Part shown: piece after piece, positions 1-64,000 of the stretch
Layout of the letters: each line of letters begins with the position of its first letter
Numbering within the stretch: the stretch's first letter is position 1
Assembly: GCA_900315595.1 (NCBI GenBank)
Contig: OMZQ01000003.1
Span: forward strand, 62,001 to 126,000
DNA length: 64,000 nucleotides
DNA from: an uncultured Eubacteriales bacterium
GTDB taxonomy: Bacteria > Bacillota > Clostridia > Oscillospirales > Oscillospiraceae
Direction: 5' to 3'
Made by a program: the position numbers and the translations under genes
Notes under the pieces: generated by a model
Database searches by the model: none
Seen by the model: the letters and a program-made list of their open reading frames with translations, nothing else
What the model was told of the DNA's origin: nothing

Positions 1-489
1 CCGATGCATGAGCGGCTTCCAGCCGAAATTGACCGCCAGCAGGACCGCCGCAAGCCCGGCGGCGCGGAGGTCAAAGCCCCCGGCGGGTGCGGCGTTTTCA
101 TAGAGCATCCACGCCCCGGTGGCAAGGATGATGCCCGTCACGCAGGCCTCCAGCCCGCTCAGGGTCGCCCGGACGGCGCGTCGCTCCAGCACGTTTTTCA
201 GGACCGCCATGACGAGCAGGATGACGCAGAAGGCAGGGGTCACAACGGCAAGGGTCGCCAGGGCAGCCCCAAGTACGCCGCCTCGCGTGCTTCCGATATA
301 GGTCGCAAGGTTTACCATAATCGGGCCGGGGGTACTCTCGCTGACGGCGATCATATCCGAAAGAGCGGCGTCGTCCAGCCAGCCGTAGGACAGCACGACC
401 TCACGGATCAGCGGAATCGCCCCATAGGCCCCGCCGAAGGAAAAGAGGCCGACCTTGAGGAAGCCCCAAAAAAGCTCCAGATAGATCAT
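1..489 (-). CDS. chrA: Chromate transporter family protein, second subunit (3' end outside window)
   Basis: This is a half-length ChrA-family membrane transporter running off the left edge of the window. The translation opens MIYLELFWGFLKVGLFSFGG and contains the family signature ESTPGPIMVNLATYIG, followed by hydrophobic segments. Short ChrA proteins usually act as adjacent pairs that together form an anion (chromate or sulfate-like) carrier in the cytoplasmic membrane. Its ATG overlaps the upstream subunit's stop as ATGA, which indicates translational coupling. The real substrate is unknown; chromate is only the family label. Confidence 0.85.
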   Translation of the reverse strand, partial: MIYLELFWGFLKVGLFSFGGAYGAIPLIREVVLSYGWLDDAALSDMIAVSESTPGPIMVNLATYIGSTRGGVLGAALATLAVVTPAFCVILLVMAVLKNVLERRAVRATLSGLEACVTGIILATGAWMLYENAAPAGGFDLRAAGLAAVLLAVNFGWKPLMHR

Positions 490-1058
490 TTGCCTTTCTC
501 CTTTCCTGCAATCAGGCTTGCGGTCAGGCTGATTGCGCCGGCAGCCGCAAGCAGGGTGATCGTGGAGACGGGCAGGGAGAAGAAATTGATGGCGAGCATG
601 CTGAGTCCTGCCGCAACGATCAAGGCCAGGGACAGCGGCTTCTTCCCGGTGCGGCGGAGCATCCGAACCCCGGCGCTCAGGATGAGGATCGAGACCGCGA
701 TCCGGATGCCGCGGAAGGCCCGCGCCACGAGCGGGATCTCAAAGACCCGCCCCAGGAACAAAGACAGGGCCAGGATGATCAGAAACGAGGGCAGGACGAC
801 GCCGAAGGTCGCGGCAAAGGCGCCGGGGACGCCCCGGCTCTTGTTGCCGACGAAGGTGGCGCAGTTGATCGCCACCGGGCCGGGCGTGGATTCCGCGATC
901 ACGACGACGCGGGCGAGCTCCTCGGCGGTGATCCATCCTCTGCGATCCACGCAGACGTCCTCGATCAGCGGGATCATGGCGTAGCCGCCGCCAAAGGTGA
1001 ACAGTCCGATTTGGAAGAAGGAGGAAAAGAGCGTCCAAAGACTTGGTTTCTTGTTCAT
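486..1058 (-). CDS. chrA: Chromate transporter family protein, first subunit
   Basis: This half-length ChrA protein of about 190 residues carries FQIGLFTFGGGYAMIPLIE near the N-terminus and the conserved ESTPGPVAINCATFVGNKSR segment, followed by several hydrophobic helices. It pairs with the overlapping downstream subunit, the usual arrangement for two-gene ChrA systems. I start at the ATG at 1058 because a GAGAG Shine-Dalgarno lies about 8 bases upstream. An in-frame ATG at 1064 would sit directly against that site. The physiological substrate cannot be told from sequence. Confidence 0.88.
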   Translation of the reverse strand: MNKKPSLWTLFSSFFQIGLFTFGGGYAMIPLIEDVCVDRRGWITAEELARVVVIAESTPGPVAINCATFVGNKSRGVPGAFAATFGVVLPSFLIILALSLFLGRVFEIPLVARAFRGIRIAVSILILSAGVRMLRRTGKKPLSLALIVAAGLSMLAINFFSLPVSTITLLAAAGAISLTASLIAGKEKGK

Positions 1059-1151
1059 AGGCATTCTCTCACGTTTCGCATTCGGGCAGAAGAAGCGGAG
1101 AGGCGATCTTGTCAACCGTCTCTCCGTTCGTCTCCCGGGCGGGCGTATTTC

Positions 1152-1889
1152 TTAATCGCGGTCCCAGTTGTGCCAGACGTTCTGCACGTCGTCGTCGTCT
1201 TCCATCGCGTCAAGCAGCTTTTCCATGTTCTTGACGTCCTCTTCGTTTTCGAGCTTCTTGTATTCGCTGGGAACCTGCTCGATCTGGGCGGAAACGAACT
1301 GATAGCCCTTGGCAGTCAGCGCATCGGCCACGGTGTTGAAGTCGTCGGGATCGGTATAAACGGTGAAGACTTCGTCCTCGGCCTCAAAGTCGGCGGCGCC
1401 GGCGTCGAGCGCGTCCATCATGACGTTGTCCTCTTCCAGCTCCTCATCCTCGTTGTCGATGACGAGAACGCCCTTGCGGGTGAAGTTCCAGGCCACGCAG
1501 CCGGAAGCGCCCATATTGCCGCCGTACTTGTCAAAGTGGTGGCGGACGTTGCCCGCGGTACGGTTGCGGGAATCGGTCATCGTCTCAACGATCACGGCCA
1601 CGCCGCTGGGGCCGTAGCCCTCGTAGGTGATGGATTCGTAGTTGTCGCCCTGGCCTGCGCCGGCAGCCCGCTCCAGCACGCGCTTGATGTTGTCGTTCGG
1701 CATGTTGGCAGCCTTGGCCTTGGTGATGATGGTGGCAAGGCGGGAGTTGTTGTTGGGATCGGTGGAACCGCCGCCTTCCTTGACGGCAACGATCATTTCC
1801 TTGGCGATCTTGGTGAACGCGGCTGCACGCTTGGCGTCCTGCGCGCCCTTGGTCTTTTGAATGTTATGCCACTTGGAATGTCCGGACAT
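1152..1889 (-). CDS. yebC: YebC/PmpR family (TACO1-like) protein
   Basis: The 245-residue product begins MSGHSKWHNIQKTKGAQDAK, the hallmark start of the YebC/PmpR/TACO1 family, and has the family's full length. It includes the conserved ERAAGAGQGDNYESITYEGYGPSG segment in the middle and an acidic C-terminal region (residues about 130-240). Family members are cytoplasmic. They have been described as transcriptional regulators and, more recently, as ribosome-associated factors that ease translation of proline-rich stretches. It is monocistronic here, with its own promoter just upstream. Confidence 0.96.
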   Translation of the reverse strand: MSGHSKWHNIQKTKGAQDAKRAAAFTKIAKEMIVAVKEGGGSTDPNNNSRLATIITKAKAANMPNDNIKRVLERAAGAGQGDNYESITYEGYGPSGVAVIVETMTDSRNRTAGNVRHHFDKYGGNMGASGCVAWNFTRKGVLVIDNEDEELEEDNVMMDALDAGAADFEAEDEVFTVYTDPDDFNTVADALTAKGYQFVSAQIEQVPSEYKKLENEEDVKNMEKLLDAMEDDDDVQNVWHNWDRD

Positions 1890-1927
1890 GTATAATTCAT
1901 CCCTTCTGTTTTGGTTCTAACTTTTGT

Positions 1928-1956
1928 ATTTTAGCATAGGGTGAACGGTTTTTCAA
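1928..1956 (-). promoter_or_regulatory. Sigma-A promoter for yebC
   Basis: On the minus strand a TTGAAA -35 (1956-1951) and a TAAAAT -10 (1933-1928) are separated by 17 bases. A TGC precedes the -10, giving an extended -10. It lies about 40 bases upstream of the yebC ATG. Confidence 0.75.
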
Positions 1957-1973
1957 CCATTTTTTCAGAAATT

Positions 1974-2750
1974 TCAGAGATAGCGGATGCAGTCGCCATG
2001 GTGGGCGATCCGGACCTCCAGCTCCGGGAACTGCTCCCCCAGACGGGCGGCGAGGCTGGCGATCACGGGATTCTCGGTTTCAAAGTGACCGGCGTCGATC
2101 AGATTGAGGCCGAGCTTCTCGGCAAGCTGGAAATCGTGGTACTTAAGGTCGGCGGTCACAAAGGTGTCCGCTCCGCTCTCCGCGACAAATTCGATATAAC
2201 CTGCGCAGGCTCCGCCGCCGACGGCGACCTCACGGACCGGCTTGCCGCCGCTTGCATAGCGCAGGCCGGGGCAGCCGAGCCGATCCTTGACGAAGGCCGC
2301 AAAATCCGGCAGCTCGCAGGGCTTCACAAAGCCGGTGCGGATCAGGTGGCAGAGCGCTTCGTCCTCGTCGCTCTCAAGCGTCATAATATGGTCGAGCCCC
2401 AGGGTCTCAGCCAGGACGTCGTTCACGCCGTCAAGGGCGAGATCCAGATTCGTGTGCATGGAGATGACGGCGATCCCGCTCTCCAGAAAATCCAGCACGG
2501 TCTCGGTCATCGGATCGTCGGTCACATGGCCCGTCGGATGAAAGATGACCGGGTGGTGGGTCACGACGAGGTCGCAGCCCAAAGCCTTCGCCTCGGCGCA
2601 GACCGCCCCGGTCGCATCCAGGGCAACCAGGACCTTCGTCACCGACTTTTTGCCGCGCCCCAGCAGGAGGCCGACGTTGTCCCAGGATTCCTTCAGAGAA
2701 AGCGGGGCGACGTGAAGATCGAGATAATGCAAGACGTCATGGACTGTCAT
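1974..2750 (-). CDS. Nif3-like dinuclear metal-centre protein (YqfO/GCH1-I family)
   Basis: The product, about 258 residues from MTVHDVLHYLDLHVAP, is a compact Nif3 family protein. It has the signature LKESWDNVGLLLG, the metal-ligand segment VVTHHPVIFHP, SMHTNLDLALDGVNDVLAE, and a C-terminal DAGHFETE that supplies further ligands. Nif3 proteins form a toroidal hexamer with a dinuclear metal site; the substrate is still debated. The start at 2750 is one base after the trmK stop, and the trmK-nif3 pair is a conserved Firmicute arrangement. A longer upstream ORF exists but would overlap trmK in another frame. Confidence 0.93.
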   Translation of the reverse strand: MTVHDVLHYLDLHVAPLSLKESWDNVGLLLGRGKKSVTKVLVALDATGAVCAEAKALGCDLVVTHHPVIFHPTGHVTDDPMTETVLDFLESGIAVISMHTNLDLALDGVNDVLAETLGLDHIMTLESDEDEALCHLIRTGFVKPCELPDFAAFVKDRLGCPGLRYASGGKPVREVAVGGGACAGYIEFVAESGADTFVTADLKYHDFQLAEKLGLNLIDAGHFETENPVIASLAARLGEQFPELEVRIAHHGDCIRYL

Positions 2751-2751
2751 G

Positions 2752-3453
2752 TCATTCTTCCTTTCCATCGGGCAGAGCCAGCAGCTCCGCCAGTGCTTCG
2801 CGGAAATAGGGCGCCCGCGCAAGATCTGCGGGGTCGAGACTTTGGGAAATGCCGGCAACGGTCCGCTCCAGCGCCGTTCGGACGCGGCGCAGATAGTCTG
2901 CATACAGGGGATCGTCCGCCCGGCGCAGAGCGGGGCTGAGATACTGCTCGCCGGGGGTCAGGGGTCTCCCCTGTCCCGGTCGGACGCGCATGACGCCGTA
3001 GAGGAAGCCGCCGTCGCGGATCAGGCGCTCCTGCTCGATCCCGAAGCGGTGCTCGCCCAGCCAGCGGCGCAGGTCGTTGGCGGCGGACTGCGGCTGAAGG
3101 ATCAGCGTATAGGCCGGGTCGTCCAGCCACGGCGCGTCCGCTAAGATCCGCGTCATCAGATCGCCGCCCATTCCCGCGAGAATGAGAACCTGAAAGCTGC
3201 CGGGTTTCATGTTATGTAAACCATCTGATTGGATGAAGTCCATCCGGTCGGCGGTCCCGAAGCGGTGCGCATTGGCCCTCGCCGTGGCAAGCGGCTGTTC
3301 GCGCAGGTCGGAGGCGATCACGCGGGCGCACCGCCCCTCCTGCAGCAAACGGATGGCCAGATAGCCGTGGTCGGTGCCGACGTCAGCAGCGGTATGGCAG
3401 GGCGGAACGAGGTCGGCGCAGGCAATCAGACGCCTGGAGATCGGGAGCTTCAT
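2752..3453 (-). CDS. trmK: tRNA (adenine22-N1)-methyltransferase
   Basis: This 233-residue Rossmann methyltransferase starts MKLPISRRLIACADLVPP and has the SAM-binding motif AADVGTDHGYLAIRLL (around residues 25-40). The family motif ILAGMGGDLM follows, then ILQPQSAANDLRRWL. TrmK methylates N1 of A22 in tRNA D-loops of Gram-positive bacteria. The ATG overlaps the stop of the upstream MATE gene by four bases, and the nif3 start follows its stop, so the three genes form one translationally coupled operon. The C-terminal helical region is present, so the protein is complete. Confidence 0.94.
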   Translation of the reverse strand: MKLPISRRLIACADLVPPCHTAADVGTDHGYLAIRLLQEGRCARVIASDLREQPLATARANAHRFGTADRMDFIQSDGLHNMKPGSFQVLILAGMGGDLMTRILADAPWLDDPAYTLILQPQSAANDLRRWLGEHRFGIEQERLIRDGGFLYGVMRVRPGQGRPLTPGEQYLSPALRRADDPLYADYLRRVRTALERTVAGISQSLDPADLARAPYFREALAELLALPDGKEE

Positions 3454-4874
3454 GCGTCCTCCGCCGTCCGGTCCGGCTGGTTGAGCATGCGAAGCACGCG
3501 GGATTGCAGGATGATCGCCAGAATGAAGGTCAGGAGGTCGCCGATCGGCTGGGCAAGCTCCAGACCGATCAGGCCGAAGAATTTCGGAAGGAGAATTGCA
3601 AGCGGGATCATGAAAAGGCCCTGTCTGGCAAGGGCAAGCGTGGACGCGGGGACCATCATGCCCATCGTCTGCTGGCTCATGTTCGAGGGGACGATGAAGG
3701 CGTTGAAGGTGAGCATCGCGCATTGCAGACGGAGGATCGTCACCGCCAGCTCGCGGACCCTGGGCTCTGCATCCGGGAACATGCCGACGACCTGGGGCGT
3801 GAAGAGCTCGACCACGACCGTCACAACGATGCACCAGAGCGCCACAGCCCGGACCAGGAACCAGAAGGCCTTCCGGACGCGGCTGTAAAGGCCGGCGCCA
3901 TAGTTAAAGCCGCAGACCGGCTGGTAGCCCTGACCGAGGCCGATGACCACGTTATTGAGGAACATCATGATTTTATTGACCAGACCGAAGGCGGCGATCA
4001 GGGTCGCCTCGCCGATCGTGGGGTCAGCGCCGCCGACCAGACCGGCCATCCGGTTCAGGACCATCACGGAGATGGCTGCCGCCCCCTGCCGCATCAGAGA
4101 GGGCAGGCCGCCCTGGACGATCAAATGCAGGTTTTCCTTGCTGATCCGGGCGTGGGTCGGGTGGATGCGGAGGTTATCACCGTGGCGGGTGCCGAGGAAG
4201 AGGATGCAGAAGCTGACCGCCTGGCTGATGGCGGTTGCAGCGGAAGCGCCCTGGACGCCCATGCCGAAGACGTGGATGAACAGGGGATCGAGCCCGACGT
4301 TCAGAACCGCGCCGCTGACCACACCGACCATGGCGTAGAAGGCGTTGCCCTGAAAGCGGAGCTGGTTATTGATGGCAAAGGCGGAGGTCATAAACGGCGC
4401 GGCGACGAAGATCCAGCGCAGATACTGGACCGTCGGGGCGATCAGTCCCTTGTCCTTTCGGGCGGCGCAGAGGAACTTTGCGATCGGCTCCAGGAAAACC
4501 TCGCCGATCAGCATCAGGAGCAGGCCGAAGCCCGCAGCCAGGACGAAGCCCGTTGCAGCCATCTCGTCAGCCTTGCCGGTATCCTGCTTGCCGAGGGCGC
4601 GGGAGATGTAGTTGGCGGCGCCCTGGCCGATGAAGAAGCCAGTCGCCTGGATCAGCGACATGATGGACAAGGAGACGGAGACCGCCGCAATGGCATAGGT
4701 CCCCTCCTTGCCGCCGATGGAGCTGACGAAAAAGGTATCCGCCAGGTTGTAGAGCGTGGTAACAAGCATGCTCATGATCGTCGGGATCGCGAGCTTGAGG
4801 ATCAGGTTCTCCACCGGCGTCGTGGTCATGCGGACGTATTTTTCCTGCCGCAGGGTTTCGCTGTTTTTGGACAT
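3450..4874 (-). CDS. MATE family efflux transporter
   Basis: The 474-residue protein shows the twelve-helix pattern of the MATE/DinF family. The N-terminal segment PVENLILKLAIPTIMSMLVTTLYNLADTFFVSSIG is typical, and the second half repeats the fold from about residue 245 (LPSLMRQGAAAISVMVLNRM). The GLGQGYQPVCGFNYGAG segment before helix 9 is characteristic. MATE pumps export cationic drugs, metabolites or other small molecules in exchange for Na+ or H+; the substrate here is unknown. It is the first gene of the MATE-trmK-nif3 operon. Confidence 0.95.
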   Translation of the reverse strand: MSKNSETLRQEKYVRMTTTPVENLILKLAIPTIMSMLVTTLYNLADTFFVSSIGGKEGTYAIAAVSVSLSIMSLIQATGFFIGQGAANYISRALGKQDTGKADEMAATGFVLAAGFGLLLMLIGEVFLEPIAKFLCAARKDKGLIAPTVQYLRWIFVAAPFMTSAFAINNQLRFQGNAFYAMVGVVSGAVLNVGLDPLFIHVFGMGVQGASAATAISQAVSFCILFLGTRHGDNLRIHPTHARISKENLHLIVQGGLPSLMRQGAAAISVMVLNRMAGLVGGADPTIGEATLIAAFGLVNKIMMFLNNVVIGLGQGYQPVCGFNYGAGLYSRVRKAFWFLVRAVALWCIVVTVVVELFTPQVVGMFPDAEPRVRELAVTILRLQCAMLTFNAFIVPSNMSQQTMGMMVPASTLALARQGLFMIPLAILLPKFFGLIGLELAQPIGDLLTFILAIILQSRVLRMLNQPDRTAEDA

Positions 4875-4904
4875 GGAATCAACTCTTTCCGTTCAGATAC
4901 GAGT

Positions 4905-4931
4905 AAGGGCGGCTCGCGGAGAGCCGCCCTT
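4905..4931 (-). terminator. Perfect 11-bp hairpin after the DUF1858 gene
   Basis: AAGGGCGGCTC pairs perfectly with GAGCCGCCCTT around a five-base loop. It lies between the DUF1858 gene and the MATE operon. The T-tract is weak on either strand, so it may be a poor terminator or an mRNA stabiliser. Confidence 0.6.
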
Positions 4932-4943
4932 GATACAAGCCGA

Positions 4944-5153
4944 TCAGGCGTTGTTTGCAGCGTCGAAGGCGTTCAGATGCTTGAGGAATTCATCCACGTC
5001 CACGCCGTGAACCATGCAGGCTTCCTCGACGGTCTCGCCGCGGGAAGAGGGGCAGCCCAGGCAGTGCATGCCGATCGCAAAGAAGAGGGGCGCGGTCTCG
5101 GGCGCGATATCCAGAACGTCACCGATGATGGTGTCTTTTTCAATTTTTGCCAT
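4944..5153 (-). CDS. DUF1858 domain protein (redox-disulfide small protein)
   Basis: This 69-residue protein matches the DUF1858 family, a small domain often found beside or fused to hybrid-cluster and redox proteins. The key motif is IGMHCLGCPSSRGETVEEAC, with a CxxC pair at about residues 31-34. It is preceded by DVLDIAPETAPLFFAIG, which is typical of the family. A redox or metal/sulfide-related role is inferred from the CxxC; no substrate is known. It is monocistronic with a good promoter and ends at a perfect hairpin. Confidence 0.88.
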   Translation of the reverse strand: MAKIEKDTIIGDVLDIAPETAPLFFAIGMHCLGCPSSRGETVEEACMVHGVDVDEFLKHLNAFDAANNA

Positions 5154-5185
5154 GTTTGTGGCCTCCTTTTGTTTTTCTTCCCAGC

Positions 5186-5214
5186 ATTATAATAGGTTTA
5201 TTGACAGAAATCAA
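5186..5214 (-). promoter_or_regulatory. Sigma-A promoter for the DUF1858 gene
   Basis: The minus strand has TTGATT (5214-5209), a 17-base spacer and a perfect TATAAT (5191-5186), about 33 bases upstream of the DUF1858 start codon. Confidence 0.75.
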
Positions 5215-5220
5215 GACCTT

Positions 5221-5270
5221 TTTTTATTTTGCCGCAAAGCCCTCTGTTTTTATTTTGCCGCAAAGCCCTC
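5221..5270. repeat. Tandem 24-bp duplication of the 3' end of the glycerophosphodiesterase gene
   Basis: The 24-base unit at 5247-5270, which spans the last codons and stop of the phosphodiesterase gene, is repeated exactly at 5221-5244 with two bases (TG) between the copies. The downstream copy lies past the stop codon and carries a second, unused version of the C-terminal codons. Confidence 0.85.
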
Positions 5271-6092
5271 GAAAATAATCATGCTGTCCTCCTCGGCGAG
5301 CTGATTGGCGGTCTCCTGGTCGCGGACGACCCAGTAGAAGGTCTGCACGCCCCAGAGCTTTTTGCAGAGGCCGGGCGCGAGAGCGTCCTTGTCCTCCAGC
5401 CGATAGGCGATGAAATTGGGCATGGTGAGGAAGTTGAAGCACAGGTTCGTCAGAAGGAAGGCCTCAATTTTGTTCATGCCGGGGGCGGGGTCCTTGATGA
5501 AATTCTGGGCGAGCTGGCCGCGGACGATGCCGGGGTGGTGCTTTTTCAGCCAGCGCAGGACGCGGGGATCGAAGGATTCGACCATGTAGTCCAGTTCGGG
5601 ATACTGCTTGAGCAGATTCACGACCTTGCGGGTGAGCTCCACGTAGTTGTTATTGTCGGTTTTGATCTCGATCAGCAGCGGTGCCTTGCCGTTGAACAGG
5701 GGCAGGACCTCCTCCAGATAGGGGACCTTCTCCCGCGTACCCTCCAGGGCAAGCTGGCTCAGAACCTGAGTCGTGACCGCGGAGATATTGGCGTTGACGC
5801 CGGTGGTGCGCTTGAGGTTCTCATCGTGCATGATGACAAGTCTGCCGTCGCGGCTGAGATGGACGTCCAGCTCCGCGCCGTAGCCGTTGTTGGCCGCCAG
5901 ACGGAAGGCGCGCAGAGAGTTCTCCGGGATCCCGGCGGGGAGAGCGTGCAGGCCCCGGTGGGCATAGTCATAGTCGCCCAGCCTGCCGAAGCCGTTTTTG
6001 GGTCTGCGCTTGCCCATCATGCTCAGAGCATAGAGGCCGGCAAGCACCAGACCGATCAGATCCAAGATCAGGATGAATTTCAGAAATCCCAT
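5250..6092 (-). CDS. Glycerophosphodiester phosphodiesterase, membrane-anchored
   Basis: The roughly 280-residue protein has one N-terminal hydrophobic anchor (residues about 3-25) followed by a GDPD TIM barrel. Catalytic motifs are AHRG near residue 44, PENSLRAF, then ELDVHLSRDGRLVIMHDE, and LLIEIKTD further on. The family cleaves glycerophosphodiesters to glycerol-3-phosphate and an alcohol. I start at 6092 because GGAGG lies six bases upstream, inside the end of the upstream MFS gene; an earlier in-frame codon lacks such a site. The 3' end is tandemly duplicated just past the stop. Confidence 0.93.
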   Translation of the reverse strand: MGFLKFILILDLIGLVLAGLYALSMMGKRRPKNGFGRLGDYDYAHRGLHALPAGIPENSLRAFRLAANNGYGAELDVHLSRDGRLVIMHDENLKRTTGVNANISAVTTQVLSQLALEGTREKVPYLEEVLPLFNGKAPLLIEIKTDNNNYVELTRKVVNLLKQYPELDYMVESFDPRVLRWLKKHHPGIVRGQLAQNFIKDPAPGMNKIEAFLLTNLCFNFLTMPNFIAYRLEDKDALAPGLCKKLWGVQTFYWVVRDQETANQLAEEDSMIIFEGFAAK

Positions 6093-6093
6093 G

Positions 6094-7641
6094 TTAGTCC
6101 TCCACATCCAGGGCCTCGAGGCCCTTCTTCGCCGTAGGTTTGTTGTCTCCGTGCCGGACGAAGATCATCGTCACAAAGGCAAGCGCCACGAATATCGTTG
6201 CATACGGGAACAGCGTGGTCATGCCGCGGGTGTCCATGAAGTGACCGGAGATCATCGGGGTCACGGTCTGGGCTGCCATGCTGGCCGTGTAGTAAAAGCC
6301 GGTGTACTTGCCGACGTCGCCGCCGCGGCAGAGCTCGACGACCATCGGGAAGGAGTTGACGTTGATCGTTGCCCAGCCGATGCCTGCAAGGGCGAACATC
6401 GCGTTCATCAGGATCGTGGGGCTGGACTCGTCCAGGAAGCAGGCCGCGCCGAAGGCGGCGGTCAGCATGACGATACCGGCCAGGATCGTCTTTTTGCGTC
6501 CGAGACGGGAGGCGACCATACCAACGGGCAGATAGGCGATGATGGCGGCGGCCTGGGCAATCATCAGCGTCAGGTTGTAGTCCTTGTGCAAAATGTTGCT
6601 GGCGTAGACCGAGTACTTGGAGGTCACGGCGTTGTAGCCCATGAACCAGAGCACGATGGAGGCCAGAAGGAAGATCAGAGAGGTACGCTCCGGCTTGGTC
6701 AGCTTTCTGCCGCCGGTCTGCTCCTCATCCGCCTCCTCAATGCCGAATTTGCGGCTGGTTTCGTGCATCTCGGAAACGGATTGCGGTTCCTTGACCTTCC
6801 AGCGGAAGATCGCAAGGGCCAAAAGCATGATCCCGGCGATCACGGCAAAATAGCCGGTGTAGCTCATCAGCGAGTGCCGGATGGAGCTGGTGGCAAAGAC
6901 CATGCCAAGACCGAGGATCAGAATGCCGCCTGCGCTGCCCATCAAATTGATGACTGCGTTTGCCTTGGAACGGAGCGGCTTGATCGTCACGTCCGGCATC
7001 AGGGCGACCGCCGGGCTGCGGAAGGTGGACATTGCCACGAGGATGATCAGAAGCAGAACAATAAAGACGATCAGATAGGTCGGGTTGGACTTCGTGATCT
7101 GGTGCGCACAGGCCTGGCGCGCCGGAACGACGTAGTTCGTATAGTCGGGGTTGGTGACGGTTTTGCCGTCCTTCTCGATCTGGCTTCGGATCGCCGTGAA
7201 GGATTCCAGGCTGAACTTCTCGCCCAGAACGAATTTCTCGCCGTCCGGGCACTGGAGCGTCGCGTCCTTCTGCTCGGTATAGATCTCGGTCAGAGCGGCG
7301 GGGTCGTCGATCGCGGAGAAGCGGCTGAGCTGCTTGAGCTGGGCGTTGTCCACGAAGCTCAGGCAGACCAGGACGACGGCCGCGATGATGGTGCCAAAGA
7401 GAATGAAGGGCGTGCGGCGGCCCAGCCGGTGGCGGCAGCGGTCCGAAATCGCACCGAACAGGGGCAGCATGAACAAGGCCAGGACGTTATCCAGGGCCAT
7501 CACGACGCCCGACGCCGTCTGCGGCATACCGAACTTGTTGGTCAGGATCAGCGGGATGGTGTTGTCATACGCCTGCCAGAAGGCGCAGATCAGGAAAAAA
7601 GCAAAGCCGACGAATATGGTTCGCTTGTAATTGAGCTTCAT
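6094..7641 (-). CDS. MFS transporter (GPH/SLC45-like sugar or solute permease)
   Basis: The 515-residue protein has about twelve predicted membrane helices. The MFS loop 2-3 signature is seen as PLFGAISDRCRHRLGRRTPF (residues about 60-80), a form common in the glycoside-pentoside-hexuronide and SLC45-like groups. An unusually long hydrophilic stretch (residues about 115-180) lies between helices. The substrate is unknown. It is followed without a gap by the glycerophosphodiesterase, whose ribosome-binding site lies inside its last codons, so a glycerophosphodiester-related substrate is possible but unproven. Confidence 0.88.
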   Translation of the reverse strand: MKLNYKRTIFVGFAFFLICAFWQAYDNTIPLILTNKFGMPQTASGVVMALDNVLALFMLPLFGAISDRCRHRLGRRTPFILFGTIIAAVVLVCLSFVDNAQLKQLSRFSAIDDPAALTEIYTEQKDATLQCPDGEKFVLGEKFSLESFTAIRSQIEKDGKTVTNPDYTNYVVPARQACAHQITKSNPTYLIVFIVLLLIILVAMSTFRSPAVALMPDVTIKPLRSKANAVINLMGSAGGILILGLGMVFATSSIRHSLMSYTGYFAVIAGIMLLALAIFRWKVKEPQSVSEMHETSRKFGIEEADEEQTGGRKLTKPERTSLIFLLASIVLWFMGYNAVTSKYSVYASNILHKDYNLTLMIAQAAAIIAYLPVGMVASRLGRKKTILAGIVMLTAAFGAACFLDESSPTILMNAMFALAGIGWATINVNSFPMVVELCRGGDVGKYTGFYYTASMAAQTVTPMISGHFMDTRGMTTLFPYATIFVALAFVTMIFVRHGDNKPTAKKGLEALDVED

Positions 7642-7723
7642 AGCCCGTCCCTCTCTCTCGACAGAATTCGACGTTTCTATTATAATACATTTATTTCAAA
7701 AATGCACGAACTATTTTTTGAAA

Positions 7724-7752
7724 TTGACAGATTTCTGTTTTCGTATTACAAT
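7724..7752 (+). promoter_or_regulatory. Consensus-like sigma-A promoter for mutY
   Basis: TTGACA (7724-7729), a 17-base spacer and TACAAT (7747-7752) form a near-perfect promoter about 40 bases upstream of mutY. On the opposite strand, TATAAT (7684-7679) is the likely -10 of the divergent MFS gene. Confidence 0.85.
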
Positions 7753-7792
7753 AGGCGGAGAATTCGGAGGGGAGGCGGCTGTTACGGATCGC

Positions 7793-8836
7793 ATGGCGGC
7801 ACTTCACGCCCTTGCCGCGCGGCTGCCCGCGTGGTATGCTTCCCACGCCCGGGATCTCCCCTGGCGGCAGGATCGTGAGCCGTATCATGTCTGGCTTTCC
7901 GAGATCATGCTCCAGCAGACCAGGGTGGAGGCAGTAAAGGGCTATTACACCCGGTTTCTGGCGGCTGTGCCGGATATTCCCGCGCTGGCTGCGGCGGACC
8001 CGGAGCTTCTGCGCAAGCTCTGGGAGGGTCTGGGCTACTATTCCAGAGTTCGGAATTTACAGGCGGCGGCCAGGCAGATCATGGACGAGCACGGCGGCGT
8101 GTTTCCGACTGCCTGCTCCGCCGTCCGCGCTTTGAAGGGCGTGGGCGACTACACGGCAGGCGCGATCTGCTCGATCTGCTTTGATCTGCCCACCCCGGCG
8201 GTGGACGGGAACGTCCTGCGCGTGCTCAGCCGTCTGACGCTGGATCACCGCTGCATCGACGACCCGGCTGTCAAACGGGCCGTCCGGGACGAGCTGACTG
8301 CGGTCTATCCGCAGACGGGGGCGGGTACGCTGACGCAGGCCTTGATGGAGCTTGGCGCGACGGTCTGCCTGCCGAACGGAGCCCCGCGCTGCGAGGTCTG
8401 CCCGATGCGCGAGCTCTGCGCCGCCGCGCGGGACGGCCTATGGACCGGCTGTCCGGTGCGGGCAAAAAAAGCGCCCCGCCGCGTGGAGGAGCTGACGGTC
8501 TTTGCCCTGAGCTGCGGCGGGAAGCTGGCCCTGCGTCAGCGCCCGGAGCAAGGTCTGCTGGCCGGACTTTGGGAGCTTCCGAACGTTCCGGGCCGTCTCG
8601 ACGCGCAGGCCGCTCTCGATCTGGCTGCGGGCTGGGGCGTGGAGCCCCGGAACTTGGTCAAGCAATTGGAGCGGGAGCATATCTTCACGCATATCGTCTG
8701 GCACATGCGCTGCTGGTATCTGGAATGCGCCGCCGAGGCCCCGGCCTTCGTCTGGGCAGACGAGACGGCGCTGGACCGGAAATACGCCCTGCCGACTGCG
8801 TTTCGGATGTTCCGCGAGGAAGCGCCGGGCGACTGA
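7793..8836 (+). CDS. mutY: A/G-specific adenine glycosylase
   Basis: The 347-residue MutY starts the base-excision repair of A opposite 8-oxoguanine. LPWRQDREPYHVWLSEIMLQ opens the HhH-GPD domain and LKGVGDYTAGAI is the helix-hairpin-helix. The catalytic Asp is in AVDGNVLRV, and a [4Fe-4S] cysteine set is at VCLPNGAPRCEVCPMRELC. A C-terminal NUDIX-like 8-oxoG recognition domain follows (residues about 225-345). The ATG at 7793 gives the family's usual length; GGAGG lies somewhat far upstream (17 bases). The first cysteine spacing is seven residues instead of the classical six. Confidence 0.96.
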   Translation: MAALHALAARLPAWYASHARDLPWRQDREPYHVWLSEIMLQQTRVEAVKGYYTRFLAAVPDIPALAAADPELLRKLWEGLGYYSRVRNLQAAARQIMDEHGGVFPTACSAVRALKGVGDYTAGAICSICFDLPTPAVDGNVLRVLSRLTLDHRCIDDPAVKRAVRDELTAVYPQTGAGTLTQALMELGATVCLPNGAPRCEVCPMRELCAAARDGLWTGCPVRAKKAPRRVEELTVFALSCGGKLALRQRPEQGLLAGLWELPNVPGRLDAQAALDLAAGWGVEPRNLVKQLEREHIFTHIVWHMRCWYLECAAEAPAFVWADETALDRKYALPTAFRMFREEAPGD

Positions 8837-8872
8837 ATCATTCATTATACATAATATTTGGAGGATAATACA

Positions 8873-9139
8873 ATGGCGAAAAGCGATTACGGAGAAGACG
8901 AGATCATCCATCTGGACTTTGACGAGGGCGACGGCTTCGACTGCGGCATCATCGGCGTCTTTGACGTGGACGGGACCGACTACATCGCGCTGGAGGCGCT
9001 TGACGGCACCCATCAAGTCTATCTCTACGGCTACCAGGAAAAGGCCGAAGGCGAATTTGATCTGCTGGACATTGAGGATCAGGCCCTCTTTGACAGGGTC
9101 GCGGAGGAATTCGATTCTCTGATGGACGAGCCCCTGTAA
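8873..9139 (+). CDS. DUF1292 family protein
   Basis: This very acidic 88-residue protein has the DUF1292 pattern of alternating short strands (DEIIHLDFDEGDGFDCGIIG, then YIALEALDG and VYLYGYQEK). DUF1292 proteins are widespread in Firmicutes and have no assigned function. The start at 8873 is fixed by GGAGG ten bases upstream. It follows mutY with only 36 bases between, so it is probably co-transcribed, and it ends before a strong hairpin. Confidence 0.88.
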   Translation: MAKSDYGEDEIIHLDFDEGDGFDCGIIGVFDVDGTDYIALEALDGTHQVYLYGYQEKAEGEFDLLDIEDQALFDRVAEEFDSLMDEPL

Positions 9140-9171
9140 AACCCGAATTCAATGATCGGAGCACAAAACAG

Positions 9172-9212
9172 TCCCCCGGAGCGGTTCAAGCAGTCTGAAC
9201 CGTTCCGGGGGA
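9172..9212. terminator. Strong 17-bp hairpin between convergent DUF1292 and ftsH genes
   Basis: TCCCCCGGAGCGGTTCA pairs with TGAACCGTTCCGGGGGA (one G-U pair) around a seven-base loop. On the minus strand it is followed by a TGTTTTG tract, so it should terminate ftsH, and probably also the plus-strand mutY-DUF1292 transcript. Confidence 0.8.
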
Positions 9213-9224
9213 ATTCTGATGCGC

Positions 9225-11192
9225 TCAGATGGTATCGCGCTCCGACCCGGCTTGGAGGACGGCGTCCTCGGGCTGCGCAGGCTTTCCGGCCTGCTGCTTC
9301 TCCCGATCCTGCCGATCGAGCTCGGCAAAGCGGTCGAAGATGGATTCGGATTCGGTTTCCGGGATGGGCTCGCCGTTCATGCAGGCGTTGAACTGGGTGC
9401 GACTCATGGTATTGTGGCTCAGAAGGAACTGGGCTACGGCCTCCAGCTTGTCGTCGTGCTCCACCAGGATGGAGCGGCAGCGCTCGTAGGCCTCGTCGAT
9501 CAGGCGGCGGACCTCGTCGTCGATCTTGCCGGCGGTTTCCTCGGAATAGGGCTTGGTGCGGCCGTAGCTCATGCCGACGAAGACTTCGCCGTCATCGCCG
9601 TAGCGGACGGTGCCGAGGGCGTCGGACATGCCGTAGCGGGTGACCATATCATGGGCGATTTCGGTGGCCTGCTGGATATCGGCTGAGGCGCCGGTGGAGA
9701 TGTCCTCCATCTTGATGGATTCCGCAATGCGTCCGCCCAGAGCGGAGACGATCTGCTCGGTCATCTCGCTGCGGCTGACGTCGTCACGGTCCTCCTCCGG
9801 CAGAAACATGGTCAGACCGCCCGTGGGGCCGCGGGGGATGATGGTGACGAGCTGCACCGGGGCGTGATGCGGCAGATACCAGGCGGAGACCGCGTGGCCC
9901 GCCTCGTGGTAGGCCGTCAGGCGGCGGGTGCGCTCGGACTGCTTGTGGCTCTTCTTCTGCGGACCGGCCATGACCTTCAGAAGACCTTCCTCCAGATCCT
10001 CCATCAGAATGCAGGGACGGTTGGCGCGTCCGGCCAGCAGAGCGGCCTCATTGAGCAGGTTTTCCAGATCCGCGCCGGTGAAGCCCACGGTAGCGCGGGC
10101 GACGATATGCAGATCCACGGTATCGGCCAGGGGCTTGCCCTTGGCGTGGACCTTGAGGATCTCCTCGCGGCCGTTGCAGTCGGGCTTGCCGATATAGATC
10201 TGGCGGTCAAAGCGGCCCGGGCGGAGCAGAGCCGGATCGAGAATATCCTTACGGTTCGTGGCCGCCATGACGATGACGCCGGTGTTGCCGGTGAAGCCGT
10301 CCATTTCGACCAGGAGCTGATTCAGGGTCTGTTCGCGTTCGTCGTGTCCGCCGCCGAGACCTGCGCCTCTGTGACGGCCGACCGCGTCGATCTCGTCGAT
10401 GAAGATGATGGCGGGCGCCATCTTTTTGGCCTGATCGAACAGGTCGCGCACGCGGCCCGCGCCGACGCCGACGTAGAGCTCCACGAAGTCGGAGCCGGAG
10501 ATCGACAGGAACTGCACGTCAGCCTCGCCTGCGACGGCCTTGGCCAGAAGGGTCTTGCCGGTGCCCGGAGGGCCGACCAGCAGAACGCCCTTCGGCACCT
10601 TTGCGCCGAGACGGTTGTAGCGGGTGGGATCGCGGAGGAATTCAACGATCTCCTGGAGCTCGGCCTTTTCCTCCTCTGCGCCGGCAACGTCGGCAAAGGT
10701 GACCTTCTTGTTGGACTGGCCGACCTTCGCGTTGGCGCGGCTGAATTTCATGGCGGACGCGCCGCCGCCCATCCGATTCATCAGGAACATCATCACGAAG
10801 ATGAAGATCGTCCCGATGATCAGCATCGGCAGCAGGCTCGACAGAAGGGCGGAGCCCTCCGAGACGGGCAGGACGTCATACTCCTTGATGGTTCCGGCCT
10901 GGAGCTGCTCGGAGATCGTATCGCCCAGATCCTCGTAGAACAGGCTGAAATCCGGCAGCTTGTAGGAGATCAGAGTCTCCCCGTGGAATTCCTCGCGGAG
11001 CTTCATGGTCAGCTCGCTGCCGTCAACGGCAAAGGATTCCACCTTTTGATCATGGAAAAGCCCGATGACGTCCGAATACTTGAGATCCAGACTGTTTGAC
11101 GCGCTGAACATCTTGTAAAGGGCAAACAGCAGGAGCAGCAGAAGGATCATATAGACGATGATCGCGCCGCGGCTTGGTTGAGTTCTCTTCAT
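9225..11192 (-). CDS. ftsH: ATP-dependent zinc metalloprotease FtsH
   Basis: The 655-residue membrane-bound AAA+ protease has an N-terminal helix (residues about 9-28), a short extracytoplasmic domain and a second helix (about 118-140). The AAA module has Walker A GPPGTGKT near residue 205, Walker [16 protein letters not shown], and the second region of homology. The zinc site HEAGH is near residue 427. FtsH degrades membrane and short-lived regulatory proteins. Its position after tilS is conserved in Firmicutes. The length is normal and all catalytic motifs are intact. Confidence 0.98.
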
Positions 11193-11206
11193 TCGCTTCT
11201 TCCTCT

Positions 11207-12562
11207 CTATAGAGCCGGTGGCTCAAATTGAAACAGCAGCGCGTCCTCCCCGGGCGATGCTGCAAAGGCCGGGTCCATCCCCAGCCCGAATACGCCGATC
11301 AGGCGGTCCTCCCAGAGCAGAACGGGCAGCCGTCCGCGCAGGGAGACCGGGAGCTTCCGGTCGATCATCAGGGCCTTGACCGCCTTGGTGCCGCCGGATC
11401 GCCGCAGCCGGTCGCCGGGGCGTCGAGCCCGGACCGTCCAGCCGCGCGTGCTAATCATATCATACTTTACAAGGAATGTGGAAACATTTTTTTGACTGAA
11501 ATCTGAACTTTTTGTAACGAAACAGGTGATTTTTCCCGCCTGCCCGGGCAAGACCGTCTCACCGGGGACCCGAAGCGCGCAGGTCGGCAGCTCCGGTCGC
11601 GATTCCGTCGGGTGCGGAAGCAGGGCGTTGTAGCTCCGGCAGACGCGAACGCCGCCGGGCAGGATCAGCGCGGCGGAGGGCTTCGGGCTCCGAAGCAGGG
11701 CCTCTAAATCCGCCACGTTCGAGGCGGCGGGGCTTTCCAGACCCAATTCTTCCAGAAGAGAGAGCAGGACGCGACGGCGCAGAACCGGGTCGAGGTCCAG
11801 AAGCGCCGCGCAGGACCAGCCGGTTTCCAGACGGCAGGCTCCGGCGGCCTCGGCTGCCAGTCGGGAGAGATAGGCATCCTCGGCACGGGACAAGCGCATC
11901 GCGCGGCCGACGGCGGCAGTGAAGCGGGGATTTTCGGCGGTCAGCAGGGGCATAACACGATGGCGGACGCGGTTTCGAAGGCCGTCGTCCGCCTCGTTCG
12001 TACTGTCCTCCACGTGGGGGATCCCGTTTTGCGTCAGATAGTCCAGCAGCTCCCGCTTCTCAAACCCCAGGAGCGGACGAATGAGCTTCCCGCGCTTCGG
12101 GGGAATGCCGCCGAGCCCGCGCGGACCGGTCCCGCGGATCAGATGCAGAAGCAGGGTCTCGGCGTTGTCGTCGGCGGTGTGGGCCGTGGCAAGCTTCCCG
12201 GGCGCGGTACGGTCCAGATAATCATATCGGAGCGTGCGGGCGGCGGTCTCTAAGCTCATGCCGTGTTCGGCGGCATAGGCGGGGGCGTCTCCCCTGCCCA
12301 CGGTCAGCGGAATCGCCCACTGCGCGCAGAGATCACGGCAGAAGGCCTCGTCGCGGTCGGCCTCTGCTCCGCGGATGCCGTGGTGGAAGTGGGCGGCCCG
12401 AAGGGTGAAGCCAAGCTCCGCGCGGAGCTCCCGCAGCAGCGCCAGCAGGGCGACGGAATCCGCCCCGCCGGAGAGCGCGGCGGTCACGTCGTCGCCGGGC
12501 ACGATCAGTCCCTCGGCGCGGATCGCGTCCAGGACGCGGGCGGGAAGCGGCTCATTCCGCAT
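11207..12562 (-). CDS. tilS: tRNA(Ile)-lysidine synthetase
   Basis: The 451-residue enzyme converts C34 of tRNA-Ile(CAU) to lysidine. The PP-loop ATP motif appears as [12 protein letters not shown] at about residue 30, followed by [17 protein letters not shown] and [17 protein letters not shown]-terminal TilS domain carries RRPGDRL and [10 protein letters not shown]. The ATG at 12562 overlaps the end of dnaB by 11 bases, so the two are co-transcribed. The tilS-ftsH order is typical of Firmicutes. A longer upstream ORF is just an extension through dnaB in another frame. Confidence 0.95.
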
Positions 12563-13898
12563 GGGTCGTATCCAGATCGGAGAAGGCGAAGAACTGCGGC
12601 AGCCAGGCCACCTTGACCGTTCCGGGCTCGCCGTGGCGGTTCTTGGCAACGATGCATTCGCAGACGTTCTTCTCCTCGGTGCCGGGGTTGTAGTAGTCAT
12701 CCCGGTAGAGCAGAACGACCTGGTCGGCGTCCTGTTCGATGGCGCCGGATTCACGCAGGTCGGAGAGCATGGGCCGCTTGTCTGTGCGGCTCTCCGCCGC
12801 ACGGGAAAGCTGGCTCAGGCAGATAACGGGAACGTTGAGCTCCTTGGCCATGATTTTCAGTCCGCGGGAGATGTCGCCCACGATCTGAACGCGGTTTTCG
12901 CCCTTGTTGGAACCGCCCGCGCCGGTCATGAGCTGCAAATAGTCCACGACCACCAGGCCGAGGTTATCCAGACGGCGGCAGAGGGAATTCATCTCCGCCA
13001 CGGTGACGGCAGGGTTGTCGTCCACGCGGATATCGGTCTTGGCCAGAGCTGCGGCGGCGAAGCTGATCTTTTCCCAATCCTCGTCCTGGAGCTTGCCGGT
13101 GATCAGCTTGTTGGCGTCCACGTAGCTCTCGTTGGCAAGCAGGCGGGTGGCAAGCTGCTCGCGGGACATCTCCAGGCTGAAAAAGGCCACGGTCTTGCCG
13201 GTCTGCTTCGCCACGGTGGACAGAAGGTTGAGGGCAAGCGTCGTCTTGCCCATGCCGGGTCGGGCCGCGATGATGATGAGGTCGGAGTTGTTCAGACCGT
13301 TGATCTTCTGATCCAGGGCGCGCAGGCCGGTGGAATAGCCGGGAAACTCGCTGTCGGACTGCGCCAGCTCGTTGAGGTGGGCAAAGAGCTTGGACAGGAC
13401 CGTTCCGATGCGCTCCAGCGCCTCGTCTGCGTTGCCGCGCCGGATGGAAAAGACCTTCCGCTCGGCGTTGGTCAGGATATCCGCGGTCTCGCCCTCGCCG
13501 CGGAAGACGTCGTCGTTGATGTCGTTTGCCGCCTGGTTCAGCGAGCGAAGGATCGACTTGTCCCGGACGATATCGGCATAATACTTGACGTTTGCCGCCG
13601 TGGGCGTGATCTCCATGAGCTGACGGAGATAGGACGGGGTGGTCTGCTCGTCATAATAGCCGTTCTGACGGAGCTTTTCCAGGACCGTGACGGGGTCGAT
13701 GGCCTGGGCGAAGTTGAACATCTGGAAGATGGTCTCGTAGAGCTCCTGGTTCTGCCGCAGAAAGAAATCCTCCGGCTTGAGGATGCCGACGACCTCGCTG
13801 ACGCAGCGGCTGTCAATCAGCATGGCGCCCAGAACCGCCTGCTCCGCTTCGAGAGACTGCGGCGGCTGGCGATTGAGAATATCGTCAAATTCGGGCAT
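12552..13898 (-). CDS. dnaB: Replicative DNA helicase
   Basis: The 448-residue hexameric helicase unwinds the fork and recruits primase. The N-terminal domain contains QSLEAEQAVLGAMLID. The RecA-like C-terminal domain has Walker A ARPGMGKTTLALN (about residue 212) and Walker B GLVVVDYLQLM, and ends with DLRESGAIEQDADQVVLLYR and the NRHGEPGTV segment. No intein or truncation is visible. It lies between rplI and tilS, the conserved order in many clostridia. Confidence 0.97.
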   Translation of the reverse strand: MPEFDDILNRQPPQSLEAEQAVLGAMLIDSRCVSEVVGILKPEDFFLRQNQELYETIFQMFNFAQAIDPVTVLEKLRQNGYYDEQTTPSYLRQLMEITPTAANVKYYADIVRDKSILRSLNQAANDINDDVFRGEGETADILTNAERKVFSIRRGNADEALERIGTVLSKLFAHLNELAQSDSEFPGYSTGLRALDQKINGLNNSDLIIIAARPGMGKTTLALNLLSTVAKQTGKTVAFFSLEMSREQLATRLLANESYVDANKLITGKLQDEDWEKISFAAAALAKTDIRVDDNPAVTVAEMNSLCRRLDNLGLVVVDYLQLMTGAGGSNKGENRVQIVGDISRGLKIMAKELNVPVICLSQLSRAAESRTDKRPMLSDLRESGAIEQDADQVVLLYRDDYYNPGTEEKNVCECIVAKNRHGEPGTVKVAWLPQFFAFSDLDTTHAE

Positions 13899-13910
13899 GG
13901 CGCACTCCCG

Positions 13911-14354
13911 TTACTTTTCGCGGACGTCCAGCTTGAGCGGGGCGTTGATCTCGTAGCCCAGCTTGCACTTGATGGTGTAGATGCCGACGGTCTTGATCGG
14001 CTCGTCGATCACGATCTTCCGCTTGTCCACGTCGTAGCCCTGCTCCTTGAGCGCCTCGCTGACCTCCTGACTCGTCACGCTGCCGAACAGGCGGCCTGCG
14101 CCGCCGCCCTTGGCGTAGAGCACCAGGGTCATCTCGCGCAGCTTGGCGGAGAGGGCGGTCGCCTCCTCGCGCTGGCGCTGCTCGCGCTCCTGCTTGGCCT
14201 TATCGTTCATGCGCATGGTGTTCACGTTATCCGCCGTGGCTTCGATCGCCATCTTGCGGGGGAACAGATAATTGCGGGCGTAGCCGTCGGAAACCTGGAC
14301 CAGCTGGCCCTTCTTTCCCTGCCCGCGCACGTCCTGCAATAAAATAACCTTCAT
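13911..14354 (-). CDS. rplI: 50S ribosomal protein bL9
   Basis: The 147-residue protein opens MKVILLQDVRGQGKKGQLVQ, with the family signature GYARNYLFPRKMAIEAT, a long connecting helix (residues about 45-80) and the C-terminal rRNA-binding domain. bL9 binds 23S rRNA and limits frameshifting. It is 12 bases upstream of dnaB and follows gdpP, an arrangement shared with Bacillus and clostridia. Confidence 0.97.
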   Translation of the reverse strand: MKVILLQDVRGQGKKGQLVQVSDGYARNYLFPRKMAIEATADNVNTMRMNDKAKQEREQRQREEATALSAKLREMTLVLYAKGGGAGRLFGSVTSQEVSEALKEQGYDVDKRKIVIDEPIKTVGIYTIKCKLGYEINAPLKLDVREK

Positions 14355-14389
14355 CTGTCAAGCACTCCTTTCCGGTCGTACAAAAGGGT

Positions 14390-16366
14390 TTATTCGTTTT
14401 CAAAATAGTGGTCGATCGCACGGACGACCTCGTTTTTAGCCTCGTCCATCGTCATGCTTCGGAGCTGAACGCCCGCCGTGGCGGCGTTGCCGCCGCCGCC
14501 GAGCGGTTCAAGGACCATCTGGACGTTGATGCTGCCCACGGATCGGGCGGAGACGAAGATCATATCCTTCTGCCGGAACAGGACGAAGGAGGTTTCGATC
14601 TCGTCGATGGAAAGCAGCTCGTCCGCGGCCTGCCCGGCCAGAGCGCGGTTCACCTCGGCGTCCTGGCAGGAGATCGCGATATTGCCGCGGTAGACCCTGG
14701 CGTCCTCGATGATGCGGTAGCGGCGGACGGTGCTGTCAAAGTCGTTCTTGAACAGCTTCTTGATCTCCACGGGGTCGGCGCCCTGGTAGCGGAGGAAGGC
14801 CGCGGCCTCGAAGGTCCGGCTGTTGACGCGGACTGTAAAGTTCTTGGTATCCAGCACGATTCCGGCCATCAGCGCTGCCAGTTCACAGGGCAGGATCGTC
14901 TTGGCGTCCACGGAATAGGTCAGAAGCTCCGTGACCAGCTCGCTGGCGGAGGAGGCGAACGGCTCGTGCAGGTTCAGCGCAGCGTTTGCGATATAGTCCG
15001 CAGCGCGGCGGTGGTGGTCGATCACGGCGACGCGGGAGATGGACTCCAGCAGAGCCCGGCTTTCCACCTGCTCGGGGCGGTTGGTATCCACGACGATGAG
15101 CAGGCTGTTGGAATCGGAGGCGATCAGGGCGTCCTCGCCGGAGAGGAAGGCGTTGCGGTACTGCTCGTCCGTCTGCACCTGGGCAACCAGCTTCGGGGCG
15201 GAGGTGGTCTTGACGTCCAGCACGAGATTGGCCTTTTTGCCCAGGCTCCGGCACAGGGCCATCACGCCGCAGGCCGCTCCGATCACGTCGGCGTCGGCAT
15301 TGCGGTGGCCCATCAGGAAAACGCGGCTGGACTGGGCGATCAGGGCGCTCAGAGACGAGGCCATAACGCGGGATTTGACCTTGCTGCGCCGCTCGGTCTC
15401 CACGGCGCGGCCGCCGTAGAAGGAAAAGTCGTATTTATCCTTGATCACAGCCTGGTCGCCGCCGCGGGAGAGGGCCATCTCCAGAGCCAGCGCTGCAAAG
15501 TCGTAGTTCTCCTGGAAGCCCGCGCCGTCCTTGCCCACGCCGAAGGAGAGCGTGGCGGCGATGCCCTTCGGATTCGTGATCTCCCGGACCGAATCGAGCA
15601 GGGAGAACTTGCCCTCCGTGATGCGGAAGAGGTCCTTCGCCTCAAAGATGAACAGGAAGCGATTGCGCTCCAGCTTGCGGAGCAGACCGCCGATGTTCTC
15701 CGCCCAGTCGGAGATGCGTCCGTTGAGCGAGGCGTTCAGGGTGGAAACGGCGGTATCGTTCAGATTGTTGGTCAGCTCGTCGTAATTGTCGATCAGGATG
15801 ATCGAGACGACGGGACGGGAGCGGACGAATTCATCACGGGTGTCCAGCAGCTCGGTGGTGTCGATCCACTGGAGCAGGGCGATCTCCTTGCTGCCGTCCT
15901 CCTGCCGGGGAATATAGCCCAGGCAGCGATAGCGGCGGTCACGGATGAGAATATCGTCGGGCGCCTCTAACTGGCCGGTGCGGACCCAGTCCAGATTGCC
16001 GCTTGGAAGGACGGCGTCCAAACGCTCGCCCACCTGGGATTCCGCCGTGCCGAGGGCCTTTTGAAGCTGGCGGTTGTGCCAGAGGATCTCACGGTTGGAG
16101 AGCTGGACCGTTGCCATCGGATAGGGGGCGTTGGCGGCGACGGACTGGCTGAGCTGATCGACGCTCGTCTGGATATAGGAGGCGATCCCCTTGCCGCGCT
16201 GCCGGGTCGTGAAGAGCATGACCAGCAGCAGGATCAGCCCCACCGCTCCCATGCTGATTGCGAGCGCATAGCTGCGGTTGATCGCTTCCACGCCGGCAAA
16301 GATCAAAAGCGCGACGCAGAACAGATACGCCTCGTTTCGAAGCAGGCGTTTCAGTTTATGCTCCAT
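14390..16366 (-). CDS. gdpP: Cyclic-di-AMP phosphodiesterase GdpP
   Basis: The 658-residue protein has two N-terminal membrane helices (residues about 12-55) and a PAS-like region. A degenerate GGDEF domain follows (about 170-300), then DHH/DHHA1 phosphodiesterase domains. Metal-binding motifs are GHRNADADVIGAACG near residue 350, VVDTNRPEQV, and VIDHHRR near 447. GdpP hydrolyses c-di-AMP and thereby affects potassium and cell-wall homeostasis. The GGDEF signature is lost, as is normal in this family. It is the first gene of the gdpP-rplI-dnaB-tilS-ftsH series and has its own promoter. Confidence 0.96.
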   Translation of the reverse strand: MEHKLKRLLRNEAYLFCVALLIFAGVEAINRSYALAISMGAVGLILLLVMLFTTRQRGKGIASYIQTSVDQLSQSVAANAPYPMATVQLSNREILWHNRQLQKALGTAESQVGERLDAVLPSGNLDWVRTGQLEAPDDILIRDRRYRCLGYIPRQEDGSKEIALLQWIDTTELLDTRDEFVRSRPVVSIILIDNYDELTNNLNDTAVSTLNASLNGRISDWAENIGGLLRKLERNRFLFIFEAKDLFRITEGKFSLLDSVREITNPKGIAATLSFGVGKDGAGFQENYDFAALALEMALSRGGDQAVIKDKYDFSFYGGRAVETERRSKVKSRVMASSLSALIAQSSRVFLMGHRNADADVIGAACGVMALCRSLGKKANLVLDVKTTSAPKLVAQVQTDEQYRNAFLSGEDALIASDSNSLLIVVDTNRPEQVESRALLESISRVAVIDHHRRAADYIANAALNLHEPFASSASELVTELLTYSVDAKTILPCELAALMAGIVLDTKNFTVRVNSRTFEAAAFLRYQGADPVEIKKLFKNDFDSTVRRYRIIEDARVYRGNIAISCQDAEVNRALAGQAADELLSIDEIETSFVLFRQKDMIFVSARSVGSINVQMVLEPLGGGGNAATAGVQLRSMTMDEAKNEVVRAIDHYFENE

Positions 16367-16400
16367 GGGTCCGCCTCCCGTCTGTTTGGTATCATCCTTT

Positions 16401-16429
16401 ATTATATCAGAACTTTCCGGATTATGCTA
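16401..16429 (-). promoter_or_regulatory. Sigma-A promoter for gdpP
   Basis: The minus strand has TATAAT (16406-16401) with a TAGCAT -35-like hexamer 17 bases upstream (16429-16424), 34 bases before the gdpP start. The -35 is weak. Confidence 0.6.
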
Positions 16430-16458
16430 CACAAATTTGCACAATTTCTCGGATTTCT

Positions 16459-17595
16459 CTATTTTTTTGATTCCCCGCCGCGCAGACGCTCCGACGCGGA
16501 CCGGACCGCCGCGAGCAGGGCGTCGGTCTCATCCTGCGTGGTGAAGCGGCTGAGGGAGACGCGGACGGACCCGTCGATCAGGGCCGGGTCCGTACCCATG
16601 GCCTCCAGAACGTGGCTCCGGTGGCCCTTGGCGCAGGCCGAGCCAGCCGAAACGTAGACGCCCATATCCTGCAGGCAGTTGATGAGCCCCTGGGAGCGGA
16701 CGCCGGCGACGGCAAAGCTGACGATGTGCGGGGCCTCGTGCGCGCCGATCACCGTGATGCCGGGGATCTCCGCGAGACCGGACAGGATCTGCTGCTTCAG
16801 CGCCTCCTCCCTGGCACAGTCCTCGCGCAGGGACGCCGCGGCGCAGGCCGCGCCGAAGCCGACGATGGCGGGGACCGCCTCGGTGCCGGAGCGGTAGCCG
16901 TTCTCCTGCCCGCCGCCGTAGAGATAGGGCGGAAGGCTCATGCCCTTTCGGACGTAGAGCGCTCCGGCGCCCTTTGGTCCGTGAACCTTGTGGGAGCTGA
17001 CGGAGATCAGATCCGCCTCCAGCGTGGAAACGCGGAGCGGAAGGTGCAGGAAGGCCTGAACCGCGTCGGTGTGAAAGAGCGCGTTGGGGGCCAGGCGGTG
17101 GGTCAGCTTGGCCATGCTTGCAACGGGCATGACGGAGCCGACCTCGTTGTTGACGGTCATGATCGAAACCAGGATCGTATCCTTCCGCAGCGCCGCGCGG
17201 AGAGCGTCCACGGTGATCCGACCCTCGGCGTCCGGGGCCAGATAGGTGACCTCAAAGCCCATGCTTTCCAGCTCCCGCATCGGGTTCAGGATCGCGTGGT
17301 GCTCGATCTGGGTCGTAACGATATGCTTCCCGCGCTTTTGCAGGCGGCGGGCAGCGGAAAAAACCGCCCAGTTGTCAGCCTCCGTGCCGCCGGCAGTGAA
17401 AAAGACCCGCTCCGGGTCCGCGCCGAGGGCCTCTGCCACCTGCAGGCGGGCCGTGCGCACGCGGCGCTCGGCCTCAATGCCCAGACGGTGCAGAGAGCTT
17501 GGATTGCCCCAGGTCTCGGTCAGCGCCTCCGTCACGGCCCGGACGGCCTCCGGGCAGGGCTTCGTGGTGGCGGAATTGTCAAAATATGCGATCAT
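16459..17595 (-). CDS. Cysteine desulfurase (NifS/IscS-like)
   Basis: The 378-residue PLP enzyme removes sulfur from cysteine for Fe-S clusters or tRNA thiolation. It begins MIAYFDNSATTKPCPEAV and has the PLP lysine in SVSSHKVHGPKGAGALY (about residue 200). The catalytic cysteine is in YVSAGSACAKGHRSHVL (about residue 320), in the longer loop typical of NifS/IscS. It is only five bases upstream of the stop-to-start junction with mnmE, whose stop precedes it in the transcript, so the two are an operon. A partner such as MnmA or IscU is not visible in this window. Confidence 0.94.
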   Translation of the reverse strand: MIAYFDNSATTKPCPEAVRAVTEALTETWGNPSSLHRLGIEAERRVRTARLQVAEALGADPERVFFTAGGTEADNWAVFSAARRLQKRGKHIVTTQIEHHAILNPMRELESMGFEVTYLAPDAEGRITVDALRAALRKDTILVSIMTVNNEVGSVMPVASMAKLTHRLAPNALFHTDAVQAFLHLPLRVSTLEADLISVSSHKVHGPKGAGALYVRKGMSLPPYLYGGGQENGYRSGTEAVPAIVGFGAACAAASLREDCAREEALKQQILSGLAEIPGITVIGAHEAPHIVSFAVAGVRSQGLINCLQDMGVYVSAGSACAKGHRSHVLEAMGTDPALIDGSVRVSLSRFTTQDETDALLAAVRSASERLRGGESKK

Positions 17596-17600
17596 AGTTC

Positions 17601-18962
17601 CTACTTTCCAACGCAGAAGCGTTCAAAAATTCTCTGTGTGACGTCCTCGCGGACCGTGCGTCCCGTCAGCTCGCCGATGGCCTCCATTGCGGCCTCGAGC
17701 TCGATCAGGACGGCGTCCGGCGTGATCCCGTCGCGGATCGCCTGCTGCGCCGCTCGAAGACTGTCCGCCGCGCGTCGGACCGCATCGGCCTGACGCACGT
17801 TGGTCAGGATCGAGCCGTCGCAGGGCAGGTCGCTGGCGAAGGTCTCCTCGATATAGCGGCAGAGCGGGGCAAGACCAGCGCCTTGGGCAGCGGAGACCGC
17901 GAACACCTGCGCAAAGGGCAGCTCGACGCGGAAGACCCGCTGTGCTAGGTCCGTCTTGTTCAGCACGGCGACGGAGCGCGGGGCCAGCCTTGCGGCGGCC
18001 ATCGCCGCACGGTCCTCCTCATCCAGCGGGACGGCGGCGTCGCAGACGAAGATTGCCAGATCGGACGCCTGCGCGGCTGCGCGGGAGCGCTCCACGCCCA
18101 TCGCCTCGATGCGGTCGCCGGTCTCGCGGATGCCTGCGGTATCGGTGATCCGCGCCAGGACCCGCCCGAAGCGGGCCGTTTCCTCCACGGTATCGCGGGT
18201 CGTGCCGGGAATCTCGGTGACGATGGCCCGGTCAAAGCCGACCAGGGCGTTGAGCAGGGAGGATTTCCCCGCGTTCGGCCTGCCGATCAGGGCGATCCGA
18301 ACGCCCTGCTTCAGGATCCGTCCCCGGTCGCAGGTCGCGTGGAGCCGGTCGAGCTCGGCGGTCCAGCCGCGCAGGGCTTCCGCAAAGTCCGCAAGCCGGA
18401 AATCCGGGATGTCCTCGTCCGGATAGTCGAGGACCGCGTGATAGTGGGAACAAACGTCCGTCAGCCCCTCGTAGATCGGGCGCAGTCTGCGGTGCAGACT
18501 GCCGCCCACCTGAGCCGCGGCGTTTGCGGCCAGATCGGCGGTCTGGGCGTCGATCAGGTCAACCACAGCCTCGGCGGCGGTCAGATCGAGCTTGCCGTTC
18601 AAAAAGGCCCGCCGGGTAAACTCTCCGGGCTTGGCCTGCCGTGCGCCTGCGCAGAACAGAGCCTCCAGCCCGGCGGTCAGGACTGCGGGCGAGCCGTGGC
18701 ATTGAAGCTCCACAGTATCCTCCCCGGTGTAGCTGTGCGGGGCGCGGCAGACCACGGCCTGCGCCTGGTCGATCACCCGGCCCCGGGCGTCCAGGAGCCT
18801 GCCGAGACAGAGCCTTCGTTCGGGAAGCGCCGCAAGCTCCATGCCGCCGAGCGGCACGAAGACCTTCCCCGCAACGGCGGCGCAGCCCTCGCCGGACAGG
18901 CGCAGAATGCCGATGGCCGCAGGCTGTCGGCCCGAAGCGATCGCGGCGATCACGTCTGACAT
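17601..18962 (-). CDS. mnmE: tRNA uridine-5-carboxymethylaminomethyl modification GTPase
   Basis: The 453-residue protein modifies wobble U34 of tRNAs with MnmG. The N-terminal tetrahydrofolate-binding domain contains MSDVIAAIASGRQPAAIGIL. A helical domain with an inserted Ras-like GTPase follows, with GRPNAGKSSLLNAL near residue 225, GTTRDTVEE and DTAGIRE. The C-terminus ends IFERFCVGK, the conserved FC(I/V)GK whose cysteine is catalytically important. It is transcribed ahead of the cysteine desulfurase. Confidence 0.97.
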   Translation of the reverse strand: MSDVIAAIASGRQPAAIGILRLSGEGCAAVAGKVFVPLGGMELAALPERRLCLGRLLDARGRVIDQAQAVVCRAPHSYTGEDTVELQCHGSPAVLTAGLEALFCAGARQAKPGEFTRRAFLNGKLDLTAAEAVVDLIDAQTADLAANAAAQVGGSLHRRLRPIYEGLTDVCSHYHAVLDYPDEDIPDFRLADFAEALRGWTAELDRLHATCDRGRILKQGVRIALIGRPNAGKSSLLNALVGFDRAIVTEIPGTTRDTVEETARFGRVLARITDTAGIRETGDRIEAMGVERSRAAAQASDLAIFVCDAAVPLDEEDRAAMAAARLAPRSVAVLNKTDLAQRVFRVELPFAQVFAVSAAQGAGLAPLCRYIEETFASDLPCDGSILTNVRQADAVRRAADSLRAAQQAIRDGITPDAVLIELEAAMEAIGELTGRTVREDVTQRIFERFCVGK

Positions 18963-18997
18963 CGTTTCCTCTCCCCTTCCGTCCGCAACTTTTTTTC

Positions 18998-19026
18998 ATT
19001 ATAACGGTTTGTCCGGAACAAAGCAA
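18998..19026 (-). promoter_or_regulatory. Sigma-A promoter for mnmE
   Basis: On the minus strand TTGCTT (19026-19021), 17 bases and TATAAT (19003-18998) lie about 36 bases upstream of mnmE, back-to-back with a plus-strand promoter. Confidence 0.7.
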
Positions 19027-19034
19027 TGATTCTG

Positions 19035-19063
19035 TTGCATTTTTTTCGGGAATCTGATACAAT
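19035..19063 (+). promoter_or_regulatory. Sigma-A promoter for the 19.1-kb membrane-protein/dehydrogenase operon
   Basis: TTGCAT (19035-19040), 17 bases and TACAAT (19058-19063) form a promoter. Because the -10 overlaps an ATG at 19062, that ATG is probably not a start codon. This supports the start at 19095. Confidence 0.75.
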
Positions 19064-19094
19064 GGATAAAACCCGTTTCGGGGGGGGGATTATC

Positions 19095-19469
19095 ATGCAG
19101 AGCATCAACGAAACGCTGACCATCCTGCTCCTGGCTATGCTGATCTGGGCGGGCGGCTACGCCGTCTACACTGCCTTCCGGCTCAGCCGGGAACGCGTGC
19201 TGTTTGACAACAAATTTCTGTACCCCGCAAATTGCAGTCCGGACGGCTGCAAGGACGCGAACGGCTTCATCGCCTTCATGCTGCCGCGGCTCTGGATTCT
19301 GGGTCTGGTCTGCCTGGGCCTGGCCGCCGTGACGGTCCTGGCAAACTATACGACGGCTCTGGGCTTCCTGCCGGTCTGGTTCGTCCGATACGGGATCCCC
19401 GTTCTGGGCTTCGCGATCTTTGTCTGGTATATCACCGTCAACGCCCGCTCGTCGAAACAATTCTGGTGA
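19095..19469 (+). CDS. Small membrane protein of unknown function
   Basis: I do not recognise this 124-residue protein. It has one hydrophobic helix near the N-terminus (LTILLLAMLIWAGGYAVYTA), a short polar middle with two cysteines (NCSPDGCKD), and two further helices (about residues 65-90 and 100-118), with a basic tail. The start at 19095 is preceded by a run of nine G that would serve as the ribosome-binding site. It is 11 bases upstream of a 2-hydroxyacid dehydrogenase and is likely co-transcribed with it. Confidence 0.7.
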   Translation: MQSINETLTILLLAMLIWAGGYAVYTAFRLSRERVLFDNKFLYPANCSPDGCKDANGFIAFMLPRLWILGLVCLGLAAVTVLANYTTALGFLPVWFVRYGIPVLGFAIFVWYITVNARSSKQFW

Positions 19470-19480
19470 GGAGAACGCAT

Positions 19481-20446
19481 ATGAAAATTGTCATTTTGGA
19501 CGGCGAACGCACCAACCCCGGCGATCTGAGCTGGGCTTGCATCGGCGAGCTGGGCGAGCTGACCGTGTACGGTCACACCAGCCCCGAGGAGACCGTGGAA
19601 CGCATTGCGGACAACGAGGTCGTCATCGTCGATCACACGCAGATCACGCGCGAGATCATTGAGGCCTGTCCGAGCATCCGACTGATCACCCTCTTTGCCA
19701 CGGGCTACAACGTGATCGACGTAGAGGCCGCACGGGAGAACGGCATCCCCGTATGCAACAGTCCCGCCTATTCGACCAACGCCGTGGCTCAGATGGCTCT
19801 GGCGCACCTGCTGGAGATCGCCTCCCAGGTGGGCCGCCACAACCGGGTCATCCACGACGGCGGCTGGAAAAGCGGCGAGGACTTCGGCAGCACGGTCGCC
19901 AATCTGACCGAGCTGTCGGGCAAGACCGCAGGCATCGTGGGCTACGGGGCGATCGGCCGGGCCTTCGGCAGAATGCTCAAGGCGATGGGGCTGAACCTCC
20001 TGGTCTGGTCCCGCCATCCGAAGCCCGAGCTGGAGGACGCACAGACGCGTTACGTTGACCTGGACGAGCTCTACGCCGGGTCAGACGTCGTCTCGATCCA
20101 CGTTCCGCTGAACGATGAGACCCGAGGCATGATCGACCGCGACGCAATCGCAAAGATGAAGGACGGCGCGATTCTGATCAACACTGCCCGCGGCGCACTG
20201 CTCAACGAGGCGGACGTGGCAGAAGCCCTGAAAAGCGGCAAGCTCCGCGCACTCGGCGCGGACGTGGTCTCGGTGGAGCCGATCGAACCGACGAATCCCC
20301 TGCTCTCGGCTCCGAACGTGAACCTGACCCCGCACATCGGCTGGGCGCCGAAGGAGACCCGCGACCGTCTGCTGGGCATCGTTGCAGACAACATCCGCTG
20401 CTTCCTCGAGGGTCATCCGCAGAACGTGGTCAACGGCGTACGCTGA
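19481..20446 (+). CDS. D-isomer-specific 2-hydroxyacid dehydrogenase
   Basis: The 321-residue NAD(P)H-dependent enzyme interconverts a 2-keto acid and a D-2-hydroxy acid. The Rossmann motif is GIVGYGAIGRAFG (about residue 150). The catalytic Arg lies in ILINTARGALLNE, the Glu region in LGADVVSVEP, and the His in NLTPHIGWAP. The GRHNRVIHDGGWKSG segment resembles glycerate/hydroxypyruvate reductases more than lactate or 3-phosphoglycerate dehydrogenases, so the substrate is left open. GAGGAG eight bases upstream sets the start. Confidence 0.93.
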   Translation: MKIVILDGERTNPGDLSWACIGELGELTVYGHTSPEETVERIADNEVVIVDHTQITREIIEACPSIRLITLFATGYNVIDVEAARENGIPVCNSPAYSTNAVAQMALAHLLEIASQVGRHNRVIHDGGWKSGEDFGSTVANLTELSGKTAGIVGYGAIGRAFGRMLKAMGLNLLVWSRHPKPELEDAQTRYVDLDELYAGSDVVSIHVPLNDETRGMIDRDAIAKMKDGAILINTARGALLNEADVAEALKSGKLRALGADVVSVEPIEPTNPLLSAPNVNLTPHIGWAPKETRDRLLGIVADNIRCFLEGHPQNVVNGVR

Positions 20447-20541
20447 ACCGCTCTCTCCTCCGCAGAGGCGCAAAAACTGTGCGCCAAATTTCACGGCGGA
20501 ACGCCCTGCGAAAAAAACTTTGCAATTTTTGAAAAAAAGAC

Positions 20542-20570
20542 TTGCATTTTCAGAACGACTGTGCTATTAT
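20542..20570 (+). promoter_or_regulatory. Promoter for tRNA-Arg
   Basis: TTGCAT (20542-20547), 17 bases and TATTAT (20565-20570) stand 24 bases upstream of the mature tRNA 5' end. Confidence 0.75.
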
Positions 20571-20594
20571 ACTGGAGCGCGTTGAGCGTGGTAT

Positions 20595-20671
20595 GCGCCG
20601 GTAGCTCAGTTGGATAGAGTGACTGGCTACGAACCAGTAGGTCGGGGGTTCGAGTCCCTTCCGGCGTACCA
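20595..20671 (+). tRNA. tRNA-Arg (anticodon ACG)
   Basis: The 77-nt cloverleaf has acceptor arm GCGCCGG pairing with CCGGCGT, with G1-U72. The D-arm region is TAGCTCAGTTGGATAGAG. The anticodon arm ACTGG-CTACGAA-CCAGT reads ACG, and the T-arm is GGGGGTTCGAGTCCC. The CCA is encoded. A34 would be deaminated to inosine by TadA to read CGU, CGC and CGA. It is a single-gene unit with its own promoter and terminator. Confidence 0.97.
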
Positions 20672-20710
20672 AAAAACAGCCCATTTCTTAGGAAATCGGG
20701 CTGTTTTTTC
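20671..20710 (+). terminator. Rho-independent terminator of tRNA-Arg
   Basis: ACAGCCC and an inner ATTTC pair with GAAAT and GGGCTGT, followed by a run of six T at 20704-20709. Confidence 0.88.
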
Positions 20711-20814
20711 TGCGTTTTTGAGGCTTTTCCTCCACTTGGGCCACAAAAATGAGAATATAGAAATCTTTTCACGCACGTTTCGCGCGCGAACGCAAAAAAG
20801 CAGCGATATGAAGC

Positions 20815-20855
20815 AAAAACAGAGCGGGAAACGGTGTGCAGCCGTCTCCCGCTCT
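20815..20855 (-). terminator. Terminator for the RsuA-type pseudouridine synthase gene
   Basis: AGAGCGGGA pairs with TCCCGCTCT, with additional inner pairing (ACGG/CCGT). On the minus strand it is followed by TGTTTTTG. Between this hairpin and the gene end at 20992, and from 20711 to 20814, I see no gene. Confidence 0.75.
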
Positions 20856-20991
20856 ATTCTGATTTGAAACGATCAACCGCGCCGTGAACGCTCTTTATGG
20901 CGGATGGGATCGTTTCCGTTGATTATCTGTCGCCGTTTTCTGATTTACACTGTAAAGGTCGGCGTCAAATGGGCGTTGCGCGTTCCCGGCG

Positions 20992-21636
20992 CTATTCCCG
21001 TTCCGCAGGCGGCAGTTCGAGGGGGTCCAGCGAGGCCTCGCGGAGCAGGGCTGCAAGCTCGGGCGGCGTCAGCGGTCGGAGCTCGCCGGGGCGGAGGCGC
21101 TCGTCCAGGCGGATGGGGCCGAAGGACAGACGCTTGAGCGTGAACACGTGTCCGCCCACGGCCTTGACCATCAGCTTGACCTGGTGCTTCCGCCCCTCGC
21201 AAATCGCCAGATACCCGCAGGTCACGGGCCGGTCCGCGTTCTTCATCAGGTGGTTGTGCTCCTTGGGGGGCAGCAGGTCCTCGCAGGCGCCGATGGTCGT
21301 GTAGCCCTCAAGCCAGGCGCGGGCGGGACGGGAGACGTTCTCGCGGCTGCCCAGCATGACGCCGGTCTCCATCCGCCGGAAGTCGTCCTCGGTCAGATGG
21401 CCGAAGGCGCGGAAATGGTAGACCTTTTCCACCTTCCGCTCCGGACGGAGCAGGCGCAGATCGAGCCGTCCGTCGTCGGTCAGCAGGAGCAGTCCCTCGG
21501 TATCCATGTCCAGCCGCCCGATCAGGTGGAGGTCGTGCAGGTCATCGGGCAGCAGCTCCATCACCGTGGGCCGGGTGCGGTCTGACCGCGCGGACAGATA
21601 GCCCTTGGGCTTATTCAGCATATACACGCGCGGCAT
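20992..21636 (-). CDS. Pseudouridine synthase, RsuA/RluB/E/F family, without an S4 domain
   Basis: The 214-residue enzyme isomerises uridine to pseudouridine in rRNA. The catalytic Asp is in the family motif LIGRLDMDTEGLLLLTDDG (about residue 40), with KVYHF and the later GRKHQVKLM that matches the RsuA-family motif III. It starts directly at MPRVYMLNKPKGYLSA, so the usual N-terminal S4 RNA-binding domain is missing, as in RluE. The start at 21636 has GGGGAGGGGAG five bases upstream. The target position in rRNA cannot be told. Confidence 0.9.
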   Translation of the reverse strand: MPRVYMLNKPKGYLSARSDRTRPTVMELLPDDLHDLHLIGRLDMDTEGLLLLTDDGRLDLRLLRPERKVEKVYHFRAFGHLTEDDFRRMETGVMLGSRENVSRPARAWLEGYTTIGACEDLLPPKEHNHLMKNADRPVTCGYLAICEGRKHQVKLMVKAVGGHVFTLKRLSFGPIRLDERLRPGELRPLTPPELAALLREASLDPLELPPAERE

Positions 21637-21719
21637 CGCTTCTCCCCTCCCCGGCATTTTCGCCTATTATACGCGATTTCCCCGTCCGGCGCAAGTGAAA
21701 AATATTATCCCGGACCGGA

Positions 21720-21748
21720 TTGCATAATGGGTCCGGCTGTGGTATAAT
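21720..21748 (+). promoter_or_regulatory. Sigma-A promoter for murB-whiA-dnaE
   Basis: TTGCAT (21720-21725), 17 bases and a perfect TATAAT (21743-21748) lie 57 bases upstream of the murB start. Confidence 0.8.
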
Positions 21749-21805
21749 ATGGTACACCCGGGGTCGTGGACGCCCCGGAATCTGTTCGGATCCGGAGGGA
21801 TTCCC

Positions 21806-22723
21806 ATGCCTCAAAGTCTATATGAAGCCTTTTCCCGGGCCCTGCCCGGTTTACAGACGCGGCGCGACGAGCCGCTTTGCCGCCATACCTCCTTCCGCAT
21901 CGGCGGACCGGCCGCCGTGATGGTCTTCCCCAAGACCGAGGACGAGCTGATCGCTGCCCTGCGGCTTTGCGCCGATCTGGAGACCGTCCCCGCCGTCCTC
22001 GGCGCGGGCACGAACGTCCTGGCCCCCGACGAGGGTCTGCCCGGCGTGGTGATCTCCACGCGGGAGCTCAACGAGATCCGAATGGTCGGTGATTGCGAGA
22101 TCGAGGCTGAATGCGGCGTGACGCTGGCGCGGCTGGCCGTCTTCGCCCGCGACCGCGGTCTGACCGGCCTGGAATTTGCCCACGGCATTCCCGGAACCGT
22201 CGGCGGCGGGATGTATATGAACGCCGGTGCCTACGGCGGCGAGCTGGTCCAGGTCGCCGTCTCGGCGCGCTTTCTGACGCTGACCGGCGAGGTGCGCGAA
22301 TATCACGGCGAGGAGATGGGCCTTTCCTATCGCCATTCCGCCTTTATGGAGCAGACGGGTCTGATCGTCTCGGCCCGCTTCCGCCTGCGTCCCGGCGACC
22401 CCGAGGCCGTGACGGCCCGGATGCGGGAGCTGATGGAAAAGCGAAGCAAGTCCCAGCCGCTCGACCTGCCCTCGGCGGGCTCGACCTTCAAGCGGCCCGT
22501 GGGCGGCTACGCTGCGGCCCTGATCCAGGACGCGGGGCTCAAGGGCTTCCGCATCGGCGACGCGGCGGTCTCCGAAAAGCATTCGGGCTTTGTGGTCAAT
22601 CTGGGCCACGCAACTGCAAGCGACGTTCAGCGTCTGATCGCCGCGGTGCAGGAGAAGGTGCGGGAGCGCTCCGGCATCCTGCTGGAGCCCGAGGTGCGGC
22701 TGTGGAAGCCGGAAGCGAGGTGA
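21806..22723 (+). CDS. murB: UDP-N-acetylenolpyruvoylglucosamine reductase
   Basis: The 305-residue FAD enzyme reduces enolpyruvyl-UDP-GlcNAc to UDP-MurNAc in peptidoglycan synthesis. Motifs are TSFRIGGPAAVMVFPKTEDE, LGAGTNVLAPDEGLPGVVI, HGIPGTVGGGMYMNAGAYGG, and the catalytic serine region LPSAGSTFKRPVG. Length and gap pattern fit the type II MurB common in Gram-positives. GGAGGG eight bases upstream sets the ATG at 21806. It begins a murB-whiA-dnaE transcript. Confidence 0.97.
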   Translation: MPQSLYEAFSRALPGLQTRRDEPLCRHTSFRIGGPAAVMVFPKTEDELIAALRLCADLETVPAVLGAGTNVLAPDEGLPGVVISTRELNEIRMVGDCEIEAECGVTLARLAVFARDRGLTGLEFAHGIPGTVGGGMYMNAGAYGGELVQVAVSARFLTLTGEVREYHGEEMGLSYRHSAFMEQTGLIVSARFRLRPGDPEAVTARMRELMEKRSKSQPLDLPSAGSTFKRPVGGYAAALIQDAGLKGFRIGDAAVSEKHSGFVVNLGHATASDVQRLIAAVQEKVRERSGILLEPEVRLWKPEAR

Positions 22724-22728
22724 GCGCG

Positions 22729-23616
22729 ATGTCCTTTTCCGCCGGCGCGAAGGCAGAGCTCTGCCGGGATAAGCTGCAAAAGAAATGCTGCGCCGTCGCG
22801 GAGGCCTGCGGCGTTTTGCTCTACTGCGGCAGCGTCACGCCGGAGCAGATCCGCATCGTCACCGAGAGCGCGGATTTTGCCCAGCGTCTGCCCCGCCTGT
22901 TTTTCCGTGCCTTCCGCGTGGACTTTGACGAGACCCAGATCGGGAGCAAGTTCACCTTTCTGCTCCACGACCGGGACAAGATCGCCGCCATCTTCTCCGC
23001 CATCGGCTACAGCCCGGAGAGCAGCATCACCCTCCACGTCAACTACGCCCTGCTGGAGAACGACTGCTGCCGCAGATCCTTCCTGCGCGGCGTGTTTTTG
23101 TGCGGCGGCTCCGTCACGGATCCGGAGAAGCGCTATCATCTCGAGCTCTCCACAAACCGCCGCAAGGTCAGTCTGGAGACCCACAGCCTCCTGCTGGATC
23201 AGGGCTTTTCGCCCAAGGAGACGGTTCGCAACGGGAGCAACATCCTCTATTTCAAGCAGAGCGAGGCCATCGAGGACTTTCTGGCCTATCTCGGCGCGCC
23301 GGTCGCCTCCATGGGGATCGCGGAGGCCAAGATCGAGAAGGAAATGAAAAACAAGATCAACCGCATCGTCAACTGTGACAATGCCAACACCTCCAAAATC
23401 GTCGAGGCCGCCCAGAATCAGATCGCCGCGATCCACCGCCTGGATGCGCGCGGCGAGCTGGAAGCCCTGCCCGAAAAGCTGAAGGAGACCGCCCGTCTGC
23501 GCACGGAGAACCCGGAATCCAATCTTGCCGAGCTGGCGGCCCTGTTCGATCCCCCGCTGACCAAATCCGCCCTGAACCACCGACTGCGCAAGCTCTGCGA
23601 GCTTGGAAAGGAGTAG
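22729..23616 (+). CDS. whiA: WhiA-family DNA-binding protein
   Basis: The 295-residue protein has an N-terminal LAGLIDADG-like fold (RSFLRGVFLCGGSVTDPEKRYHLE near residue 105) that lacks endonuclease activity. The C-terminal helix-turn-helix region (PESNLAELAALFDPPLTKSALNHRLRKL, residues about 262-290) is present. WhiA acts in sporulation in Streptomyces and in division and chromosome segregation in Bacillus. GAGGTGA lies just upstream, overlapping the end of murB. The usual rapZ-yvcK neighbours are absent here; whiA sits between murB and dnaE. Confidence 0.96.
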   Translation: MSFSAGAKAELCRDKLQKKCCAVAEACGVLLYCGSVTPEQIRIVTESADFAQRLPRLFFRAFRVDFDETQIGSKFTFLLHDRDKIAAIFSAIGYSPESSITLHVNYALLENDCCRRSFLRGVFLCGGSVTDPEKRYHLELSTNRRKVSLETHSLLLDQGFSPKETVRNGSNILYFKQSEAIEDFLAYLGAPVASMGIAEAKIEKEMKNKINRIVNCDNANTSKIVEAAQNQIAAIHRLDARGELEALPEKLKETARLRTENPESNLAELAALFDPPLTKSALNHRLRKLCELGKE

Positions 23617-23618
23617 CC

Positions 23619-26600
23619 ATGGCCTTCGTCCATCTGCATCTGCATACGGAATACAGTCTGCTGGACGGCGCGTGCCGGATCGGGCGGCTGATGGACCGGG
23701 TCAAGGAGCTGGGCCAGGACGCCGTTGCGATCACGGATCACGGCGTCATGTACGGCGTGATCGACTTCTACAAGGCGGCGAAGGCTGCCGGGGTGAAGCC
23801 CATCATCGGCTGCGAGGTCTACGTGGCCCCGCGTACCCGCTTTGACAAGGTTCACGGCGTGGACCGCGAGAGCGCCCACCTGGTTCTCCTCTGTGAAAAC
23901 GAGACCGGCTACCGGAATCTGAGCTACATGGTCTCCATGGGCTTTTTGGAGGGCTTCTACGGGCGGCCCCGGATCGACATGGATCTGCTGCGGGCCCATT
24001 CGGAGGGTCTGATCGCCCTGTCGGCCTGTCTGGCGGGCGCCATCCCCCGCAGGCTCAAGATCGACGACTACGAGGGAGCGAAGGAGATCGCCCGGGAATA
24101 CAGCGCGATCTTCGGGCCGGACCGCTTCTATCTGGAGCTCCAGGATCACGGCATTGCGGAGCAGGCCAAGGTCAACCCCATGCTGCTCCGCCTGGCGCGG
24201 GAGCTGGAGCTGCCTCTGGTGGTGACGAACGACTGCCACTATCTGCGCCGAGAGGACGCCGTGATGCAGGACGTCCTGATGTGCATCCAGACCGGCAAGA
24301 CCGTGGACGAGCCGAACCGGATGCGCTTTGAGACCGACGAGTTCTACGTGAAATCCGAGGCCGAGCTCCGCGAGCGCTTCCCGCAGCTTGACGAGGCATT
24401 TGAAAACACGGCCCGGATCGCCGCGCGCTGCAGCGTCGAATTTGAATTCAACCACTACCATCTGCCCGCCTTCCACGCCCCGGACGGGTCCGATTCGCTG
24501 ACCTATTTCCGGCGGCTGTGCCGCGAGGGCTTCGCAGAGCGCTATCCCGACCCGCCGCAGGAATACCGTGACCGTCTGGACTACGAGATGGGCGTCATCG
24601 AGCGGATGGGCTACGTGGACTACTATCTGATCGTGGCGGACTTTATCCGCTGGGCCAAGGAGCAGGGCATTCCCGTCGGTCCGGGACGCGGCTCCGGCGC
24701 GGCCTCGATCTGCGCCTACTGCATGCACATTACGGAAGTTGATCCGATGCAGTATACCCTGATCTTCGAGCGCTTTCTGAACCCGGAGCGCGTCTCCATG
24801 CCCGACTTCGACACCGACTTCTGCCAGGAGCGGCGCGGCGAGGTGATCGACTACGTGACCCGCAAGTACGGCAAGGACAAGGTCGCCCAGATCGTCACCT
24901 TCGGCACGATGGCAGCGCGCGGCGCGGTCCGTGACGTCGGACGCGTCCTGAACATGAGCTACGCCGAGTGCGACGCCGTGGCAAAGGCCATTCCGAACGA
25001 GCTGCACATGACCCTGGAGCTTGCTCTGACCAAGTCGCCCAAGCTCAAGCAGATGTACGACGCCGATCCAAAGGTCCAGAAGCTGATCGACACGGCAATG
25101 GCCATCGAGGGCATGCCGCGCAACACCTCCACCCATGCCGCCGGCGTGGTGATCACGGCCCGGCCGGTTTCGGACTACGTGCCGCTGGCAAAAAACGACG
25201 ACACCGTGGTCACGCAGTTCACAATGACGACCATCGAGGAGCTGGGTCTGCTCAAGATGGACTTTCTGGGGCTGCGGAACCTGACCGTGATCGACGACGC
25301 GGAGAAGGAGATCCGCAAGACCGTACCCGATTTTTCGATCAAGAACATCCCCGACGACGACCCGGAGACCTTCGCCATGCTGGGCGAGGGCAAGACCTCC
25401 GGCGTCTTCCAGTTGGAATCCACCGGCATCACGGGCGTCTGCGTCCAGATGAAGCCCCAGTCCATCGAGGATATGACGGCCATCGTGGCCCTCTACCGTC
25501 CCGGCCCGATGGAATCCATCCCCAAATTCATCGAGGGCAAATTCCACCCGGAGCGGACGACCTATCTGACGCCCCAGCTCAAGCCGATCCTGAACGTCAC
25601 CTACGGCTGCATGGTCTACCAGGAGCAGGTCATTGAGATCTTCCGCAAGCTGGGCGGCTACACCCTGGGCCAGGCCGACAATATCCGCCGGGCCATCTCC
25701 AAGAAGAAGATGAAGATCATCACCCAGGAGGAGGAGACCTTCGTCCACGGCGACGCGGAGCGGGGAATCCCCGGCGCGGTGGCAAACGGCGTCAGCGAGG
25801 CCGCCGCCCGCGCGATCTACAGGCAGATCTTTGACTTCGCAAACTACGCCTTCAACAAGGCCCACGCGGTCTGTTACGCTGTGGTCAGCTATCAGACAGC
25901 CTGGCTCAAATGCCACTATCCGATGCAGTACATGGCGGCCCTGATGACCTCCATGCTCTCGGACACTGCGAAGGTCGCGGCCTATATTGCAGATTGCCGC
26001 GATATGGGGATCCGCCTGCTGCCGCCGGACGTCAACCGTTCCGAGGACGTTTTCACCGTGGAGGACGGAGCGATCCGCTTCGGTCTCGGCGCGGTCAAGA
26101 ACATCGGACGCGGCATCATTCAGCAGATGAGCGCCGAACGGCGGACGAACGGTCCCTTCACCTCCCTGACCGATTTCTGCACCCGGATGAGTGAGAGCGA
26201 TTTGAACAAGCGGGCCTTAGAGAATCTGATCAAGTGCGGGGCGCTGGACTGCTTCGGTCTGCACCGAAGCCAGCTTCTGGCGATGTATGAGCCGGTCCTG
26301 ACCTGGCTTTCGAACCGGAGCAAGCGGAATCTGGCCGGTCAGGTCAGCCTGTTCGACTTCACGAACGAGGTCGAGGACGACATGGGCGTGCCGGTCCCGG
26401 CGATGGACGAAAAGCCCCTGATGGAGCTGCTGGCCGATGAGAAGGAGACCACCGGCCTCTATATCAGCGGGCATCCGATGGACCAGTACCGCGCCGCCCT
26501 GCGCCGGACCCAGGCGATCCCGATCGCCCGCGTCACCGGCGAGGAGGCCGACCGCAGAGACGGCGAGACCGTTCTGGTCGCGGGCATCGTTCAGACCGTT

Positions 26601-27074
26601 ACGACCAAGACGACGCGGAACAACAGTCTGATGGCCTACGTCACCCTGGAGGACGACACGGCCTCCGTTGAATGTCTGGTCTTTTCCTCGGTTTTGAGCC
26701 AGTCTGAGGCGATGCTTCAGCCGGGCAGAGCCATTGCGATCGACGGCCGCGTCTCGATTCGGGACGAAAAGGCGGCCCAGTTGATCGTGAACGGCGTTCT
26801 GGAGATGGAGTCTTTTTTGAAGCAGGGCGTGAAGCCCGCTCCGAAGCTGGGGAAGGTCTCCCCGGCGGGAAAGCTCTATCTAAAGCTCCCGTCGGAGGCA
26901 AGCCCGAGCTACCGGAAGACCCGCGCCATTCTGAACATGTTCCCCGGCGGGGTGCCGACGGTCCTCTACTTTGCCGACACCGGCTGCCGACGCGGCACGA
27001 CCTGTACCCCGGAGGCCGCGATGCTCGATGAGCTGAGAGACCTGCTTGGTCCGGACGCCGTGGTGGAAAAATAA
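23619..27074 (+). CDS. dnaE: DNA polymerase III subunit alpha DnaE
   Basis: The 1151-residue C-family polymerase has an N-terminal PHP domain (FVHLHLHTEYSLLDGACRIG, DAVAITDHGVMYG) and the palm with catalytic aspartates in MPDFDTDFCQERR near residue 395. Thumb and fingers, a helix-hairpin-helix region and an OB-fold (about residues 985-1060) follow. In Firmicutes DnaE extends primers and hands over to PolC, which is encoded at the right edge of this window. Its start is two bases after the whiA stop. The gene is complete. Confidence 0.97.
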   Translation: MAFVHLHLHTEYSLLDGACRIGRLMDRVKELGQDAVAITDHGVMYGVIDFYKAAKAAGVKPIIGCEVYVAPRTRFDKVHGVDRESAHLVLLCENETGYRNLSYMVSMGFLEGFYGRPRIDMDLLRAHSEGLIALSACLAGAIPRRLKIDDYEGAKEIAREYSAIFGPDRFYLELQDHGIAEQAKVNPMLLRLARELELPLVVTNDCHYLRREDAVMQDVLMCIQTGKTVDEPNRMRFETDEFYVKSEAELRERFPQLDEAFENTARIAARCSVEFEFNHYHLPAFHAPDGSDSLTYFRRLCREGFAERYPDPPQEYRDRLDYEMGVIERMGYVDYYLIVADFIRWAKEQGIPVGPGRGSGAASICAYCMHITEVDPMQYTLIFERFLNPERVSMPDFDTDFCQERRGEVIDYVTRKYGKDKVAQIVTFGTMAARGAVRDVGRVLNMSYAECDAVAKAIPNELHMTLELALTKSPKLKQMYDADPKVQKLIDTAMAIEGMPRNTSTHAAGVVITARPVSDYVPLAKNDDTVVTQFTMTTIEELGLLKMDFLGLRNLTVIDDAEKEIRKTVPDFSIKNIPDDDPETFAMLGEGKTSGVFQLESTGITGVCVQMKPQSIEDMTAIVALYRPGPMESIPKFIEGKFHPERTTYLTPQLKPILNVTYGCMVYQEQVIEIFRKLGGYTLGQADNIRRAISKKKMKIITQEEETFVHGDAERGIPGAVANGVSEAAARAIYRQIFDFANYAFNKAHAVCYAVVSYQTAWLKCHYPMQYMAALMTSMLSDTAKVAAYIADCRDMGIRLLPPDVNRSEDVFTVEDGAIRFGLGAVKNIGRGIIQQMSAERRTNGPFTSLTDFCTRMSESDLNKRALENLIKCGALDCFGLHRSQLLAMYEPVLTWLSNRSKRNLAGQVSLFDFTNEVEDDMGVPVPAMDEKPLMELLADEKETTGLYISGHPMDQYRAALRRTQAIPIARVTGEEADRRDGETVLVAGIVQTVTTKTTRNNSLMAYVTLEDDTASVECLVFSSVLSQSEAMLQPGRAIAIDGRVSIRDEKAAQLIVNGVLEMESFLKQGVKPAPKLGKVSPAGKLYLKLPSEASPSYRKTRAILNMFPGGVPTVLYFADTGCRRGTTCTPEAAMLDELRDLLGPDAVVEK

Positions 27075-27084
27075 CGAAGCACCC

Positions 27085-27121
27085 GCCCGGAGGCGATGGG
27101 ACGCACCCATCCCCTCCGGGC
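27085..27121 (+). terminator. Terminator after dnaE
   Basis: GCCCGGAGG and ATGGG pair with CCCAT and CTCCGGGC, followed by CTGCTTTTGC. From here to 27,255 I see no gene. An extended -10 (TGTTATACT, 27256-27264) then precedes the lipoprotein gene. Confidence 0.75.
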
Positions 27122-27305
27122 CTGCTTTTGCTTGCAGAACACGGTCCGCGCCGCTCGCTTTCAAAGGCAGGTCGGGTGACGCGGTCTTCCTCTTTCTTCC
27201 GATTCCGTTTCCCTAAAATATTTTCAAAAAACTGCTACACTTTTTTCGGATTCTGTGTTATACTGTAATTTGTTAGATTATGACCTGATGAAAGGAGTGC
27301 GCGGG

Positions 27306-28628
27306 ATGCGGAAACGGAGCCTGCTTGCCCTGATGATTCTGCTCTGTCTGCTGCTGACAGGCTGCTATGCCTTCGACAGCGAGTCTTTTTATGCCCTCCC
27401 CAAGCGCTCTGAACAGTTCAGCGAATTGCAGGCCGCCGCGGAGGCCGCGATGAACGGCGGAGAGTACAGCGCCCCGGTTTCCGGCTCCAACCGCCAGGCC
27501 GTCCAGCAGGCGGACCTGGACGGAGACGGGACCGATGAGGCCCTGGTCTTCTGCAAGACGGGCGTCTCGATGCCGCTCAAGGTTCTGATCCTCAAGCGGA
27601 ACGACAGCAGCTACCGGCTTCTGACCACCGTGGAGAGCGACGGCACCGCCTTTGACAGCGTCCAGTATGCCGAGATGGACGGGTCCCCCGGTCTGGAGCT
27701 GATCCTGAGCCGACGGATCGGCGAGCAGGTCCAGCAGTATCTGGGCGTCTACACGCTTGACAACGGCTCTGCCGTTGAGCTGCTCAGCGTCCGCTGCTCC
27801 CTGTATACGACCCTCGATATGGACCGCGACCAGCGCACCGACCTGTTCGTGCTTCAGTCCAACTCCGAGGGGCCGACGGCCTACGCCAATCTCTACCGCT
27901 GGCACGACGGCAGTCTGCAAAAGGACGCCGAGGCGAGCCTGTCCATGGCCTCCGAATCGGTCAAGCGCGTTCTGACCGGCAATCTTTCCATGAACGTGCC
28001 CGCCGTTTTCATTGCAAGCGCCTATGATGAGAGCAATCTGATTACCGACGTCTTCGCCCTGCGGAGCGGCGTGTTCACGAACGTCACGCAGAACGCCGAA
28101 AGCGGGCAGAGCTCCCAGACCGTCCGCAACTACTACGTCTACAGCACGGATATCGACAACGACGGCATCATTGAGATGCCGGACACGGTCGCTCTGGCGG
28201 AGCTGCCGGACGACGCCGGCTCCCGGGGTCAGTACCGGATCGTCTGGTACACGCTGAACCTCAACGGGCAGCGCACCGACAAGATGAGCACCTATCACAA
28301 CTACGGCGAGGGCTGGTTCCTCTTCCTTCCGGAGAGCTGGTGCTCGGACGGTCTGACGGTGACGCGGATCTCGCTGGGAAGCTTCCAGACCGGGACCCGA
28401 TTCTCCACGCTGGACGAATCCGGTCAGGAGACGGAGCTTGCGACGGTGGCCGCCTTCTCCGGCGAGAACGCCGAGGCGCTGAGTACCTCCGACGGCTTCT
28501 TCCCGCTGATGAACCGCGGCGGCATCGTATACGCGGCCAGACTGGGCGACGGCGCAAGTCTGACGCCCGACGAGCTGTCCGCCCGATTCAGCTCCATCGC
28601 TCCGGACCTTCTGCCGGAGGCGGAATAA
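27306..28628 (+). CDS. Lipoprotein with EF-hand-like/VCBS-type repeats
   Basis: The 440-residue protein has a type II signal peptide (MRKRSLLALMILLCLLLTGC), with the lipobox LTGC placing the lipidated cysteine at residue 20. The mature part contains three spaced acidic loops (DLDGDGTDEALV, DMDRDQRTDLFV, DIDNDGIIEM) of the kind seen in FG-GAP/VCBS beta-propeller repeats, which may bind calcium. I do not recognise a specific function. AAAGGAG eight bases upstream sets the start. It lies 52 bases upstream of a two-component system and may be its accessory or target at the outer membrane face. Confidence 0.8.
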   Translation: MRKRSLLALMILLCLLLTGCYAFDSESFYALPKRSEQFSELQAAAEAAMNGGEYSAPVSGSNRQAVQQADLDGDGTDEALVFCKTGVSMPLKVLILKRNDSSYRLLTTVESDGTAFDSVQYAEMDGSPGLELILSRRIGEQVQQYLGVYTLDNGSAVELLSVRCSLYTTLDMDRDQRTDLFVLQSNSEGPTAYANLYRWHDGSLQKDAEASLSMASESVKRVLTGNLSMNVPAVFIASAYDESNLITDVFALRSGVFTNVTQNAESGQSSQTVRNYYVYSTDIDNDGIIEMPDTVALAELPDDAGSRGQYRIVWYTLNLNGQRTDKMSTYHNYGEGWFLFLPESWCSDGLTVTRISLGSFQTGTRFSTLDESGQETELATVAAFSGENAEALSTSDGFFPLMNRGGIVYAARLGDGASLTPDELSARFSSIAPDLLPEAE

Positions 28629-28680
28629 AAAACGACACCGATTTCCCCATGCATTCCGGGGAAGAAAGGCTGGAAATACA

Positions 28681-29367
28681 ATGAAAAAAGTTTTGATTTT
28701 GGAAGACGAGGTCAGCATCCGCAGCTTCGTGGTCATCAACCTGCGGCGCGCGGGCTATGAAGCCATCGAGGCCGGCACCGGCATGGAGGCCCTGGAAAAG
28801 CTCAAGGAAAACCCGGACGTCGGCGTGGCGATCCTGGACATCATGCTCCCGGACATCGACGGCTTCGAGGTCTGCCGCAATATCCGCGCGACCAACAAGG
28901 TCATCGGCATCATCATGCTGACGGCCCGGACGCAGGAGATGGACAAGGTCACCGGTCTGATGACCGGCGCGGACGACTACGTAACCAAGCCTTTCTCCCC
29001 TGCGGAGCTGACAGCCCGCATCGACGCCCTCTACCGCCGGATCGGCGGAGAGGTCAACTCGGATTCCGAGGTTTTGAGCCAGGGGCCCTTCGTGCTCAAC
29101 ACCCGCAACCGCACCCTGGAAAAGGACGGCGCGCGCATCAAGCTCACCCAGGTGGAGTACGCCATCATGAAGCTGTTCATGCAGAATCCGGGCAGAGCTC
29201 TGTCCCGCGAGGACATTCTGGCCTCGGTCTGGGGCCGCGACTACGACGGCGAGCTCAAGATCGTGGACGTGAACATCCGCCGTCTGCGCATCAAGATCGA
29301 AAACGACACCGCCAACCCGACCTTCATCACGACGGTCTGGGGCTTCGGCTATAAGTGGGGAGCCTGA
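28681..29367 (+). CDS. Response regulator, OmpR/PhoB family
   Basis: The 228-residue protein has a receiver domain with KVLILEDE at the start, the phosphorylated Asp in VAILDIMLPDIDGFE near residue 53, and the conserved YVTKPFSPAEL. A C-terminal winged helix follows (residues about 130-226) with ALSREDILASVWG, VDVNIRRLRIKIE and TVWGFGYKW. It is three bases upstream of its kinase. DNA targets are not apparent in the window. Confidence 0.95.
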   Translation: MKKVLILEDEVSIRSFVVINLRRAGYEAIEAGTGMEALEKLKENPDVGVAILDIMLPDIDGFEVCRNIRATNKVIGIIMLTARTQEMDKVTGLMTGADDYVTKPFSPAELTARIDALYRRIGGEVNSDSEVLSQGPFVLNTRNRTLEKDGARIKLTQVEYAIMKLFMQNPGRALSREDILASVWGRDYDGELKIVDVNIRRLRIKIENDTANPTFITTVWGFGYKWGA

Positions 29368-29370
29368 TCC

Positions 29371-30822
29371 ATGGCCAAGCGCGAAAACGAAGCTGAAAAA
29401 CCCAAAAAGAAGAAAAAACTGGCCAGCGGCATCCGCCAGCGCTGGGCCAGGACTATCCTCAGCGTCGTGGCGGCTGTGGTGGTTCTGGCCGGGATCGCCT
29501 TCACCCTGGCCAACGGGATCTACACCTACTCCACCATGCGCTCCGGGCTTGAGGCAGAGGCCGACACCACGACGGCCTTCCTGCGCAATTATCTGAATCT
29601 GGACTACAACGAGTGCTACGCCTCCTGCGTCCTGCTGGTGCAGAACTACGCGCGGAAGGACCGCCTGGAGCTCCAGTTCGTCGATGAGAGCGGCCATATC
29701 GTCGCCTCCTCCTACGGCCTGTTTGCCGACGAGCGCGTGGCGACGGACGAGATCCCCCGCGCCCTCTCCACCCGCAGCGCGGTCTACTTCGTCGGGCAGA
29801 ACCCGCTGACCGACGAGCGCATTATGAGCGTCGCCACCCCGATGATCTATTCCGATGGGCGGGTCGTGGGCGTTCTGCGCTTCGTCACGGCCACCCGGAA
29901 CGCAGACCGCTTCATCCTGCTGAGCCTGATGGTTGCCATGGTCGCCGCCGGCATCATGGTCGGCGTGGTCTATCTCAGCAGCCGGATGTATCTCAAGTCC
30001 ATCCTGGTCCCGGTCTCGGAGATCACCGAGACCGCCAAGCGGATCGCCGGCGGAAGCTACGGCGTTCAGATCCAGAAAAAGTTTGACGACGAGATCGGCG
30101 AGCTGGCGGACACGATCAACGACATGTCCAACCAGATCAGCCAGTCCGAGCGGATGCAGAGCGAGTTCGTCTCCTCCGTCTCCCACGAGCTGCGCACGCC
30201 GCTGACCGCGATCACCGGCTGGGGCGAGACCCTGCTCAGCGGCGACGTGGACGCCGATGAGACCCGGCGCGGCATTACGATCATCCTTCGCGAGGCGCGG
30301 CGGCTGACCTCGATGGTGGAGGAGCTGCTGGAATTCACGCGGATGCAGGACGGACGCTTTACGCTGAACGTCCGGAAGTGCGATCTGCGCGCCGAGTTTG
30401 AGGACATGATCTTCATGTACGGCTCCCGCCTGCGCCAGGAGGGGATCGAGCTCGAATACGAGGACAGCGACGACGACGTGCCGGAGCTCTCCTGCGACCC
30501 CGAGCGTATGCGTCAGGTCTTTTTGAACATTCTGGACAACGCTGCCAAGCACGGCGGCGAGGGCAAAAAGATCACGGCCTCGCTGCGGCGGGAGGGCGAT
30601 CAGGCGGTCTTCTGCATCCGTGACTACGGACCCGGCATCCCGCCAGAGGAGCTTCCTCTCGTCAAGAAGAAGTTCTACAAGGGCAGCTCCAAGGCACGCG
30701 GCTCCGGGATCGGCCTCGCCGTCTGCGAGGAGATCGTCACGATGCACGGCGGCAAGCTGGAGCTGAGCAACGCCGAGGGCGGCGGCGCCCTTGTCACGGT
30801 GCGCCTGCCGATCGAGGCCTGA
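29371..30822 (+). CDS. Sensor histidine kinase (HAMP-HisKA-HATPase)
   Basis: The 483-residue membrane kinase has a lysine-rich cytoplasmic start (KPKKKKKLASGIRQR) and one membrane helix (about 30-50). An extracytoplasmic domain of about 125 residues follows, then a second helix (about 182-205) and a HAMP linker. HisKA has the phosphorylated His in VSHELRTPLTAITG near residue 271. HATPase motifs are NILDNAAKHG, RDYGPGIPPEE and GSGIGLAVCEEI. It is paired with the preceding regulator and the lipoprotein, probably an envelope-sensing unit. Confidence 0.95.
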   Translation: MAKRENEAEKPKKKKKLASGIRQRWARTILSVVAAVVVLAGIAFTLANGIYTYSTMRSGLEAEADTTTAFLRNYLNLDYNECYASCVLLVQNYARKDRLELQFVDESGHIVASSYGLFADERVATDEIPRALSTRSAVYFVGQNPLTDERIMSVATPMIYSDGRVVGVLRFVTATRNADRFILLSLMVAMVAAGIMVGVVYLSSRMYLKSILVPVSEITETAKRIAGGSYGVQIQKKFDDEIGELADTINDMSNQISQSERMQSEFVSSVSHELRTPLTAITGWGETLLSGDVDADETRRGITIILREARRLTSMVEELLEFTRMQDGRFTLNVRKCDLRAEFEDMIFMYGSRLRQEGIELEYEDSDDDVPELSCDPERMRQVFLNILDNAAKHGGEGKKITASLRREGDQAVFCIRDYGPGIPPEELPLVKKKFYKGSSKARGSGIGLAVCEEIVTMHGGKLELSNAEGGGALVTVRLPIEA

Positions 30823-30864
30823 CCCCTGTATTCACCGATTCTGTTTTAACAAGGAGTATGATCC

Positions 30865-31884
30865 ATGTCGAAAGAATCCTGTCCTGTTACGGAAAAATTC
30901 AAAACCATGATCGGCGGGCAGGCCCTGATCGAGGGAATCATGATGCGCGGTCCGGAAAAGCAGGCCGTCGTCGTCCGCAACCCGAAGGAGGGTCTGAAAA
31001 AGAAGGTCGAGACGCTCAAGCCGAAGCGCGGCATCCTCACCTGGCCCATGATCCGTGGACTCGTCAACTTCGGAAGCAGCATGTATAACGGCGTCAAGGC
31101 TCTGATGTGGTCTGCGGAGGAATCCGGGATGGCCGAGGACGAGGAAACCGATGAAGCGCCCTCCAAGCTCGATCTCTGGCTGGAAAAGAAGCTTGGCAGC
31201 GAGAAATTCATGTCCGTGCTGATCACCTTTTCCGTCATTCTGGGCATCGGCTTTTCGCTGCTGCTCTTCTTCCTGCTGCCGATGGAAGCGGGGAATCTTT
31301 TCCAGCGTCTGACCGGCTGCGGCGTGGTGGTGCAGCATCTGATCGAGGGTCTGTTCCGCCTGGTCATCTTCCTGATCTACATGATCCTGGTCTCACGGAT
31401 GAAGGATATGAAGCGCGTTTTCTCCTACCACGGCGCGGAGCACAAGACCATCCGCTGCTACGAGGCGAAGCTGCCTCTGACGGTGGAAAACGTCCGGCCC
31501 ATGACCCGCAAGCATCCCCGCTGCGGGACCTCCTTCCTCTTCGTCATCATGGCCCTCTCCATTCTGCTCTTTACGGTCCTTTCCTACGTGCTGAACTCGA
31601 TTTTCCCCGCGCTGGCCGTCCTCCAGCAGAACAGCCGCATTCTTTACAACCTGCTGATGATGGCGATCAAGCTGCTTGTGATGCTGCCGCTGGTCGTCTC
31701 CGTCGGCTATGAGATCAACCGCTTCGTCGGGCGGCACGACAACCGCTTCACCCGGATCCTGACCGCGCCCGGCATGTGGTTCCAGAACTTCACCACCAAG
31801 GAGCCGGACGACTCCATGATCGAGGTGGCGATCGCCGCCCTGACCGAGGTCCTGCCCGAGCGGGAAGGGAGCGACAAATGGTAA
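30865..31884 (+). CDS. DUF1385 membrane protein (YqhQ-like)
   Basis: The 339-residue protein starts with the family signature GGQALIEGIMMRGPEK. It continues with four or five hydrophobic helices and the conserved YHGAEHKTIRCYE and RKHPRCGTSFLF segments. DUF1385/YqhQ proteins are common in Gram-positives; their function is not established. The last codons overlap the prmC start by seven bases, so the genes are translationally coupled, a pairing with translation factors seen in other Firmicutes. Confidence 0.92.
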   Translation: MSKESCPVTEKFKTMIGGQALIEGIMMRGPEKQAVVVRNPKEGLKKKVETLKPKRGILTWPMIRGLVNFGSSMYNGVKALMWSAEESGMAEDEETDEAPSKLDLWLEKKLGSEKFMSVLITFSVILGIGFSLLLFFLLPMEAGNLFQRLTGCGVVVQHLIEGLFRLVIFLIYMILVSRMKDMKRVFSYHGAEHKTIRCYEAKLPLTVENVRPMTRKHPRCGTSFLFVIMALSILLFTVLSYVLNSIFPALAVLQQNSRILYNLLMMAIKLLVMLPLVVSVGYEINRFVGRHDNRFTRILTAPGMWFQNFTTKEPDDSMIEVAIAALTEVLPEREGSDKW

Positions 31885-32768
31885 AAACCTACGCAGACCT
31901 CTATCTCGACGCCCGTAAGGCCATGCTGCCCACCGATGGGATGTACGCGGCCAATATGGCCCGGGAGCTGGTCTGCGCGGCCTCCGGCAAGACGCCGGAG
32001 CAATTCATCGCCGACCGGAATCTCTACGCCTCCGAGGAGATCTGCGCGAAAACCGAGAGCTTCGTAAGGCGGCATCTGGCCGGGGAGCCGGTGGCCTACA
32101 TTCTCGGGGAGTGGGATTTCTACGATATGACCCTGACCGTCACGCCGGCGGTCCTGATCCCGCGCGACGACACGATGGCCGTCACCGACCTTGCGATCAA
32201 GAAGGCCCTGTTCCTGCCCGAAAACCCGCGGGTCCTGGACCTCTGCACCGGCTCCGGCTGCATCGGTCTGGCCATCGCCCGACGGGTCCACGACGCCAAG
32301 CTGACCCTTGCCGACGTTTCCGCCGAAGCGCTGAAGGTGGCGAAAAAGAACGTCAACGACCTCAAGCTGGGCGGACGCTGCTCCTGCGTGCGCGTGGACG
32401 CGCGCCAGAAGGCCGCGCCGTTTCTGGGCAAGTTTGACCTGATCGTCTCCAACCCGCCCTACGTGACGACGGCGGAGTTTGAACGCCTGGATCCCTCTGT
32501 GCGCGATTACGAGCCGAGGCTGGCTCTGGACGGCGGCGCGGACGGTCTGGATTTCTACCGCGCCATCGTGCAGAACTTCACCGACGCCATCCGACCCGGC
32601 GGCTTCCTTGCCCTGGAGTTCGGCATGGGACAGGCGGACGCGGTCTGCGCCATTCTGAAGCGGGCGGACTATGAGATCGTGGAGCTCCGGGAGGACAACT
32701 CCGGCATCACCCGCGCCGTTCTGGCCCGACACGGTCAGCGCGAGGAGAAAGCTCCCGACGAGGAATAA
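31878..32768 (+). CDS. prmC: Peptide chain release factor N5-glutamine methyltransferase
   Basis: The 296-residue enzyme methylates the GGQ glutamine of release factors. The N-terminal helical domain contains RRHLAGEPVAYILGEWDFYD. The methyltransferase fold has VLIPRDDT, VLDLCTGSGCIGLAIA and the substrate-binding motif VSNPPYVT near residue 192. The start at 31878 overlaps the DUF1385 stop. The prfA gene that often precedes it is absent here. Confidence 0.95.
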   Translation: MVKTYADLYLDARKAMLPTDGMYAANMARELVCAASGKTPEQFIADRNLYASEEICAKTESFVRRHLAGEPVAYILGEWDFYDMTLTVTPAVLIPRDDTMAVTDLAIKKALFLPENPRVLDLCTGSGCIGLAIARRVHDAKLTLADVSAEALKVAKKNVNDLKLGGRCSCVRVDARQKAAPFLGKFDLIVSNPPYVTTAEFERLDPSVRDYEPRLALDGGADGLDFYRAIVQNFTDAIRPGGFLALEFGMGQADAVCAILKRADYEIVELREDNSGITRAVLARHGQREEKAPDEE

Positions 32769-32775
32769 ACTGTCC

Positions 32776-32804
32776 TTGTTATGGGATAAATCTTTTGGTA
32801 GACT
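32776..32804 (+). promoter_or_regulatory. Sigma-A promoter for recA-recX
   Basis: TTGTTA (32776-32781), 17 bases and TAGACT (32799-32804) lie 35 bases before recA. I see no canonical Gram-positive LexA box (CGAAC-N4-GTTC) next to it. Confidence 0.65.
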
Positions 32805-32838
32805 ATGACCATCCTGAATAAAAGAGAGGCTGCATACT

Positions 32839-33954
32839 ATGGCAAGCAAGAAAACCGTGATTGAGACCCCGGCACCCGCCGTGGACAAGAAAAAGGCCCT
32901 GGAGACCGCCCTGCGCCAGATCGAAAAGAGCTTTGGCAAGGGCGCGGTCATGCGCATGGGCGACCGGCCCGAAATGAACGTCGAAGCCATCCCGACCGGC
33001 TCTCTGGCCCTCGACGCCGCGCTCGGCGTGGGCGGCGTGCCCAAGGGACGCATCATTGAGATCTACGGCCCGGAATCCTCCGGCAAGACCACCCTTGCCC
33101 TGCACATTCTGGCCGAGGCTCAGAAGCTCGGCGGCGAGGTCGCCTTCGTGGACGCCGAGCACGCACTGGACCCGGTCTACGCACGGGCCATCGGTCTGGA
33201 CATTGATTCCATGCTGGTCTCGCAGCCGGACACCGGCGACCAGGCCCTGGAGATCACCGACGCCCTGGTGCGCTCCGGCGCAGTGGACGCCGTGGTCGTG
33301 GACAGCGTGGCGGCTCTGGTTCCCCGGCAGGAGATCGAGGGCGAGATGGGCGATCAGTTCGTCGGTCTGCAGGCCCGTCTGATGTCCCAGGCCCTCCGCA
33401 AGCTGGCTGGCACGATCTCCAAGACCAACTGCGTCGTCATTTTCATTAACCAGCTCCGTATGAAGATCGGCGTCATGTACGGCAACCCGGAGACGACGAC
33501 CGGCGGCAACGCTCTGAAATTCTACGCCTCCGTCCGTCTGGACGTCCGCCGCGTGGAGAGCATCAAGGAGGGCGGCAACGTCCTGGGCAACCACGTGCGC
33601 GTGAAGGTCGTCAAAAACAAGGTCGCGCCTCCCTTCCGCCAGGCGGAGTTCGACATCATGTTCGGCGAGGGCATCTCCAAGTGGGGCGAGCTCGTGGACA
33701 TGGCTGTGGACTTTGACATCATTCAGAAGGCCGGTTCATGGTTCAGCATGGACAGTGAGCGCATCGGTCAGGGCAAGGACAGCGTCAAAAAATACCTCCG
33801 CGAAAACCCGGAGATCGCCGAGCGCGTGGAGGAGCAGGTCCGCTCCCGTCTGCGTGAGATGAACCGCAACCCGCTGGCTGAGCGCGCGCCGGAGCCCGCC
33901 GAGCGTGCCGACCGCGCGACCGTGGTCAGCGCCGAGGATTTCGACGACGAATAA
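32839..33954 (+). CDS. recA: Recombinase RecA
   Basis: The 371-residue recombinase has Walker [14 protein letters not shown] near residue 70, Walker [15 protein letters not shown], the MAW-adjacent [13 protein letters not shown], and the loop 2 region [19 protein letters not shown]. The C-terminal tail is acidic, ending in EDFDDE. RecA drives strand exchange and LexA cleavage. A GAGAGG site lies about 9 bases upstream. It is followed directly by recX. Confidence 0.98.
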
Positions 33955-33957
33955 CCC

Positions 33958-34575
33958 ATGAAGACCATTCAGGCTCTGATCCCGCCCAGGCGGCCGGGCG
34001 GTCGGACGACGGTCTGTTTTTCGGACGGAACCACCTGCAGGCTGATCCCCTCGGTCATCGAGGACCGCGGTCTCTATCCCGGCATGGAGCTGGACGAGAC
34101 GGCGCTGGACGGCCTCAGAACGGCCAACGGCGAGGCCTCCGCAAAGCAGCGGGCCGTACGCATCATCTCGGTCACGGGCGTGACCCAGGGGGATCTGAAG
34201 CAGCGTTTAATCCGAAAGGGCGAAAGCCCGGACGACGCCGAGACCGCCGTCGCCTGGCTCAGCGAGCTGAAGCTGCTCGACGACGCCGAGACCGCCCGCC
34301 AGATCGTCGCCCGCGGCGTCAGCCGGGGCTACGGCGCGAAGCGGATCCAGCAAATGCTCTATGAAAAGCGGGTCCCCCGCAAATACTGGGAGGAGGCTCT
34401 GGCTTCGATCCCGGATCAGAGCGGCGAGCTGCGGGACTTCCTGGCCGCAAGGCTCGGCGAGGCGCCGGATGAAAAGCAGCGAAAACGCGCCATCGACGCA
34501 GCCCTGCGCCGCGGCTTCACCTGGTCCGAGGTCCAAGCGGCTCTGCGCCGTCTCGGCGCGGACGAGCCGGAATAG
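33958..34575 (+). CDS. recX: RecA regulator RecX
   Basis: The 205-residue protein consists of three-helix repeats typical of RecX, with LKQRLIRKGESPDDAETAVAWL, ARGVSRGYGAKRIQQMLYEK and a C-terminal helical repeat AIDAALRRGFTWSEVQAAL. RecX inhibits or tunes RecA filaments. It starts three bases after the recA stop. The N-terminal 40 residues form a small extra beta-rich region seen in longer Firmicute RecX proteins. Confidence 0.92.
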   Translation: MKTIQALIPPRRPGGRTTVCFSDGTTCRLIPSVIEDRGLYPGMELDETALDGLRTANGEASAKQRAVRIISVTGVTQGDLKQRLIRKGESPDDAETAVAWLSELKLLDDAETARQIVARGVSRGYGAKRIQQMLYEKRVPRKYWEEALASIPDQSGELRDFLAARLGEAPDEKQRKRAIDAALRRGFTWSEVQAALRRLGADEPE

Positions 34576-34611
34576 AAAAAACGCCGCCCGGTGAGGCGGC
34601 ATGGAGGCACT

Positions 34612-35934
34612 ATGTCCTGTACTGTCGGATTTATCTCTCTTGGCTGCGCCAAGAACCAAATTGACTGCGAGCAGATGATGTTTCTGCTCGTTCAGGCCGG
34701 TTACAAGCTGGCCCCCGCCCCCGAGGAGGCCGATCTGGTTGTCATCAACACCTGCGGCTTCATCGACGCTGCCAAGAGCGAGGCCATTGACAACATCCTC
34801 CGCGCCGCCCAATGGAAGGCCGAGGGCAGCGTGCGGAAGATCCTCGTCACGGGCTGCCTTGCCCAGCGCTATCAGGACGAGATCCTGACCGAGCTGCCCG
34901 AGGTAGACGGCATCCTGGGCACGGGAAGCTATTACGACATCGTCAGCGCCGCCGAACAGGTGATGCACGACGAGGCGGTCGAGCGCTTCGGCTCCATCGA
35001 CGCCCCGGTTCGCGAGTGCAATCGCGTGGTTACGACCCCGCGGCACTATGCCTACATGAAGATCGCCGAGGGCTGCGACAACCGCTGCGCCTTCTGCGTG
35101 ATCCCGTCCCTGCGGGGTCGCTACCGCAGCCGGAAGATGGAGGATTGCGTCGCCGAGGCAGAGGCTCTGGCCGCCGCAGGCGTCCGGGAGCTGATCGTGG
35201 TGGCCCAGGATACCTCCCGCTACGGCGTGGATCTTTACGGCAAGCCCATGCTGCACGAGCTGCTCCGCCGGTTCTGCCGCGTGGAGGGCTTGCACTGGAT
35301 CCGCGTCCACTACACCTATCCCGACGAGCTGACCGACGAGCTGATCGACGTCATCGCTGAGGAGCCGAAGATCGTCAAGTATCTGGACATTCCGATCCAG
35401 CACGTGAACGACGGCATTCTCCGCGCGATGCATCGCCGGGGAAGCAAGGCCTTCCTGGAGCAAGAGCTGCTCCCCAAGCTCCGCGGCCGCATTCCCGGTC
35501 TCGTCATCCGCACCAGTCTGATCACGGGACTGCCCGGCGAGGGCGAGGCGGAGTTCGACGAGCTCTGCGACTTCCTCCGTCGGCATCGGCTGGAGCGGGT
35601 CGGCGTCTTCCCCTTCTCCCCTGAGGAGGGAACGCCGGCGGCAAGGATGGACTACCCCGACGCTGAGATCGCCGAGCGGCGGGCAGGCTTCGTGGCCGAG
35701 CTGCAATCGGAGATCATCGACGAATACAACGAGCGCTTCTTTGACCGCGAGCTGGAGGTTCTGGTGGACGACTGGGACGGCGAATACTACATTGGCCGGA
35801 CCTATGCCGACTCCCCCGGCATCGACGGTCAGGTACGCTTCACATCGGAGCAGGAGCACCGTCCCGGCGACTTCGTTCAGGTCGTAATCCTGGGCGCGGA
35901 AGACGGAGAATTCATCGGAAGAGAGGCTGATTGA
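34612..35934 (+). CDS. rimO: Ribosomal protein uS12 methylthiotransferase
   Basis: The 440-residue radical-SAM enzyme methylthiolates Asp of ribosomal protein S12. An N-terminal UPF0004 domain supplies three cysteines ([27 protein letters not shown]). The radical-SAM motif [21 protein letters not shown] is near residue 155, and a C-terminal TRAM domain begins around 375. I start at 34612 because GGAGG is four bases upstream; an ATG seven codons earlier lacks such a site. A small GC hairpin separates it from recX. Confidence 0.95.
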
Positions 35935-35936
35935 AC

Positions 35937-36473
35937 ATGACAACTGCAAGTAAAATCACGATCGTGCGTGTGGTGATGATCCCCGCGTTCATGGCGGCTC
36001 TGCTTTTGAGCCCGACCTACCCCTGGCTCAAGTTTCTGGCCCTCGGACTCTTTATCGTGGCAAGCCTGACCGACTTTGTGGACGGCTACATCGCCCGGCA
36101 CTACAACCAGGTCTCCGACTTCGGCAAGTTCCTTGACCCGCTGGCGGACAAGCTGCTGGTCATCTCCGCAATGTGCATCTTCTGCCAGTGGACGCTCATG
36201 CCCGCCTGGGCGCTGATGATCGTTCTGGCCCGCGAATTCGCAGTTACGGGACTTCGGCTGATCGCCGTGGGCAAGGGCCGCGTGATCGCAGCCGGCTGGT
36301 CCGGCAAGGTCAAGACCTTCTCCACGATGGTCGCCCTCTGCGTGTGGATCGTTTTCCACGACTGGGCATGGCTCAACTGGGTCGTGATCCTGGTCATCGT
36401 CCTGCCGACGCTTTACTCCGGCATAGAATACTTTATTCAAAACCGCGACGTGCTGGAGCTCAAGAAGCAATAA
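35937..36473 (+). CDS. pgsA: CDP-diacylglycerol-glycerol-3-phosphate 3-phosphatidyltransferase
   Basis: The 178-residue membrane enzyme makes phosphatidylglycerol-phosphate. The CDP-alcohol phosphotransferase motif is complete: D-x2-DG-x2-AR-x8-G-x3-D-x3-D is seen in [18 protein letters not shown] followed by KFLDPLADK. There are about five helices. The ATG at 35937 follows the rimO stop by two bases. It is the last chromosomal gene before the island, and it is notable that the island also carries lipid genes. Confidence 0.95.
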
Positions 36474-36483
36474 GCGGGCGTAC

Positions 36484-36518
36484 AAAATTCCCCCGGTCCC
36501 ATCGACCGGGGGAATTTT
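36484..36518. terminator. Perfect 15-bp terminator hairpin between pgsA and the split LytTR gene
   Basis: AAAATTCCCCCGGTC pairs perfectly with GACCGGGGGAATTTT around a five-base loop. The A and T runs on both sides make it a bidirectional terminator for two convergent genes. Confidence 0.9.
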
Positions 36519-36533
36519 GTCTCTTTCTCTCAC

Positions 36534-36902
36534 TCACTTTGTTGGGGGGGCGTCGTCCATCTGCATGATCAGACAGGCGCAGTAGCCGGGCGCCGGCTGG
36601 AAACAGGAGATACGAAGCATCTGTTTGACCTTGGGGCTGAGATCCACCATTTCGTGGGGGCGGCCGTTCATGGCAACGTCTGCGTAAGGGATGATCCATT
36701 TGCGGTCGCTGTTTTGGAAAACCTCATAGAACGAACTATTGATTGGCAGTTTGTCAAGGGTATTTTTCACCTTTTCCAAGGAATCTTTCTTGCCGTAGCG
36801 TTGAGATAACAAGCGAAGCAAACCAGACAAATCCAAATCCGAAGGCGATTTTGCCACGGATTTGGATTTGCCTGATTTTTTACCACTATCCACATCTTTC
36901 AA
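36534..36902 (-). pseudogene. 3' fragment of a LytTR-PAS regulator, fused to island sequence
   Basis: The last 68 codons, from NSSFYEVFQNSDRKWIIPYA to the stop at 36534, are the second half of a PAS-type domain that ends QPAPGYCACLIMQ. The matching first half is 22.7 kb away at 59,399-59,932 on the same strand. The upstream 54 codons (MKDVDSGKKSGKSKSVAKSP and on) belong to the inserted island, are AT-richer and show no PAS similarity. They only happen to be in frame. The join is at the T|G at 36740/36741. A product could still be made from the island's ATG, but the normal gene is broken. Confidence 0.85.
36729..36759. other. Left attachment site (attL)
   Basis: The host half-site GAACGAA (36729-36735) lies five bases left of the crossover T|G at 36740/36741. 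The island arm AGTTTGTCAAGG (36748-36759) lies seven bases to its right. Each half is completed at the right end of the island. Confidence 0.8.
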
Positions 36903-36913
36903 TACCGGTTCTT

Positions 36914-37720
36914 TTACGAAGAATGCCCGCCTGCGTTCTTCTGCCTTCTTTCCCGGTATTCATAGTAGGCATAATTTCCCGGTGCAGAGCTGACGCGACA
37001 CATAAACCCGTACACCTCGTCCCGCAGCTTTTTCCGGGCCGCACGGGGCGGCAGCGTGGGGTCCGGGTAGAAGGGCTCTGACAGCGTCACGGTCATGCAG
37101 GGCCAGAGCTGTTTGAAGATCCTGCGCTGTCGATAGGTCGTCACGTAGGCCACCACCGGAACGTTTTCCCGGACGGGATAGGAGAAGCTGCCGTCTGGAA
37201 AGGGTCGAATCCCCGTGTACCAGGGCCAGATGTGCGCCTCGGGATAGATGGCCAAGGTGCGCTTCTGCCGGATTCTCAGATGCAGCGCCTCTGAAAATGG
37301 ACGGTAGCCATGGACGGTGCCGGGCAGCGGGATTCCGCCGAGAAGCTGCACCAGTCTGCGCAGCACTGGCACCGAAACCGCCTCCGGGCCTGTAACGATA
37401 TGGGCGTGCCGAGGGAAGCTCACCAGGGTGGGGGTATAGGCGTCCATCATCCCCTGAGTGTGGTTGCCATAGAGAAAATACCCGGTGCCGCGAAGTCCCC
37501 GAAGGGCTTTGCGGTTTTTGATTTTGAGGCCGAAGCCCAGCTTTCCGATCAGCCACACCAGGGGTGTCGCAATCAGCCGGTAAAGCACGAACTCCAAAAT
37601 GAGCCAGAAAGGATTGCGGATCGAAAAGGGAAAATCGGCGGGAACTGTTTTGGCCCGGATATTGTTGCCCGCGAAGTCGTCGTGGACGGCATCCTCGTAG
37701 TAAATGATCTTTTTTGCCAT
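36914..37720 (-). CDS. PlsC-type acyltransferase
   Basis: The 268-residue membrane-associated protein has an N-terminal hydrophobic stretch (residues about 35-60) and an acyltransferase fold. The catalytic His is in YGNHTQGMMDAY, where the Asp is five rather than four residues after the His. The second motif region is YPEAHIWPWYTG. It probably acylates lysophosphatidate or a related lysolipid. Its ATG follows the glycosyltransferase stop directly (GGATGACATGG), so it is the third gene of the DGK-GT4-PlsC operon in the island. Confidence 0.85.
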   Translation of the reverse strand: MAKKIIYYEDAVHDDFAGNNIRAKTVPADFPFSIRNPFWLILEFVLYRLIATPLVWLIGKLGFGLKIKNRKALRGLRGTGYFLYGNHTQGMMDAYTPTLVSFPRHAHIVTGPEAVSVPVLRRLVQLLGGIPLPGTVHGYRPFSEALHLRIRQKRTLAIYPEAHIWPWYTGIRPFPDGSFSYPVRENVPVVAYVTTYRQRRIFKQLWPCMTVTLSEPFYPDPTLPPRAARKKLRDEVYGFMCRVSSAPGNYAYYEYRERRQKNAGGHSS

Positions 37721-37721
37721 G

Positions 37722-38864
37722 TCATCCTTCTTTGTGCTTTGCCGCGTGGGTTTCCAGAATCATCTGCTCCATTCGATCCATGCAGGCATCGAAATCAAAC
37801 TGCTTTGTGTAGCCCAGATAGGCCTTACTGCAGGCTTCCTGTTCCGCCGGGTGCTCCAGCCACCAGTCGATCCGCTCCGCCAGCGCCTTGCTGTCGTTGC
37901 TGTGGAAGAGATTCTGTTCCCCCAACGCAAAAAAACGCGTCGCACTGCGGGGCGAATCGGAGATGACCGGCACCAGGCCGCAGGAAATCGCCTCCAGGCA
38001 GGAAATCGCCTCGATCTCGATCTCGGCAGGATGGACGTAGAGATCCGCGCTGTTGATCGTCTTCACCAGCTCCTCCCGGGAGAAAAAGTGGAAAATCGGC
38101 GGGTTCTTCAGGGCCTTACCGCGTTTCATCAGCTTCTCCTTTAAGGGGCCGTCGCCCGCAAAAACCAGCTGGAGCTCCTCCGCATGTCGGCTTTGCTTTG
38201 CCGCGTCGATGAGTACACGGTGGGACTTTTCCTTGCTCAAACGCCCGATGAACAGGATCACGTACTTCCCCTCCAGCTCCTCCGGGCGGCTGACGGGGAT
38301 TGGACGGAACTGCCGGTTCACTCCGTTGGAAATCACCCAGGCGTTGGTTTTGCCGCCGTACCGCTCAAACACCTCCCGAATGAATTCTGTCGGATAGTGC
38401 ACGGCGTCTACGTAACGGTAGCAGTGTCGGAAGAAAGCCTTGTAGACCAAGCGGTTTACCAGCCGGCTGTCCTTCATAAAAATGTGGCTGGTAAAGTTCT
38501 CCGCCTGGCAGTGGAAGCCTGCGGTAACTGAGATGCCCCGTTCTCTTGCCAGACGCAGCATCGCGCAGCTCACCGGGAAGGGCAGCATCAGATGCACGTG
38601 ATCCACGCCGCTCAGCGCCGCTTCCAGAACCTTGCGGGACGGTCTTGCAATCACAACACCGTTTTTGCGGACGTACCCGTTTAGCGGGCCGAGGGGCAGC
38701 TTGGGTACGATGTAGCAATCCGGCTCTCCGCTGCGTTCCCTGTCCGGGCAGACAATGCGAACGCTGTGACCCTTCGCCCGCAGAGCGCGGATCAGATTCA
38801 TAGCCGCGATGGTGGTGCCGTTGTTTTCCCGGCCAAGCACGTCGCATACGATACAAATGGTCAT
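37722..38864 (-). CDS. Glycosyltransferase family 4, probably glycolipid-forming
   Basis: The 380-residue GT-B enzyme begins MTICIVCDVLGRENNGTTIA. The C-terminal donor-binding domain has LFIGRLSKEKSHRVLIDAA and the retaining E-x7-E motif in HPAEIEIEAISCLEAISCG. The architecture resembles diacylglycerol glucosyltransferases and other GT4 glycolipid synthases, which fits the flanking lipid kinase and acyltransferase, but the acceptor is not proven. The start at 38864 is chosen because the sequence begins the Rossmann strand at once; an extended ORF upstream lacks similarity. Confidence 0.87.
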   Translation of the reverse strand: MTICIVCDVLGRENNGTTIAAMNLIRALRAKGHSVRIVCPDRERSGEPDCYIVPKLPLGPLNGYVRKNGVVIARPSRKVLEAALSGVDHVHLMLPFPVSCAMLRLARERGISVTAGFHCQAENFTSHIFMKDSRLVNRLVYKAFFRHCYRYVDAVHYPTEFIREVFERYGGKTNAWVISNGVNRQFRPIPVSRPEELEGKYVILFIGRLSKEKSHRVLIDAAKQSRHAEELQLVFAGDGPLKEKLMKRGKALKNPPIFHFFSREELVKTINSADLYVHPAEIEIEAISCLEAISCGLVPVISDSPRSATRFFALGEQNLFHSNDSKALAERIDWWLEHPAEQEACSKAYLGYTKQFDFDACMDRMEQMILETHAAKHKEG

Positions 38865-38898
38865 TTCCTGTTGCACTCCAAAAGCAGAATCGTGAAAA

Positions 38899-39789
38899 TT
38901 ATCCCGCTGTCTCCCTCTCAAGATTTTCCCCGGGTTCGGCTGCGGTCACGCTGTAGCTTGTGACCCCGGGAATTGTCTCTCCGTCGATCTGCAGCGGCGT
39001 CGGTCGGTCAAACTCCACAGTGATGTGTTTCCCGGACAGCACCTCCGCCATCTCGGTGTGCTTGATATGCGTGCCTTTAAAGATTGATGGGAAGACCATC
39101 AGGGTTTTCAGCTTTCCGGAGCCATGCATGACCAGCGTAGACACGGTATCGTTCTGCAAGCGATCCTGTTTCGGCGTTGGGATCATACCGCCGCCGTAGT
39201 ACCGGCCGTTCATGGTTGGCGCAAGCCAGACTTTTTTGTAATGCTTTTCCACTCCGTCCACTGTCACGACGGCATTGACCGGCTTGTAATGGAACAGTAG
39301 ACCCTTGATGGCAATTGCGGTATAGTTGACAGGCTTTTCCGATGTTCCGCGGAGCCTGTCACCCTCCTCGCAGCAATATCCGTCGATGCCGAATCCCACA
39401 CCGTTGAGGAACCGATAGTTCTTTCCGTTTACAGTTACAGTGGGAAGCATGTCGAGGTAATGCCGGATCGAAACCAGCCCAGTCCCAGCAGAAGCTCTGA
39501 TGTCCTCCAAAAAATCGTTTCCGGTTCCGGTTGCGTAGTAGAGAATATCATTTGGCAGCGTCAGCCCCTGTGTTTCGTTCACAAATCGGTTCAGCGTACC
39601 GTCTCCGCCGCACAAAACGAGCGCATCCTCCGGCATAAGGAACGAAAACAACGCAGCATAATCATGTATGGTCATCATGTCAAGATACCGGGCTTCCTCG
39701 TCGTCAAATAACAGCGTGAGCTCCTCGGCGCGCTCCTTTCCACGACCGTTTCCTGCCTTTGGATTATAAAGAATGTAATATGTCTTCAT
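38899..39789 (-). CDS. Diacylglycerol kinase family lipid kinase (DgkB/YegS-like)
   Basis: The 296-residue soluble kinase opens TYYILYNPKAGNGRGKERAE. Its nucleotide-binding motif is LVLCGGDGTLNRFVNE (about residue 60) and a later signature is ATGTGNDFLEDI. Family members phosphorylate diacylglycerol to phosphatidate or act on related lipids or sphingoid bases. GAGAGGT six bases upstream marks the ATG. It is the first gene of a minus-strand operon whose promoter carries the shared operator, so it is probably under the island's two-component system. Confidence 0.91.
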   Translation of the reverse strand: MKTYYILYNPKAGNGRGKERAEELTLLFDDEEARYLDMMTIHDYAALFSFLMPEDALVLCGGDGTLNRFVNETQGLTLPNDILYYATGTGNDFLEDIRASAGTGLVSIRHYLDMLPTVTVNGKNYRFLNGVGFGIDGYCCEEGDRLRGTSEKPVNYTAIAIKGLLFHYKPVNAVVTVDGVEKHYKKVWLAPTMNGRYYGGGMIPTPKQDRLQNDTVSTLVMHGSGKLKTLMVFPSIFKGTHIKHTEMAEVLSGKHITVEFDRPTPLQIDGETIPGVTSYSVTAAEPGENLERETAG

Positions 39790-39815
39790 GTGACGACCTC
39801 TCTGTTTTTTGGTAT

Positions 39816-39911
39816 ATCGTATCAGCCGATTCTAAACTGAAACGAAACTGGCTGAAAAACAGGCAAAGGCGCCTCGGAGTTTCGTTTCAGTTTAGAAACA
39901 CGCAGTACCAT
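39816..39911. promoter_or_regulatory. Divergent operator-promoter region 1 (DGK operon / radical-SAM operon)
   Basis: Two arms of a perfect 19-bp inverted repeat lie 28 bases apart: TCTAAACTGAAACGAAACT at 39831-39849 and its reverse complement at 39878-39896. Read outward, each arm ends CAGTTTAG and is followed after exactly ten bases by a -10-like hexamer: TACGAT on the minus strand (39821-39816) and TACCAT on the plus strand (39906-39911). The left arm shows CAGTTT repeated with an 11-base period, the layout bound by OmpR/PhoB-type regulators. The arms cover the -35 positions, so activation is expected. Confidence 0.85.
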
Positions 39912-39967
39912 CTCAGTATCAACCAGCAATATGGATTGCTGACTATACAAAAAACGGGAGGATACAC

Positions 39968-41371
39968 ATGATGAAAGACAACTTTGTTAACCGCGCTATG
40001 GTGCGGCATGCAATCCGTGCTGCAATCAAGGACCCTGACAAAAACATTCCCAAAATCCTCGCTCTGGTCGAGCGGGCAGATGCCAATGGAAATAACGCTA
40101 CCGCCTACGCCAATCTCAGAAGGGGATTTGAAGACCCGAAGAACAACTGGAACATCATGGTGCACAATCTGATCCGGAATGTCGACCCGGATGTTCTGGA
40201 GAGTATGATGATGTCATTGGGGTTCCATTCCGCCGTTGCCAGCGCATATGACAGGATGGAGAATATTGAAAAATATAACTGCAACATCCCCTGGGCGGTG
40301 CTGATGGACCCGACTGCGGCGTGCAATCTGCACTGCACAGGCTGCTGGGCAGCAGAGTACGGCAAAAACACATTCTTAACCTATGAGACGCTGGATCGCA
40401 TCATCCGCGAGGGCACGGCGCTCGGCACCTACACCTACATCTTCTCCGGCGGCGAGCCTACCATGCGGAAGAAGGACCTGATCCGGCTGGCCGAGGTGCA
40501 CCCCGACTGCGCTTTTCTTGCCTTCACCAACGGCACCCTTGTGGACGAGGAATTTGCGGACGAACTAAAGCGCGTGGGTAATTTTGCCCTTGCCTTCTCC
40601 ATCGAAGGCAGCGAGGAGGATACAGATTTCCGTCGCGGAGCCGGTACTTATCAAGCAGTGATCCGCGCCATGGATATTCTGCGAGAAAAGGGAGTTGTTT
40701 TTGGCTTCTCCGCCTGCTATACCAGTAAGAATCTGGGTACCATCGGATCGGACGAGTTTGTGGATCTGATGATTGAAAAGGGCTGTCTGTTCGGGTGGTA
40801 CTTCACCTATATTCCTGTCGGGAAGGATGCCGTAACTGATTTGATTGCATCCGCCGAACAGCGTGCCTATATGTATCAGAAGGTTCGTGAGTGGCGCGGC
40901 ACAAAGCCTTGCTTCCTGCTGGATTTCTGGAACGACGGCGAATATGTGCACGGCTGCATCGCGGGCGGACGCCACTACCTTCATATCAACGCCAACGGCG
41001 ACGTGGAGCCCTGTGCCTTTATCCACTACAGCAACGTGAATATCCATGACTGCAGCCTGTTGGAGGCGCTGCAAAGCCCACTCTTTATGGAATACCGGAA
41101 GAATCAGCCCTTCAACGAAAATATGCTGCGCCCCTGCCCCATGCTGGACAACCCGGAGAAGCTGCGAGAGATGGTGAAGAACTCTGAGGCTCATTCCACA
41201 GACCTCCTTGCGCCGGAAAGCGCGGAAGAGCTCACAGCAAAGACAGAGCAGGCGGCCCAGGCCTGGGCTGTGAAAGCAGGCGAGCTTTGGGACGCTGTGG
41301 ACGAAGGGTCCAAAAAATCCCACCGGAATGTAATCTACGGGGGATCGGGCAAAGCATCGGCAGGAGGTTAA
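39968..41371 (+). CDS. Radical SAM protein with C-terminal cysteine-rich (SPASM-like) region
   Basis: The 467-residue protein has the radical-SAM motif CNLHCTGC (Cys 119, 123 and 126) and the SAM-binding SGGEP segment (FSGGEPTMRKKD). A C-terminal cysteine set (GCIAGG, EPCAF, HDCSL, RPCPML) probably binds auxiliary Fe-S. An N-terminal helical extension of about 100 residues precedes the barrel. The reaction is unknown. Its place among lipid enzymes suggests modification of a lipid tail or head group; radical-SAM enzymes that join or alter lipid chains are known in archaea and bacteria. GGGAGG nine bases upstream marks the start. Confidence 0.88.
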   Translation: MMKDNFVNRAMVRHAIRAAIKDPDKNIPKILALVERADANGNNATAYANLRRGFEDPKNNWNIMVHNLIRNVDPDVLESMMMSLGFHSAVASAYDRMENIEKYNCNIPWAVLMDPTAACNLHCTGCWAAEYGKNTFLTYETLDRIIREGTALGTYTYIFSGGEPTMRKKDLIRLAEVHPDCAFLAFTNGTLVDEEFADELKRVGNFALAFSIEGSEEDTDFRRGAGTYQAVIRAMDILREKGVVFGFSACYTSKNLGTIGSDEFVDLMIEKGCLFGWYFTYIPVGKDAVTDLIASAEQRAYMYQKVREWRGTKPCFLLDFWNDGEYVHGCIAGGRHYLHINANGDVEPCAFIHYSNVNIHDCSLLEALQSPLFMEYRKNQPFNENMLRPCPMLDNPEKLREMVKNSEAHSTDLLAPESAEELTAKTEQAAQAWAVKAGELWDAVDEGSKKSHRNVIYGGSGKASAGG

Positions 41372-41379
41372 AGCAGCAA

Positions 41380-42351
41380 ATGAAGCAGCAGACCTTTGCA
41401 GCAGTGGCCGGAAGCGCGTTGCTGGTCCCGGTGCTTGTGTCAGCGGGGACGGCGGAGTATCTGACCCGAGCCGCCGTAGACCGGGAGCCGCCCCGTTCCT
41501 TTGCCCGGCGCAGGGAAAAGGCAAAGCCGATGCCCGATCCCGCGCTGGACAGCGCCCGGGAACGCCTTCGGCAGAGTCCCCATCAAAGGGTGGAGATCAG
41601 CGCCTATGACGGAACCCGGCTGACAGGGCACTGGTTCCCACACCCAGACGCAAAAAGGGTAATCGTTGCCATCCACGGTTGGCGGTCCCATTGGTATCGG
41701 GACTTTGGCGCAATCTCAGAATTTTGGAAAGAGCAGGGCTGCAGTGTGCTCTATGTGGAGCAGCGGGCCCATGATACCAGCGGAGGGCAGCACATGACCT
41801 ACGGCGCTGTGGAGCGTTACGACTGCCAGGCCTGGCTGTGTTGGGCCTGTAAACGTTGCGGGCTAAAACTGCCGATTTATCTTGCAGGCGTCTCCATGGG
41901 CGCAACAACGGTCTTGATGGCCGGGGCACTGTCTCTGCCGGGCAATCTGCGTGGAATTATCGCCGACTGCGGTTTTACCTCCGCAGATGAGATCTGGTGC
42001 CACCTTGCCCGGGACAGCCTGCACATGCCTTATCGGATGGTACGCCGTTTTGCAAACGCGAAGTATCTCCGACGCACCGGCCAGACCTCTGGGCTCTCTA
42101 CTGTGGACGCGCTGAAGAATTGCCAGCTGCCGGTTCTGCTGATCCACGGAGAAGCAGACGATTTCGTCCCTCCGGAGATGAGCCGCAGAAACGAAAAGGC
42201 CTGTGCCGGGCAGAAGCGGCTTGTGATGGTGCCCGGTGCCGGTCACGGTATGAGCAGCTTTGTAGGGAAGGAGCTCTATGAGCAGGAGCTTCTGGCGTTT
42301 TGGGCGGCTCATGACGCAGACAGCGGAGAACCGGGGCAACAACCTGTGTAA
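41380..42351 (+). CDS. Alpha/beta hydrolase, membrane-anchored
   Basis: The 323-residue protein has an N-terminal hydrophobic segment (residues about 6-22) that could be a signal anchor. A serine hydrolase fold follows: HGW oxyanion region (VIVAIHGWRSHW), nucleophile elbow GVSMGATT near residue 170, acid in HGEADDFVPP and His in GAGHGMS. It may be a lysophospholipase or monoacylglycerol-lipase-like enzyme, inferred from its neighbours. AGGAGGT lies upstream and the start is eight bases after the radical-SAM stop, so they form an operon. Confidence 0.87.
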   Translation: MKQQTFAAVAGSALLVPVLVSAGTAEYLTRAAVDREPPRSFARRREKAKPMPDPALDSARERLRQSPHQRVEISAYDGTRLTGHWFPHPDAKRVIVAIHGWRSHWYRDFGAISEFWKEQGCSVLYVEQRAHDTSGGQHMTYGAVERYDCQAWLCWACKRCGLKLPIYLAGVSMGATTVLMAGALSLPGNLRGIIADCGFTSADEIWCHLARDSLHMPYRMVRRFANAKYLRRTGQTSGLSTVDALKNCQLPVLLIHGEADDFVPPEMSRRNEKACAGQKRLVMVPGAGHGMSSFVGKELYEQELLAFWAAHDADSGEPGQQPV

Positions 42352-42378
42352 GTTGGAATACCCTGCCGTAATACCATC

Positions 42379-42417
42379 AATGCCTCAAGACAGCAAAGCA
42401 TACTGTCTTGAGGCATT
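42379..42417. terminator. Perfect 15-bp hairpin between convergent operons
   Basis: AATGCCTCAAGACAG pairs perfectly with CTGTCTTGAGGCATT around nine bases, between the hydrolase and histidine-kinase genes. There is no long T-tract, so it may be a barrier rather than a classical terminator. Confidence 0.65.
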
Positions 42418-42438
42418 GCGATTTCCATGCCGGATGGT

Positions 42439-43521
42439 TTACGGCAAATCCTCCGCGTTCTCCTTCGGCAGCGTCACGGTAAACGCGGTTTTCCCGTTGG
42501 CACTGGAATAATCTACGCTGCCATGATGCAGCTCGACGATCCGCTGCACGACGGCAAGGCCGATCCCGTTGCCCTGCGCGGCGTGGGACTCGTCTGCCTG
42601 GTAGAATTTCTGGAAGATGCGGTCTCCGGCCTCCGGCGGGATGGCCTGGCCGTAATTCGTAATTGTCACATGTGTGGCGTCTGGAGCCTCGTTGATTTCA
42701 ACGCCCAGCTCCGCGCCGAAGTCCGAGAACTTGACGGCGTTGTCCAGCAGATTGATCCAGACCTGCCGCAGCAGCTCCTCGTTGCCCCGCACATAGACCT
42801 CGTCGAAGCGAAGGTCCAGATCCAGCTGCTTTTTGGTCCAGGCCTCCTCCAGCAGCAGAACGCAGGCCCGCAGCTGCTCGGAGAGGTTGAAGCGGGTCAC
42901 GTCAGACAGAATCGTCTGGTTTTCCACACGGCTCAGATTCAGCACGTTGGTTGCCATATCGGACAGACGCATGGACTCCTCCGCGATCACGGCGGTGTAT
43001 TCCTGTCGCTGGGCCTGGGTCAGATTACCCCTGCGGAGCAGCTTGGCAAAGCCCGCGATGGAAACGATGGGCGTTTTGAATTCGTGGGAGAAATTGCTGA
43101 CGAAATCCGAGCGCAGGATCTCCGTCCGCCCCAACTCCTCCGCCATCTTATTGAAGCTGTCGGTGATTTCCCGGAGGGTCGGGTGGCGGCCAAGCAGCTT
43201 GCCCGGCTGCAGCCGGACGGAAAAATTCCCGTCGGCCAGCTCGTTCATGGCGTTGATAATGTTGTTGATGGGCTTCATTGTGATCCTGCTGATGAAAAAT
43301 GTAATGCCCGCGCCGATGAGCAGACTCAGCAGCCCAAGGCCGATGGTGGCAAGAATCCGGCCCGCGGACCGGGACTCCAGGCGGGTAATCCAGTCGAATT
43401 TGACAGCCGCGTAGACCAAGGCTCCCACCACCAGGATCACCGCCAGCAGAATGAGAAAGGTCACGCCGCCAAACAAAAGCGTCAGCGCCCTGCGGCTCTT
43501 CCGCTGTTCCGATTTTTTCAT
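42439..43521 (-). CDS. Sensor histidine kinase with short sensing loop
   Basis: The 360-residue kinase has two membrane helices (residues about 13-40 and 55-78) separated by only about 15 residues, so there is no sizeable extracellular domain. HAMP follows, then HisKA with the phosphorylated His146 in NFSHEFKTPIVSIAG, and HATPase with NLLDNAVKFS and GNGIGLAVVQRIV. Such architecture is typical of intramembrane-sensing kinases that respond to envelope perturbation. It overlaps the preceding response regulator by four bases. Confidence 0.93.
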   Translation of the reverse strand: MKKSEQRKSRRALTLLFGGVTFLILLAVILVVGALVYAAVKFDWITRLESRSAGRILATIGLGLLSLLIGAGITFFISRITMKPINNIINAMNELADGNFSVRLQPGKLLGRHPTLREITDSFNKMAEELGRTEILRSDFVSNFSHEFKTPIVSIAGFAKLLRRGNLTQAQRQEYTAVIAEESMRLSDMATNVLNLSRVENQTILSDVTRFNLSEQLRACVLLLEEAWTKKQLDLDLRFDEVYVRGNEELLRQVWINLLDNAVKFSDFGAELGVEINEAPDATHVTITNYGQAIPPEAGDRIFQKFYQADESHAAQGNGIGLAVVQRIVELHHGSVDYSSANGKTAFTVTLPKENAEDLP

Positions 43522-44192
43522 AGCTTTTTGACCACCTTATACCCAAGTCCCCGGACGGAGACGATCTCAAATTCCGGCCAGCACTCAAAGCGCTTCCGCA
43601 GCCGCCCGATGTGGACGGTCACGGTCTCCCAGCCCGTCTCGCTTTCGCTGCCCCAGATCTCATCCATCAGCTGGATGCGGGTAAAAATTTTCCCCGGGAA
43701 GGAGAGCAGCTTGTAGAGCAGCAGAAACTCCTTTTGCGGGAGCTGCTGGGTTTCCGTGCCGCGGGTGACGCACTGGCTGTCGTAGTCCAGTGTCACGTCG
43801 CCCACAACGATTTTCCGCTCCGCCGCGATTTTGGCCCGCCGCAGCAGGGCCTTGATCCGCAGCAGCAGCTCGGTCTCGTCGATGGGCTTGGTCATATAGT
43901 CGTCGGTGCCCGCCCGGAAGCCCTCGTGCCGATCCCGGGGAAGCTGCCTGGCGGAGAGCATCAGAACGGGCAGATTGCTGTTTCCCTCCCGCAGCTCCCG
44001 GGTAAAGGCATAGCCGTCCATCTCCGGCATCATCACGTCCAGCACCACAAGGTCCACGTATTCCCGGTCCAGCAGCGCCAGGGCCTGCTTTCCGTTTTCA
44101 GCGGTAGAGACGGTATAGCCCTCCGGCTCCAGCACCGACCGCAGCAGCAGCCGGGTATTCTTATCATCGTCCACCACAAGAATGTGAAACAT
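43518..44192 (-). CDS. Response regulator, OmpR/PhoB family; likely regulator of the lipid regulon
   Basis: The 224-residue protein has a receiver domain (HILVVDDD; phospho-acceptor Asp52 in LVVLDVMMPEMDG; Lys102 in DDYMTKPIDE). A winged-helix effector domain follows (residues about 125-222) with the recognition-helix region ETVTVHIGRLRKRFE. I start at the ATG at 44192 because AGGAGG is eight bases upstream; a GTG three codons earlier overlaps that site. Its own upstream region contains the operator found at the other lipid promoters, so autoregulation and control of the cluster are inferred. Confidence 0.94.
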   Translation of the reverse strand: MFHILVVDDDKNTRLLLRSVLEPEGYTVSTAENGKQALALLDREYVDLVVLDVMMPEMDGYAFTRELREGNSNLPVLMLSARQLPRDRHEGFRAGTDDYMTKPIDETELLLRIKALLRRAKIAAERKIVVGDVTLDYDSQCVTRGTETQQLPQKEFLLLYKLLSFPGKIFTRIQLMDEIWGSESETGWETVTVHIGRLRKRFECWPEFEIVSVRGLGYKVVKKL

Positions 44193-44214
44193 CCGATTCA
44201 CCTCCTACCGGCTC

Positions 44215-44369
44215 ATTATGGCATGAAAACCTAAACTGAAACGAAACAAGCACGCAGACCGGCAGGCTTTTCCGGTCTGTGTCTATTATACGGGAACTCC
44301 GGGCGGGGGTCAATCCCGCTTTTCCGCTTTCCCTCAGTTTCGTTTCAGTTTAGGTTTCTCGTGTATATT
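44215..44369. promoter_or_regulatory. Divergent operator-promoter region 2 (regulator-kinase operon / DUF2238-PlsC-PAP2 operon)
   Basis: A 20-bp perfect inverted repeat has arms at 44228-44247 (AACCTAAACTGAAACGAAAC) and 44337-44356, 89 bases apart. Read outward each arm ends CAGTTTAG; after exactly ten bases come CATAAT on the minus strand (44220-44215) and TATATT on the plus strand (44364-44369). The right arm has CAGTTT repeated with an 11-base period. The same element occurs at 39.8 kb, giving four operator-promoter units with one fixed spacing. Confidence 0.87.
44285..44313 (-). promoter_or_regulatory. Second, consensus promoter for the response regulator gene
   Basis: Between the operator arms, the minus strand has TTGACC (44313-44308), 17 bases and a perfect TATAAT (44290-44285). 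It could give basal expression of the regulator-kinase pair. Its transcript would run through the downstream operator arm, which could allow repression. Confidence 0.75.
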
Positions 44370-44404
44370 CAATCCAATCACCCCGGAAAGGAATAGGAAC
44401 CGCC

Positions 44405-45259
44405 ATGAAAAAGCCTCGAGCGACAGAACAGTCCCTGCAATGGCAGTGGCAGAATAACCGGCCAGCTTTCCTCACCTGGGCGGTGCTGCGTCTGCTGGTG
44501 CTGCTGGTGCTGATTCGTTCCGCCATAAACGGTCTGTGGGAGAACGTATTCATCTGTTTGCTGGTGCTGGCGCTTTTTCTCCTCCCATCCCTGATCTCCA
44601 GACGGCTGAAAATCACCTTTCCCACCGGGCTGCAGATCGTGATCCTGATCCACATTTTTGCCTGTGAGATCCTGGGCGAACTGGAAAGCTATTACGTGCG
44701 CTATCCCCATTGGGATACCGTCACCCATACGGTCTGGGGCTTCCTGTGCGCGGCCATCGGCTACGGGCTGGTGGACATTCTGAACCGGGAGCGCTCCGCC
44801 CATTTCCATCTTTCTCCGGCGTTTCTGGCTCTGGCGGCCTTCTGCTTTTCCATGACCGTCGGCGTGCTGTGGGAATTCTTTGAGTTCGCGGCGGACCGGC
44901 TGCTCCTGCTGGATATGCAGAAGGACACGGTGATCTCGCAGTTCTCCAGCGTGATGCTGGACCCGACCAACAGCAACATTCCGATCCGGGTCGCGGATAT
45001 CACAGACGTGGCTGTGAACGGTGAGAGTCTGGGTCTGGGCGGCTATCTGGACGTAGGCCTCTATGATACCATGGAGGATCTGTTTGTGAACATGATCGGT
45101 GCGCTGGTGTTTGCGGTCATTGGCTTTTTCCGTTCCCGCAGCCAGCAGGCGGAAAGAATCGCGGTCTCCTTCATCCCTCGGCCCGGGAAACAGCCAAACC
45201 GCGGCGAAGCAAATCAAGGCGAAGCAAAACTAAGTGTAGCAAATCAAGCGGAACTCTGA
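44405..45259 (+). CDS. DUF2238/YjdF-like polytopic membrane protein
   Basis: The 284-residue protein has about seven membrane helices. The segment ESYYVRYPHWDTVTHTVWGF, the helix with WEFFEFAADRL, and a late DTMEDLFVNMIGA resemble the DUF2238/YjdF family of membrane proteins, whose function is unknown. A polar extracytoplasmic loop lies around residues 170-220 and the C-terminus is rich in repeated EAN/AN motifs. It is the first gene of a plus-strand operon leaving operator region 2, 17 bases before a PlsC-type gene. Confidence 0.75.
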   Translation: MKKPRATEQSLQWQWQNNRPAFLTWAVLRLLVLLVLIRSAINGLWENVFICLLVLALFLLPSLISRRLKITFPTGLQIVILIHIFACEILGELESYYVRYPHWDTVTHTVWGFLCAAIGYGLVDILNRERSAHFHLSPAFLALAAFCFSMTVGVLWEFFEFAADRLLLLDMQKDTVISQFSSVMLDPTNSNIPIRVADITDVAVNGESLGLGGYLDVGLYDTMEDLFVNMIGALVFAVIGFFRSRSQQAERIAVSFIPRPGKQPNRGEANQGEAKLSVANQAEL

Positions 45260-45276
45260 CCAAGCGGGAGGCACAC

Positions 45277-46053
45277 ATGGAAGAGAAACGGACAAGTCGG
45301 CTCTATCGGGGAATCCGTTGGGGCGTCAAGCTGGTTTTCCCAAAATTCCGGCTGGCAGGGGCAGAGCAGCTGCCGGAGACTCCCTGCGTCATCGTGGGAA
45401 ACCACAGCCAGACCTACGGCCCTGTGGCGGGTGAGCTCTACATCCCCGGGAAGCACGAAATCTGGTGCGCTGGGGAAATGATGGACCGGAAGGAGGTGGC
45501 GGACTACGCCTACCGGGATTTCTGGTCCGGCAAGCCCTGGTGGAACCGCTGGTTTTATTGGCTGCTGAGCCGGTGCATCGGGCCTCTGGCGGAGCTGGTC
45601 TTTACCAACGCCCACACCATCCCCGTCTACCATGATACACGGATCGTCTCCACCTTCCGACAATCCATCGAAAAGCTGCAGCAGGGCAGCAGCATCGTGA
45701 TCTTCCCGGAGCATTATCAGGAGCACAACAACATCGTCCATGAATTTCAAGAGAACTTCGTGGACCTGGCCCGCTTCTACTATACGAAAACGGGAGAGAT
45801 TTTGTCCTTTGTCCCCCTCTACCTGGCGCCGCGGCTGAAAACCATGTATTTCGGTGCGCCGATTGCCTTTGATCCAAAAGCCCCCATTGCCCGGGAGCGG
45901 AAGCGGATCTGCAGCGCGCTGATGGACGCTATCACCGCAATGGCCGTATCCCTGCCGGAGCACGTTGTGGTGCCCTATCCCAACGTCCCGAAGAAACAAT
46001 ATCCAAAGAACATTCCCCTGGAGGTCCGAGTCCATGAAGAGACAGCGCGTTGA
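45277..46053 (+). CDS. PlsC-type acyltransferase with altered active-site motif
   Basis: The 258-residue protein shows the acyltransferase layout VIVGNHSQTYGPVAGE for motif I and IVIFPEHYQEHNN for motif III, with the conserved N-terminal hydrophobic region. The catalytic His is kept but the Asp of H-x4-D is replaced (HSQTYG), so it may not act by the usual charge relay. It may use another acid or a different substrate. GGGAGG lies upstream of the start. It overlaps the PAP2 gene by 20 bases, supporting co-translation. Confidence 0.8.
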   Translation: MEEKRTSRLYRGIRWGVKLVFPKFRLAGAEQLPETPCVIVGNHSQTYGPVAGELYIPGKHEIWCAGEMMDRKEVADYAYRDFWSGKPWWNRWFYWLLSRCIGPLAELVFTNAHTIPVYHDTRIVSTFRQSIEKLQQGSSIVIFPEHYQEHNNIVHEFQENFVDLARFYYTKTGEILSFVPLYLAPRLKTMYFGAPIAFDPKAPIARERKRICSALMDAITAMAVSLPEHVVVPYPNVPKKQYPKNIPLEVRVHEETAR

Positions 46054-46729
46054 TTACAGCGGCTTTTCCCTGAAGCGTTTGAATGAGTCCCGCTTTGCGC
46101 ACGTCAAGCTGCTGGGGGGGTGGCTGGTCTATTTCGCCCTGTATTTTTTGACGGAGAATCTGATCCCTGCCGAGCGCTGCCACGTGATTCACTGCCGTCT
46201 GGACGATATGATTCCGTTCCGTGAGGGCTTTGTGGTTTTCTATGTGGGCTGGTATCTGTTTGTCGCGGGTGCAGTGGCTTATACCCTCTTCTACGATGTG
46301 GATCGCTTCAAACACCTGCAGACCTACATCATCGTAACGCAGATCGCGGCTATGCTCTGCTATATTTTCTATCCCAGTATCCAAACCCTACGCCCGGCGG
46401 AGTTCCCGCGGCAAAACGTGTTCACCTGGGTGCTGGGTATCATCTATGCCTTTGACACCCCCACAGGCGTCTGTCCATCCCTGCACGTTGCCTACTCCAT
46501 TGCCATCGTCTCGGTGACGCTGAAGGAGAAAGCCCTCAACGGGTGGGTCAAGGCAGCGGCAGCGGGCTTTGCCCTGATGGTGTGCCTGGCGGTCTGCTTC
46601 GTCAAGCAGCACTCCGTCCTGGACGTCCTTGCGGCCCTGCCGGTCTGCCTGCTGGGTGAAATCCTCGTCTATGGGAAGGACTACTGGATGCCAAAGCTGC
46701 GCCGGGCTGCTTCCCGAGGAAATCCATAA
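46034..46729 (+). CDS. PAP2-family phosphatase
   Basis: The 231-residue protein has about six helices. The phosphatase motifs are QTLRPAEFPRQ (motif 1 variant), CPSLHVAYS (motif 2) and VKQHSVLDV (motif 3, with H-x3-D). PAP2 enzymes dephosphorylate phosphatidate, phosphatidylglycerol phosphate or isoprenyl pyrophosphates at the membrane; some transfer phospho-head groups instead. The SLH and H-x3-D residues are intact. It follows the acyltransferase in the island operon, which suggests a phosphatidate or head-group step. Confidence 0.87.
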   Translation: MKRQRVDYSGFSLKRLNESRFAHVKLLGGWLVYFALYFLTENLIPAERCHVIHCRLDDMIPFREGFVVFYVGWYLFVAGAVAYTLFYDVDRFKHLQTYIIVTQIAAMLCYIFYPSIQTLRPAEFPRQNVFTWVLGIIYAFDTPTGVCPSLHVAYSIAIVSVTLKEKALNGWVKAAAAGFALMVCLAVCFVKQHSVLDVLAALPVCLLGEILVYGKDYWMPKLRRAASRGNP

Positions 46730-46815
46730 AGATTGCCGCGCTTCCGGATGCCTGCGCGAGTCACGTTTCCCACATAACAAGAATCCGGCTGCGACTGCCG
46801 GATCAGGAGGTTATT

Positions 46816-47718
46816 ATGTCTGAACAATTTATTCTGTCCTGTGAGTCTACGGTGGACCTGCCCTACGCCTATGTGAACGGGCGGGGCCTGCCGGTGCTGT
46901 TCTATTCGTACCTTGCAGAGGAGAAGCTGCATGTGGACGATATGCTGCGAGATTCCGCAGCCCTGCCGCACTTTTACGCCATGCTGGAGGGCGGCGCGCT
47001 GCCCTCGACCTCCCAACTGACAACCTACGACTATGAAGCCTTCTTTTCCCCACTGCTGGAGCAGGGGAATCTGCTGCACATCGCCTTCGGCACCGGAATG
47101 ACAGGCTCTTATTATCATGCGGAGGAGGCTGCCGAAAAGCTCCGCAAGAAGTACCCCGAACGCACGATTCGGGTGATCGATTCCTTGTGCAGCTCCTCCG
47201 GGTATGGACTCCTGGTGGACTACGCTGCCGATCTGCGGGATGCCGGCAGGACGCTGGAGGAAACCGCCCAGTGGGTCGAGGCCAACCGCAAGCTGGTGCA
47301 TCATCAGTTCTTCTCTACCGAACTGAAATTCTACCGGCGCAGCGGAAGAATGTCCGGTGCCGCTGCTGCCGTGGCGACCATTCTGAATATCTGTCCCATC
47401 ATGCGACTCGACGACGGCGGCCGGATCATCGCCTATGATAAGGTGCGCGGGAAGCGGAAGGCCATGGATCGCACGGTTCAGACGGTACTGCGTCATATTC
47501 AGAACGGGTCCGACTACGACGGCAAATGCTATATCAGCCACTCCAACTGCCTGCCGGAGGCAGAGCAGCTGCGTTCCCTGCTGCAGCAGGCATTGCCCCG
47601 GGTTCCGGAGATTCCCATCTGGGACATCGGTACCATCATTGCGTCTCACTGCGGTCCGGGAACCGTCGCGGTATTTTTCCTGGGAGACGAGCGGGTCCCC
47701 GATGGCAAAGCCGTTTAA
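46816..47718 (+). CDS. DegV family fatty-acid-binding protein
   Basis: The 300-residue DegV protein opens EQFILSCESTVDLPYAYVNG and has the family's lipid-carboxylate-binding segments (LPSTSQLTTYDYEAFF and HIAFGTGMTGSYYHA, then IDSLCSSSGYGLLVDYA). DegV/FakB proteins carry fatty acids and present them to the FakA kinase, which makes acyl-phosphate for PlsX/PlsY. No FakA is seen in the window. Its place with two acyltransferases and near a thioesterase fits handling of free fatty acids. Confidence 0.92.
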   Translation: MSEQFILSCESTVDLPYAYVNGRGLPVLFYSYLAEEKLHVDDMLRDSAALPHFYAMLEGGALPSTSQLTTYDYEAFFSPLLEQGNLLHIAFGTGMTGSYYHAEEAAEKLRKKYPERTIRVIDSLCSSSGYGLLVDYAADLRDAGRTLEETAQWVEANRKLVHHQFFSTELKFYRRSGRMSGAAAAVATILNICPIMRLDDGGRIIAYDKVRGKRKAMDRTVQTVLRHIQNGSDYDGKCYISHSNCLPEAEQLRSLLQQALPRVPEIPIWDIGTIIASHCGPGTVAVFFLGDERVPDGKAV

Positions 47719-47855
47719 GCTTGACTCGTCAGTCTGTGCAGGGCTGTTACACCTTGCGGTCCTGCCGGCGGAGCTTTCGTGCACAGGAAAGGCCCCCGGC
47801 AACTCAGGCCGCGTACGGCACTGGAAACTCAGAAAAAACGAAAGGAGCGATCAAA

Positions 47856-48965
47856 ATGGCATGGCAGGATGAACTGAACCACAGCATTACGACAGCGGAA
47901 CAGCTTTGCAGACTGCTGAAGCTGCCTGCGGCGGAGCAGGAACGTTATGCGCAAATCATCTCCCGGTTTCCGATGATGATTACGCCGTACTATTTCTCGC
48001 TGATTGATCCCAACGACCCAAACGATCCCATCGCGCGGATGTGCATTCCCTCCGAAGCGGAGTTATCCCCGGAGGGCTCCTTCGACACCAGCGGAGAGGC
48101 CGGGAACACCAAACAGGAGGGCGTCCAGCACAAATACCGGCAAACAGCGTTGATCCTTTCCACCAACGTCTGTGCTATGTACTGCAGGCACTGCTTCCGC
48201 AAACGCCTTGTGGGGCTGTCTGACACAGAGCTGAACAAGCAGGTGGACAATGCGGCCGGATATGTGCGAGCCCACCCGGAGATCACGAACGTCTTAATCT
48301 CCGGCGGCGATTCGCTGATGAATCCCAACGCGATCATCGGCAGATATCTTGCGGAATTCTGTGAGATCCCAACGCTGGATCTGATTCGCTTCGGCTCCCG
48401 GGTCCCGGTTACCTTTCCCCAGAGAATCTACGAGGATCAAGAGCTGATGGACCTGTTTGCCGCGTATGCCCGCCGCAAGCCCATCTACCTGATTACGCAG
48501 TTTAACCATCCCCGTGAAATCACGCCGGAATCTATCCGCGCGGTCCGGGAATTCCAGGCCAGAGGCGTCCAGGTACGAAACCAGACGGTGCTGCTGCGTG
48601 GGGTAAACGACGATTCCGAAACCCTTGGCACGCTCCTGCTGGCGCTGACCAGAATCGAGGTCGTGCCCTACTATATTTTCCAATGCCGCCCTGTTACCGG
48701 CGTAAAGGGCCGCTTCCAGGTCCCGCTGCGGGAGGGCGTCCGGCTCGTAGACGATGCAAAAGCCATGCAAAACGGAATTGGGAAGGGTGTCCGGTACGCC
48801 ATGAGCCATCCCCGTGGGAAGATTGAAATCCTTGGAGAGTCGGAAGCCGGGACCATGCTCTTCAAGTTCCACCAGAACAAAGAGGAGGCGGACAGTGCCC
48901 GGATCTTTACGGCCAGGATTACCGACAGCACAACCTGGCTCGACGACAAGCTGGAGGCAATATAG
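47856..48965 (+). CDS. KamA-family radical SAM protein (lysine 2,3-aminomutase-like)
   Basis: The 369-residue protein has the radical-SAM motif CAMYCRHC (about residue 110) and the family sequences LISGGDSLMNP, RFGSRVPVTFPQRI and VLLRGVNDDSETL. A late lysine in SHPRGKIEILGE lies where aminomutases bind PLP. KamA proteins include lysine and glutamate 2,3-aminomutases and the EF-P enzyme EpmB; the substrate here is unknown. AAAGGAG nine bases upstream sets the start. It is the last gene before a terminator. A link to lipids is only positional. Confidence 0.88.
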   Translation: MAWQDELNHSITTAEQLCRLLKLPAAEQERYAQIISRFPMMITPYYFSLIDPNDPNDPIARMCIPSEAELSPEGSFDTSGEAGNTKQEGVQHKYRQTALILSTNVCAMYCRHCFRKRLVGLSDTELNKQVDNAAGYVRAHPEITNVLISGGDSLMNPNAIIGRYLAEFCEIPTLDLIRFGSRVPVTFPQRIYEDQELMDLFAAYARRKPIYLITQFNHPREITPESIRAVREFQARGVQVRNQTVLLRGVNDDSETLGTLLLALTRIEVVPYYIFQCRPVTGVKGRFQVPLREGVRLVDDAKAMQNGIGKGVRYAMSHPRGKIEILGESEAGTMLFKFHQNKEEADSARIFTARITDSTTWLDDKLEAI

Positions 48966-48983
48966 GCTTGAAAGGAAAAAGAC

Positions 48984-49021
48984 GGCGCTGTTTTGGCATC
49001 AACCAAAGCAGCGCCGCTTTT
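48984..49021 (+). terminator. Terminator after the KamA-family gene
   Basis: GGCGCTGTTTTGG pairs with CCAAAGCAGCGCC (one G-U pair), with TTTT at 49018-49021. It separates this operon from the convergent thioesterase gene. Confidence 0.8.
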
Positions 49022-49031
49022 GAACTTGGTT

Positions 49032-49760
49032 CTATTCATTCGTTTCGGCTGTGCCAGCAAGGCAGAAGCTGCAGTTCACCGACGGCTGGCCGGTCTTCCG
49101 GATAGAATATCGGTTTTCGCCGCAGCTGTAGATTTGCAGTCGGTCGCCCTCGAAGGTTTGATTGACGTACTGCACTTCGACAGCGACTACCGGCGTCCTT
49201 GCCAGTTGCTCTACAGAATACTGATTGACCAAATAGCGAATGTAAGAAATATTGTTGGTATGGTGACAGAAATCGATATCCGCGCTGCGGACCGTCAACT
49301 CCTCCAGCAATTGCTGCGGCTCGAAGCGTTCCCGGCGAAAGACGAGGTCGATTTCCGCTTTCTCTGGGAGTGTGTTCTCGCCCAAACCGACTGTGCCGCT
49401 CCTTCGAATCTTCCCGGTCTCCAAATCCACCGCGCAGAGCTCCAGGCGGGAGGCAACCGCGATCTCGCCGCCGGATTTCAGCACCGTGTCAATGACAAGC
49501 TTTACCCCGGTGAAGGAGCTGATATAGCACTCCGCGGTGTAGGCATCCATCCAGAGCAGGGGCTTGCGCAGCTCCACCCGGTTGCGGACAAAGACCCACA
49601 TGGCTCCGTATTTCCGCATACAGGTAACGCCGTCGATGTGAAGCGCGCCCATCATCTCGGTCACCATGTCCTCCACAAGCTGGAAAGCTCCGACTACAGA
49701 GAGCCGTACCGACGCGTCACACAGGCTGGCAGGCAGCTTTTCCTGTTTGATCAGCTTCAT
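49032..49760 (-). CDS. Acyl-ACP thioesterase (FatA-type double hotdog)
   Basis: The 242-residue protein resembles bacterial acyl-[ACP] thioesterases, which release free fatty acid from acyl carrier protein. Two hotdog domains are visible. The second contains ADIDFCHHTNNISYIRYL, matching the family's Asp-x-Asn/His motif with the catalytic region. I choose the ATG at 49760; a TTG nine codons earlier is possible and neither has a clear ribosome-binding site. It is downstream of a 58-residue membrane protein and a CmpB-like protein on the same strand. Confidence 0.85.
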   Translation of the reverse strand: MKLIKQEKLPASLCDASVRLSVVGAFQLVEDMVTEMMGALHIDGVTCMRKYGAMWVFVRNRVELRKPLLWMDAYTAECYISSFTGVKLVIDTVLKSGGEIAVASRLELCAVDLETGKIRRSGTVGLGENTLPEKAEIDLVFRRERFEPQQLLEELTVRSADIDFCHHTNNISYIRYLVNQYSVEQLARTPVVAVEVQYVNQTFEGDRLQIYSCGENRYSIRKTGQPSVNCSFCLAGTAETNE

Positions 49761-49839
49761 TCGTGCGTCAAACAGGCGGCGGGGCAATGGGAGCCCTTCG
49801 GCGGGACGGGCAGCGGTTCGCCCTTGATATACGCTTCAA

Positions 49840-50016
49840 TCACGCGCTGATGTACACGAGGAAATACCCGGTGCAAAGCAGGCAGACCCCGCCCACGCAG
49901 GCAAGAACCGTCCGCCGGATTGCTCGCTTTACCTTCTTTCTCTCCGCCTTCTTCTCTTGCTCAATCTCGTGCTCAAGCTTCTGTTCGAGCTTTTCTTCGA
50001 TGAATTCCTTGCCCAT
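49840..50016 (-). CDS. 58-residue single-pass membrane protein
   Basis: This short gene encodes a strongly charged N-terminal half (MGKEFIEEKLEQKLEHEIEQ, then a lysine/arginine-rich stretch). One hydrophobic helix of about 20 residues near the C-terminus contains three cysteines (VLACVGGVCLLCTGYFLVYI). GGAGG lies seven bases before the ATG. The N-terminal half probably forms an amphipathic coiled coil. I do not recognise a family. It sits between the CmpB-like and thioesterase genes, on the same strand. Confidence 0.7.
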   Translation of the reverse strand: MGKEFIEEKLEQKLEHEIEQEKKAERKKVKRAIRRTVLACVGGVCLLCTGYFLVYISA

Positions 50017-50159
50017 GCGAGAACCTCCTTGTATGTATGATTGGATAAAACCATATTACCTGAAAACTATGAACAATTCAACCGTTGCAGCAAAGGTTTT
50101 CATCAATTCGAAGGGATGGATCGAGATGAAGTCATGGAGAGGGCCTTCCCTGCAGGCGT

Positions 50160-51140
50160 TCAAAGGTGGGAATTCTTCTCCGCCTCGCAGGTCCGATTTG
50201 CCATGCGCTGGGCCAGCGGTCTGGATTCCAGGCGGGCTTTTTCCGCCTCGATCTCCGCCATCAGTGCCTTCGTTTCCTCGTCAGCAGTCTCCTCCCGGTA
50301 GAGAACTTGGATCAGCCTGTCCTGCCGGGCGATGATGCCGCTCTGGATCATCGCGGTAGGCTCCGCGGCAGACAGCGCCCGTCTGGCACCGGACTCGATG
50401 CGTTGCTCTGCCTCCCTGCGGATGCGCTCGGACTCCGCCTTCAACGCAGCCAGGCGCTGCTTGACCCGGTCCGTGCGGTAGATCACCTCAGGATAGGCAT
50501 CGGCAAAGCGTCGATAGAAGTAGGAGCGGTTGGTGAGAAGGCGGCGGACCTCCGTGCTGATCTCCTCGGTGCTGTCCGCCTGGCTGCTTTCCACACCCCG
50601 CTTGACCAGCCGCAGCACGAAGTGGGTCATAACGTAGTCGGCGGCAAAAACGGCCACCAGCGCAGCCGCAAGGATTTCCTTCGTCGGTGTCGACAGCAGC
50701 GCGAACAGCCGCTCGATCAAGGGGTTGAGCAGATGCAAAATCGCCACTCCACCCAGGCCGAAAAGGATCAGATTCCCGATCCAGACTCGCCCGTGCAGAT
50801 TCATGGGCTTCCGGCTGTAATCCCACCAGCGGGCGTGGAAGCGCTTTTCCATCACATAACTCGTCAGATACTCCACTGTACCGCAGAGCAGGAAGGACAG
50901 CAGAAAGCTGGTCCCATAGGAGGCTGCTGCCCGGGGAAAAGCCAGACCCGCAAGGGTAATCAGCAGCGCGCCGCTTCCGTAGATTGGGCAGATGGGGCCG
51001 GTAAAGAAGCCTCGGTTAATGAACCGGTGGAACTGTATGTATTTCAGCGTCACCTCAATCAGCCAACCTGCCAGGGAATACAGGAAAAACAACAGCACAA
51101 GCTGGCTCATAGTTGCCATAGTATTTTCTTGGATGATCAC
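50160..51140 (-). CDS. Putative ABC transporter permease (CmpB-like, PF06541 type)
   Basis: The 326-residue protein has about five membrane helices in its first 180 residues. Family sequences are LVLLFFLYSLAGWLIEVTLK, RGFFTGPICPIYGSGALL and EKRFHARWWDYSRKPMNLHG. A long charged C-terminal region (about 190-326) follows. PF06541 members are called ABC permeases, but evidence for transport is weak. I use the GTG at 51140 because GAGGAG is six bases upstream; the ATG at 51119 has none. Its promoter has Fur-like boxes. Confidence 0.85.
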   Translation of the reverse strand: MIIQENTMATMSQLVLLFFLYSLAGWLIEVTLKYIQFHRFINRGFFTGPICPIYGSGALLITLAGLAFPRAAASYGTSFLLSFLLCGTVEYLTSYVMEKRFHARWWDYSRKPMNLHGRVWIGNLILFGLGGVAILHLLNPLIERLFALLSTPTKEILAAALVAVFAADYVMTHFVLRLVKRGVESSQADSTEEISTEVRRLLTNRSYFYRRFADAYPEVIYRTDRVKQRLAALKAESERIRREAEQRIESGARRALSAAEPTAMIQSGIIARQDRLIQVLYREETADEETKALMAEIEAEKARLESRPLAQRMANRTCEAEKNSHL

Positions 51141-51238
51141 ATTTGTCTCCTCACTCTCTCGATTTCAATCGGTAACGCTCGGATATGTTTTCCGGGAAAC
51201 GACGCGCAGCCTTTTCATATCTTGTCTCTGTCAAATCT

Positions 51239-51317
51239 ATTCTAACATAGATGTCCCTGCGTTACAAGAAAAATGATTTTCAATTTCACGGTCCCGATAC
51301 TTTGAAAATGATTTGCA
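51239..51317 (-). promoter_or_regulatory. Promoter with two Fur-like boxes upstream of the CmpB-like gene
   Basis: On the minus strand TTGTAA (51267-51262), 17 bases and TAGAAT (51244-51239) form a promoter with an extended -10. Directly upstream are two 15-bp 7-1-7 near-palindromes, GAAAAATGATTTTCA (51268-51282, touching the -35) and TGAAAATGATTTGCA (51303-51317, plus-strand reading), like Fur-family boxes. A third, looser palindrome TGAAAT-N5-ATTTCA lies at 51325-51341. Confidence 0.6.
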
Positions 51318-51405
51318 ATTCTTTTGAAATGTGATATTTCATCTCAATAAAAAGTGCAGAAGGTATAGGAAATCGTCACAGCGCAAAAAACGAACCGTCA
51401 AAACA

Positions 51406-53151
51406 TCACCGGGCTGCATGGGGCAGTCTGCTTTTCTTTTGCTCCGGCTGCAGATGTTCCGATTTCTGACGATTGCGTTGATGGGTTGCGCGATCCTCCA
51501 AATCAACCTCATGAAGATCCGCATCCACTGTTGTGATTGTGTCACGCCTTGCAAAAACCGGCAGCTTTTCCGGGGAGGCCTTGCGGATCTCGTCAAAGGC
51601 AGCGTTTTCCTTTTCGAGACGGATCGCCAGACGCGCGGCGGCGAGGGCTGATTGGTCGAGAGCTTCCGCTTCGGGGCGGAGCTCGTCGAAGCGCTGCAGC
51701 TCGGAGCGGTATTCTGCCTCAAATGCGGACTCTCTCCCGGCATGATGCCGGGCCGCTGCGTCGGCAGCGGAAAGCATCTCGGAGATTTCCTTTCGCGCCT
51801 GTTTTGCAATCGCGGCGCGCTTGTTTGGCTGGGCCGCCATGCTTCGGATGGCTTCCTCCTTGGCGAAGCCCCGGAGGATGGAGGTCTCTTCGTTTTTCAG
51901 CTCCTCGATTTCCTCGGTTAGGCCCTGGATCTTTTCTGTTAGCTCCCGCTTTTTGGAAATTGCCAGCAGCGGCAGAGCGTCCCGTTCCTCGGTCAAGGCC
52001 TTGCGCTGCCTGCGCTTTGCCTGCAATGCCGTCAGCAGCTCATTGTAGCTTGCAAACATCAGCCTCGCCTTCGAAAGATAAGCTTCGGCTTTTTCCTTGT
52101 GTGTCCTGGCGTGGTTTGCGCTGAACCGCAGGACCAGCAGCCGGGCGCGGATGGATTCCAGCAGTTCGGCCATGGCCGGGATCGAGTGCTTCACCGCGTC
52201 AGTCAGCTTCGTGATTGCGGCCTTGAGCGATTTCAGCAGAGCGTTGTCCTGCTTGATTTGCCGGTTCAGCTCGCAGCGGTCCGAGACGATTCCGTTCTTT
52301 TCCAGTGCTCTTGCGACAACACCCTCGTGGATCGTGGGTTGTTCGTCCCGGCCCTGATCCGCAAAGCTGCGATGGTCGATGCGCTCCTCCCGGCCTGCTG
52401 CTTCCAGAAATCGGTTCACGTGCTCCGCCCAGGCCTCCCGCCAGAGGCAGAGCTGTTCTTCGCTGTTCCAGCGCTCGGCAATCGGGTTTTGCCTTCCGTA
52501 CTTGGTACTCTTCGGGTACTTTGATGCACGCTCAAGGTCCTGAGCCTCAGCGGCAGAGGGCGTCATGTAAACCTTCTTTTTGCCGACCTTATACGGATAT
52601 TGCTTCTCCCAGCCGTCATGCTGTGCCGTTTTGAACTCTGACGCGGTGAAGCCTTTTTCGATTCCATCCTTCACGCAGAGATATTCTTTTTCCGTTTTCG
52701 CCTGCCAAGTGCCGTCGGGATTCAACGGACGTACCGTCAGCAGAATATGCGCGTGGGGGTTGTGCCCGTCGGTGTCGTGGATCGCCATGTCAGCGCACAT
52801 GCCCTGAGCTACAAACTGCGTTTGAATAAACTCCGACAGGAGCCGCATCCATTCCGTTTTGCCCAGCTCCACCGGCAGGGCCACAACAAATTCCCGGGCC
52901 AGCCTGCTGTCCTTCGTCTTCTCCGCCGCCTCCACGGCATTCCAGAACGTTTCCCGGTTTTTCCATTCCGGCGGCGCATTGGGCGGAAGAAAAACCTGTT
53001 GCGCGACCAATCCGCGTTTGCGGGTATAGTCATGCTGCACGCCGTCATAATTGTTGTAGATCCTGGAACAGCTCAGATAGGCTGCCGCTGCGCAGGCGGA
53101 CCGTCCCGCCCCGCGACTGACGACCTTTGCCTCCAGGTGGTAAATTGCCAT
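51406..53151 (-). CDS. MobA/MobL (MobQ-type) relaxase
   Basis: The 581-residue protein has an N-terminal relaxase domain. It starts MAIYHLEAKVVSRGAGRSAC, with the catalytic Tyr likely in AAAYLS near residue 25 and the metal-binding H-x-D region AIHDTDGHNPHAHILLTVRP near residue 145. The C-terminal half is a long coiled coil (about residues 290-560). MobQ relaxases nick oriT and pilot the strand into a conjugative pore supplied by another element. It ends close to the Fur-box promoter and starts 380 bases from the oriT. Confidence 0.92.
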   Translation of the reverse strand: MAIYHLEAKVVSRGAGRSACAAAAYLSCSRIYNNYDGVQHDYTRKRGLVAQQVFLPPNAPPEWKNRETFWNAVEAAEKTKDSRLAREFVVALPVELGKTEWMRLLSEFIQTQFVAQGMCADMAIHDTDGHNPHAHILLTVRPLNPDGTWQAKTEKEYLCVKDGIEKGFTASEFKTAQHDGWEKQYPYKVGKKKVYMTPSAAEAQDLERASKYPKSTKYGRQNPIAERWNSEEQLCLWREAWAEHVNRFLEAAGREERIDHRSFADQGRDEQPTIHEGVVARALEKNGIVSDRCELNRQIKQDNALLKSLKAAITKLTDAVKHSIPAMAELLESIRARLLVLRFSANHARTHKEKAEAYLSKARLMFASYNELLTALQAKRRQRKALTEERDALPLLAISKKRELTEKIQGLTEEIEELKNEETSILRGFAKEEAIRSMAAQPNKRAAIAKQARKEISEMLSAADAAARHHAGRESAFEAEYRSELQRFDELRPEAEALDQSALAAARLAIRLEKENAAFDEIRKASPEKLPVFARRDTITTVDADLHEVDLEDRATHQRNRQKSEHLQPEQKKSRLPHAAR

Positions 53152-53175
53152 TCACTTTGCCTCCTTTTCTGTAGT

Positions 53176-53416
53176 GGCCGCAGACCCCTGCGGCCATAAC
53201 CGTTTTGATAAGTGCTTCGCGCCATGGCCGGTCAGGTGACCGGCCACTACGGCAAACGCCATTCTTTAAGTGTTTCGCAATATGATAGGACGTAGTGCGT
53301 AAGCCCATAGATTTGCAAAACCAGCCTTTGACAGGTTTTGCAAACAGCAGGTGTCGGGCGGCGCAATGCACCGCAGCATCCCGGACAATTCCGGGATGCG
53401 CTGTCCAGGACAGCGC
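53176..53416. repeat. Cluster of inverted repeats upstream of the relaxase
   Basis: Five near-perfect hairpins follow each other: GGCCGCAG/CTGCGGCC (53176-53195), TGGCCGGTCA/TGACCGGCCA (53225-53246), TTTGCAAAACC/GGTTTTGCAAA (53312-53344), CATCCCGGA/TCCGGGATG (53377-53398) and GCGCTGTCC/GGACAGCGC (53398-53416). They lie between the relaxase gene and the oriT. No supported gene is seen in 53,152-53,729. Confidence 0.75.
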
Positions 53417-53534
53417 CGACAGCTGCGCGGACGAGAGGAGCGCAGCCCGCATCGTCCGTCGTTCTCCGCATAGAACGAAATCCGCCTCGCAGAGCGCACG
53501 GCCCGATTGGGTGGGTACCACCCGGTCGGGATAC

Positions 53535-53586
53535 CACCACCTCCAAAATGCAGCGCATTTCGGAGGTGGTGAGTAAGTGCGCCCTT
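53535..53586 (+). other. Origin of transfer (oriT), RSF1010/R1162 type
   Basis: An inverted repeat, CACCACCTCC / GGAGGTGGTG at 53535-53571 with an inner ATGC/GCAT pairing, is followed two bases later by TAAGTGCGCCCT (53574-53585). This is the nic-region sequence of IncQ plasmids (RSF1010, R1162) and pSC101, in the same layout as R1162: hairpin, then core. The MobA/MobL relaxase encoded nearby is the matching family. The exact nick is inferred to lie in or just after the core. Confidence 0.85.
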
Positions 53587-53729
53587 CGGGAAAAAGAAAC
53601 TGACGGGACAGCCTGCTTCCCAGCCATCCCGCCGCGTTGGATTTCGCGCCGTTTTCCGTTTTTCGTCTTCTGTCGCAATTCTGGTCGCTGCAGGTTTGAA
53701 TTCCTGCCGCAACAACAAAAGAACCGTTT

Positions 53730-53963
53730 TCAAGACAAGTCACCCCGCAGCTCCAGCGCCTTCGTGATCTTCGTCAGAAATGTCTCTAACTCCGCCAAGG
53801 TCATCCCGTTCGTGAACGGCATCGCTTTCTCAACAATTGCACCCTTCTGAATTAAGCGCCTCGTCCGTTCCTTCCGCTCCCGCACACGGTCCCGTGCCTG
53901 GGCTTCCTCATAACGGTGGCGCATTTGCATAAGTTCCTTCTGGAGGTCCGTTGGTTTATCCAT
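53730..53963 (-). CDS. DUF3847-like small mobile-element protein
   Basis: The 77-residue protein (MDKPTDLQKELMQMRHRYEE at the N-terminus, ending ITKALELRGDLS) is a charged helical protein of the kind annotated DUF3847 in clostridial mobilizable and conjugative elements, usually near relaxases. The ATG at 53963 has AAAGGGG a few bases upstream. It lies between the recombinase terminator and the oriT. An accessory role in mobilization is possible; no function is known. Confidence 0.75.
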   Translation of the reverse strand: MDKPTDLQKELMQMRHRYEEAQARDRVRERKERTRRLIQKGAIVEKAMPFTNGMTLAELETFLTKITKALELRGDLS

Positions 53964-53995
53964 GATTTTAAAGTCCCCTTTCCTGTAAAAATGCA

Positions 53996-54039
53996 AAACG
54001 GGCCGCAAGGGAATTGCTTCATCCCCTTGCAGCCCGTTT
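53996..54039 (-). terminator. Terminator after the serine recombinase gene
   Basis: AAACGGGC and GCAAGGG pair with CCCTTGC and GCCCGTTT around a loop. On the minus strand TTTTGCATTTTT follows. Confidence 0.85.
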
Positions 54040-54051
54040 GCTGTCGTTTTG

Positions 54052-55863
54052 TTATTCTGTTGTCGCCGGGAGTTCCGCTTCTGCTAATGCCGCAGCTGCT
54101 GCCTCCGCTGCTTCCTTCGCTTTTCGCTCCTTGCGCCGGTAATACTTTTCCCGATTCGCTGCCCGCTTCTTTCGCTCAGCCTCCAGCTGTGCCAGCTCCT
54201 CCGGGGTGGGCTCTGGCGTCGGCACCTCAAAGCGCCCGATGAAGTTCAGATAGATCTCCACCTCCTGGCAGCGGTCACCGTACTCGTCCTTCGTCGGAGC
54301 GTGCACCAGGATGCGATCAATGAACTCGTTGATCATGGGCGTGGTCAGCTCCGTGAAGTCCCGGTACTTTTTTGCCAAAGCCAGAAACTGCTCCACACGA
54401 TCTGTGTCAGCCTCATAAGCCGCAATCTGTGATTCTTCGGAGGCGATCAGCTTTTCCAGCCCGGCCTGCTCAGCTTCGTATTCCTCAGACAAGGCCTTGT
54501 AGCGCTTTTCGGGAAGATCCTCCAGCACGTAGGATTCATACAGCTTTTTCAGCAGCCGGTCCAGCTCCTTGCAGCGCTTTTTCGCCCTCTGCACCTTGCG
54601 TCGAAGCTCCTTTGCGGAAGCCTCCTGCCGAATGCTGGAAGCCTCCCGGACCTTCCGCACGAATTCCGCTTCATTCTGAATGGCGTAAACGCTGACTGTG
54701 CGAATTGTTTCCAGAATCAGTTGCCGCAGCGCCTTTGTACTGATTTGATGAGAACAGCATTCGTTGCGCTCATGTTCCATGGTCATTTTATAGGTGGAGC
54801 AGTTGTATCCATCTATAAAATATATCTTACCATTTGCGCCGGTTCTCCTGATACGGTGGTTGTACATCTTTCTTCCGCAGTCTGCGCAAAACACCAATCC
54901 CGTCAGGGGATTTGCTTCGCCAATTGTATCTGTCCTCCGCCTGGTTTTGCATACTTTCTGTGCGATGTCCCATGTCTCCTGATCAATAATTGCCTCATGC
55001 ATGTTTTCAAAAATGGCCCACTCCGACGGCTCATTCATAATTCGTTTGTCCTTGTAGGATTCTTTAGAGGATCGGAAATTGACTGTATGGCCTAAGTATT
55101 CCGGCTTCGAGAGAATACGCCTTACAGTATAGCTGTACCAATCGTGCGGCCTACTCATGTCGTAGGTGTTCCGATGCGCACCAATTCCTCTAATTGCAAG
55201 ATAATATCCGGGACACTCAATCTTCTCCGCAGTAAGCTGTTTCGCTATTTCATATGGACCTTTTCCGTTGACTGCAAGTTGATAAATCTTTCGGACAACC
55301 GCCGCTGCCTCTGGATCAATGATCCAGCGATTCTTATCCTCCGGGTCCTTCTTGTAGCCATAAATCGGCGTGTTTGTAATTGGCTTCCCGGATTTGCCCT
55401 TGACCTTGTATGCCGCTTTGATTTTTCGGCTCTGGTCCCGCAGATACCACTCGTTCATGATATTCAGAAACGGCGCGAACTCGCTGCTGTTCTGGTCCTC
55501 GCTGTCCACGTTATTTGCGACAGCAATAAAATGAACCCCATGCTCCCGGAAGAATACCTCAGTGTAGAAGCCCGTCTGCAGATAGTTTCTGCCGATCCGG
55601 CTCATGTCCTTGACCAGCACGGTTCCGACCTTCCCGGCCTCAATGTCCGCGATCAACCGCTTCCAGTCCGGGCGGTCGAAGTTGCCGCCGGACCAGCCGT
55701 CGTCGGTATAGTGGTGCAGGTTCGTGTAGCCGTGCTGTGTGGCGTAGGTTTCGAGGTAAAGCTTCTGGTTTGCAATGGAGCTTGAGTCGCCCGACAGCTC
55801 ATCGTCGCGCGACAGCCGCTCATAGAGAGCGGTGATCTTTTCTTCCGTCTGTCTGCTGGTCAT
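54052..55863 (-). CDS. Large serine recombinase (TnpX-like, DUF4368-type)
   Basis: The 603-residue protein has a resolvase catalytic domain (residues about 10-160) with catalytic Ser18 in ALYERLSRDDELSGDS and the RIGRNYLQTG segment. A recombinase domain follows (about 190-310), then a zinc-ribbon region (GLVFCADCGRKMYNHR near 330, CCSHQ near 390), a coiled coil, and an acidic/alanine-rich tail. Such enzymes integrate and excise elements at short core sites. It is the only site-specific recombinase in the island and thus the likely integrase. AAAGGAG precedes the ATG. Confidence 0.94.
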   Translation of the reverse strand: MTSRQTEEKITALYERLSRDDELSGDSSSIANQKLYLETYATQHGYTNLHHYTDDGWSGGNFDRPDWKRLIADIEAGKVGTVLVKDMSRIGRNYLQTGFYTEVFFREHGVHFIAVANNVDSEDQNSSEFAPFLNIMNEWYLRDQSRKIKAAYKVKGKSGKPITNTPIYGYKKDPEDKNRWIIDPEAAAVVRKIYQLAVNGKGPYEIAKQLTAEKIECPGYYLAIRGIGAHRNTYDMSRPHDWYSYTVRRILSKPEYLGHTVNFRSSKESYKDKRIMNEPSEWAIFENMHEAIIDQETWDIAQKVCKTRRRTDTIGEANPLTGLVFCADCGRKMYNHRIRRTGANGKIYFIDGYNCSTYKMTMEHERNECCSHQISTKALRQLILETIRTVSVYAIQNEAEFVRKVREASSIRQEASAKELRRKVQRAKKRCKELDRLLKKLYESYVLEDLPEKRYKALSEEYEAEQAGLEKLIASEESQIAAYEADTDRVEQFLALAKKYRDFTELTTPMINEFIDRILVHAPTKDEYGDRCQEVEIYLNFIGRFEVPTPEPTPEELAQLEAERKKRAANREKYYRRKERKAKEAAEAAAAALAEAELPATTE

Positions 55864-56072
55864 ACCTGACTCCTTTCAGACTGACGGCTCATTTGTGGCA
55901 CGTTCAGTATAGCACATTTTGACTCCGATTCCAACCCTTCATTTTGAATTAAGTGAAAAATCTTGTCCTCGAAGGTCTCCGCCGCGTTCTCGCTGAAATG
56001 GGCGTTGACCCGGTAATTGGTCGAGCCGATCCGTCGGCTCAAGGTAAAGGTGTTGCTGGGTGTTTTCTCCAT
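55860..56072 (-). CDS. TnpW-like transposon protein
   Basis: The 70-residue protein starts MEKTPSNTFTLSRRIGSTNY and continues RVNAHFSENAAETFEDKIFH, matching the small TnpW proteins found with TnpX-type recombinases. AAAGGAG is five bases before the ATG at 56072. Its stop overlaps the recombinase start (ATGA), so the two are coupled. A longer upstream reading frame is rejected because it passes through a strong ribosome-binding site. Confidence 0.85.
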   Translation of the reverse strand: MEKTPSNTFTLSRRIGSTNYRVNAHFSENAAETFEDKIFHLIQNEGLESESKCAILNVPQMSRQSERSQV

Positions 56073-56125
56073 AGAGCTCCTTTCCGCGCATGCTGCGCTC
56101 TGTAATGATGTGTTTGGTGTTGTAA

Positions 56126-56220
56126 TTACATTGCGTTTGCCTCCTTGCAAAGTCGTTTTGATTTGGATGGATAGAGTAGATTTCCGGTATAAACGGCCTT
56201 GCTCAAATTGTGATAACCAT
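56126..56220 (-). other. Two miniature ORFs in the leader of tnpW-recombinase
   Basis: On the minus strand AAAGGAGG precedes ATG-GTT-ATC-ACA-ATT-TGA (56220-56203, peptide MVITI). Further down AAGGAGG (56146-56140) precedes ATG directly followed by TAA (56131-56126), a start-stop pair. Both have ideal ribosome-binding sites. They may set translation or attenuation of the downstream recombinase genes. Confidence 0.5.
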
Positions 56221-56303
56221 GCTGTCGCCTCCTTTCAAAAGATTGTTTTCAGTTGATTCCGTCTGCAGTGGCGCATATTGTGTGCCATCTGCCTCCGACA
56301 AAA

Positions 56304-56379
56304 AACTGCCTCCACGAAAAAGTGGAAGCAGTTATCATAAAATGCGAAACGCCCGGTGAATCGCGCTTGTTCACCGGGC
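56304..56379 (-). terminator. Two hairpins downstream of the sigma-like gene
   Basis: AACTGCCTCCAC/GTGGAAGCAGTT (56304-56333, one mismatch) and GCCCGGTGAA/TTCACCGGGC (56351-56379, perfect ten-base stem) lie in the 56.07-56.48 kb gap between tnpW and the sigma-like gene. They may insulate the recombinase leader from upstream transcription. Confidence 0.55.
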
Positions 56380-56446
56380 CCTCTACCTATAGGAAAATCA
56401 GAGGTCGTTTTCGGAACTGTTTTCAGAAAAAACCTCAAAAATGCAA

Positions 56447-56494
56447 ATAGAAAAGCCGCACAACCCAAGGACTGTTCCCTAAGGCTGTGCGGCT
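56447..56494 (-). terminator. Terminator overlapping the end of the sigma-like gene
   Basis: On the minus strand AGCCGCACA, which includes the last codons of the gene, pairs with TGTGCGGCT and is followed by TTTTC. Confidence 0.7.
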
Positions 56495-57333
56495 CTCGCC
56501 CCTCCGTATTCGTAATATCGCTTCATGATGCTGTCGACTCGTTTCAGCACCCCGCTGTGGCTGGCGTAGCCAAGCTGCTGCGCAATCTCCGCCCAAGTAT
56601 AGCCCCGCTGTCGCAAATCCAGCAGCCTGCGGTCCTGCTCTGTCAGCGTTTTCAGAAAGGATTCCAGAAACACCTTGGAGATCACGTGCTCCTCCACATG
56701 GCTGGATGCGTCCGGGATGAAGAACATAAGGCCGAAGTACTCGTCTCCGTAGGTCTGCTCCAGAGAAACCTCCTGTACCTTCTTGGATCGCGTATGATAC
56801 CACTCCCGAAGGAAATCCGTCCGCACGTTGGAGCGCACTGGCTCAAAGTCCTCGTGGCATGGCATCTCCTTTACCACGTCCAGCACCGGCTGCCAGTTCT
56901 GATCCACGATCACCCGCTTGACGATCCGTTCAAACAGGGTGTCGACCTCCTCTTTGCCCGGATAGGCAAACGGCAGATTCCGCGGATGATGAATCAGCCG
57001 CGGCAGGTTCATGCCGGTTTCCTTCTCCACCTCTTTTGCCCAGATAGGCAGGCTGTAGGAGAAAATCCACACAGGGCAGAAGCCGGAGTAATGCTCCTTC
57101 CAGCCCCGGAAGCCGAAATGGGGAAAGGCCAGATCGGACACGGCGTCCAGGATCTCCTTCCGGAATTCATCCCCGTCGATGATATCCAGTTGCTCGTTGG
57201 CAGAAAAGATATCGCCCGGAATCCGGGGCAACTTTGCAAGTACCGGGTACTTTGAGATCACTTCCCAGGGCAGAATGTACACCAGCGGCAGATACCGCAG
57301 ATTGCTGTCCGCCGGGATGCGGAGCACTGCCAT
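56479..57333 (-). CDS. Sigma-70 region 4-like DNA-binding protein of the mobile element
   Basis: The 284-residue protein has an N-terminal part of unknown fold (MAVLRIPADSNLRYLPLVYI and on). Its C-terminus (about residues 205-275) contains LTEQDRRLLDLRQRGYTWAE followed by IAQQLGYASHSGVLKRVDSI, a helix-turn-helix like sigma factor region 4. Similar proteins occur in clostridial integrative elements and are called sigma-like factors. GGAGGTGG lies just upstream of the ATG at 57333. It may control transfer or excision genes. Confidence 0.75.
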   Translation of the reverse strand: MAVLRIPADSNLRYLPLVYILPWEVISKYPVLAKLPRIPGDIFSANEQLDIIDGDEFRKEILDAVSDLAFPHFGFRGWKEHYSGFCPVWIFSYSLPIWAKEVEKETGMNLPRLIHHPRNLPFAYPGKEEVDTLFERIVKRVIVDQNWQPVLDVVKEMPCHEDFEPVRSNVRTDFLREWYHTRSKKVQEVSLEQTYGDEYFGLMFFIPDASSHVEEHVISKVFLESFLKTLTEQDRRLLDLRQRGYTWAEIAQQLGYASHSGVLKRVDSIMKRYYEYGGARAAQP

Positions 57334-57524
57334 TTGACCACCTCCTCCACGATTTGACTGCAAGAACTGTGTCCTACTATTTAACGACACTTCGACAGGT
57401 GAAATGTCACCAAAACAAGAAAAATCTTTTCCAAAGCTGTTTTTTTGTGCATTTACCCATAGCCCCAGCATAGCCCCAGCCCCAGCATGATCTTATCACA
57501 AGATATGTCCCATAAACAGGACAT

Positions 57525-57569
57525 AAAAATCCCCCGGCGCATGGGACACAAAAATCCTTGCGCCGGGGG
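57525..57569 (-). terminator. Terminator after the XRE regulator gene
   Basis: CCCCCGGCGCA pairs perfectly with TGCGCCGGGGG around 17 bases; on the minus strand ATTTTTA follows. The 57,334-57,524 gap holds only short repeats (two copies of CATAGCCCCAG, near 57,460-57,480) and small palindromes. Confidence 0.85.
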
Positions 57570-57580
57570 AACAGCTTCAA

Positions 57581-57886
57581 TTACATTTTCTCAATCAGCT
57601 GGAAGACAGCGGCCTGCTTTTCCTCATCCAGCCTGGACCAGCTTTCCAGGAGCTTTCGCTGGGTGGATGTCAACGACACCGACTCGTTCTCGTTCGCAAA
57701 AAGCTGGGATATGGTAATTCCAAAGGCAATGCAGATTTTCTCCAGCGAAGGAATCGTGGGCATCATCCCCTTGCGGAACCAGGAGGAAATTGTCGATTGC
57801 GGGAGGCCGGATCTTTCGGCAAGCTGATACTCTGTCCAGCCCCTTGCTTCCCGATACTCTGTTATTCTTGCAAGAACGTCAACCAC
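57581..57886 (-). CDS. XRE-family transcriptional regulator
   Basis: The 101-residue protein has a Cro/C1-type helix-turn-helix at residues about 6-60 (ITEYREARGWTEYQLAERSG, SQLFANENES), with a helical C-terminal tail (TQRKLLESWSRLDEEKQAAV). It starts at a GTG with GGAGG eight bases upstream. It is divergent from the SLOG-domain gene and probably represses the shared intergenic promoters, as phage-like or element regulators do. Confidence 0.88.
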   Translation of the reverse strand: MVDVLARITEYREARGWTEYQLAERSGLPQSTISSWFRKGMMPTIPSLEKICIAFGITISQLFANENESVSLTSTQRKLLESWSRLDEEKQAAVFQLIEKM

Positions 57887-57937
57887 AGCACTCGCCTCCG
57901 CCCATCGATTTCTCGTTTATTATACTTGCGTTTATCG

Positions 57938-57966
57938 TTGCAATTTAATAGTTTCTATCGTATTAT
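57938..57966 (+). promoter_or_regulatory. Promoter for the SLOG-domain gene
   Basis: TTGCAA (57938-57943), 17 bases and TATTAT (57961-57966) lie 35 bases upstream of the gene. On the other strand TATAAT near 57,919-57,924 probably serves the XRE gene. Confidence 0.65.
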
Positions 57967-58001
57967 TTTAACGAGATACACAAGCATAATGGAGGCAGTT
58001 T

Positions 58002-58433
58002 ATGACAGTAACTTTTTGTGGGCACAGAGAACTGAACAATCCCGGAGCAATCCGATGCTGGCTGGAGAAAACGGTAGAGGGTTTGATTGAAGAAGGAGCG
58101 TACCGGTTCCTGCTGGGAGGCTATGGAGCCTTTGACGCCTTAGCAGCAAGCGTCGTGTTTCAGGCAAAGAAAAAGCATCCTGCAGTCCGGTCCATGCTGG
58201 TTCTTCCATACCTGAATCGAAAAGTGGATGCTTCGTTATATGACAGTACCATGTATCCTCCGTTGGAAGCAGTGCCGCGGCGCTTTGCCATCGTAAAGAG
58301 GAATGAATATATGGTAGCGCAATCCGATGTTATCGTTGCCTGCGTTCTCTACTCCTGGGGTGGAGCCGCCGCAACCCTGCGGTGCGCGGAAAGACAGCAA
58401 AAACGGATTATCCGATACCAAGAATCCGGCTGA
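58002..58433 (+). CDS. SLOG-domain (DUF1273/YpsA-like) protein
   Basis: The 143-residue protein begins MTVTFCGHRELNNPGAIRCW, with a glycine-rich turn FLLGGYGAFDALAA and late SDVIVACVLYSWGGAAATLR. This is the pattern of small Rossmann-like SLOG proteins of the DUF1273/YpsA group. SLOG domains are thought to bind nucleotides or nucleotide-derived ligands and are common in mobile elements and defence loci. GGAGG lies seven bases before the ATG. Its role here is unknown. Confidence 0.8.
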   Translation: MTVTFCGHRELNNPGAIRCWLEKTVEGLIEEGAYRFLLGGYGAFDALAASVVFQAKKKHPAVRSMLVLPYLNRKVDASLYDSTMYPPLEAVPRRFAIVKRNEYMVAQSDVIVACVLYSWGGAAATLRCAERQQKRIIRYQESG

Positions 58434-58635
58434 TTCACGCACCCGATTCTCGCGCCTCCCATGGGTATCATTCCCTGATCCGGAGGGGGGTAGTATAGGT
58501 TATTCCCCCGTTCAAGAAAGGTCCGAAAAATCGAGGCTACACCTGGGTTTTCCAGGCTCTAAAGCGGGAGATTGTCATGTGCGCATAATCTCCCGTGCAC
58601 CTATCCAGGACATGCATCAGCGTCCCCAAAAAGAG

Positions 58636-58682
58636 AAAAGCCACAGGCCTTCAGAGAGTTCTCTGAGAAACCTGTGGCTTTT
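58636..58682. terminator. Bidirectional terminator between the SLOG and TnpV genes
   Basis: AAAAGCCACAGG pairs with CCTGTGGCTTTT around an inner hairpin (CAGAGA/TCTCTG). Further hairpin CGGGAGATT/AATCTCCCG lies at about 58,566-58,594. The rest of the 58,434-58,718 gap shows no gene. Confidence 0.85.
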
Positions 58683-58718
58683 GCTGTTGCGTTGTGCTAA
58701 ACTGTTGGCAGTGAGTTA

Positions 58719-59174
58719 TCAGGCGAATACGTATTCCCGCAGGACGATTTCTTCCGCACGGTTTTGAATCGAGTTCATCCGGGCCACCCACGCCATGGGA
58801 TCGGCAGCTTTGAGCGCCTCGCTGACGCCTTCGCGCTCGGCAATCTGTGCGGTCATTTCTTCCACCTGTCGGGTGCAGACTTCGTTAACCTCCGACAAGT
58901 GTTTATACAGCTTCGCAGATCGGACCAGCTCCGCATACAACACCGGCCGATGCTCCTTGAGATACGTCTTACGCATCAGACCATACTTGCCGATCCAACT
59001 GCCAATCGTTTCCTTGTCAACAGCATCGGAAGCTTGGCGATCCTCCTGCCGCACTTCCTGCTTCGTACTGCATTCGTTTCCAGCCCTCTTTGTCAGCATA
59101 ATGTCATTGTTCGGAAGATCATAGTCTCCGACTCTGGAATACGTTCCGCCCAACTGCTCATAGATTGATTTCAT
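58719..59174 (-). CDS. TnpV-family transposon protein
   Basis: The 151-residue protein begins MKSIYEQLGGTYSRVGDYDL and contains KTYLKEHRPVLYAELVRSAK and EMTAQIAEREGVSEALKAAD, then WVARMNSIQNRAEEIVLREY. This is the full TnpV pattern found in clostridial elements with large serine recombinases. AAAGGAG is seven bases before the ATG at 59174. Its function is not established. It is the last gene at the right end of the island. Confidence 0.9.
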   Translation of the reverse strand: MKSIYEQLGGTYSRVGDYDLPNNDIMLTKRAGNECSTKQEVRQEDRQASDAVDKETIGSWIGKYGLMRKTYLKEHRPVLYAELVRSAKLYKHLSEVNEVCTRQVEEMTAQIAEREGVSEALKAADPMAWVARMNSIQNRAEEIVLREYVFA

Positions 59175-59351
59175 AATGGCTCCTTTCGTGTCAAATGCTT
59201 CCTTACAGCTTGCTCCGTCTTCACGTGTCTTTTGAGTCAAGCTCCAAAGCGCGAAAGCAAGCTGTCCTCCCAGTCGCGAGAATACGTGCTTTCGCACAAC
59301 CTCCTTTCCCACGACTGTTTCTCACATTTGCCACAAATGAGCCGCCAGTCG

Positions 59352-59397
59352 TGGTGTAGTTTATGAAGGATAAAACCTTCCTTTATAAACTACACCA
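59352..59397. repeat. Inverted repeat at the right end of the island
   Basis: TGGTGTAGTTTATGAAGG (59352-59369) and CCTTTATAAACTACACCA (59380-59397) form an 18-bp inverted repeat with one mismatch and a ten-base loop. The right arm is the attP arm next to the crossover, so the left arm is a second, inverted copy of that recombinase-binding sequence. Confidence 0.8.
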
Positions 59398-59410
59398 TGA
59401 GCATTCGTTC
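59380..59410. other. Right attachment site (attR)
   Basis: The island arm CCTTTATAAACT (59380-59391) lies seven bases left of the crossover T|G at 59398/59399. The host half-site TTCGTTC (59404-59410) lies to its right. Together with the left site it completes the symmetric attB and attP. Confidence 0.8.
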
Positions 59411-59932
59411 GACGGCAACTCCCTTCAGCAACTCCATCGCCTTGTTGCAGTAGCGGAACACGAAGTCCACGCCGCGCCCGGCCGGGTCAAATACCAGCTC
59501 CAGCAGACAAAAAGGGTTCGGCGCGTTGTCCATGATGGAGCAGCGCTCCGGCAGGCTCTGCGGGATCTCCGGCTGCGTCCGCGCGGATGCGGCAAAGCGC
59601 GTATCAAGCTGAATGGCACGCCGCTTGTGCTCGGCCGGATTCCGGCCCCGTCCCTGGAACTGCTGTCCGTCCACCATGGTATACAGGCCCTTGCCCTCGA
59701 TGGAAACCACGTACCGCTTAGCGACCACGACGCCCTTTTGGATGCTCCAAAAGTCGTCCGCCGGGAAGCAGGCCGTCACGGTTTTCATCGGAACTGGCGT
59801 GGGAATGACCCGCCGATCCTGCAAATGCAACAGGGTCCGCTGGCCCTCATGGGTCAAATAGAGAATGTCCCCAACCTTGAAGTGATGCCGCTTGAGCATA
59901 CGCTCGATACGACCATTCGTGCAATCACTCAT
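59390..59932 (-). pseudogene. 5' part of the LytTR-PAS regulator, interrupted by the island
   Basis: The 180-codon frame encodes a LytTR-like DNA-binding domain (residues about 20-110; VGDILYLTHEGQRTLLHLQD, then FWSIQKGVVVAKRYVVSIEG and YTMVDGQQFQGRGRN). The first half of a PAS-type domain follows (FCLLELVFDPAGRGVDFVFR to VERML). At codon 178 host sequence ends; two island codons (MV) and a TAG follow. The missing part, NSSFYEVF onward, is at 36,534-36,740. The DNA-binding part is whole, so a truncated regulator may still be made. GGAGG lies ten bases before the ATG. Confidence 0.85.
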
Positions 59933-60203
59933 GGTTTATCACCCTCCGAGTTGGATTATAACAGATATCGGAAGAATATGCAAGGGGAAAAACGGCGTTT
60001 TTTTGTTAATTCTACATATTTTTTGTCAAAAATCATCGTTCGATTTTGTATGCGCTGCAAGGAAAACGCAAGCCCGCTCGCTTCCCGCGTCCCCGTCGCT
60101 GTCTGCGCCGGACGGGGACTGAAAATGAAAATTATTTCCCATCTCGCTTTTTTCACAGAAATGTGCTACAATCGGACCGGAAGCAAACTGCGAAGGAGGA
60201 TTC

Positions 60204-61154
60204 ATGATGAAAGTAGCCGTTTTGGAATCTCTGGCCGTATCGGCCGAAAAGCTGGCAGCCCTGGAAGCCCCGCTTGCGGCGAGAGGCTGCGAATTCGTAC
60301 ATTATGAAAGGGCAGCCGACGCCGCGGCTCTGGCGAACGAGGTCCGGGACGCCGAGGTGCTGATCCTTGCCAACATGCCGCTGCCGGCGGAGGTCGCAGC
60401 ACAGGCGGAACGGCTGAAATACGTTGACGTGGCCTTCACCGGCGTGGATCACATTCCGATGGACCTGTTCCGGGCGCGCGGCATTGCGGTGTCCAACGCC
60501 TCCGGCTACTCCAACGAGGCCGTGCCGGAGCTGGCCGTCGGCATGGTGCTGTCCATCCTGCGGAATCTGCGCGAGGTCGAGCGAGCCTGCCGCGCGGGCG
60601 GGACGAAGGCCGGGCTCGTCGGCACGGAGCTCAAGGGCAAGACCGTTGGCATTCTGGGCTATGGCAGCATCGGAAGCCGGTCGGGCGAGCTTTTCCACGC
60701 CTTCGGCTGCCGGGTCGTGACTTCCGAGGGCCATCGGATCAAGAATCGGCCCGATTTTCTGGAGGTCCTGCCCCAGTCGGAGGTCCTGCGCCAGTCGGAC
60801 GTGCTGATTTTGCACACCCCGCTCAACGAGCGCACACGGGGTCTGATCGGAAAAGCGGAGCTGGCAATGATGAAGCCCACGTCGATCCTGGTCAACGTGG
60901 CGCGCGGCCCCGTCGTTGTGACCGACGATCTGGTCGAAGCCCTGAACCGGGGCACGATTGCCGCGGCTGCCGTGGACGTCTTTGACCGCGAGCCGCCGCT
61001 GGACCCGGACCTGCCCCTGCTGCACGCGCCGAACACGCTTTTCACGCCCCACGTCGCCTTTGCCACCGCAGAATCCATGGAGCTGCGCGCGGAGATCGTA
61101 TTTGACAACCTTTCCGCGTTCTTAGACGGCGAGATCCGCAACCGGATGGCATAA
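60204..61154 (+). CDS. D-isomer-specific 2-hydroxyacid dehydrogenase
   Basis: The 316-residue NAD-dependent enzyme has the Rossmann motif GILGYGSIGSRSGEL (about residue 150). The catalytic Arg is in NVARGPVVV, Glu in DVFDREPPLD and His in TPHVAFATAE. It is only distantly similar to the dehydrogenase at 19.5 kb. The substrate is unknown. AGGAGG precedes two consecutive ATGs; 60207 has the better spacing and differs by one residue. An extended -10 (TGCTACAAT) lies about 35 bases upstream. It was divergent from the intact LytTR-PAS gene. Confidence 0.92.
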   Translation: MMKVAVLESLAVSAEKLAALEAPLAARGCEFVHYERAADAAALANEVRDAEVLILANMPLPAEVAAQAERLKYVDVAFTGVDHIPMDLFRARGIAVSNASGYSNEAVPELAVGMVLSILRNLREVERACRAGGTKAGLVGTELKGKTVGILGYGSIGSRSGELFHAFGCRVVTSEGHRIKNRPDFLEVLPQSEVLRQSDVLILHTPLNERTRGLIGKAELAMMKPTSILVNVARGPVVVTDDLVEALNRGTIAAAAVDVFDREPPLDPDLPLLHAPNTLFTPHVAFATAESMELRAEIVFDNLSAFLDGEIRNRMA

Positions 61155-61163
61155 TCCGCCCCA

Positions 61164-61213
61164 AAAAACCGCAAACCGAGGATGGCCTTCGCCGTCCTCG
61201 GTTTGCGGTTTTT
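61164..61213. terminator. Bidirectional terminator between the dehydrogenase and uridine phosphorylase
   Basis: AAAAACCGCAAACCGAGGA pairs perfectly with TCCTCGGTTTGCGGTTTTT around a small inner stem, with A and T runs on both flanks. Confidence 0.92.
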
Positions 61214-61222
61214 GGGTATGTA

Positions 61223-61990
61223 TTACAGGCCCTTGTCCTGGGCGATCAGGCGCTTGAGCGCCTCCACGGAGACGCGGACGGAGGCGGAGGTGTCCTCGCT
61301 CATGGTCTGGTCCAGACCGGCGGCCTCGCGTTCCTGGTTCCAGATCACGTGGAAGCAGGAGCCGCATCGGCACCCGAGAGTGTCGGCCACCACAAAGAGG
61401 GCCGCGGACTCCATCTCGCTGGCAAGCACGCCGAGCTTCTTCCACGCCTCCCACTTGTTGAGCAGTTCGTAGGAGACCGGCATTTTGTTGGGACTGTGCT
61501 GACCGTAGAAGGCGTCCTTGCACTGAACCACGCCGACGTGCGTGGTCTTGCCCAGGGCAAGCGCAGCGTCGCGCAGGGCGATGGTCACGTCCAGATTGGC
61601 GACGGCTGGGTATTCAAGCGGCGCGTACTCGCGGGAGGTATGCTCAAAGCGGATGGCGCCGGTTGCGACCACGATGTCGCCGGAGCGGACCTTGAGGTTG
61701 ATGCCGCCGCAGGTGCCGGTGCGGATGAAGGTATCCGCGCCGATGTTGTGCAGCTCCTCCATCGCAATGGACGCAGAGGGGCCGCCGATGCCGGTGGAGC
61801 AGACTGAGACCTTCTCGCCCAGCAGGGTGCCGGTGTAGATATTATATTCGCGGTTCTGGCCCACGTGGCGGGCGTCGTCAAAGAGGGCCGCAATGGCCGC
61901 GCAGCGTCCGGGATCGCCCGGGAGGATGACGTAGCGGCCGACGTCGCCCTCGACGCAGTGAATGTGGAATTGCCGTTCCAACTTCTGCAT
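61223..61990 (-). CDS. udp: Uridine phosphorylase-type nucleoside phosphorylase
   Basis: The 255-residue enzyme cleaves nucleosides with phosphate. It has [10 protein letters not shown] (phosphate-binding Arg), the [14 protein letters not shown] segment, the family signature [15 protein letters not shown], and a late [15 protein letters not shown] that contacts ribose. The pattern fits uridine phosphorylase better than purine phosphorylase, although specificity is not certain. It stands alone between two terminators or gaps and is convergent with the dehydrogenase. Confidence 0.9.
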
Positions 61991-62072
61991 GATGAAAACC
62001 TCTTTCCTGGAATAATGGAATCTGATAAGCTGATCTTATCACAGCATTGTGAAAAATGCAACGGGTTCCGCG

Positions 62073-64000
62073 CTAAAAATCGAACATACTGACCTGACTG
62101 GTCTTCGGGAGATCCCCAAAGGCTCCGGCCTCGCGGAGCGCGTCGATATGGGCCTGCGAGACCTTCGGGCAGGCATTGGAGAACTCCTCGATGGAGATGA
62201 AATGCTTGTCGCGCCGACCCTCCGCAATATCGCGGGCCGCATTCTCGCCCAGTCCGGAGACCGCCACGAAGGGCGGCAGGAGCTTCCCGTCGCGGATGAG
62301 GAAACGAACCGCGTCGGAATCGTAGACGGAGAGCGGCAGGAAGGAGAAGCCGCGCAGGTAGAACTCATAGACGACCTCTAAGGTGGTGAGCATCTGATCG
62401 TCCTTGTCGGTGGCCTTTTCATTCGCCTTGATCTCCGCCATCGCGGTCTTGCAGACCTCGATGCCCCGGCACATCAGCGCGGCGTCGAAGCCGCCCTTCT
62501 GACTGCGGCGGTAGAAATAGGCCGCGTAGAAGGCAAGCGGCTCATGGACCTTGAACCATGCGATGCGGAAGGCCATCATGACGTAGGCCGCGGCGTGCGC
62601 CTTCGGGAAGAGGTACTTGATCTTCTTGCAGGAGCCGATGTACCAGTCCGGGACGCCGGCGGCGACCATTTCCTCCTCCGCGCCGTCCGGGAGGCCTCTC
62701 CCCTTTCGGACGGCCTCCATGATCTTGAACGACCGTTTTTCCGGCATGCCGCACTTGATCAGATAGTTCATAATGTCGTCGCGGCAGCCGATGGCCTGCG
62801 AAACCGTGGCGGTTTTGGAGAGGATGAGATCGCGGGCGTTGCCCAGCCAGACGTCGGTTCCGTGGGAGAAGCCGGAGAGACGGATCAGAACGTCAAACTG
62901 CGTCGGCTGGGTCTCCTTGAGCATGCCGCGGGTGAAGGCCGTGCCGAATTCCGGGATGGCGACAGCGCCGGTCTCGCCCAGGATCTCGTCGTTTTCGTAG
63001 CCGAGGATCTTCGACGAGGTGAAGATGGACATGGTGTCCTTGTCGTCGAGCGGGATTTTTTGCGGGTCCACGCCGGTCATATCCTGAAGCATACGGATCA
63101 TGGTGGGATCATCGTGGCCCAGCATATCCAGCTTCAGAAGGTTTTCCTCCATCGGGTGATAATCGAAGTGGGTGGTGATCCACTCGGATTCGTGGTCGTC
63201 CGCCGGGTGCTGGACCGGGCAGAAATCCCAGATCTGGTTCTCCTGCGGGATGACGACCAGACCGCCGGGGTGCTGACCGGAGGTACGCTTCACGCCGACG
63301 CAGCCCTCGGCCAGATAGGTCTCCTCGGCGCGGCTGGCGTGGAGCTCCCGCTCGGCAAGGTATTTTTTTACGTAGCCGAAGGCGGTCTTTTCCGCCACGT
63401 CGCCGATGGTCCCCGCGCGGAAGACGTGGGATTTGCCGAACATCTCCACGCAGTAGGCGTGGGCCTTTGCCTGGTACTCGCCGGAGAAGTTCAGGTCGAT
63501 ATCGGGCACCTTGTCGCCGCCGAAGCCCAGGAAGGTCTCAAAGGGGATGTTGAAGCCGTCCTTCTGGAACTTCGTTCCGCACTTCGGGCAAACGGCGTCC
63601 GGCAGGTCCGCGCCGCAGTTGATCCCGTCGGGGACCTCGAAGGTCGTGTACTTGCAGTCAGGGTTCGGGCAGCGGTAGTGCGGCGGCAGGGAGTTGACCT
63701 CGGTGATCCCGGCCATATAGGCGACCAGCGACGAGCCGACGGAGCCGCGGGAGCCGACCAGATAGCCGTGCTCCAGCGAATTCTGCACCAGCTTCTGGGC
63801 GGAGATGTAGATGACGTCGTAGTGGCAGTTGATAATGTCGTTGAGCTCAGTATTGACGCGCTTTGTGATGAGCTCAGGCGGGTTTTCGCCGTACAGGCGG
63901 CGGAGCTTGCCGAAGACCAGGGATTTCAGGTCCTCCACGGAGTTTTCGATCTTCGGGGCGTAGAGATTGTGCGGCAGAGGACGGACCCAGTCGCACCAGT
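62073..64000 (-). CDS. polC: DNA polymerase III PolC-type (3' part; 5' end outside window)
   Basis: About 642 C-terminal residues are visible. They include the YHYDVIYISAQKLV-like entry to the palm and GSRGSVGSSLVAYM. The zinc-binding set is CPNPDCKYT with CPKCGTKF, the catalytic aspartates are in PDIDLNFSGEYQ, and the PGGLVVIPQ motif is present. The reading frame continues upstream past the window edge (IENSVEDLKSL). PolC is the main leading-strand replicase of Firmicutes, working with DnaE. The N-terminal OB, exonuclease and PHP parts are not in the window. Confidence 0.95.
   Translation of the reverse strand, partial: WCDWVRPLPHNLYAPKIENSVEDLKSLVFGKLRRLYGENPPELITKRVNTELNDIINCHYDVIYISAQKLVQNSLEHGYLVGSRGSVGSSLVAYMAGITEVNSLPPHYRCPNPDCKYTTFEVPDGINCGADLPDAVCPKCGTKFQKDGFNIPFETFLGFGGDKVPDIDLNFSGEYQAKAHAYCVEMFGKSHVFRAGTIGDVAEKTAFGYVKKYLAERELHASRAEETYLAEGCVGVKRTSGQHPGGLVVIPQENQIWDFCPVQHPADDHESEWITTHFDYHPMEENLLKLDMLGHDDPTMIRMLQDMTGVDPQKIPLDDKDTMSIFTSSKILGYENDEILGETGAVAIPEFGTAFTRGMLKETQPTQFDVLIRLSGFSHGTDVWLGNARDLILSKTATVSQAIGCRDDIMNYLIKCGMPEKRSFKIMEAVRKGRGLPDGAEEEMVAAGVPDWYIGSCKKIKYLFPKAHAAAYVMMAFRIAWFKVHEPLAFYAAYFYRRSQKGGFDAALMCRGIEVCKTAMAEIKANEKATDKDDQMLTTLEVVYEFYLRGFSFLPLSVYDSDAVRFLIRDGKLLPPFVAVSGLGENAARDIAEGRRDKHFISIEEFSNACPKVSQAHIDALREAGAFGDLPKTSQVSMFDF

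Follow-up and report, generated by a model that had tools for sequence, protein, structure and literature searches.

The window considered here, that is the whole stretch of 64,000 nucleotides, includes an inserted island in which an inverted repeat directly precedes a 12-nt sequence identical to the nic core of RSF1010/R1162. Is this locus an origin of transfer and, if so, which relaxase starts from it and whose machinery carries the strand away? According to the data presented below, the region 53484–53590 can with high confidence be regarded as an oriT that belongs to the IncQ/MOBQ nic family and is carried by an integrative and mobilizable element (IME). Judging from its sequence context, the site is almost certainly the nick start used by the island's own relaxase for helper-borne transfer.

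Architecture of the nic region

The nic core TAAGTGCGCCCT occupies positions 53574–53585 of the plus strand as an exact match. Since RSF1010 is cleaved at TAAGTGCG/CCCTCCC (PMC4814116), the nick within TAAGTGCG^CCCT is predicted between 53581 and 53582 of the same strand. Only 2 nt separate the core from hairpin 2 (CACCACCTCCAAAATGC / GCATTTCGGAGGTGGTG, plus strand, 53535–53571), whose 17-nt arms (53535–53551 and 53555–53571) are 94% complementary and enclose a 3-nt loop. Besides the inverted repeat itself and the covariation of arms described below, this hairpin is supported by the DNA fold of region 53500–53600 (−30 kcal/mol, z −6.3), which was equalled in none of 200 shuffled sequences, as was the stem adjoining the core (0/200). 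The hairpin-preceded core noted at 53535–53586 in the preliminary description is thus real. Further upstream on the plus strand lie hairpin 1 (CCCGATTGGGTGG / CCACCCGGTCGGG, 53502–53530), which corresponds in position to the RSF1010 region CGCCCGAAGGGTGG, and the box GCCTCGCAGAGCGCAC (53484–53499).

The 12-mer is expected by chance 0.009 times per 64 kb and 0.34 times per 2.4-Mb genome, and was found once in the genome assembly, so that at genome scale and taken alone it is weak evidence. It is the position of the core, the adjacent stem and conservation in relatives that make a chance origin untenable.

An IncQ1 plasmid of E. coli (L154) was used as the RSF1010-type reference. Ahead of its core it has, in this order, CCCTCGGAGAGCGCAC, CGCCCGAAGGGTGG, CCAGTTTCTCGAAGAGAAACCGG and then TAAGTGCGCCC, so that the 16-nt box CCCTCGGAGAGCGCAC sits upstream of two hairpins. 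The copy in the window matches this box in 14 of 16 positions, six related clostridial site groups match it in all 16, and a score of at least 11/16 was registered at 23 of 38 sites, while 2.3 were expected from shuffles. In R1162 the box lies outside the minimal oriT. Its GCGCAC is complementary to GTGCGC in the nic core, and a closing stem around the hairpins, full or partial, appears in the folds of the window, the RSF1010-type plasmid and most relatives; because the core is invariant, covariation is uninformative about this stem, and the box may just as well be recognised by a protein.

Altogether the island shares with RSF1010/R1162 the identical 12-nt core, the hairpin just 5′ of it, a second hairpin region, a small, probably MobC-like protein and, as predicted, mobilizability without an own type IV secretion system (T4SS). 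The IncQ assignment of the preliminary description finds a fuller match than had been claimed, as the 16-nt box, both hairpins and the probable MobC-like neighbour join the core. There are also differences. The hairpin sequences are unlike, and when plasmids were searched with the complete oriT region (141 nt), chance-level matches only were obtained. The small gene is co-directional with the relaxase gene, whereas mobC and mobA of RSF1010 are divergent; a RepB primase fusion was not seen on the island relaxase, unlike RSF1010; and the island is integrated by means of a serine recombinase, while RSF1010 replicates as a plasmid.

The relaxase and its neighbours

The relaxase of 581 aa (51406–53151, minus strand) belongs to the MobQ family of MobA/MobL proteins: it scores 298 bits with Pfam PF03389 and 250 bits with the MobQ equivalog NF041496 of NCBIfam (cut-off 200). 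Tyr25, His125, His133 and His135 are all in place, and the catalytic residues of MOBQ4 have been given with the same numbering (PMC6856555). The start of hairpin 2 (53535) lies 384 bp from the start codon (53151), which agrees with the 380 bp indicated earlier, and from the predicted nick to this codon there are about 430 bp. No second MobA/MobL gene was detected in the assembly, and this one stands next to the sole 12-mer core.

Among solved structures the closest relative is NES of the staphylococcal plasmids pSK41/pGO1 (4HT4, 1e-26), followed at greater distance by RSF1010 MobA (2NS6, 9e-13). The oddity that the preliminary description implied for a Gram-positive host is not supported, since IncQ-type relaxases of pGO1, pSK41, pIP501 and pMRC01 are established in Gram-positives (PMC4981023). 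In pSK41 the core TAAGTGCGCCCTTACGGGA is also preceded by a hairpin on its 5′ side, and the polarity is the same: oriT (plus) is placed just outside the relaxase gene, which lies on the opposite strand (minus). However, pSK41 is self-conjugative with its own T4SS, unlike the island, where none was recognised, and it lacks the extended CCCTCGGAGAGCGCAC box (8/16), retaining only GCAC before the hairpin. More than 1000 plasmid records, nearly all of them staphylococcal, gave a full or partial match to the oriT query from pSK41. TraA of pIP501 (MOBQ3) is another IncQ-type relaxase from a Gram-positive and nicks its nic site at GpC (PMC4981023); pIP501 is conjugative, unlike the island, and the comparison covers relaxase type and nick position. 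A consensus like TAAGTGCGCCCTTA has been quoted for Gram-positive oriTs (PMC10333310), and MobQ IMEs are included among canonical IMEs (PMC5704250). With such oriTs, relaxases and IMEs already established, both the site and the element belong to a known kind. Interest is added by the unexpectedly full RSF1010-like architecture, by the MobC proposal made below for the DUF3847 protein, and by half-swapped and orphan sites.

Between oriT and the recombinase gene there is a DUF3847 protein (53730–54008, minus strand), a probable MobC-like relaxosome accessory. Its Pfam match (E 1e-9, 38.5 bits) is slightly below the cut-off of 40. Its composition is charged, and compared with RSF1010 MobC it gave z 8.0 over shuffles, with z 3.9–6.5 for its relatives, and 1e-5 in a single BLASTP comparison; profile comparison by hhalign was weak (probability 18.6%). 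No relationship was detected with the small open reading frame beside the pSK41 oriT, and DUF3847 is mentioned in no paper within the literature searched. We propose for it a MobC-like function.

Recurrence of the site across Clostridia

Relatives were found by scanning genome contigs with the relaxase sequence. In L003–L010, 47–59% relatives with the relaxase N-terminus, the core is close upstream of the relaxase gene in all eight cases, and a DUF3847 gene is also present in seven, the exception being L006, where the contig end is reached. In mostly alphaproteobacterial TraA-like relatives the core is absent, bar one unrelated occurrence. A search for the hairpin-core in other islands with this relaxase had been suggested as a check. 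Core and covarying hairpin were found again next to related relaxases in various Clostridia: among family genomes pattern GGTGGTGNNTAAGTGCGCCCT was registered in 13 of 150, and among class genomes pattern GGTGNNTAAGTGCGCCCT in 20 of 391, with 0 for the reversed-pattern control in both cases.

The core remains constant while hairpin sequences differ from site to site with pairing retained and with a spacing of 1–2 nt to the core. In a permutation assay with arms of 9–10 nt a site's own upstream partner fitted better than those of other sites (0/5000), and a separate earlier arm-partner test gave 3/10000. When the arms were set at 11 nt the outcome was blurred, as stems shorter than this were extended into the loop, and the assay was rerun with arms of 6–10 nt; the effect was clear at 9–10 nt and weak for some settings of 6–7 nt. 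Sites of the second subtype (GGTGTATAAG) have C-G, A-T, G-C or T-A as their innermost pair. Since the sites are related to each other, such counts are inflated, and they should be taken as strong, not exact. GGTGTA sites are mostly found beside relaxases 32–54% identical to that of the island, and GGTGAG sites beside those with 56–74%; site subtype thus largely follows the relaxase group.

At some sites (L006, L065/L076, L067/L077 and L118/L119/L121/L135) the core is kept and the core-adjacent hairpin is absent. L006:46, L076:3071, L077:13700, L118, L119, L121 and L135 share the core and its right side and have a different left half, and genome G193 carries both left-half forms (L117 and L135). 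To judge from the sequences, this swap of left halves looks like exchange at the core. There are also orphan oriT copies without a nearby MobA/MobL gene (L073:5516, L074:907 and L075:298). The genomes of L074 and L075 gave no MobA/MobL match, and no terminal repeat was seen on the orphan contigs. Relics and oriT-only elements are candidate readings of these copies.

The island and its candidate helper

The approximate ends of the island (36740–59400) are given by a split LytTR-like gene, whose N-terminal part (59402–59932) and C-terminal part (36534–36740) are now about 22.7 kb apart, and the insert is lower in GC than its flanks. Another genome from the same genus has an intact LytTR-like homologue of 239 aa (L110:7885–8604), with similar sequence continuing past its stop codon. 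A mechanical search revealed no direct repeats longer than 8 nt at the ends, and no empty site spanning both of them could be read, as G153 and G154 have the CmpB flank only; in G154 a tRNA-like sequence adjoins this flank. At the right end there is an inverted repeat with 22-nt arms (59349–59400), which may contribute to the attachment site of the recombinase.

The right 8 kb of the island carry relaxase, oriT and DUF3847, followed by a large serine recombinase for integration and excision (54052–55863, minus strand; Pfam Resolvase, Recombinase, Zn_ribbon_recom and DUF4368), a TnpW-family protein (55860–56150, minus; PF14202), a sigma-like protein, an HTH protein and a TnpV-family protein (58719–59312, minus; PF14198, C-terminal part matched). 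The left 14.5 kb contain acyltransferase, glycosyltransferase, diacylglycerol-kinase-like, radical SAM, two-component, DegV and thioesterase genes. The insert may represent a single unit or two events nested in each other. Tn4451-like clostridial IMEs share the large serine recombinase with nearby TnpV/TnpW-family proteins; the mobilisation gene of Tn4451 is from another relaxase family, while that of the island is MobQ. As far as its genes tell, the island is a canonical integrative and mobilizable element.

No T4SS families were recognised among the scanned island proteins, in line with the preliminary description, and with an own relaxase and recombinase the best reading is mobilisation in trans. 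The sole type IV coupling protein (T4CP) found in the genome is encoded on contig C37 (L146, 20001–40000) together with a VirB4-like ATPase, PrgI, TrbL, Maff2, NlpC/P60, topoisomerase, ArdC and sortase genes. The island may find its helper in this conjugation cluster, which was detected with PF19044 and PF02534 and missed by the VirB4 model PF12846. Elsewhere in the assembly, contigs C22 and C25 carry two relaxases of the Pfam Relaxase family.

Alternative readings

One can suppose that the inverted repeat is mainly an operator or terminator of the relaxase operon and that the match to the core is incidental, as dyads often act in this way. A terminator would hardly be followed as here, where no T run comes after hairpin 2 and its place is taken by the nic core, and a purely regulatory dyad does not fit with a fixed core, variable hairpin sequences and a spacing of 1–2 nt held across Clostridia. 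We consider this explanation very unlikely. In RSF1010, MobA and MobC control promoters with which oriT overlaps (PMC2200642), so that a regulatory role may be additional. It is likewise highly improbable that the relaxase uses another site and that this oriT serves a relaxase given in trans. There are precedents for oriT-only elements that rely on a relaxase provided in trans (PMC4652767, PMC11389934), and the present site, too, has orphan copies; however, the genome has a single MobA/MobL gene and a single core, which are adjacent, and relaxase group and site subtype largely go together.

A more serious alternative, if still an unlikely one, is that oriT is real by descent and the island is now unable to excise or transfer. 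The split host gene, the ~14.5 kb of ordinary-looking genes on the left side, the ends without clear repeats and the relaxase-less copies of the same oriT in L073, L074 and L075 all speak for such decay. Against it, the relaxase, the DUF3847 protein and the recombinase have full-length open frames with motifs intact, and the core and hairpin of oriT are intact as well.

Proposed mechanism and implications

If the site is the oriT of a mobilizable island, as we prefer, transfer may proceed as follows; nicking, polarity, accessory role and helper use are inferred from the biochemistry of RSF1010, pSK41 and pIP501. The serine recombinase would excise and circularise the island, and the MobQ relaxase, aided by the DUF3847/MobC-like protein, would bind the hairpin, nick the plus strand at 53581|53582 and stay on the 5′ end via Tyr25. 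The strand is expected to exit rightwards from 53582, so that the relaxase gene would be the last to enter the recipient. Coupling protein and T4SS of the helper element would pump the strand into the recipient, where the hairpin may serve re-joining of the ends.

The finding supplies a testable oriT for serine-recombinase islands found across Clostridia, and the short pattern can locate such islands as well as relaxase-less copies. The box common to the clostridial sites and RSF1010 suggests that this portion of oriT is conserved between phyla. Tentatively, it is possible that a complete RSF1010-like relaxosome module (box, two hairpins, nic core, MobC and MobA) is common to Proteobacteria and clostridial IMEs, that a conserved GCGCAC/GTGCGC closing stem forms a three-way junction controlling nicking, and that DUF3847 is the clostridial MobC. 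If this were true, half-swapped sites and orphan copies would serve gut Clostridia as a mix-and-match currency of mobilisation.
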